A stretch of DNA of 39,533 nucleotides from Chloroflexota bacterium (GTDB taxonomy: Bacteria > Chloroflexota > Dormibacteria > Dormibacterales > Dormibacteraceae). The stretch lies in assembly GCA_005889135.1 (NCBI GenBank), contig VBEK01000149.1, positions 1-39,533 of the forward strand, read 5' to 3'. This document shows, piece by piece, positions 1 to 39,533 of this stretch; within the stretch, counting starts at the first letter, position 1, and each line of letters begins with the position of its first letter. The translations under genes and the position numbers were made by a program. The notes under the pieces are model-generated. The model was not told the DNA's origin. It was given only the letters and a program-made list of their open reading frames with translations, and ran no database searches.

Positions 1-1355
1 GTTGTGTTGTTGTTCTGCACGGGTGTCGTCACCGGGACGGACGTAAGAAGGCCAAACGTGCCGCTGCAGGTGCCGCCGGTTTGCGGGGGTGACACGTAGA
101 TGTTGTAGGCAGTCGCCCCCGGTACGTTGCTGATCGCGACCATCACGTTTTGCCCGCTGTTGTTGACGTTCTGCGGGTAGCACGTCGACGGCGCGCTCTC
201 ACGCGTGTAGGACACGCCGCCGTAGGTGTCGGTCCGGGTCGAGGTGAGGAGAAACGCCCAGTTGCCGACCGGGATGCCGCGCGGCCCGCCGACGATGCTG
301 ACTTGCGTCGAGCCGGAGCACTGCACGCCGGCGGTGTCCCAGAACTGGTTGGCGGCCCGGGTCGTGCTGCTTCCCGCCTCAGGCTCGTCGGGCGGCTTCA
401 GCTCGTTGCTGACGAAATCGCCGTTGTTGACCACCCCGGTGAGGAACTCGTACACCCCGCCGCTCAGGAACCAGCAGTGGCCCCCGCCGAGCGAGACCGC
501 CGATGCGAAGACGCCAGGTGAGACGACGACGTTGCTCGAGGGGATCCCTTGCGAACCGCTCACCGAGGGCGCGGGAAATCCCGGGTCAGGAAGGCGAAAG
601 CCGGAGCGCGTCGCCCCCGCCACGTCCGGAAAGCTGCACGGTGTGCCCGCGCCGCTGGGATAGCACGCATTGACGGCGCCTCCGATCGAGGACTGGCAGC
701 GGGAATATATGTCTCCTCCGACGCGCATGGTGCCCGCCGCGACCGAGATCGAGCCGTTGGCCACCACGTCGCCCAAAACGTTCAGGGTGCCCGTGCCGCT
801 AACCGTGATCGAGGTGCCGCCCGCCCCGCCACACCCGCTCTGCCGCAGCGCGGCCACCGTGGGGCTGAAGAGCAGGTTGTTGACGGCGCCGTTGGCGGTC
901 GCGCCAAGCGTCGGCGTCGCCCCATTGGTGAGCACGCGCGCGAACTGCAGCTGGAGCGAGCGGGTCGCGGTGACGGTGAAGCGGCTGCCCTGCGGGCCGG
1001 TGACGCGGGCGACGTCGGTCAGCACCGTGCCGTCGGAGTAGGTGCAGGTGACCGTCCATGGGCTCGCGCCGGGCGCGCCGTAGCCGCTGCACGCGGGGGC
1101 GGTGTACAGGCGCATGTTGGCGCCGAAGATCGTGGTCGCGGCCTGCTCGGCGGTGACGTAGCTGCCGGACTGCTGGTACTTGTCCGCGGCCGCCAGGGCC
1201 GAGGCATCGACGGCCGCCTGGAGGTCACGGCGAAGCGCGTAGGCGCGTGAGCCGTCGACCGCGAGGGCGACCATGCCGATGAGCACGGTCAGCATCAGGG
1301 CGATGATCACGATCGCCTGACCACGCTCTCCGGCCCGGTTCGCCCCTCTCCCCAT
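1..1355 (-). CDS. TadG-like Flp pilus-associated protein, C-terminus beyond left edge
   Basis: The frame is open from the ATG at 1355 to the window edge (about 451 residues). The N-terminus reads MGRGANRAGERGQAIVIIAL, followed by a hydrophobic stretch and then DGSRAYALRRDLQAAVDASALAAA. A single N-terminal membrane segment followed by an 'AVDASALAAA' motif is the signature of the Tad/TadG family. The remainder is Gly/Ser/Thr-rich with many Cys, as expected for an extracytoplasmic surface protein. It follows two TadE-like genes on the same strand and diverges from cpaB-tadB-tadC, which supports a role in Flp-type pili. The start codon lies inside a CCCTCTCCC...GGGAGAGGG palindromic repeat, so the repeat supplies the start region. 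The family call is strong; the exact role is inferred. Confidence 0.8.
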   Translation of the reverse strand, partial: MGRGANRAGERGQAIVIIALMLTVLIGMVALAVDGSRAYALRRDLQAAVDASALAAADKYQQSGSYVTAEQAATTIFGANMRLYTAPACSGYGAPGASPWTVTCTYSDGTVLTDVARVTGPQGSRFTVTATRSLQLQFARVLTNGATPTLGATANGAVNNLLFSPTVAALRQSGCGGAGGTSITVSGTGTLNVLGDVVANGSISVAAGTMRVGGDIYSRCQSSIGGAVNACYPSGAGTPCSFPDVAGATRSGFRLPDPGFPAPSVSGSQGIPSSNVVVSPGVFASAVSLGGGHCWFLSGGVYEFLTGVVNNGDFVSNELKPPDEPEAGSSTTRAANQFWDTAGVQCSGSTQVSIVGGPRGIPVGNWAFLLTSTRTDTYGGVSYTRESAPSTCYPQNVNNSGQNVMVAISNVPGATAYNIYVSPPQTGGTCSGTFGLLTSVPVTTPVQNNNT

Positions 1356-1380
1356 CGGGGAGAGGGGTCGGGGGTGAGGG
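1342..1380. repeat. CCCTCTCCC/GGGAGAGGG palindromic repeat, single copy
   Basis: CCCCTCTCCCC, a CAT loop region, then GGGGAGAGGGG followed by TCGGGGGTGAGGG. It is the same element as the cluster at 25313-25465. It fills the gap between the TadE and TadG genes and contains the ATG of the TadG gene (1355-1353). The hairpin may affect translation or transcript stability between the two genes; that is inference. Confidence 0.75.
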
Positions 1381-1387
1381 CGCACCG

Positions 1388-1924
1388 TCAGTACTCCGTG
1401 CGGTAGACGGCCGCCGCGGTCATGACCACGTGGTCGGCCGTCACCTGGGCCACGATCGGCGTGATGAGCACGAGGTTGAAGCGCAGCGTGACCTGGAGCT
1501 GGTCGTTGCCGGTCGCGGGGTTGACCGCGCTGCACCCTCCGGCCGCCGCCGCCGAATACTCGCCCCCGGGGGCGTTGGGGGGTGGGCTGGTCTCGGCGGC
1601 GCCGGGCGGGGCCGGCTCGGTCACATAGAGCCAGGCCGCGTTCTGCGGAGGCGTCGATGTGCTGATGGGGCCCTGCGGGCACGGCTGGGTGACCGGGACG
1701 CCCAGCATCTGCGCCGACACCGCGCTGAGCACGTCCGTGTTGGTGGGGAGCTGGTTGGAAGCCCGTGCGGCCACCCGCGCGCCCTCGCGGGCCGCGTGGT
1801 TGAGGGTGTCGTAGTAGAAGATCGCGCGCCCAATGTCGATGACGCCGAAGAGCAGGAGGAGCAGCACCGGCGACACGAGCGCGAACTCGATCAGGGCCTG
1901 GGACCGCTGTCCGTCCCGCCGCAT
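1388..1924 (-). CDS. TadE-like pseudopilin
   Basis: 178 residues. The N-terminus, MRRDGQRSQALIEFALVSPV, is followed by a Leu-rich membrane helix and DIGRAIFYYDTLNHAAREGA. 'Q-x-L-(I/V)EFA' plus 'N-A-A-R-E-G-A-R' is the standard TadE/TadE-like signature (PF07811). TadE proteins are minor pseudopilins processed by the prepilin peptidase. The ATG at 1924 was chosen because the family N-terminus begins right there; a longer in-frame extension exists but would only read through the upstream gene's sequence. It lies 8 bases downstream of a paralogous tadE-like gene. Confidence 0.85.
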   Translation of the reverse strand: MRRDGQRSQALIEFALVSPVLLLLLFGVIDIGRAIFYYDTLNHAAREGARVAARASNQLPTNTDVLSAVSAQMLGVPVTQPCPQGPISTSTPPQNAAWLYVTEPAPPGAAETSPPPNAPGGEYSAAAAGGCSAVNPATGNDQLQVTLRFNLVLITPIVAQVTADHVVMTAAAVYRTEY

Positions 1925-1932
1925 GCCTCGCT

Positions 1933-2505
1933 TCAACTTCCCTGAACCGTCATGTGCTGGTTGACCGCGACGCGGAACACGCCGAACTGCGACTGCACGA
2001 GCGGCGTGAGCGGACCGTAGGTGTAGAGGACGATCACGTTGACGTCGAGCTGCCCCATGTTGGTGGCGGGGCTCGTGTAGTCGACGCCGGCCGTGTTGTT
2101 GTAGCAGATGTAGAGCCACGGCTGGTTCGCGGTCGCCGGGTAGGCGGAGGAGGCGAACGGCGGATTGTGCCAGCCGTTGCCGTCGGTGGGGTTCGGACAG
2201 GTGGTGCTCGAGTTCTTGAGCACCGAGGCGGGCAGCCCTATCGACGCCAGCTCAGCGTCCACCGACGCTTTGATCTCAGCGTCGAAGAGGTATGGGTGCG
2301 ACTGGTTCGCCGAGTCGTACCAGACGCCATGGCGCGCGCCCTCCCGGGCAGCGTTGGAAAGCGCCTCCGAGACGTAGATCGAGCGGCCGATGTCGACCAG
2401 CCCCCCCAGGAGCAGGAGCAGCACCACAGAAGACACGGCGAACTCCACCAACGACTGCCCGCGCTGGCAGTCCCGACGGCGGGAAAGTGTCGTTTGCGGT
2501 GTCAT
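1933..2505 (-). CDS. TadE-like pseudopilin, first gene of the minus-strand cluster
   Basis: 190 residues from the ATG at 2505 (a GTG at 2523 is also possible). It has a short basic leader, then RGQSLVEFAVSSVV, a Leu/Gly membrane helix, DIGRSIYVSEALSNAAREGA, and a secreted C-terminal domain. This is the TadE pattern and is paralogous to the next gene. The gene starts back to back with cpaB (TTG at 2552), so the 46-base intergenic region must carry divergent promoters. Conserved TadE features are clear; whether this or the next gene is the functional TadE or TadF equivalent cannot be told. Confidence 0.85.
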   Translation of the reverse strand: MTPQTTLSRRRDCQRGQSLVEFAVSSVVLLLLLGGLVDIGRSIYVSEALSNAAREGARHGVWYDSANQSHPYLFDAEIKASVDAELASIGLPASVLKNSSTTCPNPTDGNGWHNPPFASSAYPATANQPWLYICYNNTAGVDYTSPATNMGQLDVNVIVLYTYGPLTPLVQSQFGVFRVAVNQHMTVQGS

Positions 2506-2536
2506 GTAAGGGGGGCTCGGCACCGGATATCTTGCC

Positions 2537-2542
2537 TATGAT
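2537..2542 (+). promoter_or_regulatory. -10 box of cpaB, leaderless spacing
   Basis: TATGAT matches the TATAAT consensus at 5 of 6 positions and lies 9 bases before the TTG start of cpaB. Transcription would begin at or next to the start codon. No clear -35 box was seen. The same arrangement recurs at other genes in this window. Confidence 0.5.
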
Positions 2543-2551
2543 TGGTCGGCC

Positions 2552-3313
2552 TTGCGGACGTTTAGCGCAATTACTTCGCGCCGGCCCTTCACCCTCCTCG
2601 GCATCCTTCTCGCCGTCCTGGTGATCGTCGCTTTCGTCCTCGTTGCGCTCAACGCCAGCGCCACCAACAGCAGTCCCCAGCAGTCGGTGGTGGTGGCCGC
2701 CAGGGACATAGAGCCGCGGGTGCCGATCACCTCCGCCGACCTGAAGACGTCGACGATCTCGGTGGCGGCGACCTTCCCCAAGGTGTACTTCACGGACGCG
2801 ACCTCGGTGACCGGGATGGTGCCGCTGGTGGCGATCAGCTCAGGCCAGCCGATCACCTCCAACGACGTCGCTAAGCCGAACCAGGCGCTGGGCGGGCAGT
2901 CCGAGTACCTCGCCATCCCCCGTGGCTACGTCGCCCTGACCATCCCCACGAGCGAGCAGCAGGGGGTGGCGGACTACATCCACCCAGGCGACTACATCGC
3001 GGTCATCGCCACCGTGTCGACCGCAGGCAAGGTCGCGTCGATGACGGTCTTCACACAGCTCCACGTCCTCAAGGTCGGCACGCAGGTCGCGGCCGGTGGC
3101 GGCACCGCGACCAGCCTGACGGTCGTAGTAACCCAGTGCCAGGCCGAGGTGATCACGTGGTTTCTCACCTACGCCTCGCTGAAATACACGCTCGAGTCCT
3201 ATCACGACTACGCACCAGGCGACCAGGCGCCCGACCCGAAGTGCCCCACCGTCGGCGACGCGAAGGGCGTCAACCTGGCGGTGATCAAAGCGGCGTTTCC
3301 CGGCCTCTTCTAG
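2552..3313 (+). CDS. cpaB: Flp pilus assembly protein CpaB (RcpC)
   Basis: 253 residues, TTG start. There is an N-terminal membrane helix at about residues 13-33, then a SAF-like domain at about residues 44-108, with 'VVVAARDIEPRVPITSADLK' typical of CpaB. A RcpC-type domain follows, including IPRGYVALTIPTSEQQGVAD and the motif 'HPGDYIAVIAT'. CpaB/RcpC sits in the periplasm or cell wall and helps assemble the Flp pilus channel. It heads an apparent operon with tadB, tadC and a MerR regulator (12-base gap to tadB). The usual neighbours tadZ and tadA are absent between it and tadB. The TTG start was chosen because no other in-frame start precedes the membrane helix. Confidence 0.87.
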   Translation: MRTFSAITSRRPFTLLGILLAVLVIVAFVLVALNASATNSSPQQSVVVAARDIEPRVPITSADLKTSTISVAATFPKVYFTDATSVTGMVPLVAISSGQPITSNDVAKPNQALGGQSEYLAIPRGYVALTIPTSEQQGVADYIHPGDYIAVIATVSTAGKVASMTVFTQLHVLKVGTQVAAGGGTATSLTVVVTQCQAEVITWFLTYASLKYTLESYHDYAPGDQAPDPKCPTVGDAKGVNLAVIKAAFPGLF

Positions 3314-3325
3314 GGGCTTCGACAA

Positions 3326-4267
3326 GTGAACCTGCCTCCGGAGACGATCGTCGCTGTGCCGATGGCGGCGGCGATTCTCGTCTTCTTCTGGGCCCTCGAC
3401 AGGGTGCGCAAGGAGCGCGTCCGGGCGACGCTCGAGCCGGAGCCCCGGGCCACGCCTCGCGAGCTCGTCGAGCGCCTGCTGAAACCGGCCGCCGAGAACC
3501 TGAGTCTGCGCCGCAAGACCCAGGGCAAGCCGACGCTCAGCGAAGACCTGGCGCAAGCTGGCCTGAACATCACCGCCCCCGAGTACCTCCTCCTCCGCAT
3601 CGGCGCGGTGGCGCTGGGCGCCTTGATCGGCCTGTTCCGGTTCGGATTCACGCTCGGCCCCGTGATCCTTGCTGCGGTCGGCTTCTTGTTGCCGCCTCTG
3701 GTCATCGCCTACCTGCAGCGGCGGCGCACGCAGCAGTTCAACGACCAGCTCGCGAGCATGCTCCAGCTGCTGTCGAACTCGCTCAAGACCGGCTACGCCA
3801 TCGACCGGGCCCTGGAGACGGTGGCGGCGAAGTCCCAGCCCCCGGTATCGACCGAGTTCGAGCGGGTGGCCACCGAGATCACGCTCGGGACGTCGGTCGA
3901 AGACGCCCTCAGCTCGCTCCTGCTCCGCATCAACAGCCCGGACCTGGAGTTCATCGTGACCGCGATCCTGCTGCACGTCCGCGTCGGCGGAAACCTGGCC
4001 GAGGTGCTAGACAACATCTCCGACACCTTGCGCGACCGGCTGCAGACCAAGCGCGACATGAGCGTCCTTACCGCGCAGTCGCGCGCGTCGGCGAGCATCA
4101 TCACGGGCCTGCCCATCCTGCTCGCGCTCGGCCTGTACTTCTTCGTCCCCGGCTATTACTCGCCGATGACGACCACGTGGGTGGGCTACGCGATGCTCGC
4201 CTTTGCGGGGTTCATGATCCTGATCGGCAACCTACTCATTCAGCGCATGACGGCGCTGGAGTCCTAG
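3326..4267 (+). CDS. tadB: Tad secretion inner-membrane protein TadB
   Basis: 313 residues, GTG start. It has an N-terminal membrane helix, a cytoplasmic segment, two helices near residues 90-130, a cytoplasmic T2SSF domain (about residues 130-255, with 'LLSNSLKTGYAIDRALETVA' and 'VGGNLAEVLDNISDTLRDR'), and two C-terminal helices. The motifs 'LxxGxSxxxALxxVA' and 'GGNLAEVLDNI' are characteristic of TadB. TadB and TadC form the inner-membrane platform that works with the TadA ATPase to polymerise Flp pilin. tadC begins 2 bases after its stop. Confidence 0.92.
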   Translation: MNLPPETIVAVPMAAAILVFFWALDRVRKERVRATLEPEPRATPRELVERLLKPAAENLSLRRKTQGKPTLSEDLAQAGLNITAPEYLLLRIGAVALGALIGLFRFGFTLGPVILAAVGFLLPPLVIAYLQRRRTQQFNDQLASMLQLLSNSLKTGYAIDRALETVAAKSQPPVSTEFERVATEITLGTSVEDALSSLLLRINSPDLEFIVTAILLHVRVGGNLAEVLDNISDTLRDRLQTKRDMSVLTAQSRASASIITGLPILLALGLYFFVPGYYSPMTTTWVGYAMLAFAGFMILIGNLLIQRMTALES

Positions 4268-4269
4268 TC

Positions 4270-5139
4270 GTGCTGCCCGTCGCATTCGCGGCAGGGGTCA
4301 TCTGCGCCGGCATCGTCGTCGCTTACTTCGTCGCCCTGGACCAGTTCCGCGCGGCGACCACCAACGGCCGCCACGTCGCCGCACCCCGGCCTTTCGTCAA
4401 GCAGCTCGAGTCGATGCTGCGTCCCGTCTCGCGCCTGCCGGCGCGGACTGCCATCCAGCTGCGCCAGAAGCTCAGCCAGGCGGGCAATCCGGGCAACCTG
4501 ACCCCGGCCGGCTTCCAGGCCGTGCGCTACAGCGTCGCGGCCCTGATGGCGATCGTCGGCCTGGCGCTGGGCGTGCTGTTCCCCTTCGGGCTTCCGGTCG
4601 TGGCCGGCGCGCCTCTCTGGGGCGCCGTCTTCGCCGGGGCGGGCTTCCTCGCCCCGGGCCTTTGGCTCGAGCAGCGGATCGGCTTTCGGCGCCGCCAGAT
4701 CCAGCGCTCGCTCGCCGAGGCGACCGACCTGCTGACGCTGGTGGTGGAGTCAGGCATGAGCCTCGACGAAGGCCTGCTGAGCATCACCGAACGTTTCCAC
4801 AACGCCCTCGGCGACGAGATCGGCAAGGTGCTGCGCGAGATCCGGCTGGGCCGGCCGCGCATGGCCGCGCTCGAGCACATGGCTGACACAGCCGGCGTGC
4901 CCGACCTCCATCATCTCGTGGAGTCGATCGTGCAGTCGGACCAGATGGGCGTGCCCATCGCCAGGCTGCTGCGCGTGCAGGCGACGGAGATGCGCCGCCG
5001 GCAGCGGCAGGGCGCCCAGGAGCGCGCGGCGCAGGCGTCCTCGCGAATGGTGTTCCCCATGGTGGGCTGCATCTTCCCGGTGCTGTGGATCGTCCTCCTC
5101 GGGCCGGCCATCATCCAGGTTTTGCACTCGCTGCGATGA
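4270..5139 (+). CDS. tadC: Tad secretion inner-membrane protein TadC
   Basis: 289 residues from a GTG two bases after the tadB stop. It has an N-terminal helix, a helical pair near residues 90-130, a T2SSF domain with 'LTLVVESGMSLDEGL' and 'QSDQMGVPIARLLRVQATEMR', and a C-terminal helix ending in 'GPAIIQVLHSLR'. This matches TadC, the second inner-membrane platform protein of Tad/Flp pili. The open frame extends far upstream but that part only shadows tadB. Its stop overlaps the start of the MerR gene (ATGA), implying translational coupling. Confidence 0.92.
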   Translation: MLPVAFAAGVICAGIVVAYFVALDQFRAATTNGRHVAAPRPFVKQLESMLRPVSRLPARTAIQLRQKLSQAGNPGNLTPAGFQAVRYSVAALMAIVGLALGVLFPFGLPVVAGAPLWGAVFAGAGFLAPGLWLEQRIGFRRRQIQRSLAEATDLLTLVVESGMSLDEGLLSITERFHNALGDEIGKVLREIRLGRPRMAALEHMADTAGVPDLHHLVESIVQSDQMGVPIARLLRVQATEMRRRQRQGAQERAAQASSRMVFPMVGCIFPVLWIVLLGPAIIQVLHSLR

Positions 5140-5483
5140 AGGTGATGAACTCGCGCAACCAACACCAGTCTTTCAGCGACCTCGACAAGCCGCTGTACAC
5201 GATCAGCGTCGCGGCCGAGATCCTGGAGACCCATCCGCGCACGCTGATGCTGTACGAGGACGCGCGCCTCATCGAGCCGCACCGCACGAGCACCAACCGC
5301 CGGCGCTACTCGCAGCGCGACATCAGCAAGGTGCAGGTCATCCAGCACCTGACGCGGGAGAAGGGCGTGACCCTCGCGGGCGTGCGGCACATCCTGAGCC
5401 TGTTCGAGGTGATGAAGAAGCACCGCGTCGAACCGCCGGGCGATCTGCGCGATGTATTCGACCGCTACGCGCAGCTGATCTAG
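5136..5483 (+). CDS. MerR-family regulator, HspR-like
   Basis: 115 residues, ATG overlapping the tadC stop as ATGA. The domain starts with 'LYTISVAAEILETHPRTLMLYE', then 'EPHRTSTNRRRYSQRDISKV' and 'EKGVTLAGVRHIL'. This is a MerR winged helix with the HspR-like 'YxISVAAE...HPxTLxxYE...GxRRYSxxDI' pattern. The C-terminal part is very short, with no obvious ligand-binding or metal-binding domain. Coupling to tad genes suggests that it regulates pilus synthesis or responds with it, but HspR-type regulators usually control chaperone genes, so the target is unknown. It lies directly before a palindromic repeat array (5502-5604) that could be its operator; that is speculation. Confidence 0.85.
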   Translation: MKVMNSRNQHQSFSDLDKPLYTISVAAEILETHPRTLMLYEDARLIEPHRTSTNRRRYSQRDISKVQVIQHLTREKGVTLAGVRHILSLFEVMKKHRVEPPGDLRDVFDRYAQLI

Positions 5484-5501
5484 CTCGGGCCTGCCTTTCC
5501 C

Positions 5502-5604
5502 CGATAGTCGCGACTAACGAGGGGCTTGGGCGGCGAAGAACCTCGATAGTCGCGACTAACGAGGGGTTTGGTCGGCGAAGAACCTCGATAGTCGCGACTA
5601 ACGA
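5502..5604 (+). repeat. Left array: three palindromic units with 42-bp period
   Basis: CGATAGTCGCGACTAACGA occurs at 5502-5520, 5544-5562 and 5586-5604, exactly 42 bases apart. Each unit has the perfect 12-bp palindrome TAGTCGCGACTA. The 23-base spacers resemble each other (GGGGyTTGGkCGGCGAAGAA, then CCT), so this is a 42-bp tandem repeat and not CRISPR. A second array in the same orientation lies at 6547-6649. Confidence 0.9.
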
Positions 5605-5670
5605 GGGGTTCGCGGCTCTTAACGGGCAGGGTTGTCCCCGAGGACGCATCCAGCGAATGTGGTGGTTGCG

Positions 5671-6552
5671 ATGTTGTCGCCGGTTCCGAAAGAGCTCAAG
5701 GCCCATCCGTTCACGGTGGCAGAGGCCCGAGACTCCGGACTGAGCTGGCTGAGCCTCCAGACGAGTGCATGGCGGCGAATGAGCCGCGGCCAGTACAGCT
5801 GGACCGGCCTGCACCACGACGTCGAGTTGACGCTCCGAGCAGTCGGCAAGCGGTTGCCTGAACGGGCAGCGTTTTCAGGCAACACCGCCGCCTGGCTACT
5901 CGGTCTCGACTTCTCGCCCTGCGAGCCGATCGAGGTCACCATCCCTCGCGACCTGCCCGCGCGAGCACGTGCGGGTGTGAGGCTGAGGCGCGCCTCGCTG
6001 CCGGACGCCGACTTCATGATCCGGCGGGGATTTCGATGCACCACTCCGTTGCGAACCGCGTGCGACCTCGGGAGCCGCGCCGACCTCGTCGAATCAACGG
6101 TGGCGCTCGACATGGCGCTCCATGCCGGCATCGTCGATTTGCGAGCCCTGACCAGCTACGTCGAAGCCAGCGCCGGCACCAAGGGAATCAAGAGACTCAG
6201 GCGGGCAGTTGGCTTCGCGGAACCACGCTCCGAGTCACCGATGGAGACGCGCCTGAGGCTGCAGTTGATCAAGGCTCGCCTGCCTCGGCCCGAAGTCCAG
6301 GTCGACCTCTACGACGACTACGGTCGTTTTCTCGCGCGAGCTGACCTCTACTACCCCGACGTCCGCCTGGTGATCGAGTTCGACGGGCAGAATCATAGGG
6401 ATCGGCTCGTGCCTGACCTGCGGCGGCAGAACGCCCTCGTAAATGCCGGCTATCACATCCTTCGTTTCACTGCGCCAGACGTCCTCACGCACTCGGCCGT
6501 TGCATCCCAGGTACGCCGGGCGCGCCTGGCGCTAATCCGCGAATCGCGATAG
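5671..6552 (+). CDS. AbiEi-like N-terminal / DUF559 (PD-(D/E)XK-like) protein
   Basis: 293 residues from the ATG at 5671; upstream TTG and GTG codons are possible but add residues outside the family. The N-terminal third (TVAEARDSGLSWLSLQTSAW, then MSRGQYSW) resembles the winged-helix AbiEi antitoxin-type domain. The C-terminal part has 'RADLYYPDVRLVIEFDGQNH' (about residues 223-242) and 'AGYHILRF', the DUF559/Vsr-like nuclease core with candidate acidic residues D225, E236 and D238 and H242. Such fused proteins are common in actinobacteria and Chloroflexota, and their function is not established. There is no AbiEii toxin partner next to it. The TAG stop lies inside the first unit of the right-hand repeat array, and the gene is bracketed by two direct-orientation arrays. 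Confidence 0.8.
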   Translation: MLSPVPKELKAHPFTVAEARDSGLSWLSLQTSAWRRMSRGQYSWTGLHHDVELTLRAVGKRLPERAAFSGNTAAWLLGLDFSPCEPIEVTIPRDLPARARAGVRLRRASLPDADFMIRRGFRCTTPLRTACDLGSRADLVESTVALDMALHAGIVDLRALTSYVEASAGTKGIKRLRRAVGFAEPRSESPMETRLRLQLIKARLPRPEVQVDLYDDYGRFLARADLYYPDVRLVIEFDGQNHRDRLVPDLRRQNALVNAGYHILRFTAPDVLTHSAVASQVRRARLALIRESR

Positions 6553-6649
6553 TCGCGACTAACGACCACTTTCGCCGACGAAACACCGCGATAGTCGCGA
6601 CTAACGAGAGCTTTGGCCGACGAAACACCGCGATAGTCGCGACTATCGA
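6547..6649 (+). repeat. Right array: three palindromic units with 42-bp period
   Basis: Units at 6547-6565, 6589-6607 and 6631-6649, again exactly 42 bases apart and in the same orientation as the left array. The third unit ends in ACTATCG and so gives a perfect 18-bp palindrome CGATAGTCGCGACTATCG. Spacers (CCACTTTCGCCGACGAAACA and a close relative, then CCG) resemble each other and more distantly the left-array spacers. The TAG at 6550-6552 is the stop codon of the preceding gene. Confidence 0.9.
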
Positions 6650-6663
6650 GGGTTTCGAACGCG

Positions 6664-7059
6664 CTAAGCGCTGGCTGCTCGCTTGCGACGTTTCGCCGCC
6701 GGCGCCCACAGGCTCTCCAGGTCGTAGTACGACCTCTCCCCGGGCAGAAACACATGCGCGAGCACGGAGTCGAAGTCGAGCAGGATCCAACCCGCGTCCT
6801 CGTATCCGTCGACCGCCAGCGGCCTGCGGTCCTTCGCCTTCGCCGCCTCCACCATCGCGTCCGCGATGGCGCGCACCTGGCGGTCGGTCTCGCCCTCGCA
6901 GATCACGAAGTAATCGGCGACGGAGGTCTGCTCGCGGACATCGAGCACGACCGGGTCCCAGGCCTTCTTCTCGGCTGCGGCGCTCTTTAGCAGGCGGGCG
7001 AGTTGCAGGGGCGTGAGTCGCCTCGTCCGTTCAGCAGCCAACCCGTCGATTATCTCCAT
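6664..7059 (-). CDS. rsfS: Ribosomal silencing factor RsfS
   Basis: 131 residues from the ATG at 7059. It contains 'AWDPVVLDVREQTSVADYFV' and 'GETDRQVRAIADAM', 'GYEDAGWILLDFDSVLAHVF' and a 'Y-x-L-E-x-LW' end, which are typical of RsfS (DUF143/Iojap). RsfS binds ribosomal protein L14 and blocks subunit joining under nutrient stress. It overlaps the 3' end of nadD by 29 bases, the usual nadD-rsfS pairing. The basic C-terminal tail (AAKRRKRAASA) is an extension beyond the core. Confidence 0.93.
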   Translation of the reverse strand: MEIIDGLAAERTRRLTPLQLARLLKSAAAEKKAWDPVVLDVREQTSVADYFVICEGETDRQVRAIADAMVEAAKAKDRRPLAVDGYEDAGWILLDFDSVLAHVFLPGERSYYDLESLWAPAAKRRKRAASA

Positions 7060-7612
7060 AAAGCCTGTGTTTGGCGATGTACTCGGCGACACGCCGCGGC
7101 AGGCGGTCGGAGACGTCGTCGCCCGCCGCGATGGCGCGGCGCAGCGCACTACCCGAGATGTCGGGCGTCGGTCTCTCGCACATGATCCCTGCGCTCGCGT
7201 CCGGCGCCCCGCTGCCCGGACGCGTGACCACGACGACGCTCGCCAGACGCCGAACTTCGTCCGGATCGCGCCAGCTCGCGAGCAGCTTGGCGGCGTCCCA
7301 CCCGAGGATCAGAAAGAGCTCGTCGTTCGGGTAGCGCCGCCGCAGCTCCCGAAGTGTGTCGACGGTGTAAGACGGCCCCCTGCGCCGCACCTCGACGTCC
7401 CAGACCTCGAAGCGCTCCTCGCCCTCGATCGCCAGCCTGCACATCTCGATGCGCTGCCTGGCGTCGGCGACCGTGGCCGGCCGGTGCGGTGGCACGCCCG
7501 TGGGGATGAGCAGCACCTTGTCCAGGCGGCCGCACTCCATCGCGGCCCGCGCCGCCGCCAGGTGACCGAGGTGGATGGGGTCGAACGTGCCCCCAAGGAC
7601 GCCGATCCTCAC
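7031..7612 (-). CDS. nadD: Nicotinate-nucleotide adenylyltransferase
   Basis: 193 residues. The GTG at 7612 overlaps the obgE stop (GTGA). The N-terminal motif 'GVLGGTFDPIHLGHL' is the GxFxPxHxGH nucleotidyl-transfer signature, 'PTGVPPHRP' follows, and the C-terminal 'DISGSALRRAI' corresponds to the ISSTxIR motif. NadD transfers AMP from ATP to nicotinate mononucleotide in NAD synthesis. The length fits the family (about 190-215). It is part of the rplU-rpmA-obgE-nadD-rsfS block. Confidence 0.94.
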   Translation of the reverse strand: MRIGVLGGTFDPIHLGHLAAARAAMECGRLDKVLLIPTGVPPHRPATVADARQRIEMCRLAIEGEERFEVWDVEVRRRGPSYTVDTLRELRRRYPNDELFLILGWDAAKLLASWRDPDEVRRLASVVVVTRPGSGAPDASAGIMCERPTPDISGSALRRAIAAGDDVSDRLPRRVAEYIAKHRLYGDNRRVGC

Positions 7613-8871
7613 GGCTGATACTCGAACTCGACCCCGGAGATGCGCACCGTGTCTCCCGGCTCGACGCCCGCAGCCTCGAGGGCGGCGTTGACGCCGAGCC
7701 TGTCGAGCTCCGACTGAAACCTCGCCAGGCCGCCCTCCGACTCCAGGTTGGTGCGCTCGAGCAGGCGCTCCAGGCGCTCGCCGCGGACGACAAAGCCGGA
7801 CGGCTTGCGCTCCACGACGAGGTCGTCCGACCGGCGCAGTGGAAGCCTCGTCACCTTTGCGGGCGCGGGAGTGCCGGGCTCGGGGGACTCGGCGACCAAC
7901 CGCGCGATCGCGCCCAGGAGCTCGGGCACACCCTCGCCCGTGAGCGCTGATACGAAGTGCACCCCCGCCCTCCGAGTCCGGGCGCGAAGACGGCGCGCCG
8001 GTCCCAGGTCGATCTTGTTGACCGCGATCACATGCGGACGGTCGGCCAGTGCAGGCGAAAACTGGAGTACTTCCCGGCGCACGACCTCGAGGGTCTTCCA
8101 CGGCTCTGGTTCGGCGCCGTCCAGCACGTAGACCAGCGCTCGCGTGCGCTCGACGTGACGCAGGAACCTCTGCCCCAGGCCCGCGCCGGCTGCCGCGCCC
8201 TCGATGAGTCCGGGGATGTCGGCGAGGACGATCCTCGTGCCGGCGGTCTCGGCCACACCCAGCTCGGGGTCGAGGGTCGTGAACGGATAGTCCGCGACTT
8301 TGGGGCGCGCGGCGGTCATGGCCCTCAGCAGCGACGACTTGCCCGCGTTGGGCGGGCCGACCAGACCCACGTCCGCGATCAGCTTCAGGTCGAGGTCGAT
8401 CTCTCGCTCCTCACCCTTGAGGCCGGGCTCGGCGTAGTCGGGAGAGCGTCGTGTCGAGCTCTTGAAATGCACGTTGCCCCGCCCACCCACGCCCCCTCGG
8501 GCCACCACCTCCCGCGCTCCGGGCCGGTCGAGGTCGGCGAGCAGCGCGCCGTCCTGGTCCACGGCCAGCGTGCCTGGCGGCACCTTCAGCGTGACGCTAG
8601 CGCCTCCGCGGCCGGTCTTGCGCCCGCCGGCGCCGTCGCCGCCAGGCTCCGCCTGCCAGCGCGTGCGTCTCCGGTAGAGAGACAGGTCCGCGACGTCGTT
8701 TGAGGCCTCGAGGATCACAGAGCCGCCGCGCCCGCCGTCACCACCGTCAGGTCCACCGCGAGGGACGAAGGGTTCGCGCCGGAACGACGCCGATCCCTTG
8801 CCGCCGTGTCCGCCGCGCACGACGATGTGCGCGGAGTCGACGAAACGAGGCCGGCCGTCAGCCCGTGACGT
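7609..8871 (-). CDS. obgE: Obg/CgtA GTPase, start codon non-standard
   Basis: About 420 residues. The glycine-rich Obg fold starts at 'FVDSAHIVVRGGHGGKGSAS' (F at 8844) and includes 'GGPDGGDGGRGG'. The G domain has G1 'GPPNAGKSS', G3 'DIPG' and G4 'NKID'. A C-terminal OCT domain ends 'DTVRISGVEFEYQP'. Obg acts in late 50S assembly and the stringent response. No ATG, GTG or TTG lies in frame between the rpmA stop and the conserved N-terminus; the nearest GTG (8820) would remove the first beta strand. At the junction TAACG, an ACG overlaps the rpmA stop by one base, just where TAATG would put a start, so 8871 is used here. A base change or sequencing error is an alternative. Confidence 0.88.
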   Translation of the reverse strand, partial: TSRADGRPRFVDSAHIVVRGGHGGKGSASFRREPFVPRGGPDGGDGGRGGSVILEASNDVADLSLYRRRTRWQAEPGGDGAGGRKTGRGGASVTLKVPPGTLAVDQDGALLADLDRPGAREVVARGGVGGRGNVHFKSSTRRSPDYAEPGLKGEEREIDLDLKLIADVGLVGPPNAGKSSLLRAMTAARPKVADYPFTTLDPELGVAETAGTRIVLADIPGLIEGAAAGAGLGQRFLRHVERTRALVYVLDGAEPEPWKTLEVVRREVLQFSPALADRPHVIAVNKIDLGPARRLRARTRRAGVHFVSALTGEGVPELLGAIARLVAESPEPGTPAPAKVTRLPLRRSDDLVVERKPSGFVVRGERLERLLERTNLESEGGLARFQSELDRLGVNAALEAAGVEPGDTVRISGVEFEYQP

Positions 8872-9158
8872 TACTTGCCTGGAGGTGCGCCCTGCGCGCT
8901 CGCGGCATCTGCGGCGATGGTCACGCGCCGGCGATCCTTGCCGACACGCTCGTACTTCACGTGGCCGCCGACCAGGGCGAACAGCGTGTCGTCGCGACCC
9001 ACGCCTACGCCGGGGCCAGGTGTGATCTTCGTCCCGCGCTGGCGGACGATGATCTGGCCCGCGTTGACCAGCTGGCCGCCGAAGATCTTGACGCCGAGCT
9101 TCTGCGGGTTCGAGTCGCGGCCGTTGCGGGACGAGCCGCCGCCCTTCTTGTGTGCCAC
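8871..9158 (-). CDS. rpmA: 50S ribosomal protein L27
   Basis: 95 residues, GTG start overlapping the rplU stop by one base (TAGTG). The sequence [20 protein letters not shown] and '[31 protein letters not shown]' is textbook L27. L27 reaches the peptidyl-transferase centre with its N-terminus. There is no cleavable N-terminal extension of the Firmicutes type. The C-terminal tail ([13 protein letters not shown]) is a little longer than usual. Confidence 0.97.
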
Positions 9159-9703
9159 TACTTCGACTCCTTCCTGGACGCGCGTTTCCGGGCCGGCTTC
9201 TTCTCGGCCGGCTTCTCTTCCTCAGCCTCGGCGACGGGCTCCACCTCGGCTGTGGCCTCGGCCTTGACGGGTGCCGCCTTCTTCTTGGGAGCCGCCTTGG
9301 CGCGTCCGCGCGCCGGCTTCTTCTTCGCGGCCGGCTTCTCCTCCTCTTCCTCTTCCTCGGTCGCCAGACCGACACCGCCGACGGCGATGATCTCGAGCGC
9401 CGTCAGATATGCGCGTCCGCCCGCGTGCACGCGCACGCGCTTCTTCGACTTGTAGCGAAGGCTCTCGATCCTCGGCCCGCGGCGATGGGCGATGACCTTG
9501 GCCTCGACGTCGAGACCTTCGATCGCGGGATTGCCCACCTTGATCTCGTCGCCGTCGCTGAACAGCAGCACACGCCCGAGCTTCACCGACGATCCAGGCT
9601 CGGCCGCCAGCCGGTCGACCAGGATGCGGTCTCCGGGAGCAACGCGGTACTGCTTGCCTCCGCTGACGATGACGGCAGACGCGGAACTATCGGGCTTGGG
9701 CAC
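9158..9703 (-). CDS. rplU: 50S ribosomal protein L21 with basic/acidic tail
   Basis: 181 residues from the GTG at 9703 (a TTG at 9721 is possible but would lie over the -10 box). The core has '[20 protein letters not shown]', '[15 protein letters not shown]', '[13 protein letters not shown]' and '[18 protein letters not shown]', matching L21. The core ends near residue 110. A tail of about 70 residues follows, rich in Glu (EEEEEEE), then Ala-Lys-Pro blocks such as '[20 protein letters not shown]'. L21 is normally about 100 residues, so the tail nearly doubles it and resembles histone-H1-like tails. First gene of the L21-L27-Obg-NadD-RsfS operon. Confidence 0.95.
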
Positions 9704-9711
9704 GGCGTGAG

Positions 9712-9717
9712 ATTGTA
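9712..9717 (-). promoter_or_regulatory. -10 box of rplU operon, leaderless spacing
   Basis: On the minus strand TACAAT (5/6 to consensus) lies 8 bases before the GTG at 9703. Transcription would start at or next to this GTG, which favours it over the upstream TTG as the true rplU start. Confidence 0.55.
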
Positions 9718-9746
9718 CCAAGACCCGGAGCGTCGCCCGGCCGCGC

Positions 9747-10550
9747 TCACCGCATCAGGACCGAGGTGGCCACCACGATCGCGAGCACGAGCGCCGCGAA
9801 GGGAGCGATCCCGCGGGTATAGAGGCCGCGGGCTACGGCGCTGCCCCTCCAGCGCAGAAAGATCGATAGCGCCACAACCACGGCCGCCACCCCGAACGTG
9901 AGGCCGAAGAAGCGCAGGAGCCCAAGCGCGTCGTCGCCCGAGGGGGTGATGAAGAGCGTCGTGAACAGCCCGCAGTACGGGAGCCAGCCAAGGATGCGGC
10001 CTGTGTCGAGCCTCTGCCGGACGCGCTTGTCCGCGGGTCGTGTGACGGGCCAGAGGCGCAGCAGCGCGGGCAGGCAGAGCAGATAGAGGAACGCGCACGA
10101 GATCTTCACCGGGAGGAGGCCCGGCACGAGCAGGTTGCCGAGCGCCTGGGGACGGAGGCTTTCGGGCTGTACAGCAGGTCCGAGGACGGCGAGCAGCCAG
10201 CACATCTGGACGATGAGCAGCAGACCCGGTGCGGCGACGAACTCGACCGTGAGCGCCAGCTCGGCCCACGCGGTGAACGAGAGCGCCACCGCCGCGAGCA
10301 CGACGCTGCGCTCGTCCCCTGGGACGGGGTTGAAGGGCGCGTCCAGCTGCACCGCGGCCACGACCGAGCACAGGGCGACCGTCGCCACCACCGGGCTCGG
10401 GCGGCGTCGGGGGAGCTCCGGCCACTCTCGCTTCGCCACGCGCATCCGCGCCAGCTCGACCAGGACCCCGAAGGCGGCCATGGCCGCCAGGCCCGGGTAC
10501 AGGAGCAGCGCCGCCGCATGGGCGAGGAGGCCGAGGAGGACCTGGATCAC
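9747..10550 (-). CDS. NuoH/HyfC-like polytopic membrane protein, divergent
   Basis: 267 residues, GTG overlapping the previous stop (GTGA). About 7-8 hydrophobic segments. The C-terminal part 'LSIFLRWRGSAVARGLYTRGIAP' resembles the NuoH end (helix, R-x-x-x-R, then a last helix), and the N-terminal 'VLVELARMRVAKREWPELPRRR' is in the place of the NuoH 'ERKvlarmQ' segment. The conserved acidic loop of NuoH (PFDLPEAESELV) is not recognisable; 'LWPVTRPADKRVRQRLDTG' stands in its place. The call rests on position as last gene of a HyfB-E-F-C-like set and weak similarity seen by eye. It could be an unrelated membrane protein. Confidence 0.45.
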   Translation of the reverse strand: MIQVLLGLLAHAAALLLYPGLAAMAAFGVLVELARMRVAKREWPELPRRRPSPVVATVALCSVVAAVQLDAPFNPVPGDERSVVLAAVALSFTAWAELALTVEFVAAPGLLLIVQMCWLLAVLGPAVQPESLRPQALGNLLVPGLLPVKISCAFLYLLCLPALLRLWPVTRPADKRVRQRLDTGRILGWLPYCGLFTTLFITPSGDDALGLLRFFGLTFGVAAVVVALSIFLRWRGSAVARGLYTRGIAPFAALVLAIVVATSVLMR

Positions 10551-11590
10551 AGCCGCGCCCCCGCGAGCAGCGGGAGGGGATACAGGCCGGCGGCGACGTT
10601 GAGCGCGAGCACGAGCGCCACACCGAGGGCCTGCCTGCCGCGCGGTAGGCCCATGCTCCGGCCCAGGCGCAGCGAGCCCGGCAGCCACAGCAGCATGACG
10701 AGGGCCAGGACAAGCGCGAGCGGCCAGAACAGCTGCGTCGCGCCACGGAGCAGGAGCACGCGCGCGGCGAACCCGGCGAACGGCGCCGAGCCGGCCAGAG
10801 CCGCCGCCACGAGGAGGTTGACCGGCCGCTCGGTCACGACCCTGTCCTTGCCCGCCTGGCGCGACGCGAGATAGAGCGGCAGCCGCCCCAGGACCACCGT
10901 GAAGAGCACGAGCAGGGCCGCGCGCCGGCCGTCGGCCAGGGTCAGGCCGAACCCGCACAGGGCGAGGCCCCAGTCAGCGACGAAGGAGTAACGCCACGCC
11001 GCGCCGTTGCTCTCGGTAAGCCACGCGGCGAGGCTGCCCCACGCCATGTTCACCACGCCGAGGCCGATGAGCACCGCGCCGAACGCCGCGCCGGCGTCGG
11101 CGGGGAGCAGGCCCTGCGCGCCGGCGACGATAACGGCCGCCAGCACGGGCCCGACGAAAGCGAGCCAGCCGATTGGCGACGCGGTCACCGGCTCCTCGGG
11201 ATCGAACACGTGGAGGTACGGCAGCAGACCCAGGGCCGCGGCGAGCCCGGCGCCGAGACCCACGGCCGCGAAGCGATGGATGAGCTCGGGACCTCCCACG
11301 CGGGCGAAGACCGCGGCCAGCGCCAGCAGGGCGACCGCGACCCCGGGGGCCTTCAAGCACGCGGCTGTGGGGCGTCTGCCTTCCAGCGCGGCCTGAAAAA
11401 CGGCAAGGAGCACGAGCACGAGGAGAGCGAGGTCGAAGGTGGGCACGGCGGCCACCGCGGCCGTCCCCGCCAGGCCCGCCCCGCCCTGGAGCGCAAGACG
11501 CCGGCGAGGTGACCTGTCCGGCATGAAGACGAGGGCGATCGCCAGGGCGAACGCGGCGAGGGCGAGAAGCTCGATCGACTCAGGCAGCAC
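10547..11590 (-). CDS. NuoN/HyfF-like antiporter-type subunit, degenerate
   Basis: 347 residues, GTG start, overlapping the upstream gene by 11 bases. About 10-11 hydrophobic helices. Family landmarks can be recognised: 'GLLPYLHVFDPEEPVTASPI' (residues 121-140) corresponds to the 'KAGLxPLHxWLPxAHPxAPxPxSA' block. 'AWRYSFVADWGLALCGFGL' (198-216) corresponds to 'LLAYSSVxxIGxxLLGLGL'. 'AALAGSAPFAGFAARVLL' (263-280) corresponds to 'LSLAGxPPFxGFxxKxLL'. The lysine expected five residues before the first Pro is Ala (A119) and the last-block Lys is Arg (R278). It is shorter than NuoN or HyfF (about 480-520). Likely a structural or altered-transport relative; function unknown. Confidence 0.55.
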   Translation of the reverse strand: MLPESIELLALAAFALAIALVFMPDRSPRRRLALQGGAGLAGTAAVAAVPTFDLALLVLVLLAVFQAALEGRRPTAACLKAPGVAVALLALAAVFARVGGPELIHRFAAVGLGAGLAAALGLLPYLHVFDPEEPVTASPIGWLAFVGPVLAAVIVAGAQGLLPADAGAAFGAVLIGLGVVNMAWGSLAAWLTESNGAAWRYSFVADWGLALCGFGLTLADGRRAALLVLFTVVLGRLPLYLASRQAGKDRVVTERPVNLLVAAALAGSAPFAGFAARVLLLRGATQLFWPLALVLALVMLLWLPGSLRLGRSMGLPRGRQALGVALVLALNVAAGLYPLPLLAGARL

Positions 11591-12119
11591 GCTGCACTCG
11601 GCCGGGCGCCCAGGTCACCGCCACGGCAGCGCCCGCGCCGGCGAGGAACGGCCAGACGCCGGCATCGGCGCCGAGCGCAGCCCCCGCGGCGACCGCCAAC
11701 GCAAGCACCGCGAACGCCGTCTGGGCTACCGATGTGTCGGCACTCGAAAGCGCCCGCGCGCCGGCGAGGCCCACCCCGGACATCACCGCGAAGCGAAGCG
11801 CCGCACCCTCGCCGGTCATGACCTCGAGGCCGACCCACAGGGCTAGGAGACCGCCGGCGACGCACAGGATCAGGCGTGGCGTGGAGCCTGGCGGCAAAAT
11901 CCCCCACCCACCTGGCCCCGCGGTGAACCGCCTTGCCGCGGCCACCGCCCCCCCCGCGACCAGCGCCAGCGCGCCCGCCGGCCCGGCCTCCGGCAGGGCG
12001 ACCCCGGCGAGGCCGGCCGCCGCGAGCAGCGTGCCCAGCGCCAGCCCGCGCCGCGCGTCCGACAGGACGACGAGTGAAACCCCGAGCCAGGCCACGAACG
12101 CCGCCGCTACCTCGACCAC
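11580..12119 (-). CDS. Small membrane protein in HyfE-like position
   Basis: 179 residues, GTG at 12119 overlapping the upstream stop by one base (TAGTG). Composition is Ala/Leu/Gly/Val-rich with about six hydrophobic segments and almost no polar loops. There is no motif that I can tie firmly to a family. Its position between a HyfB-like and a HyfF-like gene, and its size, fit HyfE (about 216 residues; NuoK-like C-terminus), but no NuoK glutamate pair is obvious. The HyfE assignment is context only. Confidence 0.5.
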   Translation of the reverse strand: MVEVAAAFVAWLGVSLVVLSDARRGLALGTLLAAAGLAGVALPEAGPAGALALVAGGAVAAARRFTAGPGGWGILPPGSTPRLILCVAGGLLALWVGLEVMTGEGAALRFAVMSGVGLAGARALSSADTSVAQTAFAVLALAVAAGAALGADAGVWPFLAGAGAAVAVTWAPGRVQRAA

Positions 12120-13771
12120 TAGCGGGTGACTGCGAACCCGAGCGCGATGAGCGCGCCCAGCCACAGCACCGGCCGGCCGCCGGCCGCGGCCACCTCGAGC
12201 CCGCGCAGATTGAAGAGCGTCCGGTACTGCTCCGGCACCGTCGCCGCGCGCAGCAACTCGCTCACCCGGGCCGCGACGGCCGCCGCCGGGACCTCGAACG
12301 CAGCCGGGCGGGGCTGGGTCCGGATGGCCGCCGTCCCCGAGATCGCGTAAGCCGCCACGCCGAAGGCCAGCAGCGGCACGAGCAGGGTGATCGCGGGGAG
12401 CACGCTGGAGACGGTCACCACGTTGAGCAGGCCGCCGGCCAATGCGCCGCCGAGTGCCGGCATGACCTCGGCGGCGACGGGGTCGGCGTAGGCAACCTTG
12501 ACCGCGGCTATCGCCGGCCCAGCGGCCAGGGTGATTAGGGCGATGACCAGCGACACGCGGGGAAAGGTCTCAGCCGTCGAGTGGCCGCGCCCCGCAGGCA
12601 GGCCGATGGCGCGCGCGCCGCCGACCATCCAGGTGGCCCAGGTCACCATGCCTGCGATCCCGACCAGGCCGAGGAAGTCCCCCGCCTCGAACGTGGCCTC
12701 GATGCCGAGGACGCGCGCACCGAAGGCAATCCCCGGTGGCAGCCCCACGGCCGCGGCGATCGTGACCAGAGAGGCGATGCCGGCCTGGTCGGGCAACAGC
12801 GCGAGCCCGGCGATCAGCAAGGAAGCCGTCGCCAGCAGGATCAGCCCCGCGACCAGCCCGAGCGGCGTGCCCATCGCGATCGCGGCGAGCGCGAATCCGC
12901 CCATCCCCGGAACCAGCTCACCGAGGAAGCGCCTGCGGGTGGGCGCGGCCTGGGCGCGCGCCGCGGCGGCGAATGCGGCGGCGATGCCGATGGCCGCCAG
13001 AACGACGTTGAACAGCACGTGTGGGTACCGGCCGTCCCCGAGCTCATACGCACGCACGAACAGGTAAAAGCCGAGCGGGTAAAGCGTTGCGACGGTGACG
13101 CCGGCGGCGCGAAGCGAAGGTCGCGACCAAAGCTCGGCCGGCCACGTCCGCCAGGGAAAAATGCACGAAACCAGCACCGCCGATGCCGCGAGCAGGGTGA
13201 ACAGCGGCCCGGTGACGGTCGCGACCGGGACGGCGGAGAAGACTGCGGTGCCTCCGCCGACCTGAAGGATGACGCCGAACCAGCTCAGCGCGAGCCAGCC
13301 CGCGAGCAGCATGGCCCAGCTCGGGCGCGACGCGCGTGGATCCTCGGTGTCGAGCAGGATCATCGCCAGCGTGGCGGCGGTGCCCCCGGCGATCGCGGTC
13401 AGGACGACGCCGCCGGCCTCGACCGCGAAGACCGCGGAGGCAAGGGCGAGCAGCGAAACCGCGGCCTGAGGCCATGCTCGCGGCTGCAGCGTCAGCAGGA
13501 TCGCGGTGGGGGTGGCGATCATCAGGCCGAACGCGAACGTCACCCCATCGATCCGCATGTCGAACGAGGAACCAAAGCCGAGCGGGCCGAGCGCGAGCTC
13601 GAGCGACGACCTGATCGGGGCCCAGACGACGATGAGCGCAAGCACCGAGCCCCACGAGCCGATCGCCGCGGCCGCGCGGCCCAGGTCCATGCCTCCGAGG
13701 CCGATCAAGGCGATCACTGCGGCCGCGACCAGGGGCAGGAGGACAGGGACGATGACGGCGACAGACGGCAT
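12119..13771 (-). CDS. NuoL/M/HyfB-like antiporter-type subunit, degenerate
   Basis: 550 residues, ATG at 13771, 8 bases after the valS stop. About 14 hydrophobic helices. 'LAASAVLVSCIFPWRTWPAE' (194-213) occupies the place of 'xxxTKSAQFPFHxWLPDA', and 'VATLYPLGFYLFVR' (227-240) that of 'SATMVKAGVYLLAR'. 'AAAVGLPPGIAFGARVL' (339-355) matches 'LSLAGLPPxxGFxxKxx'. The TM7 Lys is Val (V201), the TM8 Lys is Pro or Tyr, and the later Lys is Arg (R353). The usual 'WE' glutamate of TM5 is also not found. So the fold is that of proton-translocating complex I / Mrp / hydrogenase-4 subunits, but key residues appear lost. Alignment was by eye. Confidence 0.6.
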   Translation of the reverse strand: MPSVAVIVPVLLPLVAAAVIALIGLGGMDLGRAAAAIGSWGSVLALIVVWAPIRSSLELALGPLGFGSSFDMRIDGVTFAFGLMIATPTAILLTLQPRAWPQAAVSLLALASAVFAVEAGGVVLTAIAGGTAATLAMILLDTEDPRASRPSWAMLLAGWLALSWFGVILQVGGGTAVFSAVPVATVTGPLFTLLAASAVLVSCIFPWRTWPAELWSRPSLRAAGVTVATLYPLGFYLFVRAYELGDGRYPHVLFNVVLAAIGIAAAFAAAARAQAAPTRRRFLGELVPGMGGFALAAIAMGTPLGLVAGLILLATASLLIAGLALLPDQAGIASLVTIAAAVGLPPGIAFGARVLGIEATFEAGDFLGLVGIAGMVTWATWMVGGARAIGLPAGRGHSTAETFPRVSLVIALITLAAGPAIAAVKVAYADPVAAEVMPALGGALAGGLLNVVTVSSVLPAITLLVPLLAFGVAAYAISGTAAIRTQPRPAAFEVPAAAVAARVSELLRAATVPEQYRTLFNLRGLEVAAAGGRPVLWLGALIALGFAVTR

Positions 13772-13779
13772 TGGCCCGT

Positions 13780-16353
13780 CTAGTCTTGCGCGTTCAGTCT
13801 GTCGAGCGCCTCTTGGAGTCCGGCGGCGCGCTCCTCGAGGTTCGCCACCACCTCGGGCGGCGCCTTTTCCTGGAACTGTGGGTTGTTGAGCTTGGCCCGG
13901 GTCTTGGCCAGGTCGTCCTCGAGGCGCTTGCGTTCTTTGTCGCGCCGAGCGTCGCCCTGTCCCGACGGGAAGCGGACGCGGCCGGGCGCGGACGCCAGCG
14001 GGGTGCCGCCGTCCATGTCGTCCACAAGCTGCACCAGGGCAAGCTTCGCGACGAGCCGCGACACCGTGCCGCTTACCTCGTCCAGCCGAAGCTCGCCTCC
14101 GCGCTTCGGCGCGCCCGCGGCGTTGCGGTGACCGCGGACCTCGTCCACGATCGCCATCACCTGCGTGAACTCCTCCTCCGCGCCGGGGTCGACGTAGCGG
14201 TCGTGCAGGTCTGGCCACTCCGCGCGCATCAGGTAGTCCCGACGGCCCGGCAGTCGCGACCAGAGCTCCTCGGTGACGAAGGGCATGATCGGATGGAGCA
14301 TGCGGAGGAGGTTGTCCAGGCAGAAGAACGCGACGTCTTGCGCCGCCGGGTCGCCGTCGCGCAGCCTGTCCTTGACCGCCTCGAGGTACCAGTCGCACAG
14401 CTCGTTCCACGCGAACCCGTACGCGGTGTTGACCGAATCCTGGAACGTGAATTCTTCGATGCCCCTCGTGACTTCGCGGGCGGCCACGCACAGGCGGGAG
14501 AGGATCCAGCGGTCCTCCAGGTGCTCGCGCGCCTCGAGGCTGCCCAGCGACCCCGACGGCGTGCCGGGAGAGCCCAGGACGAGACGCTCGGCGTTCCACA
14601 GCTTGGTGCAGAACCGGCGGTAGCCCTCGACGCGGCTTTCGTCAAAGCGGACGTCCTGGCTCGACATCGCGACGGACGTCGCCCAGGCGCGCAGCGCGTC
14701 GGCGCCGTACTTCGTCATCAGGTCGCGCGGGTCGACGCCCGTGCCCAGCGACTTGGACATGCGCCGACCGTCAGCGGCCTGGACGACGCAGTGGATGACC
14801 ACGTCGGAGAAAGGCACATCGCCCATGAGCTCGATCCCGGTCATGATCATCCGGCTTACCCAGAGGTTGATGATCTCCCGGGCCGTGCAGTTGATGTCCG
14901 TCGGGTAGAAGGCCTTCAGGTCGTCGGTGTCGTCCGGCCAGCCCAGGGTCGCGAACGGCCACAGCGCGGACGAGAACCACGTGTCGAGCACGTCAGGGTC
15001 CTGCTCGAAGCTCTCGCTGCCGCATTCGGCGCACTTCGTGGGTGGCTCGACTGACACGATCGTATGGCCGTTTGCGCAGCGGTAGACGGGCACGCGGTGG
15101 CCGAGCCACAGCTGCCGGCCGATGTTCCAGTCCCGCAAGCCGCGCAGCCAGTCGAGGTACGTCCGCTCGTAGCGCTCGGGGTGCCATCGCACCCTGCCCG
15201 CCTCCGAGGCGGCGATCGCGTTGTCACGCAGCTCGCCCATGCGCAGCCACCACTGCTCGCTGATCAAGGGCTCGATCACGTAGTGGCAGCGGTCGCAGTG
15301 GCCCACCTCGTGCGTGTAGGGCTGCTCCTTGACGAGCAGACCCTCGGCCTTCAGGTCGTCCACGACTCGCTTGCGCGCCTCGAGCGCCGGCAGTCCGTCG
15401 TAGGGCAGGCCCGGCACGTTCATGCTCCCGTCCTCGTGCATGCCGTTGACGATCTCGAGGCCGTGGCGCTGCCCGATCTCGTAGTCCAGCGCGTCGTGCC
15501 CAGGCGTGACCTTCAGGGCACCGGTGCCGAACTCCTTCTCGACCGCGTCGTCGCCAACGATCGGAAGCGTGCGGCCGACCAGAGGCAGGACGGCTGTCCT
15601 GCCGATCAGATCCTTGTAGCGGCCGTCATCCGGGTTCACCGCCACGCCGGTGTCTGCGAGCATCGTCTCCGGGCGCACGGTCGCGATGGTCACGTCGCCG
15701 CCACCTTCCAGCTGGTACTTGATGAAGTACAGCGTGTCCTGGTGCTCCTGCCACTCGACCTCGAGGTCCGAGATCGCGGAGCGGTCGTGCGGGCACCAGT
15801 TGACGATGCGCGGCGCGCGGTAGATCCAGCCCTTCTCGTAAAAGGCGACGAACGCCGTCATCACCGAGCGGTAGTAGCGCGAGTCCATGGTGAAGCGCAG
15901 ACGCGTCCAGTCCATGGACGCGCCCTCCAGGCGCAGCTGGTTGATGATCGTCGCGCCGACCTCCTCGTACCACGCGTCGACGCGGGCGTCGAACTGCGCG
16001 CGACCAAGCTCCTCTTTGGTCGTGCCTTCGCGGGCGAGCTGCTTTTCGATCACGTTCTGGGTGGCGATGGCCGCGTGGTCGTAGCCGGGGAGGAACAGCA
16101 CCTCGTAGCCGGCCATCCGCTTGTACCGCGCCAGCAGGTCGTAGATCGCCGTCTGCAGCGCGTGTCCCATGTGCAGCTCGCCGGTGATGTTCGGCGGGGG
16201 GAAGCACATGGTGAACGTCTTCTTGTCCGTGAATGGGTCGGCGACGAACAGGCCGTCGGCCTCCCAGCGCGCGTACCAACCGGCCTCGATGGCCTGCGGG
16301 TCGAACGCCTTTGGCATCTCTGACTCTTTGGTTATGGGGCGTGCTTCATCCAT
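13780..16353 (-). CDS. valS: Valyl-tRNA synthetase
   Basis: 857 residues, ATG at 16353 (an internal ATG at 16317 is possible). '[16 protein letters not shown]' carries the HIGH-type motif (HMGH, residues 61-64); 'GRRMSKSLG' near residue 530 is the KMSKS motif. The editing domain ('[20 protein letters not shown]', '[15 protein letters not shown]'), zinc-type cysteines ('CDRC', 'CANGH', 'CAEC') and the C-terminal coiled-coil arm ('[20 protein letters not shown]') are all present. It charges tRNA-Val. Four membrane-protein genes follow within 8 bases or overlap, so they probably share its transcript. No T-box was recognised upstream. Confidence 0.97.
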
Positions 16354-16453
16354 GGCTTTGGTCCTGAGGCGCCGGCGAGATGGTCGCGGTTAGCGCGACG
16401 GAGCCGGCGAAGGTACGGATACGCGTACGTCGCGGCTCATGGTGAACAAGATG

Positions 16454-17248
16454 TTAGCGCTTATCGCGCTGGCGCCTGTCCTGCTCGTCGTTTGGTTTCG
16501 TGACGCCGCGGGAGCGTGCTACGGCGGTGAAGAGGCCGGGCGCCAGAGCCTGGACCTTGAGGCTCGCCCGCAGCTGCAGCGGCATGACGTCGATCTCGCC
16601 CCGGTTGTGGACGATGGCCGTCCGCACCGCCTCCGCGACCTGCGCAGGCGTGACCTCGCCCGCAATGGGATCGGGCTTGAGCCCGGTCTCCGCCCACATC
16701 CCCGCCTCGCTGACAAAGGTGGGACAGATCACCGACACGCCGACGCCGGTTCCCCACAGCTCCTCGCGCAGGGCCAGGCCGAAGCCGCGGATGGCGAATT
16801 TCGTGGCGTGGTAGACGGTCTCCCCGCCAACCGCCGCGTGGCCCGCGATGGAGGACATGAAGACGACGTGCCCCGACTTTCTCTCGACCATCGCCGGCGT
16901 CAGCAGCCGGGCCAGGACCATGCCCGCGCGCAGGTTGACGTCGAGGGCGCGGTCGAGCTCCTCGATCGAGAAAGACTCCAGGCGGCCGGTGGCGGGGATG
17001 CCGGCGTTGGACACCAGGACGTCGATCTCGCCCGCCTTTTCCGCCAGCCGCTCCGGTTCGCCGCTGCGCGAGAGGTCGGCGGGAACGACCTTCGCGCCTC
17101 CGAGCTCATCGGCGAGCTTGCGGAGTGCGTCTTCGTTGCGGGCCGACAGGACGAACCTCGCGCCGTCGCGGTGCAGGCGCCGGGCGATGTGCGGACCGAG
17201 CCCGGTCGAGGCACCGGTCAGGAGGACGGTTTTGCCGCGAACGTCCAC
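16454..17248 (-). CDS. Short-chain dehydrogenase/reductase
   Basis: 264 residues, GTG start. Classical SDR: 'TVLLTGASTGLGPHIAR' (cofactor-binding TGxxxGxG, residues about 7-23), 'VLVSNAGIPATG' (NAG), 'GHVVFMSSIAGHAA' (catalytic Ser) and 'YHATKFAIRGFGLAL' (catalytic YxxxK). An Arg in 'FVLSARNEDAL' at the end of the second beta strand suggests NADP(H) preference. The substrate is not predictable. The start is preceded by a TATCCT -10-like box 6 bases upstream. Monocistronic between valS and the secreted GH25-like gene. Confidence 0.93.
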   Translation of the reverse strand: MDVRGKTVLLTGASTGLGPHIARRLHRDGARFVLSARNEDALRKLADELGGAKVVPADLSRSGEPERLAEKAGEIDVLVSNAGIPATGRLESFSIEELDRALDVNLRAGMVLARLLTPAMVERKSGHVVFMSSIAGHAAVGGETVYHATKFAIRGFGLALREELWGTGVGVSVICPTFVSEAGMWAETGLKPDPIAGEVTPAQVAEAVRTAIVHNRGEIDVMPLQLRASLKVQALAPGLFTAVARSRGVTKPNDEQDRRQRDKR

Positions 17249-17254
17249 CGCTGA

Positions 17255-17260
17255 AGGATA
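17255..17260 (-). promoter_or_regulatory. Possible -10 box of the SDR gene, leaderless spacing
   Basis: Minus-strand TATCCT (4/6 to consensus) lies 6 bases before the GTG at 17248. It is weak on its own, but the spacing is the same as at other starts in this window. Confidence 0.3.
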
Positions 17261-17282
17261 GGCGCCGCCTCGAGCGGAGCTT

Positions 17283-17354
17283 GATTCCGCACTTTTCGGC
17301 CGTCTCGTGCGTTTTCGGTCACCGGATTCCGCACCTTATGGCGGAAACGTGCGG
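17283..17354. repeat. Intergenic palindromic GCAC/GTGC element
   Basis: GATTCCGCAC occurs at 17283-17292 and again at 17325-17334 (42 bases apart). The second copy forms an inverted repeat CCGCAC (17329-17334) / GTGCGG (17349-17354). The centre, CGCACCTTATGGCGGAAA, resembles CGCACCTTTTGCGCAAAA at 37294-37311. It could act as a terminator or a small dispersed repeat; there is no T-tract. Confidence 0.55.
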
Positions 17355-17374
17355 ATCGACGGAGGGCTAGGCGG

Positions 17375-18066
17375 TTAGCAGGCGGTGTCGTGGTCCACGC
17401 CGCCGGACGTCGACTGCGTCAACCACACCGGCGAGCTTGTGAAGGGCGTCGAGCACGAGCCGGCGGCCACCCAATCGGCAGCGAGTCCGTTGGGCGTGAA
17501 CGACCCGCCCGTGATCGTCTTCCACATCGAGGCCGTCGAGTACACGCCGACGGGCAGGCCGGTCTGATTCAACCGATCGACCGCACCCTGGATGGCGGAC
17601 TGGTTGAGACTCAGGTTGCCCGAAGACCAGCTGTTGGCGGTCTCGACGTCGAGCCACCACATCGCGGCGCTCAGCCCGGCCGCATGCTGAAGCGAATACT
17701 CGGCCTCGCTGCAGCCGATCGCCCAGGCCTGGTTGCCGCCGGACGCGGCCGAGCATCCCGAGGTGATGTTCCTCCGGTACGCGCCCGAGTAGGCGGCGTT
17801 CATGTACAGCGACGGAAGTGGCGATCGCGGCGCCGCACCGTACTCCGTTCCGACGCAGGTGTTGACGGTGAACGGACGTCCATGATTCACGCCCACGATG
17901 CCAAAGGCACCGGTCGGAGGCGTGGTCCCGGGACATTGCGGATAGGACACGTCGTAACCGGTCGTACCCGAGTTGTAGGGATCGGTCGCGGCCGCGGCCG
18001 GAAGCGCGTTGACCACGATGGCAGCGATCGCGGCCGCCCCGGCGAGGAAACCCAGGGTCCGTCGGT

Positions 18067-18070
<4 letters not shown>
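17375..18070 (-). CDS. Secreted GH25-like (lysozyme-fold) protein, CTG start
   Basis: 231 residues. A signal peptide runs from [11 protein letters not shown] through a hydrophobic core to 'ALPAAAAT'. The mature part has '[20 protein letters not shown]' and '[10 protein letters not shown]', then '[12 protein letters not shown]' and '[19 protein letters not shown]', ending '[18 protein letters not shown]'. 'D-x-SY' at the first strand and 'LDVE' (a DxE pair) fit the GH25/DUF1906-type TIM barrel of secreted actinobacterial proteins. Paired cysteines suggest an extracytoplasmic location. No ATG, GTG or TTG is in frame near the signal peptide; a CTG at 18070 overlaps the clpX stop as CTGA and is used here. 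Enzymatic activity is likely but unproven. Confidence 0.75.
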
Positions 18071-19344
<1,274 letters not shown>

Positions 19345-19363
19345 TAGCTTCCCTATCTAGACC

Positions 19364-19561
19364 TTACGGGGATGCGGGCGCCGGGGGCGGATTATGGCCC
19401 CACAGCATCTCGTTGGCAAGGCTTATGCACTCGCTGCAGATGAAGACCCCCGAGCCGGCGATCAGCTTCACGCCTCGTTCGCCTTGTTGCTTGCCGCAGA
19501 ACGAGCATTTCGGACGATGTCTGGTGACCTCGTCGCGCTTCGTCCTGCGTCTGAAGATCAT
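19364..19561 (-). CDS. Stand-alone ClpX-type C4 zinc-finger protein
   Basis: 65 residues, ATG overlapping the clpP stop (ATGA). The whole protein is a ClpX zinc-binding domain with a basic leader: '[20 protein letters not shown]', 'FCGK', then '[20 protein letters not shown]', and a Pro/Ala tail. Cysteines are C19, C22, C42 and C45, matching ClpX C13, C16, C35 and C38. In ClpX this domain dimerises and binds adaptors and some substrates. A free copy between clpP and clpX could heterodimerise with ClpX or act as an adaptor or competitor; that is inference. Similar solo 'ClpX C4-type zinc finger' proteins are annotated in other bacteria. Confidence 0.88.
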
Positions 19562-20247
19562 CCTGCGGCTACCTTTTCCTTGACCTTCTCCTGGTCCTTG
19601 GCGCCGTCCTTGTCGCCGATCTTGGCGGGCGTGAGGATGATGTCGTCGATCAGCCCGTACTCCTTCGCCGCCTCGGCGGTGAGGAAGTAGTCGCGCTCGG
19701 TGTCCTGGGTCACCTTCTCGATCTTCTGCCCGGTGTGACGGGCGAGGATCTGGTTCAGCTGCTCGCGCGTGCGCAGGATCTCCTTGGCGTGGATCTGGAT
19801 GTCCGTCGCCTGGCCCTGCATGCCGCCCCACGGCTGGTGGATGAGGATGTTGGCGTGCGGCAGGGCGTAGCGCTGGCCGTTGGCGCCGCCGGCGAGCAGC
19901 ACCGCGGCCATCGAATAAGCCATGCCGATGCAGATCGTCGACACCGGCGGGCGGATGTACTGCATGGTGTCGTAGATCGCGAGCCCCGCGGTCACCTGGC
20001 CTCCCGGGCTGTTGATGTACAGCGCGATCTCTTTATCCGGGTCCTCCGACTGGAGGAAAAGCAGCTGGGCGACGACGAGGTTGGCGACCTGGTCGTCGAT
20101 CGGAGTGCCGATGAAGACGATGCGTTCCTTCAGCAGCCGGGAGTAGATGTCGAAGGCCCGCTCCCCGCGGCCGGTGTTCTCGACGACCATCGGGACGAGA
20201 TAGCTGGAAGGGCGCGGGATGCGGTTCACCTGGTGTCCTTGGGGCAT
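19558..20247 (-). CDS. clpP: ATP-dependent Clp protease proteolytic subunit ClpP
   Basis: 229 residues from the ATG at 20247 (a GTG at 20250 is one codon earlier). Catalytic triad: Ser112 in '[13 protein letters not shown]', His137 in 'ILIHQPWGG' and Asp186 in 'TERDYFLT'. '[20 protein letters not shown]' is conserved. The residue before the nucleophile is Tyr where Ala is usual. The C-terminus carries a charged tail ([17 protein letters not shown]). ClpP degrades proteins unfolded by ClpX, encoded two genes downstream. A -10 box directly before the start suggests its own leaderless promoter separate from tig. Confidence 0.97.
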
Positions 20248-20253
20248 CACGTC

Positions 20254-20259
20254 ATTCTA
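20254..20259 (-). promoter_or_regulatory. -10 box of clpP, leaderless spacing
   Basis: Minus-strand TAGAAT (5/6) lies 6 bases before the ATG at 20247. A TTGACT hexamer 20 bases further upstream, overlapping the end of tig, could be a widely spaced -35. Transcription would begin at the A of the ATG. Confidence 0.55.
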
Positions 20260-20277
20260 GACACGGGTCGCCCCGGT

Positions 20278-21588
20278 TCAGTCAAGAGCGTGCGTGATCT
20301 CCAAGAGCCTGTCCAGGACTCTGCGGCGGCGCAGCCTGGACCTGAAGTAGCTCCGGGCGGACGGGCTCTGCTTGAGCTCGCCCACCTGCCCCTTGAGCTC
20401 CTCGTCCTGATCCGCCTGCTGCTCGAGGAACTCGAGCACGTCCTCGTCCGACGGGTCGAGCCCTTCGCGGCGGGCGAACTCGGCCAGGACGAGGTCGACC
20501 TTCAGCCTCGCCTCGGCGTCGGGCCGCTGGTCCTCCATCCACTGGTCGACGGTCTTGCCCAGGTACTGCAGGTAGCGGTCCAGCTTCATACCCTGGCGGT
20601 TGAGCGTCCGCTCCAGCGACTCCAGCTCGCTCGTGAGCTCGCGGTCGATGAGGGAATCGGGGACATCGACCGCCGAAGCGTCCACCAGGGCCTTGACGAC
20701 CGCCTGCTCCCGTTCCAGCTTCTCCAGTGACTTCGCCGACTCCTCCAGGTCCTCGCGCACGGCCTGCCGGTACGCCTCGGCCGTCTCCTGCTTGCCGCCG
20801 GTGAGGCTTTTGGCAAGCTCGTCGTCGAGCGGCGGCAGCACCTTCTCCTTCACGCCGCGCACGGTGACGCGGATGGTCGCGTCCTTGCCCGCGAGCTGCG
20901 GCTCGCTGTAGCTGTCGGGGAAGCTGACCCTCGCCTCGCGTTTCTCGTCGGTGAAGGCGCCGGGGAGGACCGCGACCAGCTCGGGCAGCAGGACGCCCTC
21001 CTTCACCTCCGCCTCCGTCGATTTGCGCGTCTCCGACTCGACGACTCTGCCGTCAGCCTCGACCTCGATGTCGATGACCGCGATGTCGCCGACACGGACC
21101 TCGCGCTCCACCGGCATGATCTCGGCCATCGGCTCGCGCAGGTCTTCGAGCCTGCGCTCGACCATCTCGTCGGTGACCTCGTGCGGGTGCTTGTCGACGT
21201 CGAGCTTCGTCGCGTCGCCAAGCGTGACCTCGGGCATGACGCTGATGGTCGCCTTCAACTTCGCCGGCCGGCCGCGCTCCAGCTCGAGCACTTCGACGTC
21301 CGGGTTGTCGATGGGATCGATGGACTCCTTCACCAGCGCCTGCTGCACGACCTCAGGGACCATCGTCTCGACGACCTCCTCGCGAAGGGCCGCCGGCCCG
21401 ACCCGTGCCTCGACGAGGGCGCGCGGCGCGCGTCCCGGGCGGAAGCCCTCGATCTTGGCGCGCGACGCCAGGCGGTTGAGGACCCGGTCGTAGGTCGCAT
21501 CCACGACCTCGGCCGGCACCTCGATGCTCATGCCGACCTGACTTTTGGGCAACCGTTCGGTCACGACTGAGACTTCTTCGGGCGCCAT
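20278..21588 (-). CDS. tig: Trigger factor
   Basis: 436 residues, ATG at 21588. The ribosome-binding domain has the signature 'KIEGFRPGRAPRALVEARVG' (GFRxGxxP). A FKBP-type PPIase domain follows (about residues 155-240, 'VRVGDIAVIDIEVEADGRVV', 'FPDSYSEPQLAGK'), and a long helical C-terminal chaperone domain rich in charged residues. Trigger factor binds nascent chains at the L23 site. It lies immediately upstream of clpP in the classical tig-clpP-clpX order. Confidence 0.96.
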   Translation of the reverse strand: MAPEEVSVVTERLPKSQVGMSIEVPAEVVDATYDRVLNRLASRAKIEGFRPGRAPRALVEARVGPAALREEVVETMVPEVVQQALVKESIDPIDNPDVEVLELERGRPAKLKATISVMPEVTLGDATKLDVDKHPHEVTDEMVERRLEDLREPMAEIMPVEREVRVGDIAVIDIEVEADGRVVESETRKSTEAEVKEGVLLPELVAVLPGAFTDEKREARVSFPDSYSEPQLAGKDATIRVTVRGVKEKVLPPLDDELAKSLTGGKQETAEAYRQAVREDLEESAKSLEKLEREQAVVKALVDASAVDVPDSLIDRELTSELESLERTLNRQGMKLDRYLQYLGKTVDQWMEDQRPDAEARLKVDLVLAEFARREGLDPSDEDVLEFLEQQADQDEELKGQVGELKQSPSARSYFRSRLRRRRVLDRLLEITHALD

Positions 21589-21664
21589 GTCGCCCCGAAA
21601 GTCTACGGTCGCCCGGAGCTCAGCTCAGGGGCAACACCGACCGCCACACGTCTCCCGCGAATAA

Positions 21665-23866
21665 TCAGGGGCAGGGAACCGGGGGCACGCTCGGCGAAGG
21701 GCACGGCGATGGAACCGGGCTCGCCAGCACCGGCCCCGTCCCGGGGTCGGCCGGCACCACGTGGGAGGGACCGCTCGGCGTCGGGCTGGGCGGATTGTCG
21801 CCCGGCAGCTTTTCGACCTTCGTCGTGTCCGCGAGGTACCAGCTGTTGTTCGGGCCCGCCACGACGCCGGGCGGTGCGGTGTACCAGCGGTTGCCGGGTA
21901 CCCCCGCCAGCGCCTGGGACACGAAGGTGTGCACGCCGGGCGAGGCCACGAAGACGCCGTCCGAGCCGGCCACCATCACGTGGCGGTTGTCGAGGATGTC
22001 GCCAACCCACAATCCAGTCGCGAGGTCGGGCGTGAACGCGATGGTGACGGCGTCCTTGAAGTTGTCGGTCGTGCCCGTCTTGGCGGCGACGGTGCGGTCG
22101 CTCCAGTGCAGCGCGCTGTTGCAGCCGAAGATCATGCAGCGGTTCTGGTCGTCGGCCATGATCTGGGCCATGATGTACGCGACCGCGGGATCGATCGCGA
22201 GCCGAGCCCGCTGGTCGGGGTGGGTGCTGTACAGCACGGTGCCGTGCGAGTCGGTGACCTTGAGCACCGCCTCGGGCGAGTGGTAGATGCCCATGTCCGC
22301 GTAGGTCGCGATGCCCTCGACGTGCTCGAGCAGCGTGATCGGGTAGCCGCCAAGCGTCAGCGAGGGACCGTACTGGTCAGGCGGCGCGGTCGCGTTGTAC
22401 GCGCCGTCCTGCGCGATGTAGCGCGGAAAGACGTTGAGGTTGCGCATCCAGGTCAGCACCGCCGGCACTCCGATCGAGAGCTCGACCTTGACCGCGGCGA
22501 TGTTGAGCGAGTTGCCCATCGCCTTCTTCAGCGGCAGGACTCCGTGGGTCTTGCCGTCGTAGTTGTAGATCTTGGTCGTGCTGTACGCGTCCTTGTAGAC
22601 AAGCGGGCTGGGCCCGTCGTACACGGGCGTGTCCACGGTCGCCGCACGCGCGTTGATCACCGCCCCGTACGTGTAGGGCTTCATCGAAGAGCCCATGTTG
22701 CGAGGGATGGTCGTGTAGTTGATCTGGCCGCCAGTCGAGTTGTAGCTCGGCGACCCGACCATGACCAGGATGTTGCCGGTCGTGGGCTGGACCGCCACCA
22801 GGCCTGACGAAAGCGCGCCGTTGCGGTCGCGCCAGAGGTTGGCGTTCAGGTTGCTGCTGACGACCGCCTCGCCCTTCTGCTGCATCGACCAGTCGAGGGT
22901 CGTCTGGACGTTGAGCTGCTGCACGCCCGGTTGGAACCCGAGCTGACGCAGCTCGGCGAGGACGTAGTCGACGAAGTGCGGCGCCTTGAAGCTGTTGATT
23001 GGAGAGTAGTAGGTGAGCTTCTCCGCGAGCGCCTTGTCCATGTCTTCCTGGGAGATGTAGTTGGCGCGGACCATGGCGCGAAGCACCTCGGCCTGGCGGA
23101 CCTTCGCCTGGTCAGGGTGGAGGGCGGGGTTCCACTCGGTCGGCGCCTGCGGAAGGCCGGCGAGCATCGCCGCCTGAGCGAGGTCGAGCTTGGAGGCGGG
23201 GACCTGGAAGTAGCTCTGCGAGGCGGCCTCGATGCCGTACGACTGCGAGCCATAGAAGCTCTTGTTCAGGTAGAGCTCCATGATCTGGTCCTTGGAGTAG
23301 GTCTGGCTGAGCTCGTAGGAGAGGGCGAGCTCTTTGATCTTGCGGCTGACCGATTGCTCGGGCGTCAGGAACTGCTGCTTCGCGAGCTGCTGCGTGATCG
23401 TGCTCCCGCCGCCCACGATGTGGCCGGCGCGGAGGTTGTCGAATGCGGCCCGCACGATGCCCGCGAGGTCGAAGCCGGGGTTGGTGTAGAAGCCCCTGTC
23501 CTCGATCGCGACCGTCGCCAGGACCGCGACCGGGGCCACGTCCTTGAGCTTGACCGCGAGCCGGTGGTCGCCGTGGTTGCCCACGTCCGCGAGGATCACC
23601 TTGCCGGTGCTGTCGGTGATCAGGGTGTCGCCGGCGAACGCGGCCGAGTCGAGGCCCTGGATCGAAGGCAGGCTGTCGAAGAAGGACTGGGCGTAGGCGT
23701 CGGCCGCGAGGCCGATCACCAGCATCACCGCGAGCGCCCCGCCGAGGCCGCGCAGCAGCGCCGTGCGGCGCATCTTCTGGCCGATGGGCGACCACGCGGC
23801 GTGGATCCGCGCTCGAGGGCTGTGGCCCCCCTTCGTCTTTATCCGCTCAGGAACGTTTCGAGCCAT
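21665..23866 (-). CDS. Class A penicillin-binding protein (PBP1A-type)
   Basis: 733 residues, ATG at 23866. Basic cytoplasmic N-terminus, a single membrane helix at about residues 38-58, then a GT51 glycosyltransferase domain with 'IEDRGFYTNPGFDLAGI' (catalytic Glu122) and 'GGSTITQQLAKQ'. The transpeptidase domain shows 'GSSMKPY' (SxxK nucleophile), 'GNSLNIA' (SxN) and 'AAKTGTTDNFKDA' (KTG). A Pro/Ser-rich tail of about 45 residues ends the protein. It polymerises and cross-links peptidoglycan at the outer face of the membrane. All key residues are intact. It is followed by tig and preceded by a broken flippase gene. Confidence 0.94.
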   Translation of the reverse strand: MARNVPERIKTKGGHSPRARIHAAWSPIGQKMRRTALLRGLGGALAVMLVIGLAADAYAQSFFDSLPSIQGLDSAAFAGDTLITDSTGKVILADVGNHGDHRLAVKLKDVAPVAVLATVAIEDRGFYTNPGFDLAGIVRAAFDNLRAGHIVGGGSTITQQLAKQQFLTPEQSVSRKIKELALSYELSQTYSKDQIMELYLNKSFYGSQSYGIEAASQSYFQVPASKLDLAQAAMLAGLPQAPTEWNPALHPDQAKVRQAEVLRAMVRANYISQEDMDKALAEKLTYYSPINSFKAPHFVDYVLAELRQLGFQPGVQQLNVQTTLDWSMQQKGEAVVSSNLNANLWRDRNGALSSGLVAVQPTTGNILVMVGSPSYNSTGGQINYTTIPRNMGSSMKPYTYGAVINARAATVDTPVYDGPSPLVYKDAYSTTKIYNYDGKTHGVLPLKKAMGNSLNIAAVKVELSIGVPAVLTWMRNLNVFPRYIAQDGAYNATAPPDQYGPSLTLGGYPITLLEHVEGIATYADMGIYHSPEAVLKVTDSHGTVLYSTHPDQRARLAIDPAVAYIMAQIMADDQNRCMIFGCNSALHWSDRTVAAKTGTTDNFKDAVTIAFTPDLATGLWVGDILDNRHVMVAGSDGVFVASPGVHTFVSQALAGVPGNRWYTAPPGVVAGPNNSWYLADTTKVEKLPGDNPPSPTPSGPSHVVPADPGTGPVLASPVPSPCPSPSVPPVPCP

Positions 23867-23887
23867 AGATTGGGGAGCGCAGGGATT

Positions 23888-25265
23888 CTACCCCTTCCCC
23901 CCTCCTCGAACGGCGGCCTGCGCGACTGGGTTACGCCGGCGGATGAACGAGGTGGCCAGGCGCCATTCCTCGGCGTCGACGGCCCTGAGCAGGAAGATGG
24001 CACCGGCGTAGACGGCGAAGCCCGCCGGCACGGTGAGGATGATCGGAAAGCCCCGCAGCGGATACAGCACGGCGCCCATGGCAAGGCCCGCGGCCAGGAT
24101 CCGCCATCCGATCCGGAGCACGGGTAAGCGGAGCTCTGGCCTCCGCAGCTGGACGAACCACCAGCCGAAGGCGCACAGCGCCGCCTCGGTGACGACTGTC
24201 GCCACGCTCGCCCCCAGGTAGCCGAACAGCAGGATGGCGCCAAGGTTGAGGGCGACGGCGACGACCGTGGCCAGGCCCGTCGCCCAGGCGTTGAGCCCCT
24301 GCCGGTTGGTCGCGTTGAGCATCGCGTAGAAGGCCGAGTTGGCGAAAAGAAAGACGATGCCGAAGGACCTTGAAGAACCGCTCATAGGCGAGCTTGAGTC
24401 GACCCGGATCGCTGACGAAATAGACCCCGAGCATCGGATAGACCACCGTCTGAATCGCCAGGGGCACGAACTGCAGCGCTTCAAAAGGTTTGTAGGCGAG
24501 CGTGTACCAACCGACCTCGGCGAACGAGCGGAGCTGCTGCAGGATCACGAAGCCCGCGCGGAAGTAGACGTTGGTGAGAAAGAACGTGAGCGCGAACGGC
24601 AGGGCCAGCGGCAGCCAGCTGCGGATCAGGTTCAGGTCGAGTCCGAGCCGGATCCTCCCCAGCTGGAAGAGCTGGATGACGACGATCGAGTACACGATCG
24701 TGAAGCTGAAAGAGGCGGTGTATGCCCAGACGTAGTAGGCCACGCCGGCGTGCTGGCGCGCGCCGAGGATGATGAGGCCGGCCTGGATCAGCGTCTCGGC
24801 GACGATCGCGATGGCGTCGAACTCGGCGCGGCCGACGGAGTAGAAGGTGTTGCGCAGCAGGCTCGCGTAGGCGGTCGCGACGAGGAGCGCGCAGCCCGGG
24901 ACGATCAAAGAGGGCAGCCCGGCGCCGAGACCCAGGGCGACGGCGAGGACGACCGCCGCGGCTGCCGCAAGCACGACCCGGAACACGATCAAAGTGCCCA
25001 GGTAGCTGCCGAGCTCCGCGCGGTTGCGAGCGGCCTCGCGCGTGTACAGAGACTGAAAGCCGAGGTCGCCCACGACCGCGACCAGGCCCGAGTACGCGAT
25101 GAGCGTCGTGTAGCGCCCGTAGTTCGCGTCGCCGAGCGCGTTGGCCAGCACGATGACGACGACGAGCGAGATGACGCGCGACACGGTGCGCGCAGCCAGG
25201 ATCAGGACCGAGTTCGTGACCGCGCGGCGTCCGAGCTGCTCCGCCGCCTGCGCCGTGTCGCTCAC
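23888..25265 (-). pseudogene. Polysaccharide flippase (Wzx/MATE-like), frameshifted with internal deletion
   Basis: The N-terminal part (from the GTG at 25265) reads as an oligosaccharide flippase: 'LGRRAVTNSVLILAARTVSR', 'ANALGDANYGRYTTLIAYSG', about nine helices, to 'LKLAYERFFKVL' at about 24370. The reading frame then changes; the sequence resumes in another frame as 'SFGIVFLFANSAFYAMLNAT', 'NRQGLNAWATGLATVVAVAL' and on to 'VRGGGKG'. The segment that family members carry between 'FKVL' and 'ALNATNRQ' (a conserved helix pair and 'LFGxxY' region, about 40-45 residues) is missing at the frame change. So this looks like a deletion of a non-multiple of three. It could be a true pseudogene or an assembly error. 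Confidence 0.75.
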
Positions 25266-25272
25266 GGCCGCG

Positions 25273-25278
25273 AGTATG
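25273..25278 (-). promoter_or_regulatory. Possible -10 box of the flippase gene, leaderless spacing
   Basis: Minus-strand CATACT (4/6) lies 7 bases before the GTG at 25265. It supports this GTG over the upstream GTG at 25328, which would place the start inside the repeat cluster. Confidence 0.4.
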
Positions 25279-25312
25279 GCCGAACTCGTCGATGTTCCTC
25301 CCCGCAATGACT

Positions 25313-25465
25313 CCCTCTCCCCTGTCACTCGTCCTCCCTCTCCCGCGCAGCGGGAGAGGGTCGGGGTGAGGGGCTGCCTAACTCCCTCTCCCCTCGAGGG
25401 AGAGGGTCGGGGTGAGGGGCTGCCTAACTCCCTCTCCCCTCGGGGGAGAGGGTCGGGGTGAGGGG
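25313..25465. repeat. Cluster of CCCTCTCCC/GGGAGAGGG palindromic repeats
   Basis: Full units have CCCTCTCCC at 25336, 25384 and 25430, each followed by GGGAGAGGG (25352, 25398, 25444) and then TCGGGGTGAGGGG; units 1 and 2 share the linker CTGCCTAACT. A further half-unit CCCTCTCCC lies at 25313-25321. Periods are 48 and 46 bases. Each unit can form a 9-bp-stem hairpin. A single copy lies at 1342-1380. Elements of this sequence type occur in intergenic regions of many GC-rich bacteria; their function is unknown. Confidence 0.9.
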
Positions 25466-25466
25466 C

Positions 25467-26270
25467 TTAGAGCATCCCCGGCTTGATCTTGGGTTGGACC
25501 TGGGGCGCGATCAGCAGCAGTGTGTTGCCGTTGTCCAGAGCAGGGTGGTGTTCCCCCAGGTCGGCGATGGCGTGCGTCAGCTGCGCGTAGGTGATGTGGT
25601 AGCCACGCCCGGCGGAGATGCCCGAGTCATTCAGCCAGACCCCTGTGCTGTCGTAACCGATGATCAGGACGAAGTGCGGCACCGACCAACCCGTCTGCTC
25701 GTAGTGGCTGCTGTACCCGGGGTAGTGCGTGTTGCCGAGGCCGTGCGTGCGCACCTCCGCCAGCAGCGGCCGGCCTGCTGCGAGCTGCTCGGCGATCACA
25801 TGGGGATCGTTGGGCAGGAGGCGCCACGTGAAGCCCCAGTGCTGCTCCGCGAGCTGGCCCATCATCGTGGCGTTCAGGTCGGGCTGTGACTTCCAGCCGT
25901 CGATCGTGCGGATGTAGCCGTCCGCGGTGCGCGGGTCGATGACGGTGTCCTGGCTCTTGCTCCAGTAGAGATAGACCATGGTCAGGTTCGCCGCCTCGCA
26001 GCTTTCCTGGTGCTGCGCCCAGTTGTTGAGCGGCGCCTGGGTGGTAAAGGGCACCTGGAGGAGGACATGGTCCGGGAGCACGGTCGGTGGTACTACGGTC
26101 CCCACACCGACTGTGGGGATGGGCTGCGCACGCACCGCCGTGACTCCCGGTAGTGGTGGCGGCGAGGCCACCTTTGAGTTCAGGTAATGACGGCCGGCGG
26201 CTCCTCCAGCGCCGCCGATGACCAGGGCGACGAGCAACGCGGCCGCGACGCCGGTCCAGTTGACGCCCAC
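25467..26270 (-). CDS. Membrane-anchored C39-like cysteine peptidase 1
   Basis: 267 residues, GTG at 26270. An N-terminal membrane helix (about residues 7-26) and a Pro/Val linker lead into a papain-like C39_2-type domain: 'PFTTQAPLNNWAQHQESCEA' (Cys91), 'GRPLLAEVRTHGLGNTHYPG', 'VPHFVLIIGYD' (His199) and 'LNDSG' (Asn214-Asp215). The Cys-His-Asn/Asp arrangement is complete, so it may be active. Topology suggests that the domain lies outside the membrane. It is divergent from a paralog at 26466 with which it shares the 'RTHGLGNxxYPGY...HYEQ' block. No ABC transporter is nearby, so it is not a bacteriocin-processing C39 exporter. Confidence 0.82.
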   Translation of the reverse strand: MGVNWTGVAAALLVALVIGGAGGAAGRHYLNSKVASPPPLPGVTAVRAQPIPTVGVGTVVPPTVLPDHVLLQVPFTTQAPLNNWAQHQESCEAANLTMVYLYWSKSQDTVIDPRTADGYIRTIDGWKSQPDLNATMMGQLAEQHWGFTWRLLPNDPHVIAEQLAAGRPLLAEVRTHGLGNTHYPGYSSHYEQTGWSVPHFVLIIGYDSTGVWLNDSGISAGRGYHITYAQLTHAIADLGEHHPALDNGNTLLLIAPQVQPKIKPGML

Positions 26271-26364
26271 GGCCCGAAAGCCCCCTTCCCTCCGCAGCTG
26301 GAGTTCGACTTGAAATTAGCCTCCACCGAGTCAACGCAGCGCTTACCGGCCTTACCTGATCCGC

Positions 26365-26400
26365 GGTATAGAGATGTGAACAGGTACAGAGATGTAAAGG
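26365..26400. repeat. 18-bp direct repeat between divergent peptidase genes
   Basis: GGTATAGAGATGTGAACA (26365-26382) is followed at once by GGTACAGAGATGTAAAGG (26383-26400), identical at 13 of 18 positions. It lies in the 195-base divergent intergenic region and may be a tandem regulator site. A TATACT (26409-26414) on the plus strand just downstream could be a -10 box. Confidence 0.5.
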
Positions 26401-26465
26401 CCGCCACCTATACTCCTCGCGCTCGGCGCGCAACCTTTGCCGCCCGTTGAAGTTCTAGAGATCGA

Positions 26466-27242
26466 ATGCTGGGCGCACTGAAGTGGATGTTCGGCCTGGG
26501 CCTTGTCGCGGTGCTCGGCATCGCCGCCGGGCTGTACTTCGCGTTCTTCGGTGCCGGGCCGCAGATCACGTACGTCACGCCCGACCTGGTCCCGATCGAC
26601 GCCGGCGCCGTACACCCGACGGACCAGCCGCCCGTCAACCTGCCGACCGCCGTCATCCTCCCCGTGCCTTTCACGCCCCAGGCGCCTCTCGGCAACTGGG
26701 CGGACAGGCAGCACACGTGCGAGGAGGCGAGCCTGCTCATGGTCGACCGCTACCTCCACGGAGACCACTCCGATGCCCTGATCGATCCCCACACCGCCGA
26801 CGCCGGCATCAACCAGATCACGACCTGGAAGCCCGCGGTCGACCTCACGACGGAGCAGGTCGGGCAGGTGGCGCAGAAGTACATGGGCTGGGCTTACAAG
26901 GTGCTCCCCTCCGACCGGCTCAACATGAAGCAGCAGCTCGCGCTCGGCCGGCCTCTCATCGTGGGCGTGCGCACGCACGGCCTCGGGAACCCCAACTACC
27001 CCGGCTACCGGACTCACTACGAGCAGCCCGGCTACTCGGTCTCGCACTACCTGGTGGTGATCGGCTACGACACCTCGGACAACTTCGTCCTCAACGATCC
27101 GGGCCTGACCAAGGGCCGCCATTACTACATCAAGTTCGACCAGCTGATGCACGCCATCGACGATCTCGACCAGGCCTACCCGTCGCTCAACTCGGGCCGG
27201 GTCTTCGTCGTCATGGCCCCCTTCACGAGCTCGACTCAGTAA
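26466..27242 (+). CDS. Membrane-anchored C39-like cysteine peptidase 2
   Basis: 258 residues, ATG at 26466. An N-terminal membrane helix (about residues 8-29) is followed by a C39_2-type domain: 'PFTPQAPLGNWADRQHTCEE' (Cys85), 'GRPLIVGVRTHGLGNPNYPG', 'VSHYLVVIGYDT' (His194) and 'VLNDPG' (Asn210-Asp211). It is clearly paralogous to the divergent gene at 25467-26270 and more distantly to 27267-28847. It probably acts on the outer face of the membrane. Substrate unknown. Confidence 0.82.
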   Translation: MLGALKWMFGLGLVAVLGIAAGLYFAFFGAGPQITYVTPDLVPIDAGAVHPTDQPPVNLPTAVILPVPFTPQAPLGNWADRQHTCEEASLLMVDRYLHGDHSDALIDPHTADAGINQITTWKPAVDLTTEQVGQVAQKYMGWAYKVLPSDRLNMKQQLALGRPLIVGVRTHGLGNPNYPGYRTHYEQPGYSVSHYLVVIGYDTSDNFVLNDPGLTKGRHYYIKFDQLMHAIDDLDQAYPSLNSGRVFVVMAPFTSSTQ

Positions 27243-27266
27243 GACGAACTCGGCGAGCTGGGCGAG

Positions 27267-28847
27267 CTAGGCGAAGACGATCGCCTCGTTGAAGTCCGAG
27301 TAGCTCGCCTCGAAAGCCCCTTTGCTGATCCAGTACTGGCCGCGGATCGGGTCGTTGACCAGGACCTGGCTGGGACTGACGCCGACGACGGTGTAGACGT
27401 GTGACGCGTAGAAGGGGCCGATCCAGGGGATCCACTGCCCGTCGAAGCTCAAGTAGTCGCGCCGCGGATGCCAGCGCCAGTCCCAGGTGGCAAACGCGAC
27501 CACGGGGTGCCCGGCGATGACCCGCGCATAGATCGTGGCCGCGTTCATCGAGCCGTAAGCAAGAATCCTGGCGCCGTGCGCCTGGGCCACGCGGACGAGC
27601 GGAGGCCAGAAGGTGCCAAAACCGGTGTAGTTGCTCTCGCTGCCGTTGACGTTGCCGACGAACGTGCTGTACGGGTTGCCCCACCTGACGCGACCCGCGC
27701 CGTCGACGTACATGCCCCGCAGGTCGGCGCCGATCTCGTTCAGGATCTGGTCCTGGCTGAGGCGGATGCCCTGGTGCGTGAGCGCCATCGAGGTCGCTGC
27801 CTCCTCGCAGCTGAGCGGGTGGTTCTGGTAGATGAAGTCGACCCCCGCGATGACGTGGGTCTGGCTGAGCGCGACGTAGACAGCCTTGTCGGCCGCCGCC
27901 GCGACCTGCTGGAGGTCGGAGGTGATGGAGCTGAACTCGGCGGGCGTGAGGGCCTTCCCGAAGAGCGCCTTGTTGGCGGCCACGCGCGTCTGCCACGCGG
28001 AGACGTCGATGCCGTACAGCGACGCCAGCGAGAGCTCGTTTGCCGCCCGCTCGAAGTTCTGCTGCGCGACGGTGGCGGCGGCGATGCGCCCCTGGAGGCT
28101 CGCCTGCACCGACAGCAGGCTGCGGGTCAGCATCTCGGCGCGGGCCATGCGCTGTAGCGGCGTCATCGACGGGTAGTCGCCCGCGCGCGCGATCACGTCG
28201 CCCGCGGGGTCGCTGCGGATGCCGAGTGTGCGGGCCTGCTGGGTCTGGCCCGTGACGGCCGCGACGGAGGCCGCGATGCGCCGGTCGATCGGGACGAGCC
28301 TCGCCTCGACCGTCCACTCGTTGCGCAGCGTCGCGAAATCCAGCGGCGTGGTCGCCGCGGCGAAAGCGTCGAGGCGGGCCTTGCGCTGGACGTGGGTCTC
28401 GGGGCCGAGAGCGTTGTGCAGCGCCTGCTCCGACAGCGTCGCGTCGGAGCGGTAGCGGCTCAGGTCACGGGTCCAGATCGCCTCGGTCTGGGCCTGCCAC
28501 AGGGCGACGGTGTCCGCGCCGCCCGGCAGCCAGAACATCGCCCCCGCGCCGATGAGCTTCGAGGCCTGAGTCTGGCGCCACTGGGCCTGCAGCGGCGCGA
28601 GGTCGGCGCTCGGGATGCCGTTGTCCAGCATGTAGGCCCAGCGCGCCTGAAGGGCCTCGGCCCTTGCCTGCAGGGAGTAAGCGGCGCCGAGATCGACCAT
28701 CCCGCCCCCTCCGAACGAAGTCACGACGGACAGGGCAAGCAGCGCTGCGGAGAGGCGGCTGGACCAGAGCTGGCCGCGGCGGCGTGGTGAGATCGGCGCC
28801 AGGGGCGCCTGGATAAGGTCTACCTCTGGCGGTTTGATGGCGATCAT
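27267..28847 (-). CDS. C39-like cysteine peptidase 3 with long helical N-terminal domain
   Basis: 526 residues, ATG at 28847. A cytoplasmic start with Pro-rich basic residues, a hydrophobic segment (about residues 31-47), and a long Ala/Gln-rich helical region (about 55-330) precede the C39-like domain: 'YQNHPLSCEEAATSMAL' (Cys347), 'GHPVVAFATWDW', 'YASHVYTVVGVS' (His483) and 'VLVNDPIRG' (Asn498-Asp499). The helical part is of unknown family and could form a coiled coil or bind the cell wall. It lies 21 bases after the coiled-coil gene and converges with peptidase 2. Confidence 0.8.
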   Translation of the reverse strand: MIAIKPPEVDLIQAPLAPISPRRRGQLWSSRLSAALLALSVVTSFGGGGMVDLGAAYSLQARAEALQARWAYMLDNGIPSADLAPLQAQWRQTQASKLIGAGAMFWLPGGADTVALWQAQTEAIWTRDLSRYRSDATLSEQALHNALGPETHVQRKARLDAFAAATTPLDFATLRNEWTVEARLVPIDRRIAASVAAVTGQTQQARTLGIRSDPAGDVIARAGDYPSMTPLQRMARAEMLTRSLLSVQASLQGRIAAATVAQQNFERAANELSLASLYGIDVSAWQTRVAANKALFGKALTPAEFSSITSDLQQVAAAADKAVYVALSQTHVIAGVDFIYQNHPLSCEEAATSMALTHQGIRLSQDQILNEIGADLRGMYVDGAGRVRWGNPYSTFVGNVNGSESNYTGFGTFWPPLVRVAQAHGARILAYGSMNAATIYARVIAGHPVVAFATWDWRWHPRRDYLSFDGQWIPWIGPFYASHVYTVVGVSPSQVLVNDPIRGQYWISKGAFEASYSDFNEAIVFA

Positions 28848-28868
28848 GGCGGTGCTCGTTCAACGCCC

Positions 28869-29375
28869 TCACCCCAAACCCCGGTCGCCGAGCCGAGCAT
28901 ACACTTCGTCCGCCGCAACCAGCCGTTCTTGTCGGGTGCCCGGGAAGTGCACCCGCACGCCCGGTCGGCCCGGACTTCCGAGCTCCCAACCAGCGGCGTA
29001 GAGGCGCGCCGCCTCGGCCAGGTCGAAGGCCTGGGCGATCTGGGCGCCGTCGGTGAAGGTCAGGCTCTGAGAACGGGCTCCCGGGAAACCGAGCCGGACC
29101 TCGCCGCCGGTCTTCAGGTTGAAGACGTAATCGTCAAGCGAGCCCGTGTCGCTGCCCGCCACCAGCTCGGCCACCGTGGGGAGCTTGCCTTCGCGCATGG
29201 CGGCCTTGACGTCGGCGCGAGTCGTGCGTTCGGCGAGCCGGCGCCGGCGCCGGAGCTCCGTGAGCAGGACGTCACGCTCGGCGCGCAGCTTCCCAAGGTC
29301 GGCCTCGAGCGGGCGCATCCGCTCCCGGATCTCGGCGACGCGGCGCTCGATCTCGGCGGCCTCGAGATCCTCCAC
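28869..29375 (-). CDS. Coiled-coil protein with an internal duplication, function unknown
   Basis: 168 residues, GTG at 29375, 5 bases after the MFS stop. Residues 1-50 are a strongly charged helix likely to form a coiled coil. The rest shows two similar stretches: 'EVRLGFPGARSQSL' (92-105) and 'GVRVHFPGTRQERL' (139-152), suggesting an internal duplication with a V-R-x-x-F-P-G-x-R core. No signal peptide, membrane helix or catalytic motif. I do not recognise the family. It is probably co-transcribed with the MFS transporter and peptidase 3. Confidence 0.7.
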   Translation of the reverse strand: MEDLEAAEIERRVAEIRERMRPLEADLGKLRAERDVLLTELRRRRRLAERTTRADVKAAMREGKLPTVAELVAGSDTGSLDDYVFNLKTGGEVRLGFPGARSQSLTFTDGAQIAQAFDLAEAARLYAAGWELGSPGRPGVRVHFPGTRQERLVAADEVYARLGDRGLG

Positions 29376-29380
29376 GGGTC

Positions 29381-30526
29381 CTAAGTCTCGTGCCCGGCGC
29401 GGCGATTGCGAAAGCCCGCGTAGAGGAGAAGGTCGTAGACGGCTTTCAGGCCCCCGCCGGCGAAGAACGGCAAGCCGAACGCGGCCGCGCCGATGGCCAC
29501 GCCTGCCAGCGCCGGGCCAAACGACATCGCCACCCCGCGCACGGCGCCCGTCATGGCCACCGCACCCGCGCGCTCGCCGGGCGGAACGATGGACACGATG
29601 TACGCCTGGCGCGCCGGCACGTCCATCTGCGACAGAGCAAAACGCGCCAGGAGGAGCGCCACCGCCCAGCCCAGGTTCGGGCTGAACGGCACGAGCAGCA
29701 GCAGGACGTTGCTCGGGAGGTGGGTGAAAACCATCGTGTTGACCAGGCCGATGCGGTCGCCAAGGCGCCCCGACACCTCGTAGGAGAGCGACTGCAGGAT
29801 CGCCACCCCGGCGAAGATGGGCCCCAGCAAGTTCGGGCCGGCGCCGAAGCGCGCGTGGAGCCAGTAGGCGATCACCGCGTTGGCGACGAAGCCGCCGCCC
29901 AGCGAGTCGAGGGCGAACAGCGCAGCCAACCCCGCGAGCGGTCGGAACGAGCCGAAAACCCGCGGCGCAGGCTCGCCCTCGACCTTGCCCGACAGCAGGA
30001 GCGCGAGCGCCGCGGTGGCGAGGCCGATCGCCGCATAGAGAAGGAAGTAGGCGCGCGTGTTGGAGAGGACGGAGCTCGAGAGACCACCCGCCGCGTTGAA
30101 TAGGCCGCCGGTCAGCGAGTAGCGGCCGAAGGCGCGGTTGCGGGCCTGCGGCGACGCCGTCTCCGCGAGCACGGCCTGCTCCACCGAGGCGAACGGGCCG
30201 TAGTCGACGCTGGCGGCTCCGAGCATCCCCGTCACGCCCGACAGCACGAGCAGCGCGGGCTGCGTCGCCAGCGCGAGGTCGAGGCCGGTGACGGCCATGA
30301 GCACGCCGACGACGGCGAGGGTTCGGCGCCGGCCGATCTTCGCCGCCAGGGCCGCCGAGCCGAGGCCTGTGAGCGAGGCGGCGAGGAGCCCGACGCCCAG
30401 CGTGATCCCGATCTCGGCCGGAGCCAGGCCGTCGCGCTCGAGGTGCACGCCGAGGAGCACAGCGGAGAAGCCGAACCCAAAGGCGCGGATGCCCCGCGCG
30501 GCCAGGAGGAGGGCGCGGTCGGTCAG
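29381..30526 (-). CDS. MFS transporter, CTG start likely
   Basis: 381 residues if begun at CTG 30526; a GTG at 30460 would delete most of the first helix. About 12 hydrophobic helices. 'AAKIGRRRTL' is the loop 2-3 motif of the MFS (G-x-x-x-D/R-R-x-G-R-R type) and 'SGRLGDRIGLVNTM' its second-half repeat. N-terminal '[20 protein letters not shown]' is a typical opening helix of this MFS subgroup and lies upstream of any canonical start. The CTG overlaps (CTGA) the stop of a 10-codon mini-ORF that begins within the SufR-type palindrome. Divergent from sufR, so SufR could control it too. Substrate unknown. Confidence 0.8.
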   Translation of the reverse strand: MTDRALLLAARGIRAFGFGFSAVLLGVHLERDGLAPAEIGITLGVGLLAASLTGLGSAALAAKIGRRRTLAVVGVLMAVTGLDLALATQPALLVLSGVTGMLGAASVDYGPFASVEQAVLAETASPQARNRAFGRYSLTGGLFNAAGGLSSSVLSNTRAYFLLYAAIGLATAALALLLSGKVEGEPAPRVFGSFRPLAGLAALFALDSLGGGFVANAVIAYWLHARFGAGPNLLGPIFAGVAILQSLSYEVSGRLGDRIGLVNTMVFTHLPSNVLLLLVPFSPNLGWAVALLLARFALSQMDVPARQAYIVSIVPPGERAGAVAMTGAVRGVAMSFGPALAGVAIGAAAFGLPFFAGGGLKAVYDLLLYAGFRNRRAGHET

Positions 30527-30546
30527 GCTGTCACCGCCGCTGGATA

Positions 30547-30566
30547 TTTCAACATCGGTGTTGAAA
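30547..30566. promoter_or_regulatory. SufR-type operator, perfect 20-bp palindrome
   Basis: TTTCAACATCGGTGTTGAAA is a perfect inverted repeat containing CAAC-N6-GTTG, the site described for cyanobacterial SufR. It lies 7 bases upstream of the sufR -10 box, where a bound repressor would block the promoter, and in the 5' region of the divergent MFS gene. Autoregulation of sufR-suf is the natural reading. Confidence 0.75.
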
Positions 30567-30572
30567 AACTCC

Positions 30573-30578
30573 TACAAT
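30573..30578 (+). promoter_or_regulatory. -10 box of the sufR-suf operon, leaderless spacing
   Basis: TACAAT (5/6) lies 7 bases before the sufR GTG at 30586. The palindrome at 30547-30566 covers the -35 region. Confidence 0.6.
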
Positions 30579-30585
30579 CGGTCTT

Positions 30586-31236
30586 GTGGACTCTAGGCGG
30601 GACACGATCCTTTCCTTCCTCAAGACGAGGGGCCACGCAACTCTAGGCGAGATCGCGGCCCATCTCGAGGTGTCGAAGCAGGGCGCCCTGCGCCACCTCG
30701 AGGCGCTCGAGCAGGCGGCTCTGGTCACGGTCGCTTCCGGGGAGGCGCACGGGCGTGGTCGCCCCGAGCACATTTACAAGCTCACCCCGGCCGCTGGCGA
30801 CCACTTCCCCGACGGCCACCGCGAGCTCACGGCCGAGCTCGTCGACTTCATGACCCAGGAGCAGCTTCGCCAGTTCTTCGCCCGACGCGCCGCCCGCCTC
30901 GAGGCCGAGTATGCCCCCCGATTGGCGGGCCTAGACTTTGAGGAGCGCGTCCGCGAGCTCGCTCGGCTCGCCACTGAGCACGGTCACATGGCCGAGGTGG
31001 TCGAGGCCGGAGAGGGCGGGCTCGCGATCCGACACTGCAACTGCCCCATCCAGGACGTCGCGGCCCGCACCGGGCTGCCGTGCATCAACGAGCAGCAGAT
31101 GTACGAGCGGCTCCTTGGCGCGGACGTGGCGCGCACCACCTGGATGGCGGAGTCCGCCGATGACTGCACGTACGTGATCAAGGAGGGCCGGGCGCGCGCA
31201 GGGCGCACAGGCGAACAGGAGAAGAGAGTTGGCTGA
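30586..31236 (+). CDS. sufR: Fe-S-sensing repressor SufR
   Basis: 216 residues, GTG start. N-terminal winged helix: 'ILSFLKTRGHATLGEIAAHL' and 'SKQGALRHLEALEQAALV', followed by 'GRGRPEHIYKLT'. The C-terminal part has C151-N-C153-PI, C166 and C194; the spacing C153-X12-C166-X27-C194 fits the three-cysteine cluster site of actinobacterial-type SufR. SufR with a cluster represses suf; loss of the cluster relieves repression. It heads the suf operon and its end overlaps the sufC start by 8 bases. The operator palindrome lies just upstream. The call is well supported by motif, context and site. Confidence 0.92.
   Translation: MDSRRDTILSFLKTRGHATLGEIAAHLEVSKQGALRHLEALEQAALVTVASGEAHGRGRPEHIYKLTPAAGDHFPDGHRELTAELVDFMTQEQLRQFFARRAARLEAEYAPRLAGLDFEERVRELARLATEHGHMAEVVEAGEGGLAIRHCNCPIQDVAARTGLPCINEQQMYERLLGADVARTTWMAESADDCTYVIKEGRARAGRTGEQEKRVG
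31217..31221 (+). promoter_or_regulatory. Shine-Dalgarno of sufC
   Basis: AGGAG 7 bases before the TTG at 31229. It decides this TTG as the sufC start inside the end of sufR. Confidence 0.7.
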
Positions 31237-32014
31237 TTTCGAGATCAAAGACCTGCGGGCGAGCGTCGAGGGACGTCAGATCCTGAAGGGCGTTTCGCTC
31301 GCGATCAACAAGGGCGAGGTCCACGCGGTGATGGGCCCGAACGGGTCGGGCAAGTCGACGCTGTCGCACACGTTGATGGGTCACCCGGGCTACACGGTCG
31401 ACGGCGGCGAGGTCCGCTTCAAGGGCCAGAACGTGCTCGAGCTCGAGCCTGACGAGCGCGCGCGGCTCGGCATGTTCCTCGCGCTGCAGTACCCCGTGGT
31501 CGTGCCGGGGATCTCGATGGCCAACTTCCTGCGCACGGCGCTGAACGCGCACCGGGGCTACGACGGGAAGGACAAGTCGAAGATGGTGACGCCGAAGGAG
31601 TTCCGCTCGCTGCTGAAGGACGAGCTCGAGGTGCTGCACATGGACGATTCGTTCCTGTCGCGGTACATCAACGACGGCTTCTCGGGCGGCGAGAAGAAGC
31701 GCGCGGAGATCCTGCAGATGGCGGTGCTCAAGCCCGAGATCGCGATCCTCGACGAGACCGACTCCGGCCTGGACATCGACTCCATCAAGTTCGTGGCGGA
31801 GGAGGTCAACCGCATGCGGGGGCCGAATCTCGGCGTCCTGATCATCACGCACTACACGCGCGTCCTCGAGTTCATCAAGCCGGACTTCGTGCACGTGCTG
31901 GTCGACGGCAAGTTCGTGCTGTCGGGCGGGCCCGAGGTCGCTGACCGGTTGGAGAAGACCGGCTACTCGGAGTGGGGCAAAGAGGAAGCCGCCCAGCCCC
32001 AGGAGGTTGCCTGA
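31229..32014 (+). CDS. sufC: Fe-S assembly ATPase SufC
   Basis: 261 residues, TTG start with a good Shine-Dalgarno. Walker A 'GPNGSGKST', the SufC signature '[15 protein letters not shown]', and Walker B '[14 protein letters not shown]' are all intact, as is the switch His in 'IITHYTRVL'. SufC drives SufBCD scaffold remodelling using ATP. Here sufC precedes sufB, rather than following sufD. The stop and the sufB ATG overlap (TGATG). Confidence 0.97.
32001..32006 (+). promoter_or_regulatory. Shine-Dalgarno of sufB
   Basis: AGGAGG 7 bases before the sufB ATG at 32014, within the end of sufC. Confidence 0.75.
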
Positions 32015-33423
32015 TGGCCACACAGCCCAAGCTCGACGTCGGCGTCGACTATAAGGACAAGTACGGCTTCTTCTTCCCCGAGGACTACGTCTTCAAGGCC
32101 AAGCGCGGCCTGAACCCGGAGGTCGTGAAAGAGATCTCCTTCATGAAGGGCGAGCCGGAGTGGATGACGAAGTTCCGCCTGCGCTCGCTCGAGATCTTCC
32201 GCAAGAAGCCCATGCCCAACTGGGGCGCGGACCTGTCTGTGATCGACTTCGAGAACATCTTCTACTACCTCAAGCCCGCCGAGAAGCAGTCGGCGTCCTG
32301 GGAGGAGCTTCCGGCCGACATCAAGGCGACCTACGACCGTCTGGGCGTGCCCGAGGCGGAGCGCAAGTTCCTCGCCGGTGTATCGGCGCAGTACGAGTCA
32401 GAGGTCGTCTACCACTCGCTGCAGGAAAACCTGACCAAGAAGGGTGTGATCTTCCTGGACACCGACTCCGCCCTGCGCGAGCACCCTGACCTGTTCAAGG
32501 AGTACTTCGGGACCGTCATCCCGCCCGCCGACAACAAGTTCTCCGCACTGAACAGCGCGGTGTGGTCGGGCGGATCGTTCATCTACGTCCCGAAGGGGGT
32601 CAAGGTCGACATCCCGCTGCAGGCGTACTTCCGCATCAACGCGGAGAACATGGGCCAGTTCGAGCGGACGCTGATCATCTGCGACGAGGGATCGTTCGTG
32701 CACTACATCGAAGGCTGCACGGCCCCGATCTACACGACCGACTCGCTGCACTCTGCGGTGGTCGAGATCATCGTCAAGAAGGACGCGCGCTGCCGCTACA
32801 CCACGATCCAGAACTGGTCGACCAACGTCTTCAACCTGGTCACGAAGCGCGCGATGGCGTACCGGGACGCGACGATGGAGTGGGTCGACGGCAACCTCGG
32901 GTCGCAGATCACCATGAAGTACCCGAGCGTCTACCTGATGGAGCCCGGTGCGAAGGGCGACGTGCTCTCGGTCGCGTTCGCCGGCAAGGGCCAGCACCAG
33001 GACGCCGGCGGCAAGATGATCCACGTCGCGCCCAACACGACCTCGACCATCACGTCGAAGTCGATCAGCAAGGGCGGCGGCCGCACCTCATATCGCGGCC
33101 ACATCAAGATCTATCCCGGCGCCAACAACGTGAAGTCGTTCGTCAAGTGCGACGCGCTGCTGCTCGACGACGAGTCACGCAGCGACACCTACCCGTACAA
33201 CGACGTCGACGCCGAGAACGTGACCCTGGGCCACGAGGCGACGGTGAGCAAGGTCAGCGACGAGCAGCTCTTCTACCTGATGAGCCGCGGCATCCCGCGC
33301 GCCGAAGCCGAGACGATGATCGTCAACGGCTTCATCGAGCCGTTCACCAAGGAGCTTCCTCTCGAGTACGCGGTGGAGCTGAACCGCCTGATCCAGCTCG
33401 AGATGGAGGGCTCGGTAGGCTGA
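32014..33423 (+). CDS. sufB: Fe-S cluster scaffold SufB
   Basis: 469 residues from the ATG at 32014, preceded by AGGAGG. '[20 protein letters not shown]', '[20 protein letters not shown]', '[14 protein letters not shown]' (conserved Cys) and '[20 protein letters not shown]', ending with the '[20 protein letters not shown]' type block, match SufB throughout. SufB accepts sulfur from SufS and SufU and builds clusters with SufC and SufD. Full length. Confidence 0.97.
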
Positions 33424-33425
33424 GT

Positions 33426-34619
33426 ATGGCCATCAACGCGGAAACCCTGGACCAGCTCCAGGGCGAACCGGGCTGGCTGCGCAACGTCAGGCGCAAGGCG
33501 CTCGAAAGCTACGAGCGGCTGCCGGCGCCCAGCAAAACGGACGAGGAGTGGCGGCGCACCGACGTCAGCGGCCTCGACCCGAACAAGTTCTCGAAGTTGG
33601 AACACCTGGACGGGCAGAAGCTGATCCTGCCCGAGGCGCTGCCGAAGGGTGTGATCCTGATGCCGCTGCGCCAGGCGGCCCAGGACCACCCGGACCTGGT
33701 CGAGCCGCGGTTGTTCTCCCTTGTGCACGCAGACCGCGACCGTTTCGCCGCCCTCCACGCGGCCCTCTTCACCGGCGGCACGTTTTTGTACGTCCCGGAC
33801 GGCGTTGTGGTCGAGCAACCGATCATCGGCCAGCACTTTTCGCACGAGGCGGGCACCAGCGTGCTGCCGCACACGCTGATCGTCGCCGGCCGCGGTGCGA
33901 GGTTCGACTACCTCGACGAGTACATCGCCGAGAACGAAGATGAAGCCGGCTACCGCACGGGCTCAGCCGAGATCTTCGTCGGCGAGGGCGCGCAGGTCGG
34001 CTACGTGGCGGTCCAGAAGTGGGGTCGCAACACGTGGCATCTCGCCGACCAGCGTGCGGAGCTTCAAAAAGACTCCACGCTGAGGCTGTTCAACGTGACC
34101 CTCGGCGGCAGATTCTCGAAGTCACGAGTCGAGGCTTCACTCGCCGGCGAGGGCGCCAACGCCGAGCTCAAGGCGATCTACCTCGCTTCGGGACAGCAGT
34201 TCTTTGACTTCCACACGCTGCAGGACCACCGGGTCGGCAACACCCGCAGCGACCTGCTCTTCAAGGGCGCGCTGCAGGACGTCGCGCGGACGGTGTACGC
34301 GGGCCTGATCCGGATCGAGAAGCACGCCGCCCGCTCCGACGCCTACCAGGCCAACCGCAACCTCGTCCTGTCGGACAAGGCCAAGGCCACCTCGATCCCC
34401 ATGCTCGAGATCGACAACAACGACGTCCGGTGCACGCACGGCGCGACGGTCGGCCCGGTCGACCCCGAGCACCTCTTCTACCTGCGCTCGCGGGGCATCC
34501 CCGAGCCGACCGCCAAGCGGATGCTCATCCAGGGCTTCTTCGGCGACGTCCTCGACCGCATCCCCTTCGAGCACGCGCGCAAGCTCGTCGAGGCCGAGCT
34601 GGAGGCCCGGATTGGCTAG
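33426..34619 (+). CDS. sufD: Fe-S cluster assembly protein SufD
   Basis: 397 residues, ATG two bases after the sufB stop. An N-terminal helical domain includes 'LRNVRRKALESYERLPAPSK' and 'TDEEWRRTDVSGLD', then the beta-helix core with 'GGTFLYVPDGVVVEQPIIGQ', and the C-terminal 'DNNDVRCTHGATVGPVDPEH' with the conserved 'CTHGATVG' (SufD His). It partners SufB in the SufBC2D complex. The stop overlaps the ferredoxin start by 8 bases. Confidence 0.96.
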   Translation: MAINAETLDQLQGEPGWLRNVRRKALESYERLPAPSKTDEEWRRTDVSGLDPNKFSKLEHLDGQKLILPEALPKGVILMPLRQAAQDHPDLVEPRLFSLVHADRDRFAALHAALFTGGTFLYVPDGVVVEQPIIGQHFSHEAGTSVLPHTLIVAGRGARFDYLDEYIAENEDEAGYRTGSAEIFVGEGAQVGYVAVQKWGRNTWHLADQRAELQKDSTLRLFNVTLGGRFSKSRVEASLAGEGANAELKAIYLASGQQFFDFHTLQDHRVGNTRSDLLFKGALQDVARTVYAGLIRIEKHAARSDAYQANRNLVLSDKAKATSIPMLEIDNNDVRCTHGATVGPVDPEHLFYLRSRGIPEPTAKRMLIQGFFGDVLDRIPFEHARKLVEAELEARIG

Positions 34620-34926
34620 CTACAAAGTGGCGACCGTCGGTGAGCTGCAGCCGGAGTCGATGAAGCGCGTCGACGCGGGCGGCACGCCGGTGTGCCTGGC
34701 CCACGCCGAGGACGGAAGCTTCTACGCCCTCAACGACATCTGCACGCACGAGGAGTTCTTCCTCAGCGACGGCGAGCTGTGGGGCATGGACGTCGAGTGC
34801 CCGCAGCACGGCTCGCGGTTCAACCTGCAGACCGGCAAAGTCACCGGTCTCCCGGCCGTCATCCCCGCCAAGGCTTACCCGGTGAAGGTCGAGGGCGAGG
34901 ACCTTTACGTCGAGGTGCCCGACTAG
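34612..34926 (+). CDS. Rieske-type [2Fe-2S] ferredoxin
   Basis: 104 residues, TTG start within the end of sufD. Rieske ligands: C44-T-H46 and C63-P-Q-H66 ('DICTHEEFFLS', 'VECPQHGSRFN'). The small all-beta protein resembles the ferredoxin subunits of dioxygenases and the Rieske proteins often found in actinobacterial and Chloroflexota suf operons. It may carry electrons for cluster assembly or repair. The stop overlaps the sufS GTG by one base (TAGTG). Confidence 0.93.
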   Translation: MASYKVATVGELQPESMKRVDAGGTPVCLAHAEDGSFYALNDICTHEEFFLSDGELWGMDVECPQHGSRFNLQTGKVTGLPAVIPAKAYPVKVEGEDLYVEVPD

Positions 34927-36143
34927 TGGCTGTCAGGACCCTCGACGTCACCGCGATCCGTCGCGACTTCCCCATCTTCGAGACGGGGATCGCCTACCTC
35001 GATTCCGCCAACACCTCGCAGCGGCCCCGCCAGGTGACCGGGGCGATGCTGGAGTACTTCGAGAAGTTCAACTCCAACATCCACCGCGCCGCCTACCGGA
35101 TCGCCGAAGAGGCGACGGTGCGCTACGAGGCCACGCGGGAGAAGGTGCGCGCCTTCATCAACGCCGCGTCGACCAGGGAGATCGTCTACACCCGCGGCAC
35201 GACCGAAGGCATCAACCTCGTCGCCTATGGGTGGGGCCGCAAGAACATCACACAGGGCGACTTGATCGTGCTGACGATCCTCGACCACCACTCGAACATC
35301 GTGCCGTGGCAGATCCTCGCCGCCGAGAAGGGCGCCCACATCGAATACGTCGACATCGACGAGAAGGGCGAGCTCCGCCAGGACCAGTTCACCGAGCTGC
35401 TGAAGCGCGGTCCAAAGCTGGTCGCCTTCAACCTGATCAGCAACGCGATGGGCACCATCAACCCCGCGCGGGAGATGGTGGCCGCGGCGAAAAAAGCCGG
35501 CGCCACCGTCCTGGTCGACGGCGCCCAGAGCACGCCGCACCAGCCGGTCGACGTCCGCGCCCTCGGCTGCGACTTCTACGCGTTCAGCGGCCACAAGATG
35601 CTCGGGCCGACGGGCGCGGGGATCCTCTACGGCCGGCGGGAGCTGCTCGAGGCCATGGATCCGTTCCAGGCGGGCGGCGACATGATCAAGACCGTCCGCG
35701 TCGAGGGCACGACCTACCACGAGCTGCCGTGGAAGTTCGAGGCCGGCACGCAGGCGATCGCCGAGGTGATCGGCCTCGGCGCCGCCGTCGACTACCTGAC
35801 CGACCTCGGCATGGACGCCGTTCGCGCCCACGAGCTGGAGATCACCGATTACGCCTATGAGGCGCTGTCCGACGTCGAGGGTCTGACGCTCTTTGGTCCG
35901 CCGCCCGCGCGGCGCGCGGGCGTCATCTCGTTTGCGCTCGACGGCATCCACCCGCACGACCTGGCGACCATCGCGGACCGCGACCAGGTCTGCCTTCGGG
36001 CGGGCCACCACTGCGCGATGCCGCTGATGACGCGGCTCGGCGTTCCTGCGACGGCCCGCGCGTCCTTCTACGTGTACACGCAGAAAGAGGAGATCGATCG
36101 GCTCGTAAGCTCGATCAAGGAAGCCCAGAGGATTTTCGCTTGA
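34926..36143 (+). CDS. sufS: Cysteine desulfurase SufS
   Basis: 405 residues from the GTG at 34926. PLP lysine in 'FYAFSGHKMLGPTGAGILYG', catalytic Cys in 'LRAGHHCAMPLMTRLGV', substrate segments 'YLDSANTSQRP' and 'RGTTEGINLVAYGWG', and 'VDGAQSTPHQPVDV' (PLP Asp). These place it in the type II (SufS/CsdA) class. One unusual detail is 'NTSQRP' where SufS normally has 'AASSQKP'. It takes sulfur from cysteine and passes it to SufU. The stop overlaps the sufU TTG (TTGA). Confidence 0.96.
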   Translation: MAVRTLDVTAIRRDFPIFETGIAYLDSANTSQRPRQVTGAMLEYFEKFNSNIHRAAYRIAEEATVRYEATREKVRAFINAASTREIVYTRGTTEGINLVAYGWGRKNITQGDLIVLTILDHHSNIVPWQILAAEKGAHIEYVDIDEKGELRQDQFTELLKRGPKLVAFNLISNAMGTINPAREMVAAAKKAGATVLVDGAQSTPHQPVDVRALGCDFYAFSGHKMLGPTGAGILYGRRELLEAMDPFQAGGDMIKTVRVEGTTYHELPWKFEAGTQAIAEVIGLGAAVDYLTDLGMDAVRAHELEITDYAYEALSDVEGLTLFGPPPARRAGVISFALDGIHPHDLATIADRDQVCLRAGHHCAMPLMTRLGVPATARASFYVYTQKEEIDRLVSSIKEAQRIFA

Positions 36144-36544
36144 GCACCCCCATGTCGGCCGACGACCAGTTCTATCGCGAGTACATCCTCGACCACTACA
36201 AGAACCCCCGGAATTACGGACGCCTCGAGCACCCGGACATCAGCCACGAGGAGGACAACCCGCTCTGCGGCGATGTGGTTGGCATGGACTTCAGGATCAA
36301 GGACGGGGTCATCGACGACATCCGCTTCCACGGGCGCGGCTGCGCGATCTCGCAGGCGTCTGCCTCTCTGCTGTCCGAGCGGCTCAAGGGCCTGTCTCTC
36401 GAGGAGGCCAAGAAGATCAACAAGGACGACGTCATCGGCGAGCTCGGGATCGACATCTCACCCGCGCGCATCAAGTGCGCCCTGCTGTCGCTCAAGGTCC
36501 TGAAGGTCGGCGCCTATGGATTGGCGGACGCGGACGAGGAGTAA
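36140..36544 (+). CDS. sufU: SufU-type sulfur-transfer/scaffold protein
   Basis: 134 residues from TTG 36140; ATG 36152 is an alternative start. 'YREYILDHYKNPRNYGRLEH', 'NPLCGDVV' (C43, D45), 'GRGCAISQASASLL' (C68) and 'RIKCALLSLKVL' (C113, preceded by Lys as in SufU and not His as in IscU). C68 to C113 is 45 residues, close to IscU (about 43) and shorter than firmicute SufU, which has an 18-21 residue insertion there. It is therefore SufU by residue type and operon, IscU-like by spacing. It receives sulfur from SufS. Confidence 0.93.
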   Translation: MSTPMSADDQFYREYILDHYKNPRNYGRLEHPDISHEEDNPLCGDVVGMDFRIKDGVIDDIRFHGRGCAISQASASLLSERLKGLSLEEAKKINKDDVIGELGIDISPARIKCALLSLKVLKVGAYGLADADEE

Positions 36545-36553
36545 TAGAGAGGT

Positions 36554-36886
36554 ATGAGCGATCGAGAGACGCCGTTCCGCGACCTCAAGGTCGACGACAT
36601 CAAGAAGCTGGTCGACGAGGGCGGCCGGGAGATCGTCGACGTGCGCGAGGACTGGGAGTGGAACAAGGGCCACCTCCCGGGCGCGCGGCACGTCGTCCTG
36701 AGCTCGATCCTGGCCAACCCGACGGCGCAGAAGTTCAAGGACGGGACGATCTTCGTCTGCCAGGTCGGTGAGCGCTCCGCGGTCGCGTCCGAGATGGCGG
36801 TGGCCCTGGGCGTGAAGGACGTGGTCAACTTCCGTGGCGGCACCAAGGCGTGGAAGGACGCCGGGCTGCCCCTGGAGACGCCATGA
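36554..36886 (+). CDS. Rhodanese-like sulfurtransferase
   Basis: 110 residues, ATG at 36554. Single rhodanese domain: 'EIVDVREDWEWNKGHLPGAR' and the active-site loop 'VCQVGERSAVAS' with Cys69 followed by a GxR pattern. 'NFRGGTKAWKDAGLP' is the usual end. In a suf operon it may relay sulfur or handle persulfides. The stop overlaps the sufT ATG (ATGA). Confidence 0.93.
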   Translation: MSDRETPFRDLKVDDIKKLVDEGGREIVDVREDWEWNKGHLPGARHVVLSSILANPTAQKFKDGTIFVCQVGERSAVASEMAVALGVKDVVNFRGGTKAWKDAGLPLETP

Positions 36887-37227
36887 GCGAGGCCCCGATG
36901 GTCACCACGGACGTGGCGCCGGACGCGACTGTGCGGCCGGAGGACGTGATCGACGTCCTGCGCCAGTGCTTCGACCCGGAGATCCCGGTCAACATCATCG
37001 ACCTCGGCCTGGTATATGACATCGCGATCAAGCCCGAGCGCGTGGACGTGAAGATGACGCTCACCGCGCTCGGGTGCCCGATGGCGGCCGACGTGATGGC
37101 CGACGTCCGCGACCACCTGCTGACCCTGCCCGGCATCACCGACGCCGGGGTGGACATCGTCTACGAGCCGGTCTGGACTCCCGAGCGCATGTCCGAAGAG
37201 GCGCGCTGGGAGCTGGGGATGGTCTAA
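36883..37227 (+). CDS. sufT: Fe-S maturation protein SufT (DUF59/MIP18)
   Basis: 114 residues, ATG overlapping the rhodanese stop. The DUF59 hallmark 'DPEIPVNIIDLGLVYDI' (31-47) and 'TALGCPMAADV' (Cys65) are present, with the C-terminal 'EPVWTPERMSEEARWELGM'. SufT helps Fe-S cluster delivery under high demand. Last gene of the suf operon. Confidence 0.95.
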   Translation: MSEAPMVTTDVAPDATVRPEDVIDVLRQCFDPEIPVNIIDLGLVYDIAIKPERVDVKMTLTALGCPMAADVMADVRDHLLTLPGITDAGVDIVYEPVWTPERMSEEARWELGMV

Positions 37228-37250
37228 GCCGCTCAGGCCGCCGTCGATGC

Positions 37251-37313
37251 GTGCGTCTTGCGCAAAAAAACGTCCCCATCCGGCCGCGCTCCGACGCACC
37301 TTTTGCGCAAAAG
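37251..37313. terminator. Palindromic element after the suf operon, possible terminator
   Basis: GTGCGTC (37251-37257) pairs with GACGCAC (37293-37299), and the perfect palindrome CTTTTGCGCAAAAG follows at 37300-37313. It lies between the convergent sufT and membrane-protein genes. There is no classical T-tract, so termination is only a possibility. It shares the CGCACCTTnTGnCGnAAA core with 17330-17347. Confidence 0.4.
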
Positions 37314-37339
37314 TCGCCCAATGATCGTTACGACCCTTC

Positions 37340-37852
37340 TCAGCGGCCGTGGTAATGGGCCACGCCGTTGACGCACTCGTACTGGTAGGGACCTGTGATC
37401 AGGCCCGGGCCGCCGCCGACGGCGTTGCCTCGCTCCGGACAGACGATCACCCGCTGGGCCACCTCCAGCCCGACCAGCAGCACCGCCACCGCCAGCGCCG
37501 CCGCGACCAGTCCGGAGAGCCGCGCCGGCCGCGACCGCGTCGCCTCTCGCGCCGTCCGCCTGAGCGCGAAGAAGACGAGGAAGCCCGCGGCGACGAAGGC
37601 CAGGCCGACCGGGAAACTGAACAGAAAGCCCAGCAAGAACAGCCCGCTCGCGACTGCGGCGCGAATCGCCACCCGGATAGGGACGATCTCCGGCCGTGGC
37701 ACCAGCGCGATCACCAGCAGCGCAGCCATGAGGGCCATGTAGCCGGCGACGAATCGCGAGATGTACGGCTGATCCGACGCGCGCTGTGCATTGATCAGGC
37801 CGACGTAGATGACGATGGTCGCGAGCACGATCGCGAAAGCGACGAGCGACAT
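37340..37852 (-). CDS. Small polytopic membrane protein, unknown function
   Basis: 170 residues from the ATG at 37852; the frame is open further upstream, but that part overlaps the previous gene. About five hydrophobic segments, beginning 'SLVAFAIVLATIVIYVGLIN', and a C-terminal tail with two Cys ('VICPERGN', 'YECVNGVAHYHGR'). I recognise no family. It follows two other membrane-protein reading frames on the same strand. Confidence 0.6.
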   Translation of the reverse strand: MSLVAFAIVLATIVIYVGLINAQRASDQPYISRFVAGYMALMAALLVIALVPRPEIVPIRVAIRAAVASGLFLLGFLFSFPVGLAFVAAGFLVFFALRRTAREATRSRPARLSGLVAAALAVAVLLVGLEVAQRVIVCPERGNAVGGGPGLITGPYQYECVNGVAHYHGR

Positions 37853-37889
37853 GACTCGCACCGAGCGCCCTTCGCCGGCCGCAGGCACG

Positions 37890-38213
37890 TCAGCGTTCGC
37901 GCGTGCCACTCGAGCCGGCGGCGACCAGCGCCGTCGAAGAGCCGGGCGCCGAACGCTCCACATTCACCGCGGTCGACGTGCGGGCCGCTTCGCCCCGCTT
38001 ACGAAGCAGTGGGTACGCCTGCAGCACAAACCAATACCCAACCACACCCACCGGAAAGTTGACCATCAAAAGTGCGAAGGCAATCCCCCAGCCGATCAAC
38101 CCGGCCAGAGCAGGCAGCGCGACGTAACGAGGCTCCTGGGCGGCGCGGATCACCGCCGGCAAGGCCAGCGCTCCGCCGTACGCGCCTTCGGCGGGAGCAA
38201 GAAGGACGGTCAA
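37890..38213 (-). CDS. Membrane protein, possibly the displaced C-terminus of the upstream gene
   Basis: 107 residues, TTG overlapping the upstream stop (TTGA). Two or three hydrophobic segments ('LPALAGLIGWGIAFALLMV', 'GVVGYWFVLQAYPLL') followed by a polar tail. It reads like the final helices of a GT87/DUF2029-type protein and could belong to the preceding gene if one base were gained or lost near 38213. Equally, it could be a separately translated small subunit. Confidence 0.5.
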   Translation of the reverse strand: MTVLLAPAEGAYGGALALPAVIRAAQEPRYVALPALAGLIGWGIAFALLMVNFPVGVVGYWFVLQAYPLLRKRGEAARTSTAVNVERSAPGSSTALVAAGSSGTRER

Positions 38214-38866
38214 AGCCAGTGCAAACCGGCCAGCCCGGCATACAGGCCGATGATCTGGCGATAGGTGGCCAACCAGTCAGGCTGATAGAGAAACGCCAGC
38301 GCAGTGATGGGCAGGAGGAACAGCGCCCCGGCCGCAACCGCTTCGAGCAGCTGCCGCCACCGCCATCCGGATGCCAGCAGCACCAGGATCACAGGCAGGG
38401 TGTTCGCCGGCCGCCACAGCCCCAGCGCCACGCCGAGGCCGACCAGGGGATGGTGTCCGCTGCGCTTGGCCCAGCTCGCCAGGCCAACACCAAAAACTGC
38501 GACCGCGGTGCTGAAGTTCGAGTTCACGAGCACACCGACTGCGACCGGCGACACCATCGCCGCGACCAGAACCACGCGCCGCGCGCCCCACAGCCACAGT
38601 CCCGGGCCAAGGAATGCAACGCAGATCACCGGGGCAAGAAGTCGTGGCCATGGATCGGCGAGGACGCCGAGCGGCGCGAACGGCAAATACACGGGCAAGG
38701 GGTAGGCGAAGAGGAAGGAGTCGCCGTAGCGGACGTTGCGGGCCAGGGCCTGGGCGGGCCAGTAGTCGAACCCGGAGCTGAGGACGGGAAGCGAAAGAAC
38801 AAGCAGGGGCAAGCTCACGAAGGTCGCCAGCCAGGCCCATCCGTAGCGCGAGCGAAACCATCCCAC
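38210..38866 (-). CDS. GT87/DUF2029-like membrane protein, perhaps truncated
   Basis: 218 residues, GTG at 38866. About seven hydrophobic helices, with 'ALARNVRYGDSFLFAYPLPV' and 'YLPFAPLG' in the first loop and 'GVALGLWRPANTLPVILVLL' later, resembling lipid-linked-sugar mannosyltransferases (GT87/DUF2029), which are usually about 350-450 residues. It ends abruptly after 'GLYAGLAGLHWL', with the next frame continuing hydrophobic sequence. Family call is tentative. Confidence 0.5.
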   Translation of the reverse strand: MGWFRSRYGWAWLATFVSLPLLVLSLPVLSSGFDYWPAQALARNVRYGDSFLFAYPLPVYLPFAPLGVLADPWPRLLAPVICVAFLGPGLWLWGARRVVLVAAMVSPVAVGVLVNSNFSTAVAVFGVGLASWAKRSGHHPLVGLGVALGLWRPANTLPVILVLLASGWRWRQLLEAVAAGALFLLPITALAFLYQPDWLATYRQIIGLYAGLAGLHWL

Positions 38867-38948
38867 TTGGCGGTGGCTGACGATAACCGGTGGGGCGGCG
38901 ACACGCGTCGGTCAACCGTCATCCGGACGGACGCCAATCGGCGCTACG

Positions 38949-38954
38949 TACACT
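38949..38954 (+). promoter_or_regulatory. -10 box of the citrate synthase gene, leaderless spacing
   Basis: TACACT (4/6) lies 8 bases before the GTG at 38963. The same arrangement is seen at rplU, clpP, sufR and cpaB. Confidence 0.45.
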
Positions 38955-38962
38955 TACGAGTC

Positions 38963-39533
38963 GTGGCGGAGTTCAGCCCCGGGCTGGAGGGTGTGGTTGC
39001 CGCTGAGACCGCTGTCAGCGAGGTCGACGGCGCGAACGGCCGCCTCATCTACCGCGGCGGCTATCTGATCGAGGACCTCGTTCCGGTAACGAGCTACGAA
39101 GAGGCGGCCTACCTTCTTTGGCACGGCGAGCTGCCGAACGAAAAGGAGCTCGACGACCTGAGGAAGCACATGGCTCGAGCTCGCAAGCTCAAGGACTCGT
39201 CGCGCAAAACGCTGGCCGCGATGGAGCCGGCGACCGATCCGATGGACGTCTTGAGGACGGTGGTTTCGGCGCAGGGGGCGGCCCACACCCTGACCAAGCC
39301 GACGCTCGACGAGGCCGTCGCCCTCACCGCGGTCTTCCCCACGATCGTCGGCGCGACCCAGCGCCGCCGACAGGGCAAGGACCCCGTGGAGCCTCGCGAT
39401 GACCTCGGCCACGCCGGCAATCTGCTCTGGTGTCTGGAGGGAAAAGAGCCGGACGCGCAAAAAGCGCACTGGGTCGACAGCTATCTCGTGCTCCTCGCGG
39501 ACCACGGCCTCAACGCATCCACGTTCGCCGCAC
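38963..39533 (+). CDS. Citrate synthase, C-terminus beyond right edge
   Basis: 190 residues visible, GTG start. 'GLEGVVAAETAVSEVDGANG', then 'RLIYRGGYLIEDL', 'SYEEAAYLLWHGELPNEKEL', 'AAMEPATDPMDVLRTVVSAQ', and 'LLADHGLNASTFAA' with the active-site His near the end are classic for type II short-form citrate synthases (close to the 2-methylcitrate synthase subgroup). It condenses acetyl-CoA (or propionyl-CoA) with oxaloacetate. The other catalytic residues lie beyond the window. Confidence 0.92.
   Translation, partial: MAEFSPGLEGVVAAETAVSEVDGANGRLIYRGGYLIEDLVPVTSYEEAAYLLWHGELPNEKELDDLRKHMARARKLKDSSRKTLAAMEPATDPMDVLRTVVSAQGAAHTLTKPTLDEAVALTAVFPTIVGATQRRRQGKDPVEPRDDLGHAGNLLWCLEGKEPDAQKAHWVDSYLVLLADHGLNASTFAA

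Follow-up and report, generated by a model that had tools for sequence, protein, structure and literature searches.

An orphan complex I-type membrane gene set with altered proton-relay sites in a family of soil Chloroflexota

What does a complex I-type membrane module do when no redox partner is encoded beside it and its proton lysines are gone? By the general view, complex I arose when a membrane module of antiporter type was joined to a redox module resembling a hydrogenase. The question is raised by a Chloroflexota contig, analysed as one stretch of 39,533 nucleotides (the window), in which four overlapping membrane genes follow valS. The results support an orphan complex I-type membrane set with two antiporter-like subunits, HB and HF, and one NuoH-fold subunit, HC; the remaining gene, HE, encodes a small membrane protein. 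Such a module, kept by selection and equipped with a NuoH-fold connector yet without redox arm or proton lysines, serves as a naturally occurring pump-residue knock-out, in which the job of the fold apart from pumping, and the residues that serve pumping only, can be sought. An ancient pump part has seemingly been turned to another job in this family, and the set adds proteins named by no Pfam or NCBIfam model.

Gene order, neighbours and conservation

The order, strand, coordinates and overlaps of the four genes given by an earlier sequence-only reading were reproduced from the window (Table 1). The genes run HB-HE-HF-HC with overlaps of 1 (HB/HE), 11 (HE/HF) and 4 nt (HF/HC), and the room between valS and rplU holds these four only. 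The complete order on one strand was found in 37 of 38 fetched relatives, and the contig of the 38th ends inside HB. A tblastn match to valS lies directly upstream of the set in 35 of the 38, and in the other three (L072, L079 and L081) the contig starts at HB. rplU is present on the fetched locus in 27 relatives, less than 400 nt from HC in 17, 1.4 kb off in one and behind the mre operon in nine. The sole steady neighbours observed are the housekeeping genes valS, rplU, rpmA and obgE. An Rfam scan of the window gave no match. In L077, HE and HF are separated by additional sequence that duplicates portions of each.

Table 1. Genes and residue sites of the membrane set in the window
Feature	Position	Strand	Description
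HB	12119..13771	-	Antiporter-like (NuoL/MrpA/HyfB-type) membrane protein, 550 aa
HE	11580..12119	-	Small membrane protein, 179 aa; HyfE position by order, homology to HyfE without support
HF	10547..11590	-	Antiporter-like (NuoM/NuoN/MrpD-type) membrane protein, 347 aa; first helices absent
HC	9747..10550	-	NuoH/ND1/HycD-fold membrane protein (predicted model), 267 aa
valS	13780..16353	-	Constant upstream neighbour of the set (tblastn)
rplU	9158..9721	-	Downstream neighbour of HC, followed by rpmA and obgE
HB Val201	13169..13171	-	TM7 Lys (NuoL K229) site by hhalign mapping; A25 V4 G4 C2 T2 L1 in 38 sequences
HB Arg353	12713..12715	-	TM12 Lys (NuoL K399) site by mapping; of 37 ungapped sequences, 35 have Arg, one L and one W
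HF Ala119	11234..11236	-	TM7 Lys (NuoL K229) site by mapping; A24 G6 V5 T1 X1 in 37 sequences
HF Asp206	10973..10975	-	YSFxADWG block, NuoL Q315 site by mapping; D in 33, E in 4 of 37
HF Arg236	10883..10885	-	NuoL K342 site by mapping; Arg in 37/37
HF Arg277	10760..10762	-	TM12 Lys (NuoL K399) site by mapping; Arg in 37/37
HC residues 164-184	9999..10061	-	Stretch where the NuoH PFDxxEAE loop probably falls; basic, acidic motif absent; register from a weak alignment (E 0.55)

Three candidate features of the locus were rejected. In the nine relatives mentioned above, mreBCD-PBP2-rodA lie between HC and rplU (names read from the translations in L047 and assigned by similarity in the remaining eight). 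A role in the elongasome or cell shape was discarded because an mreB match at E ≤ 1e-60 is absent from 17 of the 42 family genomes, among them that of the window, and 16 of these keep the set; the exception, G070, is without valS too. Among the 25 genomes with a match, many carry just a paralogue at 38-55% identity, and the assemblies are not complete. An HB-HE fusion in G107 (L069) proved on inspection of the junction to be a long frame produced by a frame shift near the HB end, that is, assembly or frame noise. An rRNA operon as a 5.5 kb insert was dropped after a 16S motif search gave no match.

Within the 42 family genomes surveyed, HB, HF and HC are all present in the 39 where the locus is found. 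They are absent from G070, G077 and G106, whose valS matches are weak synthetase matches only (27-34% identical, none at E ≤ 1e-120); because a strong valS match is lacking there, the locus is taken as missing from these assemblies. The dN/dS values range from 0.065 to 0.313 in every comparison (the window against five relatives and eight closer pairs, four genes each), and the alignments of all four genes contain many invariant columns. The set is under purifying selection, beyond chance, and is fixed in its family of soil Chloroflexota. Searching the HB profile against a sample of 400 phylum genomes, with at most three candidates scored per genome, yielded three matches outside the family at E ≤ 1e-5. 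A pattern scan of genome contigs yielded seven loci, all 70-78% identical. Relatives at a greater distance could escape these searches.

Residues were counted over 38 HB, 37 HF and 37 HC rows, with L069 excluded and L074, whose contig ends in HB, contributing no HE, HF or HC. Besides the window, the alignments A1-A4 hold 29, 28, 26 and 24 relatives out of 36, 36, 34 and 32 usable ones; they omit all four L069 genes, the L074 HB, the L077 and L079 HF and the L046, L064, L067 and L080 HC.

Relationship of the four proteins to complex I subunits

Comparison of HB with a 19-sequence antiporter set by hhalign gave 98.0%/3e-13 (99.3%/2.6e-19 at a second setting), and HF gave 95.7%/1.1e-8. The controls remained below 1% for HF and, with the NuoH, HyfE, NuoJ and NuoK sets, for HB. 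Both proteins fall below the Pfam and NCBIfam cut-offs. The only significant PDB match of HB by hmmsearch was MrpA (7d3u_A, E 4.1e-4). In a small test set, HB matched NuoL of its own genome (1.7e-5) and E. coli HyfD (3.6e-4), and in another test of this kind the best match of HF was an MrpD-like gene (7.2e-11), the Mrp label coming from gene sizes and order. By hhalign, HB against HF gave E 0.0013 at a probability of only 18.7%, and HF against the HyfF-like gene of L098 reached 18.4%. In a structure search with HF, the matches listed were all complex I-superfamily entries, and the predicted HF model still contains the broken TM12 (helices 259-265 and 272-287). The first helices of HF are lost in several genera. 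Judged by profile homology across the helix core, HB and HF are NuoL/M/N homologues. The sequence-only reading had described a complex I / hydrogenase-4-like set with antiporter-type blocks; the profile matches bear out the antiporter relation, but hydrogenase-4-like is too specific a name, given the matches of HB to MrpA, NuoL and HyfD and of HF to an MrpD-like gene.

HC has a NuoH fold of the eight-helix ND1 type in its predicted model, and the matches listed in its structure search were all complex I-superfamily entries. It belongs to no Pfam or NCBIfam family, has no sequence relative in the PDB and aligns to NuoH by hhalign at E 0.55. The structural match to complex I or Mrp subunits on which the sequence-only reading depended was found. 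The acidic NuoH loop is apparently absent from HC, its probable place being basic and without the motif. The earlier statement of its loss was firmer than this alignment, the pLDDT below 50 at residues 170-176 and the conservation pattern allow, the only acids conserved at ≥ 90% being E32, E80, D206 and D207. HE has the invariant residues W11, G13, R23, A27, G29, W72, S79 and T80 in 29 sequences, and could be matched convincingly to none of HyfE, NuoJ and NuoK. Its best alignments, to HyfE (E 0.031 over 30 columns) and to L098 (0.024 over 41 columns), are weak and short, and leave the name HyfE-like without sequence support.

Substitutions at the proton-relay sites

The missing lysines reported previously were confirmed, with Val or Ala at TM7, Arg at TM12 and, near the TM8 site of HF, Pro148, invariant in 36 readable sequences. 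In the rows counted, neither HB nor HF has the TM7 Lys or a TM5 acid, and both carry Arg at TM12, with L or W as rare exceptions. The NuoL H338 site, near HF Arg236, is I, L or V in 37/37. Nor have the lysines of HB moved to shifted positions, as none is conserved elsewhere among its 0-5 Lys per ~550 aa.

Some accepted antiporter-like members also lack one of the relay sites (TM7 Lys, TM5 Glu, TM12 Lys/Glu), and the TM5 Glu site is variable among them, own NuoL and one HyfF having Ala there. PMC9474812 describes E. coli HycC as without the TM7 Lys (Leu208) yet part of a working enzyme, with Glu135 and Glu391 retained, and gives Lys/Arg in TMH11 as the normal state. According to PMC13144422, DabB2 has Ile151 at the Glu site and retains the residues that transfer protons in NuoL. 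Given the HycC variation and the normal TMH11 Lys/Arg, neither one lost residue nor an Arg close to the K342 site is proof that a subunit is inert. Since the TM7 Lys is gone and the TM12 Lys is replaced by Arg, pumping by the known mechanism is unlikely for the set. The Asp206 of HF (or Glu) could act as a proton carrier.

Redox partners and possible roles of the set

Searches with PF01058 (NuoB family) and PF00346 (NuoD family) revealed one match each in the genome of the window, and the two matches share contig C51, which carries nuo. On the set-bearing contig neither family was found in the 39 genomes with the locus (42 searched), and no hydrogenase-type large or small subunit lies beside the set by the same search, in agreement with the absence of a NuoB/NuoD-type partner noted from the window and with no catalytic subunit of these families right beside the set in relatives. 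PF01058 has more than one match in 7 of the 42 genomes, and a missed partner gene is possible, as the own genome is 94.7% complete.

We propose that HB, HE, HF and HC form one complex on the plan of a shortened membrane arm of complex I, in which HC would be the NuoH-fold end subunit, HF and HB the antiporter-like subunits and HE a small linker. Without a dedicated peripheral redox arm and with the Lys relay lost, the complex would not act as a proton pump of the known kind. The conserved Arg and Asp/Glu would form fixed salt bridges instead of transferring protons, and we infer that the complex does not conduct them. Selection would keep it as a non-pumping module, most likely as a membrane scaffold or an allosteric or gating partner. 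A four-gene non-pumping membrane-arm module with a structural or gating role is, in our judgement, evenly poised between right and wrong. The earlier suggestion of a non-pumping or repurposed complex is supported in part, by the orphan set, the lysine loss and the unlikely pumping.

The set shares with the respiratory complex I membrane arm the predicted NuoH fold of HC and the NuoL/M/N homologues HB and HF. It differs in having no NuoB/NuoD beside it, no TM7 Lys, apparently no acidic loop, Arg for the TM12 Lys and a truncated HF. Compared to hydrogenase-4 and formate hydrogenlyase (HyfB/C/E/F; HycC/D), it lacks HyfG/HyfI and has the order B-E-F-C, and its profiles gave no match at E 0.1 to the genuine hydrogenase-4-type genes of two family genomes. 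Mrp antiporters (MrpA, MrpD) are not known to have a NuoH-fold subunit. In contrast to an MrpA-MrpG operon, the set comprises four genes only, including the NuoH-fold HC, and has lost the lysines. The DAB CO2-hydrating complex likewise has a NuoL-type membrane protein (DabB) outside redox pumps (PMC13144422), whereas the window set leaves no room for an adjacent DabA and DabB2 is reported to retain the proton-transfer residues of NuoL. Incomplete complex I is recorded for 2,171 species in PMC12361115, whose main text does not contain the words Chloroflex or Dormibacter, and the four-gene set was not described in the open-access literature searched in full text.

A second orphan module, with nuoJ/K/L/M/N-like genes, is located on contig C164. 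Strong matches to its NuoM-type protein occur in 40 of the 42 family genomes, and at the 23 loci of that search the E. coli NuoB, NuoCD and NuoH queries gave no match at E 1e-5. The window set might therefore be an alternative membrane part that provides the NuoH-fold protein, paired with this module or docked on the peripheral arm of the regular Nuo complex, by analogy with the exchange of membrane subunits in cyanobacterial NDH-1. Both lysines of the C164-type NuoM-type protein are also replaced by Arg in 30/30. In Streptomyces, an incomplete nuo2 cluster (SCO4599-SCO4608) of unclear function accompanies a full nuo operon. PMC9239103 states that nuo2 lacks NuoCDEFG and NuoL, and suggests that it works as a hybrid with the products of the ordinary operon; the window set is likened to it by description only. 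However, we consider such a part unlikely. Similar nuoKLMN-like orphan genes occur in families f4 (L141, L143) and f2 (L142), both without the window set, the C164-type module is less dismantled, as 21 of 29 family sequences of its NuoM-type protein retain the TM12-type Glu, and HC seemingly lacks the acidic loop that adjoins the redox module.

A redox-independent ion or solute conduit, whose Arg and Asp residues would border a route taken by an anion or metabolite instead of protons, is rather unlikely. The Arg at two former Lys sites of HF with Asp or Glu at 206 in 37/37, the kinship of HB and HF to antiporter subunits and the lack of a soluble partner gene beside the set are consistent with it; the TM7 sites, however, have turned small and nonpolar, and the steady neighbours are housekeeping genes only. 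Quite improbably, the window set and the C164-type module could be halves of one large complex I-shaped machine without a redox arm, its Lys relays converted to Arg/Asp chemistry that serves a function unconnected with redox, such as anion or solute transport or potential sensing.

Proton translocation might also persist via the replaced residues and water wires, driven by a soluble partner encoded elsewhere. The broken TM12 retained in the HF model and the relay variation in HycC and DabB2 (PMC9474812 and PMC13144422) would permit this, but HycC keeps Glu135 and Glu391 and DabB2 is reported to retain the proton-transfer residues of NuoL, while HB and HF both lack the TM5 acid and TM7 Lys and have Arg at the TM12 site, and we regard it as very unlikely. 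Finally, a set in decay, left over from an earlier cluster for a hydrogenase or complex I, is a reading to which the missing first helices of HF might point; it is extremely improbable, being strongly disfavoured by the dN/dS values and invariant columns and by the retention of HB, HF and HC in every genome with the locus.

Locus, redox partners and distribution

The set comprises two antiporter-like proteins, HB (NuoL/MrpA/HyfB-type) and HF (NuoM/NuoN/MrpD-type), the small membrane protein HE and the NuoH-fold protein HC. It is encoded between valS and rplU on contig C200, the whole of which is the window, in an assembly of 2.95 Mb (94.7% complete), with overlaps of 1, 11 and 4 nt between consecutive genes. 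None of the four proteins matched a Pfam family at its cut-off, and NCBIfam matched HF alone, weakly: NDH subunit 4 at E 0.0047 and NuoN at 0.44. The Pfam antiporter model PF00361 matched the genome in six places, three on the nuo contig C51, three on contig C164 and none in the window. HF has 344-361 residues in some genera and 388-409 in others, the short form apparently resulting from a deletion near the start; the 11-nt HE/HF overlap is mostly kept.

Coordinates of the four-gene set, its neighbors and the compared loci
Feature	Location	Strand	Remarks
HB	window 12119-13771	minus	550 aa
HE	window 11580-12119	minus	179 aa
HF	window 10547-11590	minus	347 aa
HC	window 9747-10550	minus	267 aa
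valS	window 13780-16353	minus	bounds the set
rplU	window 9158-9721	minus	bounds the set on the other side
mreBCD-PBP2-rodA	L047 13132-18524		relative
nuoJ/K/L/M/N-like module	L082 (C164) 7947-14242	minus	J, K named by reading
Penicillin-binding protein, then CDP-alcohol phosphatidyltransferase-like gene	L082 5007-7774		after the C164 module; names from reading
Hydrogenase-4-type cluster	L108 4758-11690 (G096)		hyfC, E, F-like, large/small subunit
Hydrogenase-4-type cluster	L109 (G085)		hyfC, E, F-like, large/small subunit
HyfB/HyfE/HyfF-like trio	L098 6157-10060 (G126)		another Chloroflexota family

The sequence-only reading had called the set an orphan, and the search for redox partners bears this out. 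PF00346 (NuoD/HyfG type) and PF01058 (NuoB/HyfI type) each matched the genome once, both on C51, where NuoA, H, J, K, L, M and N are encoded as well. Each model has at least one match in every one of the 42 family genomes, and among the matches listed none lies on a contig with the set. More than one PF01058 match was found in seven genomes (G085, G086, G092, G093, G094, G096 and G102) and more than one PF00346 place in three (G085, G087 and G096, the second in G087 being under the cut-off). The second pairs in G096 and G085 belong to hydrogenase-4-type clusters, with hyfB seen in that of G096; the window-set profiles gave no match to these clusters, and both genomes also have the orphan set.

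HB matched 39 of 110 class genomes, every one in the window's family, and the HC and HF profiles recovered the same 39. The three family genomes lacking the set lack valS too. Of the 38 relatives fetched, 37 have all four genes in one order and on one strand, and the contig of the last ends in HB. In a phylum sample of 400 genomes, the HB profile matched 23 family genomes and, weakly, three outside; two of the latter matches lie in operons that are Mrp-like by gene size and order, and the third in the orphan trio L098. FdhD- and MoeA-like genes, so named by reading, are near the trio, and the frames read next to it include no catalytic subunit. Both the TM7 and the TM12 lysine are retained in its HyfB-like protein, only that of TM12 in its HyfF-like one.

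Proton-relay residues and the proposed complex

Relay sites were mapped by hhalign alignment and their residues counted over 38 HB and 37 HF family sequences. The TM7 site (NuoL K229) is Val201 in HB (A25 V4 G4 C2 T2 L1) and Ala119 in HF (A24 G6 V5 T1 X1), and the TM12 site (K399) is Arg in both, Arg353 in 35 of the 37 ungapped HB sequences and Arg277 in all 37 of HF; the proton-pathway lysines noticed as missing are thus indeed absent. The NuoL K342 site in HF is Arg236 and the H338 site Ile, Leu or Val, each in 37/37, and the Q315 site has an acid, D206 (33 Asp, 4 Glu). GC-driven lysine loss alone does not explain this, as NuoL, NuoM and NuoN of the same genome retain the TM7 lysine. The TM5 site (E144) maps to HB 129-131 and HF 60 with no acid there, which alone means little, since the genome's own NuoL and one HyfF have Ala at this site. 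The HC acids conserved in at least 90% of sequences are E32, E80, D206 and D207; the region of HC placed on the NuoH PFDxPEAE loop by a weak alignment is basic and poorly modelled. In E. coli HycD, changes of the loop residues E199/E201/E203 lowered H2 production by 99% (PMC9474812).

The connector fold with two antiporter folds, the mostly overlapping genes and the identical occurrence of HB, HF and HC argue for one membrane complex. Lacking a redox arm and a lysine relay, and probably the acidic loop of the connector as well, this complex is not likely to pump in the way that complex I does. We prefer, with about even confidence, that it would act as a non-pumping scaffold or gating module.

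A second orphan module and alternative readings

The set might instead belong to some other assembly of complex I type, chiefly with the C164 module; we hold this to be unlikely, yet ahead of the other alternatives. In translations of that module, the TM7 lysine is Arg in all three antiporter-like proteins. Strong matches to its NuoM-type gene (≥47% identity) occur in 40 of the 42 family genomes; all 30 family sequences have Arg at both the K234 and the K265 site, and the E144 site is never Glu, while E407 is still Glu in 21/29. Among homologues, L141 (family f4) keeps both lysines, L143 one and L142 none, and the f2 match L140 is a complete nuo operon, no orphan. Across 18 family loci surveyed downstream (including L144-L160), a penicillin-binding protein follows the module in 14, one of the other four being too short, and the CDP-alcohol phosphatidyltransferase-like gene in 17; the f4 loci L141 and L143 share this order. 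Separately, a class A penicillin-binding protein is encoded in the window (21665-23866, minus).

A non-proton conduit is improbable in our judgement. More doubtful still is a proton path through other residues. Decay is scarcely credible beside dN/dS values of 0.135-0.313 between the window and five relatives (Nei-Gojobori; dS 0.75-1.80, near saturation) and 0.065-0.279 in eight closer pairs (Nei-Gojobori); the four are real genes.

Precedents are partial second nuo clusters, such as nuo2 of Streptomyces, described as of unclear function (PMC9239103), and the reuse of single antiporter-like proteins, as with DabB (PMC13144422). For the lineage-fixed combination of a NuoH-fold protein, an absent redox arm and a dismantled relay, no description was found in the full-text literature searched.

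Flanking genes

valS lies directly upstream of HB in 35 of 38 relatives, the other three contigs starting at HB. The fetched locus includes rplU in 27 relatives; it comes after HC at a distance of at most 400 nt in 17 and of 1.4 kb in one, and a mreBCD-PBP2-rodA operon lies between the two in nine. Seventeen of the 42 family genomes, that of the window among them, gave no mreB match at E≤1e-60, which may point to repeated loss of cell-shape genes in the family. Since 16 of these 17 genomes keep the set, it is independent of the elongasome. Elsewhere in the window, two SufB/SufD-type genes and a class V aminotransferase gene are found at 31972-34619 and 34692-36143 (both plus).
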